Assembly (NCBI GenBank): GCA_937859105.1
Contig: CALMAD010000130.1
Coordinates: forward strand, 1-14,962
Direction: 5' to 3'
Origin: an uncultured Propionibacteriaceae bacterium
Lineage (GTDB): Bacteria > Actinomycetota > Actinomycetes > Propionibacteriales > Propionibacteriaceae
DNA length: 14,962 nt
How positions within the stretch are numbered: position 1 is the first letter of the stretch; each line of letters opens with the position of its first letter. The position numbers were made by a program, and so were the translations under genes. The notes under the pieces are model-generated. The model had not been told where the DNA came from, made no database searches, and worked only from the letters and a program-made list of their open reading frames with translations. Below are positions 1 through 14,962 of the stretch, one piece after another.

Positions 1-146
1 AAACGCCTGCAGCGTTTCCACAACGCCTGCCTCCGGCGAGAACGCTGCCTTACGTAAGGCAGCGTTCCGGCTTAAGCCCGGCGTTTCGAGAACGCCTGCA
101 GCGTTTGCGAAAGACCTGCAGCGTTTCGCAAATGCCTGCAGCGTTC
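1..146 (-). repeat. Left hairpin-repeat array (partial at window edge)
   Basis: The stretch holds about seven units of roughly 20 bp. Read on the minus strand, the commonest unit is AACGCTGCAGGCGTTTCG plus 2-3 variable bases. Each unit is an imperfect hairpin with AAACGC and GCGTTT arms around TGCAG. Two units have other centres: GGCTTAAGCC (69-78) and a perfect 26-bp palindrome (41-66). Positions 37-106 match 3054-3123 in inverted orientation with a single difference in 70 nt. The array starts 46 nt beyond the argJ stop codon and continues past base 1, so its full length is unknown. No ORF, transposase or terminal repeat accompanies it. A dispersed intergenic hairpin element, like REP/BIME elements in other bacteria, is the best description; its function is unknown. 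Confidence 0.85.
41..66. repeat. Perfect 26-bp palindrome inside left array
   Basis: Each 13-nt arm reads AACGCTGCCTTAC, and the two arms meet at the central ACGT. An identical copy lies at 3094-3119. It keeps the AACGC/GCGTT ends of the array units but replaces the short TGCAG loop with a fully self-complementary centre. It could be a cruciform or hairpin, or a binding site for a dimeric protein. Confidence 0.9.
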
Positions 147-171
147 CCGCCCGCACACCCGGACGCCCACC

Positions 172-188
172 CGTCGCGCGGAGCGACG
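172..188 (-). terminator. Hairpin just after argJ stop
   Basis: CGTCGC (172-177) and GCGACG (183-188) form a 6-bp stem with a 5-nt loop, four bases beyond the argJ stop codon on the minus strand. No T-run follows, which is common for actinobacterial terminators. It is a weak candidate, and the hairpin array just beyond could do the same job. Confidence 0.35.
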
Positions 189-192
189 AACC

Positions 193-1341
193 CTACGTCG
201 TGTAGTCGGCGTTGATGTGGATGTACTCCTCGGTGAGGTCACATCCGTAGGCGGTGAACGTGCCGTCGGCGACACCGAGGTCGACGGCGATCACGACCTC
301 GTCGCCCTCGAGGTACTCGCGCAGCGCGTCGAGCCGCTCGGGGTTCACCGCGCGCGGGTACAGCTCGTTGTCGCCGAACTTGATGGTGACGTTCCTGGGC
401 TTGATGTCGGTCTGGTCCTCGCACTTGCCGATCGCCATCGCGACGCGGCCCCAGTTGGGGTCGGTGCCGTACACGGCGGTCTTCACCAGCGGGGAGTTCA
501 CGATCGACTTCGCGATGATCCGGGCCTGGGACTCGTCGCGCGCGCCCGTGACGTCCACCTCGATGAGCTTCGTCGCGCCCTCGCCGTCGGCGGCGATCAT
601 CTTCGTCAGGGCGAGCGCGGCGTCGAAGAATGCGGCCTCGAACTCAGCGAGGTCCACCTCGCCGGCCAGCCCGTTCGCGATCACGCAGGCGGTGTCGCTG
701 GTCGAGGTGTCCCCGTCGACGCTCACCGCGTTGTACGTCTTCGCGACGATGCGGCGGAACATGGCGTCCAACTCCGCGGCCGGGACGGCGGCGTCCGTGA
801 AGAAGTACGACAGCATCGTCGCCATGTTCGGCTCGATCATGCCGACGCCCTTGGCGATGCCGACGATCACGGCGTCCCCGACCTGGCGCACCTGGAGCTT
901 CGAGATCGTGTCCGTCGTCCGGATCGCGGTCGCGGACGCCTCGAAGTCGGCCGGCCCGGGCGCGGGGAGGGCGTCCATGCCGGCGCGCAGCGTCTCCATC
1001 GGGTACTGGACGCCGATCACGCCCGTCGACGCGATCAGCAGCTCTTCGGGAGCGCAGCCGACAAGCTTCGCCGCCCGCTCGCGCACCTCGCGCGCGTTCG
1101 CGAGTCCCTGCTCGCCCGTCGCGACGTTCGCGTTCTTCGACAGCGTGACGACGCCGCGGAAGCGGGAGGCGTCCTCGGAGCGGTTCAGCAGCACGCTCGG
1201 CCCGGCGAACAGGGACTGCGTGTAGACGGCGGCGGCCGTCGTGCCGGGCTCGGCCGAGGCCAGCAGCATGAAGTCGGTGGCGTCCTGCTTGAGGCCGACG
1301 CAGGCGGTCAGGCCGACGAATCCCTGGGGCGCGAGGGTCAT
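193..1341 (-). CDS. argJ: Bifunctional glutamate N-acetyltransferase / amino-acid acetyltransferase ArgJ
   Basis: ArgJ moves the acetyl group from N-acetylornithine to glutamate, so it closes the acetyl cycle of arginine biosynthesis; many forms also make N-acetylglutamate from acetyl-CoA. The product is 382 aa, within the usual range for the family. The self-cleavage site is clear: in the PNMATML stretch the precursor is cut before Thr175, which becomes the nucleophile of the beta chain. STGVIG (105-110) and DGDTSTSDT (about 209-217) are further family motifs, and the C-terminus ends in the typical NADYTT. I chose the ATG at 1341 because GGAG lies 5 nt upstream; an in-frame GTG at 1377 would add 12 unconserved residues. 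It follows the lipoprotein gene on the same strand after a 67-nt gap. No argC or argB is visible next to it, although most actinobacteria keep these together; argB could lie beyond the left edge. Confidence 0.96.
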   Translation of the reverse strand: MTLAPQGFVGLTACVGLKQDATDFMLLASAEPGTTAAAVYTQSLFAGPSVLLNRSEDASRFRGVVTLSKNANVATGEQGLANAREVRERAAKLVGCAPEELLIASTGVIGVQYPMETLRAGMDALPAPGPADFEASATAIRTTDTISKLQVRQVGDAVIVGIAKGVGMIEPNMATMLSYFFTDAAVPAAELDAMFRRIVAKTYNAVSVDGDTSTSDTACVIANGLAGEVDLAEFEAAFFDAALALTKMIAADGEGATKLIEVDVTGARDESQARIIAKSIVNSPLVKTAVYGTDPNWGRVAMAIGKCEDQTDIKPRNVTIKFGDNELYPRAVNPERLDALREYLEGDEVVIAVDLGVADGTFTAYGCDLTEEYIHINADYTT

Positions 1342-1408
1342 GATGGCTCCATCGTTGAGGCGTGATGTTGGAGTCACTCTTGCACAGGCGGGGTGCCTCG
1401 GTGGCGGC

Positions 1409-2200
1409 TCATTCGCACCCGCGCAGCGGGGCGGCCATGATCTCGTCGGTTCGCGATCCCGACGAGTCGTTCCAGAAGTAGTAGACGCCGTTGCCGAGGT
1501 CGCTGTAGTCGCCTGAGTTCTCGAACATGGTCTCCATGCTGATGTTCGGGTACCGCTTCCGGAGCTTCTGGTACGTCGTCCGGAGGGGGAGACCGCTGGC
1601 CAGCGACACCCCCGCCGGCAGGCCCTTGCTCGGCGTCACGAACCACCCGTAGAGGTACATCTTGCTGGTCTTCGTCGCCTGCTGAGACTCGAACCCGACC
1701 GACAGCCCCTTCCAGACGAGGTGCCGGGCCCAGCGCGGGTCCATGGGGCAGCCCTCGTCTTCGAACACCTTGGTGGGTTTGCCGAGCTTGGCGCGCAGGT
1801 CGTCCTCGATGGCCTTGTAGTGCTCCCCGAAGCGGTGGTTGCCGACGGACTTCTTCTGCAGCACGATGCCGGACGCCGCCGGCGTCGCGGTCGTCGTGCC
1901 CGACGACCCGGAGCCGCTGGACGTGGAGCCCGTGGAGCCCGAACCCGTGGAGCCGGACGACCCGGACGATCCGGACCCCGACCCTCCGGACGCCCGCGTC
2001 GTCCCGCCCTCGGTGATGGTCACGGTGCTGGCACCGGGGGCCGCGCCGGGCGCGGCCGTCTCGGTGACGACGACGGTCGTCACCGGTTCGGGAGCCGCCA
2101 CCGGAGCCGGCAGCCCCGGCACCTGCGCGCACGCCGACAGGAGCAGCCCGCCGGTCAGGAGGGCGGCGATCCGTCGTGGTCGGGTTCGCTGGGTGGTCAT
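1409..2200 (-). CDS. Secreted lipoprotein with Ser/Gly-rich linker (lipoprotein 1)
   Basis: The 263-aa product begins with basic residues, a hydrophobic stretch and a lipobox LSAC, with Cys24 as the lipidated residue, so it should be anchored to the outer face of the membrane. Residues 37-110 are low-complexity (Val/Thr then Ser/Gly repeats) and probably form a flexible linker. The globular part (about 111-263) begins HRFGEHYKAIEDDLRAKLG and contains a Trp/Tyr/Phe-rich core. Cys151 and the near-terminal Cys262 could pair in a disulphide. This resembles a family of small actinobacterial surface lipoproteins of unknown function, and I cannot name a ligand. The ATG at 2200 has GGAGG about 6 nt upstream. 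The gene diverges from a TetR regulator and carries a dyad near its -35. The start of the mature protein (C-x-x-P-G-L then TVxV) resembles the lipoprotein at 10287-10952. Confidence 0.9.
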   Translation of the reverse strand: MTTQRTRPRRIAALLTGGLLLSACAQVPGLPAPVAAPEPVTTVVVTETAAPGAAPGASTVTITEGGTTRASGGSGSGSSGSSGSTGSGSTGSTSSGSGSSGTTTATPAASGIVLQKKSVGNHRFGEHYKAIEDDLRAKLGKPTKVFEDEGCPMDPRWARHLVWKGLSVGFESQQATKTSKMYLYGWFVTPSKGLPAGVSLASGLPLRTTYQKLRKRYPNISMETMFENSGDYSDLGNGVYYFWNDSSGSRTDEIMAAPLRGCE

Positions 2201-2248
2201 GGCATCCTCCGTGCTTCGGGGTCCCGCTCGTCCGGGCCTGGCGTCCCG

Positions 2249-2254
2249 ACCGTA
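2249..2254 (-). promoter_or_regulatory. Putative -10 box of lipoprotein 1
   Basis: TACGGT on the minus strand fits the TAnnnT pattern seen at other starts in this window. It would give a leader of about 40 nt that includes the GGAGG ribosome-binding site. No convincing -35 hexamer is visible; the GCGACA/TGTCGC dyad lies where one would be expected or just upstream. Confidence 0.45.
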
Positions 2255-2276
2255 GGACGCCGGCGGCGCAGGTCGC

Positions 2277-2290
2277 GCGACAACTGTCGC
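2277..2290. promoter_or_regulatory. GCGACA-AC-TGTCGC dyad between lipoprotein 1 and tetR
   Basis: A perfect 6-bp inverted repeat with a 2-bp spacer, in the 244-bp gap between divergent genes, just upstream of the putative lipoprotein promoter. A further GCGACAG half-site is at 2363-2369, nearer the TetR gene. The same heptamer appears twice in a dyad upstream of lipoprotein 2 (10983-11014). It is a plausible operator. The adjacent TetR protein is one candidate binder, but a global envelope-stress regulator is equally possible. Confidence 0.5.
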
Positions 2291-2444
2291 TAAAAGCCAG
2301 CAGGTCCCGCGCCCTGCGGAGAAACCCCTGGTGAACGGGCGCTGCGCGAGCCAGGGAACCGCGCGACAGTGGGCGTCCGGAGTAGGGGCTGACGCGCACC
2401 GCGGCCGTGAGACAATGAATCAGAACTGACGGACGGAGGAGCGC

Positions 2445-2999
2445 ATGGCTCGACCGAGGACGGTCACCCGCGAAGACGTGGACGCGGTGGCCCTCGACCT
2501 TTTTCTCGACCGCGGCTTCGCGGCCGTCACGGGTCAGCAGCTCGCGACCGCGGCGGGGATCTCCCGGCCGACGCTATATCGGCTCGTCGGCCGCATCGAA
2601 GACATCGTGCTCGACCAGCTCGACGGCAGCCTCGAGGACCTGCTCGGAGCGGTGCGGCTGTCTGCGGGTCCGCCGTGGCGGGTGCTGCGGGACGCCTTCG
2701 TCGGCGTCCTCGAGGTCGTCGAGCCGGGCTCGCCGCGGGCCAAGGCGCTCACGGTGCTGCAGCGGAACCCCGATATCCGGGCGGACGCCCTGCGCATGAC
2801 CCGGCCGGTGCGGCTGCGCCTGGCCGGCGTCCTGGCGGACCGGGGCGACTACGGCGGCGACGCGGCCCTCTGCGAGACCGCCGCTGCCCTGGCGCTCGCG
2901 CTGCTGCAGATGACGATCGCCCGCCCGGACGCCACCTCCGCCATGCTCGCCGACGCGTTCGACGCCGCCGCGTCCGTGCTCGGGTCGGCCGGGGAGTAG
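2445..2999 (+). CDS. TetR/AcrR-family transcriptional regulator
   Basis: The 184-aa product has the size and layout of a one-domain TetR repressor. Residues 8-50 form the N-terminal helix-turn-helix; the stretch LATAAGISRPTLYRLVG matches the conserved recognition region, including the TLYR element. The rest is the helical ligand-binding and dimerisation domain, whose sequence does not reveal a ligand. The ATG at 2445 is preceded by GGAGG 5-7 nt upstream, and GACAAT at 2411-2416 could be its -10. It diverges from lipoprotein 1 and shares a control region that holds a dyad and an extra half-site, so control of itself and of the lipoprotein is likely but unproven. The second hairpin array begins 34 nt after its stop. 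Confidence 0.93.
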   Translation: MARPRTVTREDVDAVALDLFLDRGFAAVTGQQLATAAGISRPTLYRLVGRIEDIVLDQLDGSLEDLLGAVRLSAGPPWRVLRDAFVGVLEVVEPGSPRAKALTVLQRNPDIRADALRMTRPVRLRLAGVLADRGDYGGDAALCETAAALALALLQMTIARPDATSAMLADAFDAAASVLGSAGE

Positions 3000-3033
3000 G
3001 AGCGCGCCTGCGTTGTGCGCCCGCCCCGTGCCG

Positions 3034-3204
3034 GAACGCTGCAGGTGTTTGTGAAACGCTGCAGGCGTTCTCGAAACGCCGGGCTTAAGCCGTAACGCTG
3101 CCTTACGTAAGGCAGCGTTCTCGATTAAGGCAGGCGTTTCGACAACGCTGCAGGCGTTTCGCGGTTTACTGCAGGCGTTTCGAGAACGCTGCAGGCGTTT
3201 CGCC
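3034..3204 (+). repeat. Right hairpin-repeat array (inverted copy of the left array)
   Basis: Eight or so units of 20-21 bp follow one another, with consensus AACGCTGCAGGCGTTTCGnn on the plus strand; CTGCAG recurs at 3039, 3059, 3148, 3169 and 3189. Two central units have different cores: GGCTTAAGCC at 3082-3091 and the perfect 26-bp palindrome at 3094-3119. Positions 3054-3123 are the reverse complement of 37-106 except for one base (T at 3093). The right part has three more CTGCAG units, so the copies differ in unit number outside the core. The repeats lie in the 3' flank of tetR, in a convergent intergenic region, and have the same polarity relative to tetR as the left array has to argJ. 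Confidence 0.88.
3094..3119. repeat. Perfect 26-bp palindrome inside right array
   Basis: Identical to the palindrome at 41-66. The arms read AACGCTGCCTTAC. Exact conservation of a sequence this long inside otherwise variable units suggests selection or very recent copying. Confidence 0.9.
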
Positions 3205-3339
3205 CAAACCCGGCCCTCCAGACCCGGACGCCCAGACCCGGCCCCGGGACACCGATCGCCGCCCCATCCGGGCCGCGCTCCCGATGTCGTGCAGTACGGA
3301 CGCCGCTCATGCGTCGCGGCCCGTCCGTGGAGGCGCCGC

Positions 3340-3406
3340 CGCACCGGCCCCTCGCGGGAGGACATGGACTCTCCACGCTGAGAATCCCACCCGGGAGGCC
3401 GGTGCG
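3340..3406. repeat. Long-range inverted repeat, 10-bp arms
   Basis: CGCACCGGCC at 3340-3349 is the exact reverse complement of GGCCGGTGCG at 3397-3406, 47 bp apart. The interior has weak further pairing. It could be a structured transcript or the remains of an element's ends. Confidence 0.45.
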
Positions 3407-3494
3407 CGGTCATCCCAAATTAGGACGATTCGACCTCGACGACAATCCTCACGGTGACTAAAAACCCTTGCCAGGACGCCTTCGCGGCCCGGCG

Positions 3495-3512
3495 CGTGGG
3501 CGCCGGCCCACG
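3495..3512 (-). terminator. Candidate terminator hairpin of the DUF2231 gene
   Basis: CGTGGGC (3495-3501) pairs with GCCCACG (3506-3512) around a 4-nt loop, about 55 nt past the DUF2231 stop on the minus strand. No T-run follows directly. It overlaps the first copy of the direct repeat at 3508-3540. Confidence 0.35.
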
Positions 3513-3540
3513 GGTGCGCCCCGGTCCACGGGTGCGCCCC
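3508..3540. repeat. 15-bp direct repeat, two copies
   Basis: CCACGGGTGCGCCCC occurs at 3508-3522 and again at 3526-3540, 3 bp apart. It is probably a local duplication. Confidence 0.7.
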
Positions 3541-3566
3541 CGGCGCTGTCGGCGTCAGGCCCCGCC

Positions 3567-4151
3567 TCACGCGTAGTGGTGCTCTTCGTCCTCGCCGGGG
3601 GCGTCGGTGCGGTCGCTGAGGAAGACGGCCTCGGGCTGCGGGCCCTGCGAGAGCTCGCCGCCCAGGACGCCTGCCGCTGTGTACGCGGCCGCCGACCCGA
3701 ACAGCAACAGCCGCGCCAGGCCGTGGGAGCCACCCGTGCGGGCCAGGAGCGACAGGAGCGCGAGCGTCGTCCCGCTGCCCGCGCACACGGCGTGCGCCGC
3801 CCCGACGCGGCGGTCCTCGTCGGTGTCGCGGCGGGCCGCCCAGTCGGCCAGACCGGTGAGCGCGGCCGGGGCCGCGCCGGCGACGACGACGCCCGTGGCG
3901 AGGGCTGTCGCGAGCCGGAGGCGTCCGAGACCCAGAATCTCTAGGGACGCCGCCGTGAGCGCCCCGCCGATCGGCAGGTGCACGAGCGCCGGGTGCAGCG
4001 GGTGGCCGGTCGGCTGGGCGGCGAGCGCCTCCGACAGGCCCGGCGTCTCCGCGATCTTCTCGGCGGCCTGGCGCAGCGGCCGGGCGACCTGGTCGATCTT
4101 CTCGGTGCGCGGAATCTGGTCGAGCAGGTCGCGGACGGGGTTCTCGGACAT
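3567..4151 (-). CDS. DUF2231-domain integral membrane protein
   Basis: The 194-aa protein has a charged amphipathic N-terminus (1-47) and then the DUF2231 signature GHPLHPALVHLP at about residues 49-60, with His50, His53 and His58. About four hydrophobic segments follow (near 59-75, 80-100, 118-137 and 146-166), and the tail is acidic and His-containing. Members of this family often sit near redox or cytochrome-like genes, but no reaction is established. The ATG at 4151 has AAAGGAG 6-7 nt upstream, and CAGGAT at 4176-4181 on the minus strand is a likely -10. The gene is convergent with tetR and divergent from azlC, and appears to be monocistronic. Confidence 0.88.
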   Translation of the reverse strand: MSENPVRDLLDQIPRTEKIDQVARPLRQAAEKIAETPGLSEALAAQPTGHPLHPALVHLPIGGALTAASLEILGLGRLRLATALATGVVVAGAAPAALTGLADWAARRDTDEDRRVGAAHAVCAGSGTTLALLSLLARTGGSHGLARLLLFGSAAAYTAAGVLGGELSQGPQPEAVFLSDRTDAPGEDEEHHYA

Positions 4152-4323
4152 GGGCGACTCCTTTCGAGTGTGCCCATCCTGGGCCGACGGCGGTCCGCTT
4201 GTCTTCGCCCGAACGGGCGTGCCCGCTCACCTCCGGCGCGGAGCGGCGTCGACGAAGGGCGCGTGGCCAACGACGTCGCGGACGCCCCCGCGGACGCCCC
4301 CGCGGCCCGCGCGTCCGGACGTC

Positions 4324-4329
4324 TACAGT
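4324..4329 (+). promoter_or_regulatory. -10 box of azlCD (leaderless)
   Basis: TACAGT ends 7 nt before the GTG at 4337. This spacing would put the transcription start at or next to the start codon. It supports 4337 as the start rather than the GTG at 4328, which overlaps the box itself. Confidence 0.55.
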
Positions 4330-4336
4330 GTCCGGG

Positions 4337-5050
4337 GTGGTCGAGGTTGCCGGGTCGGAGTCGTCCTTCGCCTACGCCGCCCGCCGCGCCGGGGTGGTGT
4401 GGGCCGGGCTGTTCGCGCTGGGCATCGGCTTCGGCGTCCTCGTCATCAGCAAGGGGCTGCCGTGGTGGCTGGCCCCGCTCATCTCCGGGACGCTGTTCGC
4501 CGGCTCCGTCGAGTTCCTGTTCATCGGGCTGCTCGCGGCCGGGGCGCCGCTGGCGTCCATCGCGCTCGTCACGTTCCTGGTGAACGCGCGCCACCTCTTC
4601 TACGGCCTGTCGTACCCGCTCGACCTCGTCAAGGGCCGCTGGGCCAAGGCGTACGCGATCTTCGCGCTGTGCGACGAGGCGTTCGCCCTGGTCGGCAGCG
4701 CACCGCGGGGCGGGCTGACCACCGCACGCATCCTCTGGATCCACGCCGGCCTCCACGTCTCCTGGGCGCTCGGCGGGCTCACGGGCGGTCTGGTCGGCGG
4801 CGCGCTGCTGTCGAACGTGCGGGGCCTCGACTTCATCCTGACCGCCCTGTTCGTCGTGCTCACGATGGACGCCTGGCGCGAGAGCCGCGACCCGGTCACC
4901 CTGGGTCTCGCGGTCGTCGCCGGCGTCGGCGCCCAGGTGGTCGCGCCCGGTTCGATGCTGCTCGTCGCCATGTCGGCGTTCACCGCCGCCCTGGTCGGGC
5001 GGCACCTCCTGGGGAGACGCGCGCTGCGAGAGGAGGACGGCCGTGCCTGA
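4337..5050 (+). CDS. azlC: AzlC-family branched-chain amino-acid permease subunit
   Basis: AzlC is the large membrane subunit of the AzlCD exporter, which moves branched-chain amino acids and in some species related compounds such as methionine or azaleucine. From the GTG at 4337 the product is 237 aa, the usual size. It shows several hydrophobic segments, the family stretch SGTLFAGSVEFLFIGLL in the first third and VNARHLFYGLSY after it. Upstream in-frame codons back to 4199 encode only an Arg-rich run with no family similarity. No ribosome-binding site precedes the GTG; TACAGT 7 nt before it indicates a leaderless message. The 3' end overlaps azlD by 8 bp, so the two are surely cotranscribed. 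Confidence 0.92.
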   Translation: MVEVAGSESSFAYAARRAGVVWAGLFALGIGFGVLVISKGLPWWLAPLISGTLFAGSVEFLFIGLLAAGAPLASIALVTFLVNARHLFYGLSYPLDLVKGRWAKAYAIFALCDEAFALVGSAPRGGLTTARILWIHAGLHVSWALGGLTGGLVGGALLSNVRGLDFILTALFVVLTMDAWRESRDPVTLGLAVVAGVGAQVVAPGSMLLVAMSAFTAALVGRHLLGRRALREEDGRA

Positions 5051-5369
5051 GGCGTCCTGGTTCGTCGCGCTCGGGGTGGCGGTCGCGATCACGGTGACGC
5101 TGCGCGCGGTGCCCTTCGCGCTGCGGGCGCGGATGCGCGATTCCGAGCTGTTGGCCGACGTGGGCCGCTGGATGCCGCTGGGTGCGCTGGCGATCCTCGC
5201 GGTGTACTGCCTGGCGACGATCGATGTGTCGGCGCCCGACAGGGGCGTCCCGCAGCTCGTCGGGGTGGCCGTGACGGTCGGGCTGCACCTGTGGCGCCAC
5301 AACGCGGTGCTCAGCCTCGTCGGCGGCACGCTCGCCTGCGTGATCCTGTCCACCTGGATCCTGCCCTAG
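5043..5369 (+). CDS. azlD: AzlD-family branched-chain amino-acid transport subunit
   Basis: This is the small partner of AzlC, 108 aa with about four hydrophobic segments. The segment RAVPFALRARMRDSELLADV near residues 20-40 is typical of AzlD, as is the short C-terminal helix. The GTG start at 5043 overlaps the last 8 bp of azlC, and GAGAGGAGG at 5028-5036, inside azlC, lies 6 nt upstream, so translation is coupled. The two subunits work together in the cytoplasmic membrane as an exporter. Confidence 0.93.
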   Translation: MPEASWFVALGVAVAITVTLRAVPFALRARMRDSELLADVGRWMPLGALAILAVYCLATIDVSAPDRGVPQLVGVAVTVGLHLWRHNAVLSLVGGTLACVILSTWILP

Positions 5370-5421
5370 GACGCCGCCCGCCCCCTGCGCCGAGTGCAGC
5401 CCCAACCCGCGGCCACCCTGG

Positions 5422-5427
5422 CAGGAT
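5422..5427 (+). promoter_or_regulatory. -10 box of the P-loop kinase-like gene (leaderless)
   Basis: CAGGAT ends 7 nt before the ATG at 5435 and there is no purine-rich ribosome-binding site. It fixes the start of the downstream gene, although the frame is open back to 5291. Confidence 0.45.
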
Positions 5428-5434
5428 CGAGCGC

Positions 5435-6124
5435 ATGACGACTCTGACGCTGCCGCCCGGCGAGCCGGCCGCGGGGCCGTGGGCCCCGCTGAGCCTGGAC
5501 GATCTGGCCACCCGCCTCCTCCAGATCGCCGACCCGGCCCCGGGGCGTCCGGCCGTGATCGCGATCGACGGGCGCGGGGCGTCCGGCAAGTCGACGCTCG
5601 CCGGCGAGCTGAGCCGCCGCGTGCCCGGCTCGGTGGTCGTCGCGACCGACGACCTCGCCTGGCACGAGCCGCTCTTCGGCTGGGGACGCCTCCTGCGCGA
5701 GCTGCTGGAGGGCCTGGCCGGTGGAGGAGGCGTCCGGATGAGTCCGCCGCAGTGGGCGGCCCATGGCCGCGAGGGCGCGATCGAGCTGCCGGGAGGACTG
5801 GCGGCCGTGTTCGTCGAGGGCACCGGGGCGTCCCCGCGGGACCTCGCGCCCCTCATCGACGCGACCGTGTGGGTGCAGGCCGACTTCGCGGACGCCGAGC
5901 GCCGCGGCATCGCGCGCGACCTGGCCTCGGGCGTCAACGGGCAGACCGAGGAGCAGGCCACCCGCTTTTGGCACTGGTGGATGGACGCCGAGCTCGCCTT
6001 CTTCGCCCGCGAGCGTCCGTGGGAACGCGCGGACCTCGTCGTCGCCGGGACGCCCGTCGTCCCGCTGGGCGCGGGGCAGGTCGCGGTCGCTCCGGCGCTG
6101 CCCGCGAAACAGACAAACGCCTGA
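5435..6124 (+). CDS. P-loop NTPase, uridine-kinase-like
   Basis: The 229-aa product has a clear Walker A motif, GRGASGKST at residues 46-54, preceded by the strand VIAID. A TDDLAWHEPLFGW stretch (71-83) lies where uridine-kinase-like proteins carry their substrate-binding Asp, and an EGTGAS segment (128-133) follows a hydrophobic strand. It belongs to a group of actinobacterial proteins often labelled uridine kinase or ATP-binding protein; the true substrate is unknown. The start at 5435 follows a CAGGAT -10 box and leaves the Walker A at the usual distance from the N-terminus. It is 65 bp after azlD and 93 bp before an MFS gene, each gap with its own promoter-like sequence, so it is probably transcribed alone. 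Confidence 0.85.
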   Translation: MTTLTLPPGEPAAGPWAPLSLDDLATRLLQIADPAPGRPAVIAIDGRGASGKSTLAGELSRRVPGSVVVATDDLAWHEPLFGWGRLLRELLEGLAGGGGVRMSPPQWAAHGREGAIELPGGLAAVFVEGTGASPRDLAPLIDATVWVQADFADAERRGIARDLASGVNGQTEEQATRFWHWWMDAELAFFARERPWERADLVVAGTPVVPLGAGQVAVAPALPAKQTNA

Positions 6125-6205
6125 GCCCGAGGTCGGCCGCGAACCGACCGTGCTGGAGGCGTCCGCGCGGCTGCGATTCGGGGCCCGAGAGCGCCCGGAC
6201 GCGCC

Positions 6206-6211
6206 TACGGT
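6206..6211 (+). promoter_or_regulatory. -10 box of the MFS gene (leaderless)
   Basis: TACGGT ends 6 nt before the GTG at 6218. The alternative GTG at 6212 directly abuts the box and would lie upstream of the transcription start, so 6218 is the better start. Confidence 0.5.
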
Positions 6212-6217
6212 GTGAGC

Positions 6218-7393
6218 GTGATCTCCGTGCGTCGAGCCCTCCCGTTGCTCGCGCACGCGTTCTTGGTGCAGGGGTCGGCCTACATCATCCGGCCGACTTC
6301 GGCGTACCGCGCGATCGAGGTGGGCCTGTCGCCCGCCCTCGTCGGCCTCATCGCCGCGAGATTCGCCCTGTTGCCGCTCGTCGTCGCCTTCCCCGCCGGG
6401 CGCTGGACCGACGGCGGGCGCGAGTTCCCCGCCCTGCTGGTGGGGGCGTCCGCGATGGCGCTGGCAGGCGTCGGGATGCTGGTGTACTCGCCCGACCTGT
6501 GGTCGCTCCTGCTGTGGAACGCGATCGTCGGGCTCGGGAACCTGCTGAGCATCATCGGCGAGCAGAGCCTCGTCGCGCGCGCCTCGCGCGAGGCGGTCGA
6601 CTCGGCGTTCGGCACCTTCACGTTCGCGGGCTCCGTCGGCCAGGCCGCCGCGCCGCTCGCGCTCGCGGCCGTCGGCGGGCGGGCGGTCATGCCGAACACG
6701 CAGGCGCTCATGGCCCTCTACACCGTCGCGACGTTCGCCCTGGTCGCCTGCACGTTCCTGCTGCGTCGTCTGGCCGGACGGGCGGAGTCCGGGCCTCGGC
6801 CGCGCGACGGACGCCGCCCCGCCCCGGTGCGCGTCTCGCCCGAGGCGCGCCGCACGCTGGCCGGTGCGGTGCTGCTGAGCATGCTCGTGCTCGCCGCCGA
6901 CGATTTGATCCAGGTCTACCTGCCCGCCCTCGGCGTCGAGCGGGGCATCGGGGCCGGCGTGATCGGCGTCCTGCTGACGCTGCGGGCGGCCGCGACGATG
7001 CTCTCGCGGATCGGCCTGTCGACCCTCACCGGACGCCTGGGCCGGCGCCGCCTCGTCTTGGTCTCGAGCCTTGTCGGAGGGCTCGCGGTCGCGCTGGTCG
7101 CCGCCCCGGTGCACCCGGCCGTGCTGGGCGCCGCGTTGCTTGTCGCCGGGTTCTGCCTCGGCGTCGGGCAGCCGTTGTCGATGGCGATCGTGTCGGTCGC
7201 GGCACCGCCCGGCAGCACGTCGACGTGGCTGGCCGTCCGGCTGATGGGCAACCGGCTCGGCCAGTCGCTGGTGCCCGCCGTGGTCGCGGTCGCCGCGGCG
7301 TCCACGGGGACGGCCGGCATCTTCGTCGCCACGGGGATCGGCCTGCTCATCACCGCCGGCCTCGGCCACGTGCTGATCCGCGACGTGGCGTGA
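6218..7393 (+). CDS. MFS transporter
   Basis: The 391-aa protein is almost entirely hydrophobic helices, with a polar Arg-rich loop in the middle (about residues 185-215) that separates two six-helix halves. Each half carries an MFS-like cytoplasmic loop: AGRWTDGGR after helix 2 and TGRLGRRR in the second half. This is the architecture of a 12-helix major facilitator drug or metabolite carrier. The substrate cannot be read from the sequence. The gene is convergent with the small Rho-N-like gene, only 10 bp apart, and no terminator hairpin is obvious there. The start at 6218 is chosen from the TACGGT -10 box. Confidence 0.9.
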   Translation: MISVRRALPLLAHAFLVQGSAYIIRPTSAYRAIEVGLSPALVGLIAARFALLPLVVAFPAGRWTDGGREFPALLVGASAMALAGVGMLVYSPDLWSLLLWNAIVGLGNLLSIIGEQSLVARASREAVDSAFGTFTFAGSVGQAAAPLALAAVGGRAVMPNTQALMALYTVATFALVACTFLLRRLAGRAESGPRPRDGRRPAPVRVSPEARRTLAGAVLLSMLVLAADDLIQVYLPALGVERGIGAGVIGVLLTLRAAATMLSRIGLSTLTGRLGRRRLVLVSSLVGGLAVALVAAPVHPAVLGAALLVAGFCLGVGQPLSMAIVSVAAPPGSTSTWLAVRLMGNRLGQSLVPAVVAVAAASTGTAGIFVATGIGLLITAGLGHVLIRDVA

Positions 7394-7403
7394 GGCGTCC
7401 GGG

Positions 7404-7736
7404 TCAGGAGTCCTCGTTCACCGCGCGCTCGAGTTCGTCCTTCGACATGGACGAGCGGCCCTCGATGCCCTTGCGCCGGGCCTCGTTGTAAAGCTGATCG
7501 CGGGTCCGCCCGCCCTCGCCCGTGTGTGAGCGCAGGCCGCCGCGGCGTCCGGACGAGATGTCCTCGGTCGAGGTGCGGCTCGCCTGCTTGGCCTCGCCGG
7601 CGCGGGCCCGCTCCTTGTTGACGGTGCGGGCAGCGATCTCCTCGGCGGTGTCCTCGTCTTTCCCGCGGTCGAGCAGGCCGTCCTTGATGTGCTCGTACTG
7701 CCGTTCGCGCTTGTCGCTCCACGCATCCTGGGGCAT
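7404..7736 (-). CDS. Small Rho-N/SAP-like protein (often labelled plasmid stabilization protein)
   Basis: The 110-aa, very charged product is a recognisable actinobacterial and proteobacterial type: an N-terminal KRERQYEHIKDGLLDRGK block (residues 9-26), an EEIAARTVNKERARAGEA block (32-49), a Thr/Ser/Gly linker, then a C-terminal helical module (about 80-107, DQLYNEARRKGIEGRSSMSKDELERAV) like the Rho N-terminal or SAP domain, which binds nucleic acid. The stabilization label seen in databases has weak support; a small stress-associated nucleic-acid-binding protein is my inference. The ATG at 7736 has AAGGAGG about 7 nt upstream. CAGACT at 7768-7773 on the minus strand is a likely -10, with a leader of about 25 nt. 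Confidence 0.85.
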   Translation of the reverse strand: MPQDAWSDKRERQYEHIKDGLLDRGKDEDTAEEIAARTVNKERARAGEAKQASRTSTEDISSGRRGGLRSHTGEGGRTRDQLYNEARRKGIEGRSSMSKDELERAVNEDS

Positions 7737-7821
7737 GGACGCCTCCTTCGGTCGGGCTGGAAACCCCAGTCTGCCCGCGCCGGCGGCGTCCGCTACGACC
7801 GTGCGGGTGGGAATCGAGGCG

Positions 7822-7845
7822 TTTCCACGGACTGATCTGTGGAAA
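7822..7845. promoter_or_regulatory. Dyad upstream of the hemerythrin gene
   Basis: TTTCCAC (7822-7828) and GTGGAAA (7839-7845) form a 7-bp inverted repeat with a 10-nt spacer, whose inner bases can extend it. Its centre is about 52 nt upstream of the hemerythrin start, in the 149-bp gap between divergent genes. It could be an operator or a hairpin. Confidence 0.45.
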
Positions 7846-7872
7846 GGGCTCCGGGCGCGGGCGTCCGGGCCG

Positions 7873-7878
7873 TAGATT
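7873..7878 (+). promoter_or_regulatory. -10 box of the hemerythrin gene (leaderless)
   Basis: TAGATT ends 7 nt before the ATG at 7886, with no ribosome-binding site. An in-frame TTG at 7877 overlaps the box and is not credible as a start. Confidence 0.55.
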
Positions 7879-7885
7879 GAGCGCC

Positions 7886-8359
7886 ATGTGCGAGTACTGC
7901 GGGTGCCGGGACATCTCGATCATCGGCCGGCTGTCGGAAGAGCATTACGGGGCGGTCAACGCGCTCGGCGGCCTCAAGCGGGCCGTCGACGCCAGCGATG
8001 CCGACGAGGTGCAGCGGGCGCTCAAGGCGATGCGGAGCCACCTGTTCCCGCACAACAATTCGGAGGAGGCCGGCCTGTTCAAGGGCCTGTGCCAGCCCGA
8101 GTACTGCGAGTACTTCGGAGAGACCGTCGAGGGGCTCATGGAGCAGCACTGCCTCATGCGTAAGCAACTGCAGCGCATCGAGAACGGCGAGTGGCACGTG
8201 TACCAGAAATTTGAGGACACCCTGCGGCACCACATCGACCGCGAGGAGAACGGGCTCTTCCCGGCGACCGCCGTCATGCTTGACGGCGAGACGTGGGACA
8301 TGATCGACGACCTCACCCACGAGTTCGACCATGAGCAGGGCCGCGAGCACGAGCACTGA
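7886..8359 (+). CDS. Hemerythrin-like HHE-domain protein
   Basis: The 157-aa soluble protein has the spacing of a four-helix di-iron hemerythrin domain: His20 (SEEH), His52/His56 with Glu60/Glu61 (SHLFPHNNSEE), His88 (EQH), then His115/His116 with Glu120/Glu121 (RHHIDREE). These are the expected iron ligands. The N-terminus MCEYCGCR places Cys2, Cys5 and Cys7 together, a feature of many actinobacterial members that might bind metal or respond to redox state. The tail is rich in His and acidic residues. Relatives bind O2, NO or iron and serve in oxidative or nitrosative stress; which applies here is not shown. It has its own leaderless promoter and lies 66 bp before thrE, which has another. 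Confidence 0.9.
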   Translation: MCEYCGCRDISIIGRLSEEHYGAVNALGGLKRAVDASDADEVQRALKAMRSHLFPHNNSEEAGLFKGLCQPEYCEYFGETVEGLMEQHCLMRKQLQRIENGEWHVYQKFEDTLRHHIDREENGLFPATAVMLDGETWDMIDDLTHEFDHEQGREHEH

Positions 8360-8413
8360 CGGCGTTCGCGCCGCCTGACGCGGCCCGGGTGTCCGCCGCG
8401 CGAGCGATCGCGC

Positions 8414-8419
8414 CAGAAT
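8414..8419 (+). promoter_or_regulatory. -10 box of thrE (leaderless)
   Basis: CAGAAT ends 6 nt before the ATG at 8426. No Shine-Dalgarno sequence is present in the 15 bases before the start. Confidence 0.45.
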
Positions 8420-8425
8420 GGAATC

Positions 8426-9904
8426 ATGGCGACACCCGAGGAGCCGTTGAGCAAGTACTGGTCGCACCCGTCGCGGGTGCGGGCCCGACGCGTGGTCGAC
8501 CTGACCATGCCGTCACCCCTGGACGCCGCGGTCAGCAACCGCGAGATCGACGACGCGCCCCCCGAGGTCGCGACGGCTGTGCTCGACCTCGCGATGCGCT
8601 TCGGCGAGTTGCTCGTCGCGTCCGGGACGCCGGCGAACGACACCGTGGTGTTGCTGCTGCGCCTCACCCGGGCGTTCGGCCTGAAGACCGTCTACGTGGA
8701 CGTCTCGTACATGTCGATCACCACCTCCTACTACCGCGGGTGGGACCGGCCGCCGGTGACGACGACCCGGGTCGTCCGGACGCCGGAGGTCGACTTCACG
8801 ATGGTCGAGCGGGCCGAGCGCCTGATGGACGCCATCGAGTCGACGCCCATGTCGATCCACGAGGCGACCGAGCGGTTCCGCCGGATCATGCGGGGCCCGC
8901 GTCCGCACCCGCGCTGGATGATGGTCGTCGGCACGGCGCTGACGGCCGCCGGCGCCGTCCTCATCTGGGGCGGCTCGTGGTCGCAGATGCTGGCCACGTT
9001 CGCCCTCGGCGTCCTGGTGTATTCGCTGCAGCACGCGTTCGCCCGGCTCGCCGTCCCCCCGTTCTTCACCCAGGTCGCGGGGGCTGCGGTCGTCGCGGTC
9101 TGCGCGACCGGCCTGTGGTGGCTGAGCGCGCAGGTGCCGTGGCTGCCGACGGGGCGCAACCCGGACGTCCTCATGACGGGGGGCGTCATCATCCTGGTCG
9201 TGGGCAGCAAGGCGGTCGGCGCGGCCCAGGACGCCATCGACGAGTTCTACTTGACCGCCGCCGCGAGGGCCGTCGAGGTCGCGATGCTGACCGGCGGCAT
9301 CCTGGTGGGCCTCGTCCTCGGGATCCAGCTCTGCCGGGCCGTCGGGGTCGTCCCGCCGCTGACGAACAACTTCCTCGCCTACGGGCCGCTGTGGGCCCAA
9401 CTGCTCGGGGCGTTCGTCGTCTCGGCCATGTACGGCCTCGAGTCGAACGCCAGTTGGCGGACCGTCGCCCTCAGCGGCGTCGCCGGACTCGCGGGGTGGG
9501 CCGGGTTCGCCGCGCTCATGTCGGCGGGCTGGCCGAGCATGGCGACCAACGGGATCGCCGGCCTGATCGTGGCGCTCGTGGGCGTGCCGCTGGCGAGACA
9601 ATTCCGGGTTCCGGTCGTCGCGGTGGTCTCGTCCGCGCTGATCCCGTTCGTGCCGGGCACGATGCTGGTCAGCTCCCTGAAGCAGATGTTCGGCTACGAG
9701 CTGAATCTGGCCGACCTGCAGCCGGGGCTCATCACGTTCGTCGGCGCGGTGGGCGTCGCGATCGCGATCGCCGTCGGCGCCACCGCCGGCATGATCGTCG
9801 GACGCCCCGCGGACGAGCAGCTGCGGCGCCAGCTGAGCCGGCTGCGGCCCCGGCAGGCGCTGCTGGTGTGGCCGTGGCGACGCAGGACGCGGCGTCCGAA
9901 GTGA
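8426..9904 (+). CDS. thrE: Threonine/serine exporter ThrE
   Basis: The product is 492 aa, about the length of Corynebacterium glutamicum ThrE. It has the family's two-part plan: a soluble N-terminal region (about 1-165) with the motif FGELLVASGTPANDTVVLLL and YVDVSYMSITTSYYRGW, followed by about ten membrane segments that make up the ThrE and ThrE_2-like domains. It exports L-threonine and L-serine across the cytoplasmic membrane using the proton gradient. The C-terminus is strongly basic and cytoplasmic. The ATG at 8426 follows a CAGAAT box. An 8-bp GC hairpin lies just after its stop (9911-9929) and may end transcription. With azlCD this gives the window two separate amino-acid export systems. 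Confidence 0.93.
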   Translation: MATPEEPLSKYWSHPSRVRARRVVDLTMPSPLDAAVSNREIDDAPPEVATAVLDLAMRFGELLVASGTPANDTVVLLLRLTRAFGLKTVYVDVSYMSITTSYYRGWDRPPVTTTRVVRTPEVDFTMVERAERLMDAIESTPMSIHEATERFRRIMRGPRPHPRWMMVVGTALTAAGAVLIWGGSWSQMLATFALGVLVYSLQHAFARLAVPPFFTQVAGAAVVAVCATGLWWLSAQVPWLPTGRNPDVLMTGGVIILVVGSKAVGAAQDAIDEFYLTAAARAVEVAMLTGGILVGLVLGIQLCRAVGVVPPLTNNFLAYGPLWAQLLGAFVVSAMYGLESNASWRTVALSGVAGLAGWAGFAALMSAGWPSMATNGIAGLIVALVGVPLARQFRVPVVAVVSSALIPFVPGTMLVSSLKQMFGYELNLADLQPGLITFVGAVGVAIAIAVGATAGMIVGRPADEQLRRQLSRLRPRQALLVWPWRRRTRRPK

Positions 9905-9910
9905 CCTTGT

Positions 9911-9929
9911 CGCGGGCCGGTGGCCCGCG
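9911..9929 (+). terminator. 8-bp GC hairpin after thrE
   Basis: CGCGGGCC (9911-9918) pairs perfectly with GGCCCGCG (9922-9929) around a 3-nt loop. It sits 6 nt after the thrE stop and 2 nt before the -10 box (TAGACT, 9932-9937) of the next gene. It may end thrE transcription; because it lies where the spacer of the next promoter would be, it might also act as an operator. Confidence 0.55.
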
Positions 9930-9931
9930 AA

Positions 9932-9937
9932 TAGACT
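9932..9937 (+). promoter_or_regulatory. -10 box of the 111-aa unknown gene (leaderless)
   Basis: TAGACT ends 7 nt before the ATG at 9945. A TTGTCG at 9907-9912 could be the -35, but the spacer would be 19 nt and is filled by the hairpin at 9911-9929. Confidence 0.5.
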
Positions 9938-9944
9938 GACGGGC

Positions 9945-10280
9945 ATGAGCAGCCACACGCATGACGCGGCCGGCGACGACCGGCCGGGCACCCTCGAGGA
10001 GTGGTGGGCCGGCCTCGGCGCCGAGGAGCAGTATCACGTCATCGAACTCGTCCGGTTCGATCAGACGGAGTTCATCGACGACATCGAGACCCGCTTCCCG
10101 GCGCCCGAGCCGTTGACGTCGGGCAAGAAGCCGTCCCCGGCGCTGAGCGAGTTCGTCCGCACGTTGCCGGCGTACCAGGAGCGGTACGCGGTCGCGGAGA
10201 AGATCGCCGTCGACGACGGCGCGAACATCCCCGACTCGCACCTGTCCACTGACCCGCTGGAGCCCGACGACCGGGCGTAG
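9945..10280 (+). CDS. Small acidic protein of unknown function
   Basis: I do not recognise this 111-aa protein. It has no signal peptide or membrane segment and is rich in Asp and Glu. The middle (about 14-55) holds aromatic and acidic residues (LEEWWAGLGAEEQYHVIELV, then FDQTEFIDDIETRFPAP) and probably folds as helices; the C-terminal 20 residues look disordered. The coding case rests on GC-rich third positions, a TAGACT -10 box 7 nt before the ATG, and a compact fit between thrE and lipoprotein 2, whose stop codon is only 6 bp away in convergent orientation. It may be cytoplasmic. No function is proposed. Confidence 0.75.
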   Translation: MSSHTHDAAGDDRPGTLEEWWAGLGAEEQYHVIELVRFDQTEFIDDIETRFPAPEPLTSGKKPSPALSEFVRTLPAYQERYAVAEKIAVDDGANIPDSHLSTDPLEPDDRA

Positions 10281-10286
10281 CGTCCG

Positions 10287-10952
10287 TCAGCCGCCGCTGT
10301 CGGTGATGTCGAGGTCGCGCACGGCGCGGGTGACGAGGCCGTCGAAGCGCGCCTTCTGGCTGGCGGGGTAGGTCCACTCGATGCCGATGACCCGGGGGCC
10401 GTTGACCTCGTAGCGCCCGTAGCGGATCTGGTCGCCCTTCGTGCCGCTGACCGCCTGCCAGAGCCGGGTGCGCTTGGAGTAGGTGACGTTCCAGCCGTTG
10501 GAGGCGAACGAGGAGCGGCGGCTGTCGAGTTCGCCCTCCCAGTCGCCCACGACGGAGCTGCCGAAGCAGAGGACCTGCGATCGGCCGTCGGGGCTGGTGG
10601 CCGTGACGCCGTCGCCGTTGTCCGACTCGGCGGTGGACCAGCCGCGCGGGTAGGAGCACGCGAACCGGTAGCGCGGGTTCGAGTAGCGGCTCATCGACGA
10701 GGATGGGGCGCTCGTCGCCGCGGGTGCCTCGGTCGTCCCCGTCCCGGACGCCTGCGTGCGCGTCTGCCCGCCCTGCTGGGTCTGGACCTGGACCTGGGTC
10801 TCGGTGGCCGGAGCCTGCGGCACCACCGAGATCACGGTGACCGTGGTCCTCGGGGCCTGGGGAGCCAGGCCGGGGATGGCCGAGCATCCGACGAGGACGC
10901 CCACGACACCGAGCGTGACGCCTCGGGCCAGTCTGCGCGGAAGAAGAGCCAT
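10287..10952 (-). CDS. Secreted lipoprotein with PsbP/LpqN-like C-terminal region (lipoprotein 2)
   Basis: The 221-aa product has a basic N-terminus, a hydrophobic stretch and the lipobox LVGC, with Cys23 lipidated. Residues 30-88 form a Thr/Gln/Ser-rich linker. The globular part begins NPRYRFACSYPRGW (92-105), like the opening of PsbP/Mog1-fold lipoproteins such as LpqN; Cys99 and Cys129 could form a disulphide. The fold assignment is inference. The mature N-terminus (CSAIPGL then TTVTV) resembles that of lipoprotein 1 (CAQVPGL then TTVVV), although the globular regions look different. No ribosome-binding site is seen; GAGAAT (10959-10964, minus strand) ends 6 nt before the ATG, so the message is probably leaderless. 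A GCGACAG dyad lies upstream. Confidence 0.88.
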   Translation of the reverse strand: MALLPRRLARGVTLGVVGVLVGCSAIPGLAPQAPRTTVTVISVVPQAPATETQVQVQTQQGGQTRTQASGTGTTEAPAATSAPSSSMSRYSNPRYRFACSYPRGWSTAESDNGDGVTATSPDGRSQVLCFGSSVVGDWEGELDSRRSSFASNGWNVTYSKRTRLWQAVSGTKGDQIRYGRYEVNGPRVIGIEWTYPASQKARFDGLVTRAVRDLDITDSGG

Positions 10953-10958
10953 GCCCGC

Positions 10959-10964
10959 ATTCTC
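10959..10964 (-). promoter_or_regulatory. -10 box of lipoprotein 2 (leaderless)
   Basis: GAGAAT on the minus strand ends 6 nt before the ATG. It keeps the A at position 2 and the T at position 6 of the TAnnnT pattern but lacks the first T. Confidence 0.4.
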
Positions 10965-10982
10965 GGGACCCGGCGGGTCAGC

Positions 10983-11014
10983 CCTGTCGCCACGGCCGTC
11001 CCTGTTGCGACAGG
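10983..11014. promoter_or_regulatory. CCTGTCGC / GCGACAGG dyad upstream of lipoprotein 2
   Basis: CCTGTCGC (10983-10990) and GCGACAGG (11007-11014) form a perfect 8-bp inverted repeat spaced by 16 bp. The right arm also belongs to a tighter near-palindrome, CCTGTTGCGACAGG (11001-11014). The left arm lies about where the -35 of lipoprotein 2 should be. The core matches the dyad in front of lipoprotein 1. Confidence 0.5.
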
Positions 11015-11036
11015 AGTCGCTTGCAGCAGCGCGCGC

Positions 11037-11399
11037 TCAGACGCTCTCGGGCGGCATGGTCGTGGGCGGGACGACGGAGGGCTTGGCGTCCCCCTCGGCG
11101 ACGAGGGGCTTCTCGGCCAGCGCCCAGGCGATCGTGCCGCCGCTGACGTTCACCGCCGGGACGCCCTGGCGCACCAGGAACTCGGCCGCGGCCTGCGAGC
11201 GGCCGCCGGAGCGGCAGATGACGGTGAGGTCGCCTTCGGGGACCTCGGCCAGCCGCGCCCGCAGGTCGCCCAGCGGGATCGACACGGCCCCCGGCGCATG
11301 GCCGGCTTCGAACTCGTTGGGCTCTCGCACGTCCAGGAGCACCGCCTCGTCGTCGAGGTCGGCCACCTCCACCTGACGGATTCCGTTGATCTGGGTCAT
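11037..11399 (-). CDS. Single-domain rhodanese (sulfurtransferase)
   Basis: The 120-aa protein is one rhodanese domain: LLDVREPNEFEAGHAPGAVSIPL (21-43) is the typical first half, and ICRSGGRS (61-68) is the active-site loop, with catalytic Cys62. A Pro-rich tail (about 105-120) follows. Such proteins carry a persulfide and pass sulfane sulfur to acceptors in the cytoplasm; the partner here is unknown. The ATG at 11399 overlaps the stop of the upstream MFS gene as ATGA, so translation is coupled. The longer frame upstream, which runs to 12416, is a shadow of the MFS gene. Confidence 0.92.
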   Translation of the reverse strand: MTQINGIRQVEVADLDDEAVLLDVREPNEFEAGHAPGAVSIPLGDLRARLAEVPEGDLTVICRSGGRSQAAAEFLVRQGVPAVNVSGGTIAWALAEKPLVAEGDAKPSVVPPTTMPPESV

Positions 11400-12694
11400 G
11401 GCCCCATCGTCGCATCCGGACGCCGCGCCGGCCCAGGGGTGACGCGCGGGAGGAGGCGTCCGAGCCAGACGGCCGCCACCGCGCAGGACGCCCCGACCGC
11501 GACGCCGGCCGCCGCGACCGGCGCGACGAGGGTGATCGCGCCGACCAGGGCGGGGGCCGCGAGCTGGCCGGCGCCGACGATCGTGTTCCAGCGGGCCAGG
11601 TGGGCGGTGCGGGCACGCTCGGGGGAGAGGTCGACGCCGAGCGTCATCTGGATGCCCGCGCTGAACCCGTTGCCGAGCGCGAGCACGAGCGCGCAGCCGC
11701 CGACGAGCCAGGTGGCGCCGGCGGCGTCCCCCGGTCGTGCGCCCCACCCGAGGACGCCGATGCCGAGGTACGCCACGGCCATCAGGGCCAGGCACGGGAC
11801 AGTGACGGCGGCCCGGCCCCGGCGGTCCATGAGCAGGCCCGCGGGCACGAACATGCCGATCTCGATGATCGCGGCGACGGCGAAGATCACGGAGATCGTC
11901 GCGGCGTCCAGGCCGAGCGTCGCGCCGACCAGCGGCAGGATCACGGGCCGGGCCGCCCGGCCCATCACGAGGGCGATCATCCCCAGCCCGACGAGCAGCA
12001 TCGACGCCAGGGCGGGGCGTCCGGGGGCGTGGGGGGCCGGCTCCTGCGGATCGATCCGCTCGGACGCCCCCCGTTCCACCCGGACGCCGCGGCGCTCGCC
12101 CGGCACCATGAAGCCCCACACCAGGGCGGTGGCGACGGCCATGACGGCGGCGTCCAGCAGGAGGACGCGTCCGGGGTGGCCGAAGCCCGCGATGGCGGCC
12201 CCCACCGCCGGCCCTGCGACCATGCCGACGCGCATCATGCCGCCGAACGTCGACATGCCGCGGGCGCGCAGGTGGGCCGGCAACTCCCCGCCGAGGAAGG
12301 CCTGGCGTCCGAGCAGCCAGACCGGCTGGTTGATCGCCTGCATCACCAGGACGCCGACGAACGCCGCGCGGTGGGCGTCGTCGGGGCCGCGGGCGGCGGC
12401 GTCCTCGGTGAGCCACCAGCCGGCGACGTTCAGGGCGACCAGGAGCGCGCCCGAGACGATCATGGTAAGCCGCTCGCCGATGCGGCTCATGAGGCGTCCG
12501 ATGGGGATGGGGCCGGCGACCATGCCCACGCCGCCGATGGCGGCGAGGGCTGCGGCGGCGGGCACCGAGAACCCCAACTCCAGCGCGACGAGGGGAATCA
12601 CCGGCGCGAGCGCATGGGGCCCGGCGCTCTGCAGCAGCGTCGGGACGTACACGGGGAGCGCCAGCCGGCGCATGAGCCTCGCATCGTCCGACAC
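11396..12694 (-). CDS. MFS transporter coupled to rhodanese
   Basis: From the GTG at 12694 the product is 432 aa, with about twelve hydrophobic helices, a polar middle loop (about residues 195-220) and MFS loops GRLMSRIGER after helix 2 and AGLLMDRRGR in the second half. The start has GGAG 5 nt upstream. An in-frame GTG at 12733 and an ATG at 12673 are alternatives, so the N-terminus is uncertain by about 13 residues either way. CAGAAT at 12705-12710 on the minus strand is a possible -10. The stop overlaps the rhodanese start by 4 bp, which suggests a shared task, perhaps export of a sulfur compound; that is speculative. It is divergent from the symporter operon. Confidence 0.88.
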   Translation of the reverse strand: MSDDARLMRRLALPVYVPTLLQSAGPHALAPVIPLVALELGFSVPAAAALAAIGGVGMVAGPIPIGRLMSRIGERLTMIVSGALLVALNVAGWWLTEDAAARGPDDAHRAAFVGVLVMQAINQPVWLLGRQAFLGGELPAHLRARGMSTFGGMMRVGMVAGPAVGAAIAGFGHPGRVLLLDAAVMAVATALVWGFMVPGERRGVRVERGASERIDPQEPAPHAPGRPALASMLLVGLGMIALVMGRAARPVILPLVGATLGLDAATISVIFAVAAIIEIGMFVPAGLLMDRRGRAAVTVPCLALMAVAYLGIGVLGWGARPGDAAGATWLVGGCALVLALGNGFSAGIQMTLGVDLSPERARTAHLARWNTIVGAGQLAAPALVGAITLVAPVAAAGVAVGASCAVAAVWLGRLLPRVTPGPARRPDATMGP

Positions 12695-12770
12695 GTCATC
12701 TCCGATTCTGACGGGACCCGATTCGTGAGGCACACGCTAGCCCAGCCGGCCGCGTGAAGGTTTCCCCGGA

Positions 12771-12786
12771 GTTGCCAAAGTTTCAC
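12771..12786 (-). promoter_or_regulatory. RamB-like site upstream of the symporter operon (tentative)
   Basis: On the minus strand this reads GTGAAACTTTGGCAAC. RamB, the acetate-metabolism regulator of corynebacteria, binds (A/G)AACTTTGCAAA-like sites, and this sequence differs by one inserted G. In C. glutamicum the homologous symporter gene mctC is under RamA/RamB control. The similarity is suggestive only. Confidence 0.3.
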
Positions 12787-12795
12787 GAAATCAAC

Positions 12796-12813
12796 AATCT
12801 CGATATTGAGATT
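12796..12813. promoter_or_regulatory. AT-rich dyad over the -35 of the symporter operon
   Basis: AATCTCGATATTGAGATT has perfect 6-bp arms (AATCTC / GAGATT) and a nearly symmetric centre. It overlaps the likely -35 TTGAGA (12806-12811), the position expected for a repressor operator. It stands out in this GC-rich window. Confidence 0.6.
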
Positions 12814-12835
12814 TGACGGTCGGGGGCCCTACCTT
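12806..12835 (+). promoter_or_regulatory. Promoter of the DUF485-symporter operon
   Basis: TTGAGA (12806-12811), an 18-nt spacer and TACCTT (12830-12835) form a sigma-A-like promoter. The leader of about 50 nt holds GAGGAG at 12878-12883, 8 nt before the ATG. Unlike many genes here, this operon has a true 5' leader. Confidence 0.55.
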
Positions 12836-12891
12836 TCTCTGACATGACGGGGCCGACGGTGGCCCCGCCGGCCGCGTGAGGAGCGCCCACC

Positions 12892-13332
12892 ATGACGCAC
12901 AACCGTGACCCCCTGCCCGGGACGCAGTCCTGGCCCGACGAGACCGAGTTCCACCTTCCAGACGACCACTGGCCCCTGCCCGCCCTGGCCCACACCGAGA
13001 AGCCGCACGCGGAGCCCGACGAGGCGTCCTTCGCGGCCGTCTCCCGATCGAGCGCGTACGCGGGCCTGCGGTCGTCCTTCCGCCGCTTCGCGTTCCCGAT
13101 GACCGTCGCCGGCCTGACCTCGTACTTCGTGTACGTCCTGCTGTCCATCTACGCGGTGGACGCCATGGCGAAGCCGCTGATCGGCTCGCTCAACGTCGGG
13201 ATGGCCCTCGGGCTGTTCCAGTTCGTCGTCACGTACGCCTGGACGGCGATCTACGTGAACTACGCCTCCAAGCGGCTCGATCCGACCGCGCAGGCGCTCA
13301 AGGCCCGTCTCGAGAGCGGAGAGATCGCATGA
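12892..13332 (+). CDS. DUF485 membrane protein, partner of the symporter
   Basis: The 146-aa product has a hydrophilic N-terminal half (1-62) and two hydrophobic helices (about 66-86 and 98-121) that form the DUF485 domain; the stretch FRRFAFPMTVAGLTSYFVYV is characteristic. DUF485 proteins (YjcH in E. coli) are encoded immediately before ActP/MctC-type symporters, and their role is unknown, perhaps assembly or stability of the transporter. The long polar N-terminus exceeds the short form found in proteobacteria. The stop overlaps the next start as ATGA, so the two are translationally coupled. GAGGAG lies 8 nt before the ATG. Confidence 0.92.
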   Translation: MTHNRDPLPGTQSWPDETEFHLPDDHWPLPALAHTEKPHAEPDEASFAAVSRSSAYAGLRSSFRRFAFPMTVAGLTSYFVYVLLSIYAVDAMAKPLIGSLNVGMALGLFQFVVTYAWTAIYVNYASKRLDPTAQALKARLESGEIA

Positions 13333-14948
13333 TCGCCCTGCAGACCACCTACGGCAACCCGATGATCAACATCGCGGTGTTCGCCGTGTTCGTCGCCGCG
13401 ACCCTCGGCATCGTGATCGCGGTGACCAGGCAGAAGGCCAAGGCGTCCGACTTCTACACGGGCGGCGCCGCCTTCTCCGGACGCCAGAACGGTCTGGCGA
13501 TCACGGGCGACTACCTGTCGGCGGCCGCCTTCTTGGGCGTCACCGGCGCGATCGCCCTGTACGGGTACGACGGCCTGCTCTACTCGGTCGGGTTCTTCGT
13601 CGCCTGGATCGTGGCCCTGTTCCTGGTCGCCGAGCCGCTGCGGAACACCGGCAAGTACACGATGGCCGACGTGTTGTCGTTCCGGATGAACCAGAAGCCC
13701 GTCCGGACGGCCGCCGCCACCTCGACGCTCGTCATCTCGTTCGTCTACCTGCTCGCCCAGATGGCCGGCGCGGGCGGCCTCGTGGCCCTGCTGCTGGGCG
13801 TCTCCGACCGGACGATGCAGTCGCTCGTGATCGCCCTGGTGGGCGCGCTCATGGTCGTGTACGTGCTCATCGGCGGCATGAAGGGGACGACCTGGGTGCA
13901 GATGATCAAGGCCGTCCTGCTCGTGGGCGGCGCGGCGATCATGGCCGTGCTCGTGCTCTGGGGCAGCGGGTTCAACCTGTCCGGGCTGCTGCACTCCGCG
14001 CAGAGCGCCGCGCTCGACCCGGCGGTGGGCAGCGGGCGCGACCTGCTGCGTCCCATGCAGCAGTACGGGGCCAGCGACTTCACGAAGCTGTCGTTCCTGT
14101 CGCTGTCGATCGCCCTGGTGGCCGGGCCGTCCGGGCTGCCGCACGTGCTCATGCGCTTCTACACGGTGCCGACGGCGAAGGAGGCCCGCCGCTCGGCGGT
14201 CTGGGCGATCGGCCTGGTGGGGGCGTTCTTCCTCATCACGCTGGTGCTCGGCATGGGCGCCGCGCAGTTGGTCGGCCAGAAGGCGATCCTCGCGGCGCCG
14301 GGCGCCGCGAACTCGGCGGCCCCGCTGCTCGCGCTGCACCTCGGCGGCGAGGTGTTCATGGGGGTGATCTCGGTGGTCGCGTTCGCGACGATCCTCACGG
14401 TGGTCGCCGTATCATCAAACACGACATCCGCGTCGTTCGCGCACGACGTGTACAACTCGATCCTGAAGGACGGCCAGGCCGACCCGGAGCAGGAGGTGCG
14501 CGTCGCCCGCATCACGTCGGTCGTCATCGGCGTGCTGGCGATCGTCGGCGGCATCGTGGCGAACGGGCAGAACATCGCGTTCCTGATCTCGCTCGCGTTC
14601 GCGGTGGCCGCGTCGGCGAACCTGCCGTCGATCCTGTACACGATGTACTGGCGGCGCTTCAACACGCGCGGCTCGGTGTGGAGCATCTACACCGGCCTGG
14701 TCAGCTCGGTCCTGCTGATCGTGTTCTCGCCGGCGATCTCCGGCAGCAAGACGTCGATGCTGGGGCAGGCGGTGAACTTCGCCTGGTTCCCGCTGACGAA
14801 CCCCGCGCTGGTCTCGGTGCCGCTCGCGTTCCTCGCGGGCTGGATCGGACCGGTCACCTCGCCGGTCCGCGGGGACGCTGAGCTGGCCGCCGAGATGGAG
14901 GTTCGCTCCATGACCGGCGCGGGCGCGGGGGAGGCGATCGCCCACTGA
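13329..14948 (+). CDS. Sodium:solute symporter, monocarboxylate/acetate type (MctC/ActP-like)
   Basis: The 539-aa protein belongs to the sodium:solute symporter family (LeuT fold, about 13 helices) and most resembles C. glutamicum MctC and E. coli ActP, which import acetate, propionate or pyruvate. Signatures are SDFYTGGAAFSGRQNGLAITGD (from residue 40) leading into YLSAAAFLG, and GPSGLPHVLMRFYTVPTAKEARRS in the middle. It is full length, with the stop 14 bp before the window end. Residues 361-366 read VSSNTT with rare codons (gta, tca, tca, aca), where E. coli ActP has GLTLAG in its Na+-site helix. It forms an operon with DUF485, whose stop overlaps its ATG. Substrate by homology only. Confidence 0.92.
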   Translation: MIALQTTYGNPMINIAVFAVFVAATLGIVIAVTRQKAKASDFYTGGAAFSGRQNGLAITGDYLSAAAFLGVTGAIALYGYDGLLYSVGFFVAWIVALFLVAEPLRNTGKYTMADVLSFRMNQKPVRTAAATSTLVISFVYLLAQMAGAGGLVALLLGVSDRTMQSLVIALVGALMVVYVLIGGMKGTTWVQMIKAVLLVGGAAIMAVLVLWGSGFNLSGLLHSAQSAALDPAVGSGRDLLRPMQQYGASDFTKLSFLSLSIALVAGPSGLPHVLMRFYTVPTAKEARRSAVWAIGLVGAFFLITLVLGMGAAQLVGQKAILAAPGAANSAAPLLALHLGGEVFMGVISVVAFATILTVVAVSSNTTSASFAHDVYNSILKDGQADPEQEVRVARITSVVIGVLAIVGGIVANGQNIAFLISLAFAVAASANLPSILYTMYWRRFNTRGSVWSIYTGLVSSVLLIVFSPAISGSKTSMLGQAVNFAWFPLTNPALVSVPLAFLAGWIGPVTSPVRGDAELAAEMEVRSMTGAGAGEAIAH

Positions 14949-14962
14949 CCGGGAAGATCGGA

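Follow-up and report, generated by a model that had tools for sequence, protein, structure and literature searches.

Dispersed intergenic repeats built of phased sites around a central palindrome in a Propionibacteriaceae genome and in another genus of the family

An uncultured Propionibacteriaceae bacterium carries a repeat element in which short sites stand at a regular pitch on either side of a central palindrome. The design is conserved, the number of outer sites varies, and each genome holds many copies; each species or species group has its own sequence letters, and the sites differ between related species. We tentatively favor the reading that these arrays are a small, noncoding, REP/MITE-like intergenic repeat family that would have spread nonautonomously and would consist of phased sites for a putative protein.

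The window, the whole stretch of 14,962 nucleotides that was analyzed, is the entire contig C130 of the genome G000. Its two arrays are listed in Table 1. Matches of ArgJ to Nocardioides are in keeping with a place in the Propionibacteriales. As the preliminary description stated, positions 37 to 106 match the reverse complement of positions 3054 to 3123 at every base but one (C versus A at window position 67), and a longer inverted pair, 1 to 128 and 3032 to 3159, is 89% identical.

Table 1. Coordinates of arrays A and B and of their units in the window
Feature	Position	Strand	Remarks
Array A	1..145	-	Truncated by contig start; 3 outer units, neighbor, palindrome, inverted neighbor, 1 outer unit
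Outer unit, array A	131..145	-	AACGCTGCAGGCATT
Outer unit, array A	111..125	-	AACGCTGCAGGTCTT; altered right arm
Outer unit, array A	91..105	-	AACGCTGCAGGCGTT
Neighbor unit, array A	67..85	-	AACGCCGGGCTTAAGCCGG
Central perfect palindrome, array A	41..66	.	AACGCTGCCTTACGTAAGGCAGCGTT; 26 bp
Inverted neighbor, array A	22..40	-	CTCGCCGGAGGCAGGCGTT
Outer unit, array A	2..16	-	AACGCTGCAGGCGTT
Array B	3035..3199	+	2 outer units, neighbor, palindrome, inverted neighbor, 3 outer units
Outer unit, array B	3035..3049	+	AACGCTGCAGGTGTT
Outer unit, array B	3055..3069	+	AACGCTGCAGGCGTT
Neighbor unit, array B	3075..3093	+	AACGCCGGGCTTAAGCCGT
Central perfect palindrome, array B	3094..3119	.	26 bp
Inverted neighbor, array B	3120..3138	+	CTCGATTAAGGCAGGCGTT
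Outer unit, array B	3144..3158	+	AACGCTGCAGGCGTT
Outer unit, array B	3165..3179	+	TTTACTGCAGGCGTT; without left arm
Outer unit, array B	3185..3199	+	AACGCTGCAGGCGTT

A free scan of the 12 palindrome-bearing copies in the window's genome yielded a lattice: each copy has a 26-bp palindrome, one inverted neighbor per side at ~22 nt, and zero to five outer units per side at 20 to 21 nt. By the offsets of that scan, outer-unit steps were 20 nt in 25 of 36 cases and 21 nt in 11 of 36. Elements measure ~100 to 250 bp, with internal spacers of 5 to 6 nt and outer sites spaced 19 to 21 bp overall, or about two helical turns; this ~20-bp pitch is suggestive, and only suggestive, of putative protein stacking. 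Outer units of the window's genome keep the same orientation on both sides. Every unit had been said to keep AACGC/GCGTT arms, but both arms were exact in only 30 of the 58 outer units of the 12 copies, and the units at 111 to 125, 131 to 145, 3035 to 3049, and 3165 to 3179 do not retain the pair intact. CTGCAG was exact in 55 of 58 units, and a 5-bp stem was possible in 37 of 58 even when G-T pairs were counted. Columns 5 to 11 and 14 to 15 were identical in 56 to 58 of the 58 units, and columns 1 to 4, 12, and 13 in 42 to 49; because units were chosen on 8 matches among the 11 columns 5 to 15, only columns 1 to 4 are unbiased in this count. The label "hairpin repeats" calls for caution: outer units are kept as fixed-pitch sequence more than as hairpins, and paired changes were observed only in the central palindrome, with mixed controls. 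The three kinds of center that had been distinguished were all observed, but the GGCTTAAGCC unit forms an imperfect inverted pair with its partner across the palindrome, so the array is better described as a palindrome, one inverted neighbor per side, and tandem outer units.

A search of the genome placed the palindrome-bearing core at 12 places on 11 contigs, in agreement with the suggestion of a dispersed element; restriction to the window's two places, the contrary outcome named beforehand, did not occur. The 12 copies share one exact 18-nt palindrome, and three more arrays without it bring the total to 15. With up to two mismatches allowed, unit AACGCTGCAGGCGTT gave 67 matches in the 2.6-Mb assembly versus 1 for the reversed control pattern, far more than chance would give. 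Both window arrays lie outside called genes, as first described, and so do all 15. Between the genes for GlgP and a class I Glu/Gln-tRNA synthetase, the array-bearing spacer is ~665 nt long, versus ~86 nt in the relative G009, which retains the start-codon-proximal sequence of this locus. The neighboring genes have no common theme, and a regulon reading was rejected because the flanking genes are thematically unrelated. No associated gene emerged either: among the 25 of 56 flanking-protein clusters listed, the widest covered 6 of 53 loci across three genomes and included the ABC transporter gene of C144, and the remaining ones spanned 2 or 3 loci.

The palindrome itself was missing from 197 other genomes of the family, including all 12 others of the window's genus. 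The family specificity suspected earlier therefore applies at two levels: among the genomes searched, the sequence is confined to this species, and the design extends to at least four species in another genus of the family. A covariance model and a pattern search with controls found the same lattice design with a different core, CGCCTGCC, in that genus (g29). Core matches numbered 62 versus 0 for the control in G080, and the design was also found in G081, G073, and G097; four g29 genomes were confirmed to have core doublets in an array context, and G071 carries the design as judged by eye. Array steps in g29 are mostly 19 to 21. The g29 outer units face each other, unlike those of the window's genome, and layout is thus a further difference between the two versions. 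Of the four G080 elements within two blocks syntenic between G080 and G081, two had no G081 counterpart; the two common sites fall within segments of raised identity, and their sharing may therefore reflect DNA exchange rather than descent or movement. One controlled search also placed G011 (6 versus 1), G189 (5 versus 0), G175 (5 versus 1), G083 (4 versus 0), and G161 (4 versus 0) above control. The G011 matches proved to be a 7-bp microsatellite, and the G083 matches listed were isolated sites. Matches in G235 (17 versus 2) and G241 (13 versus 2) were tandem microsatellites or a 20/47-nt satellite; the search that yielded them gave 0 matches in the window's genome, because its core is CGCCTGCA.

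A RAYT-type Y1 tyrosine transposase (PF01797) was detected in none of 18 genomes, including G000, G080, G081, G073, G097, and G071 (control signal in 5/14; completeness, 74% for G000, 84% for G071, and 95 to 100% for the other four carriers), which leaves a RAYT-driven element unsupported. The halves of the elements are inverted, and no autonomous relative was found among plasmids, phages, and viral contigs, in scans that, like that of the GTDB contig collection, may have left out own and near records. With one array of either design as the query, plasmids and phages gave no match. A viral origin was rejected: the 18-mer palindrome had 1 viral match and the CTGCAGG doublet 9, none within an array on inspection, and the 13 viral matches of the CGCCTGCC doublet showed no lattice by eye. 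One 20-mer match in the GTDB contig collection, from an Oscillospiraceae metagenome-assembled genome, was a simple hairpin resembling a terminator. No target-site duplication was seen at the unoccupied orthologous sites, which are too diverged for a clean junction.

The window and five further loci had no match above the gathering score in Rfam 15, and no named repeat family matched in Rfam or in the open-access PubMed Central literature, in line with the earlier view that the arrays fit no described class. They are not CRISPR, as had also been stated, since on anatomy they have 5- to 6-nt spacers and a palindromic center rather than direct repeats with unique ~30-nt spacers. BOX, ERIC, Correia, and similar elements share with these arrays an intergenic position and a modular or imperfectly palindromic makeup, but they belong to other taxa and have other sequences, and we know of no helically phased tandem sites in them. 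Plasmid-origin iterons and the transposase sites at Tn7 and Mu ends are likewise direct or inverted protein sites of ~20 bp in register; unlike the present elements, they are not scattered in a dozen copies or more, and each set adjoins replication or transposition genes of its own. Among palindromic repeats of bacteria, the best known are the GTAG REPs, which are linked to RAYT transposases. REP, BIME, and REPIN elements are characterized (PMC3733652, PMC3116915) as short, extragenic, multicopy, palindromic, and often species-specific sequences, mostly between tandem or convergent genes, whose inverted pairs may form larger hairpins. The arrays described here are likewise extragenic, multicopy, inverted, and predicted to form hairpins. 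They differ in that neither GTAG nor CGTC directly adjoins the central palindrome in any of the 12 copies (the four bases read CCNN on one flank and CTCG, or once GCGG, on the other) and in the absence of a Y1 gene from the 18 genomes. The tandem REP arrays described in PMC3116915 have 72 and 112 bp between units, versus the 20-bp pitch here. Prokaryotic MITEs (PMC10969869) are noncoding and dispersed, with inverted halves and without their own transposase. The present elements resemble them on each point, but they have no defined ends and a variable number of inner units, no target duplication was seen, and no parent element was found.

A transcribed array could alternatively fold into a single long hairpin that terminates or shields adjacent transcripts, as proposed for some REP elements. 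Consistent with this, positions 3030 to 3205 fold as RNA at −101 kcal/mol (z = −8.8), convergent neighbors exceed divergent ones (18:7 as scripted, counting loci of the window's genome and of g29; two-sided p = 0.043), and paired changes occur within the central palindrome, those of g29 with mixed controls. However, DNA folding is just as strong (z = −9.35), as follows from the inversion of the units, and exchanging halves among elements left folding no worse, which indicates that whole-element pairing is not specifically kept (permutation p = 0.12 for all g29, 0.87 for type I, and 0.47 for type II; 0.70 and 0.89 for the window's family). This half-swap test thus gives no support to selection on the whole hairpin; it included every remaining G080 and G081 element except L203 (27 of 28) and 10 of the 12 copies in the window's genome (without C307 and array A of C130). 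Pairing tests excluded L176, L192, and L206, in which an intact center was not found, and the center analysis excluded L189, which has a single core; alignment A1 held 11 of the 12 window-genome copies (without C307), and alignment A2, in which MAFFT shifted some rows, was kept out of the counts. A scan of window positions 1 to 3600 found no T-run terminator in either array, and a second hairpin separates the gene from the array at C14 and C321. An RNA role is, in our judgment, improbable. We assign a similarly low probability to a functionless, moverless by-product of replication errors, in which template switching would perfect palindromes and slippage would multiply the 20-bp units. Such errors would account for the 40- to 41-nt tandem duplications within the C384 and L206 arrays, for the 33 central bases missing from L192 of G081 relative to L175 of G080, and for the joint change of the C136 palindrome on both sides, but they leave unexplained a dozen dispersed copies of the same lattice at unrelated loci.

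The arrays might instead be owned by the host, as fixed sites on which a chromosome-organizing, partition-like, or nucleoid protein stacks cooperatively around the palindrome, the letters changing in each species with the protein. The regular pitch and center in two genera despite different letters, the conserved core with variable arms, and the theme-less neighboring genes are in keeping with such sites. The patchy distribution (no palindrome in the 12 congeneric genomes, confirmed doublets in four g29 genomes) and the site turnover seen on comparing G080 with G081 argue against them, and we consider this explanation unlikely.

Under the preferred reading of a nonautonomously spread repeat family, copies would rely for their movement on a recombinase or transposase whose gene lies elsewhere, and the phased cores would be where this enzyme or an accessory protein binds in a stack along one face of the helix. 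The central palindrome may serve as a hairpin, a cruciform, or a dimer site, and local tandem duplication would multiply the outer sites. Selection against insertions in genes and promoters would confine copies to intergenic DNA, somewhat more often where the neighbors converge. A broader proposal, which we hold to be doubtful, is a new element class within one actinobacterial family, whose geometry is inherited while each species rewrites the letters, as would be expected of sites that coevolve with a fast-changing DNA-binding or recombining protein in a drive- or centromere-like arms race. What sets these arrays apart is a regular helical lattice without a Y1 transposase in the 18 genomes, in a design common to two genera but written in different letters. 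If the elements are mobile, an actinobacterial mover is still to be found; if they are immobile, there would be a sequence-specific protein, stacked on the phased sites, that is yet to be discovered.

Across the window's genome (assembly G000; 486 contigs, 2.6 Mb, 74% complete), the repeat is real, multi-copy, species-specific and intergenic, and its geometry is common to a second genus of the same family (g29). The window comprises all of contig C130. The preliminary description had paired positions 37-106 and 3054-3123 of the window as reverse complements with one mismatch and proposed a dispersed intergenic element; the pairing was confirmed and the proposal is supported. The core is not limited to these two places: its palindrome, CTGCCTTACGTAAGGCAG, occurs at 12 places on 11 contigs and is exact in all 12 (10 listed copies plus those on contigs C420 and C443). 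Within the assembly, BLAST returned 27 matches to the 70-base stretch 41-110, and the unit AACGCTGCAGGCGTT gave 67 matches at up to 2 mismatches (reversed pattern, 1). In another three arrays (C97, C232, and C289) the assembled sequence lacks the palindrome. The array count leaves out two single matches, a lone unit on C87 and one that falls within a called gene on C173. A contig end cuts three arrays (array A of the window, C307, and C232) and lies within about 60 nt of those on C136 and C289; the assembly therefore probably breaks at the repeat.

Each palindrome-bearing array is built around the 26-bp palindrome. Between this centre and the outer units sit AACGCCGGGCTTAAGCCGG and CTCGCCGAAGGCAGGCGTT or variants, which are imperfect inverted partners. 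A free scan anchored on the palindrome centre placed left outer units at -44.5, -64.5 or -65.5, and -84.5 or -85.5, and right outer units at +44.5, +64.5 or +65.5, +85.5, +105.5 or +106.5, and +126.5. The scan also picked up the right neighbour at +24.5 in 3 copies, produced two stray matches (-151.5 and +115.5), and overlooked one diverged right outer unit on C321; the right side of C420 has no outer unit. By these offsets, steps between outer units are 20 in 25/36 cases and 21 in 11/36. CTGCAG is exact in 55 of the 58 outer units. The earlier claim that every unit keeps AACGC/GCGTT arms fails, with both arms exact in only 30/58 and a 5-bp stem, G-T allowed, possible in 37/58. Arms degrade to TTTA or GGTCTT with no matching change in the opposite arm, and, given this unmatched decay, the outer units resemble sites in double-stranded DNA. 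In the C136 copy, both palindrome ends are altered together (TTCGC...GCGAA). A single long hairpin is the predicted fold of the element (RNA z = -8.8, DNA z = -9.35), as its inverted layout entails.

The 70-base stretch had no match in 56 relatives, and the palindrome, at up to 1 mismatch, was absent from 197 other family genomes, including 12 of the same genus. A covariance model built from 11 own copies and searched in 197 family genomes matched the own copies and three places in the g29 genome G080 (E = 2.2e-4 to 6.9e-4 per genome; about 0.2 genomes expected by chance at the cut-off, with stricter filters and 19 candidates scored per genome). These three places are arrays of TTCGCCTGCCTTG units at 20 nt, with facing units opposite and a palindrome with a 6-nt loop. 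AACGCCTGCCTT, found in 4/11 right neighbours of the window's family, shows 10/12 agreement with TTCGCCTGCCTTG. The two-core pattern CGCCTGCN13-14CGCCTGC, scanned against a control in 197 family genomes, gave 62/0 (pattern/control) in G080, 17/0 in G081, 17/6 in G073, 5/0 in G097, and 29/6 in the window's genome; 132/197 genomes had at least one match, and in most of these the count was close to the control, in a few slightly above it. Across 391 genomes of the order, the stricter doublet CGCCTGCC was absent from the window's genome and scored 62/0, 16/0, 12/1, and 4/0 in those four g29 genomes, respectively. Most units there are spaced at steps of 19-20 (G080 and G081) or 19-21 (G073 and G097). 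A fifth genome, G071, has a single array, judged by eye. From these array finds, the design is present in two genera, patchily. Tandem 7-bp CGCCTGC microsatellites mimic the doublet pattern and are not arrays (Table). Outside the family, a single look-alike in G263, from another family of the order, has three 20-nt tandem units (GGGAACCCACCACGGCAGGC) adjoining a long inverted repeat composed of those words.

We looked for a centre in 39 of 40 fetched g29 places, of which 36 were kept. The chosen centre had 84.0% of 374 cells paired (shuffled, 78.8%; slid, 31 to 37%), a value raised because the score used to pick it rewards pairing as well as core likeness. Its covariation score was 0.226 (shuffled, 0.142; 0/500 shuffles as high), and 33 cells were changed on both sides (shuffled, 22; 3/500). 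Pairs changed on both sides (6 versus 4.5; 44/500) and further pair types (17 versus 15.9; 168/500) stood closer to the shuffles; the controls are thus mixed, and the signal may come from few events. One centre pair is C-G in 21 cases, T-A in 7, and G-C in 2. The centre is probably kept as a palindrome. Swapping halves between elements did not worsen folding (permutation P = 0.12 for 27 elements, 0.87 for 21 of type I, 0.47 for 6 of type II, and 0.70 for 10 own-family copies, or 0.89 with a common centre), which indicates that the arms act as sites.

With a rough gene caller based on codon usage, 15/15 own arrays lie outside genes (4 convergent, 4 tandem, 1 divergent, and 6 with only one side known). 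Neighbouring genes include ArgJ, TetR, DUF2231, glycogen phosphorylase (GlgP), class I tRNA synthetase (E and Q type), HerA-like helicase, CbiD, AI-2E transporters, and alpha-amylase; no common theme was found among them, and some had no Pfam match. In the protein collection, the window's ArgJ clusters at 99% identity in a group of 15 sequences from 9 contigs (next matches, 60 to 69%), and its species may occur in several metagenomes. The GlgP-synthetase spacer is ~665 nt in G000 versus ~86 nt in genome G009, with the sequence before the start codon conserved, and therefore differs greatly; the extra DNA also holds other sequence and another hairpin repeat. The 38 g29 loci, as scripted, comprise 14 convergent, 13 tandem, and 6 divergent, with 3 overlapping a called gene and 2 with one side unknown. 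Own and g29 loci combined are 18:7 convergent to divergent (two-sided P = 0.043), counting both L172 and L203, a single site in two species. At L208 and L191 the script chose a cluster other than the fetched array; the fetched arrays themselves appear to sit between convergent frames and would raise the convergent excess.

Other repeats were observed in these genomes. A second dispersed hairpin repeat, with core CTACCTGACGTTCTCCAC, has 57 matches in G000 at up to 2 mismatches (control, 0) and 6 two-mismatch matches in 3/12 other genus genomes; it shares an intergenic region with 4/12 palindrome-bearing arrays. A CCCGCA hexanucleotide microsatellite directly precedes two arrays. The heptamer GGCGTCC occurs at 5.0/kb in genes and 6.5/kb between them (permuted heptamers, 0.2 to 1.2; window and 15 other G000 contigs). 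In segments of 12 relatives from the genus, its frequency is 1.9 to 4.8/kb (GGTCGCC, 0.8 to 2.3), raised in most and barely in G002, G010, and G008.

Coordinates of arrays, other repeats, and look-alikes
Feature	Sequence	Position
Array A, cut by contig start	window	1-145
ArgJ	window	196-1341
Array B	window	3035-3199
CTACCTGACGTTCTCCAC repeat, outside window	locus L058	2503-2560
CTACCTGACGTTCTCCAC repeat, outside window	locus L065	6573-6620
CTACCTGACGTTCTCCAC repeat, outside window	locus L067	3204-3250
CTACCTGACGTTCTCCAC repeat, outside window	locus L059	2835-2880
CTACCTGACGTTCTCCAC repeat, outside window	locus L072	6409 and 6943
CCCGCA microsatellite	locus L059	2413-2457
CCCGCA microsatellite	locus L063	1155-1212
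CACGAATCGCC...GGCGGTTCGTG inverted sequence	G081 C35 (locus L213)	28660-29000
GGGAACCCACCACGGCAGGC tandem units	locus L267 (G263)	~1440-1580
CGCCTGC microsatellite, rejected	G011:C21	154849
CGCCTGC microsatellite, rejected	G235:C3	3266
CGCCTGC microsatellite, rejected	G241:C1	6858743

Turnover was visible between G080 C1 and G081 C35, which are collinear at 73 to 90% identity per BLAST piece. Of three elements in the G080 C1 block, one is present in G081 and two are absent. In a second block the sole element is common to both genomes, but the G081 copy lacks 33 central bases. No clean empty site or target duplication was obtained in this comparison. For one of the two elements absent from G081, the array's place there is taken by other hairpin-rich, inverted DNA of about the same length (CACGAATCGCC...GGCGGTTCGTG), as though different hairpin repeats were swapped in and out of intergenic slots. 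Flanks of the two shared sites, L172/L203 and L175/L192, are 89 to 97% identical and exceed most of the surrounding block in identity, suggesting possible recent exchange between lineages.

The window and five further loci had no Rfam family match. The window's two arrays had no T-run terminator, and neither GTAG nor CGTC directly adjoins the palindrome. No Y1 (RAYT-type tyrosine) transposase was found in 18 genomes, and searches of open-access PubMed Central text found no paper with the array sequences and, among the topic results listed, none on this family. The likeliest mechanism is that of a non-autonomous element mobilized in trans, with phased protein sites forming the lattice of its body; its movement, the mover, and the binding protein are all inferred.
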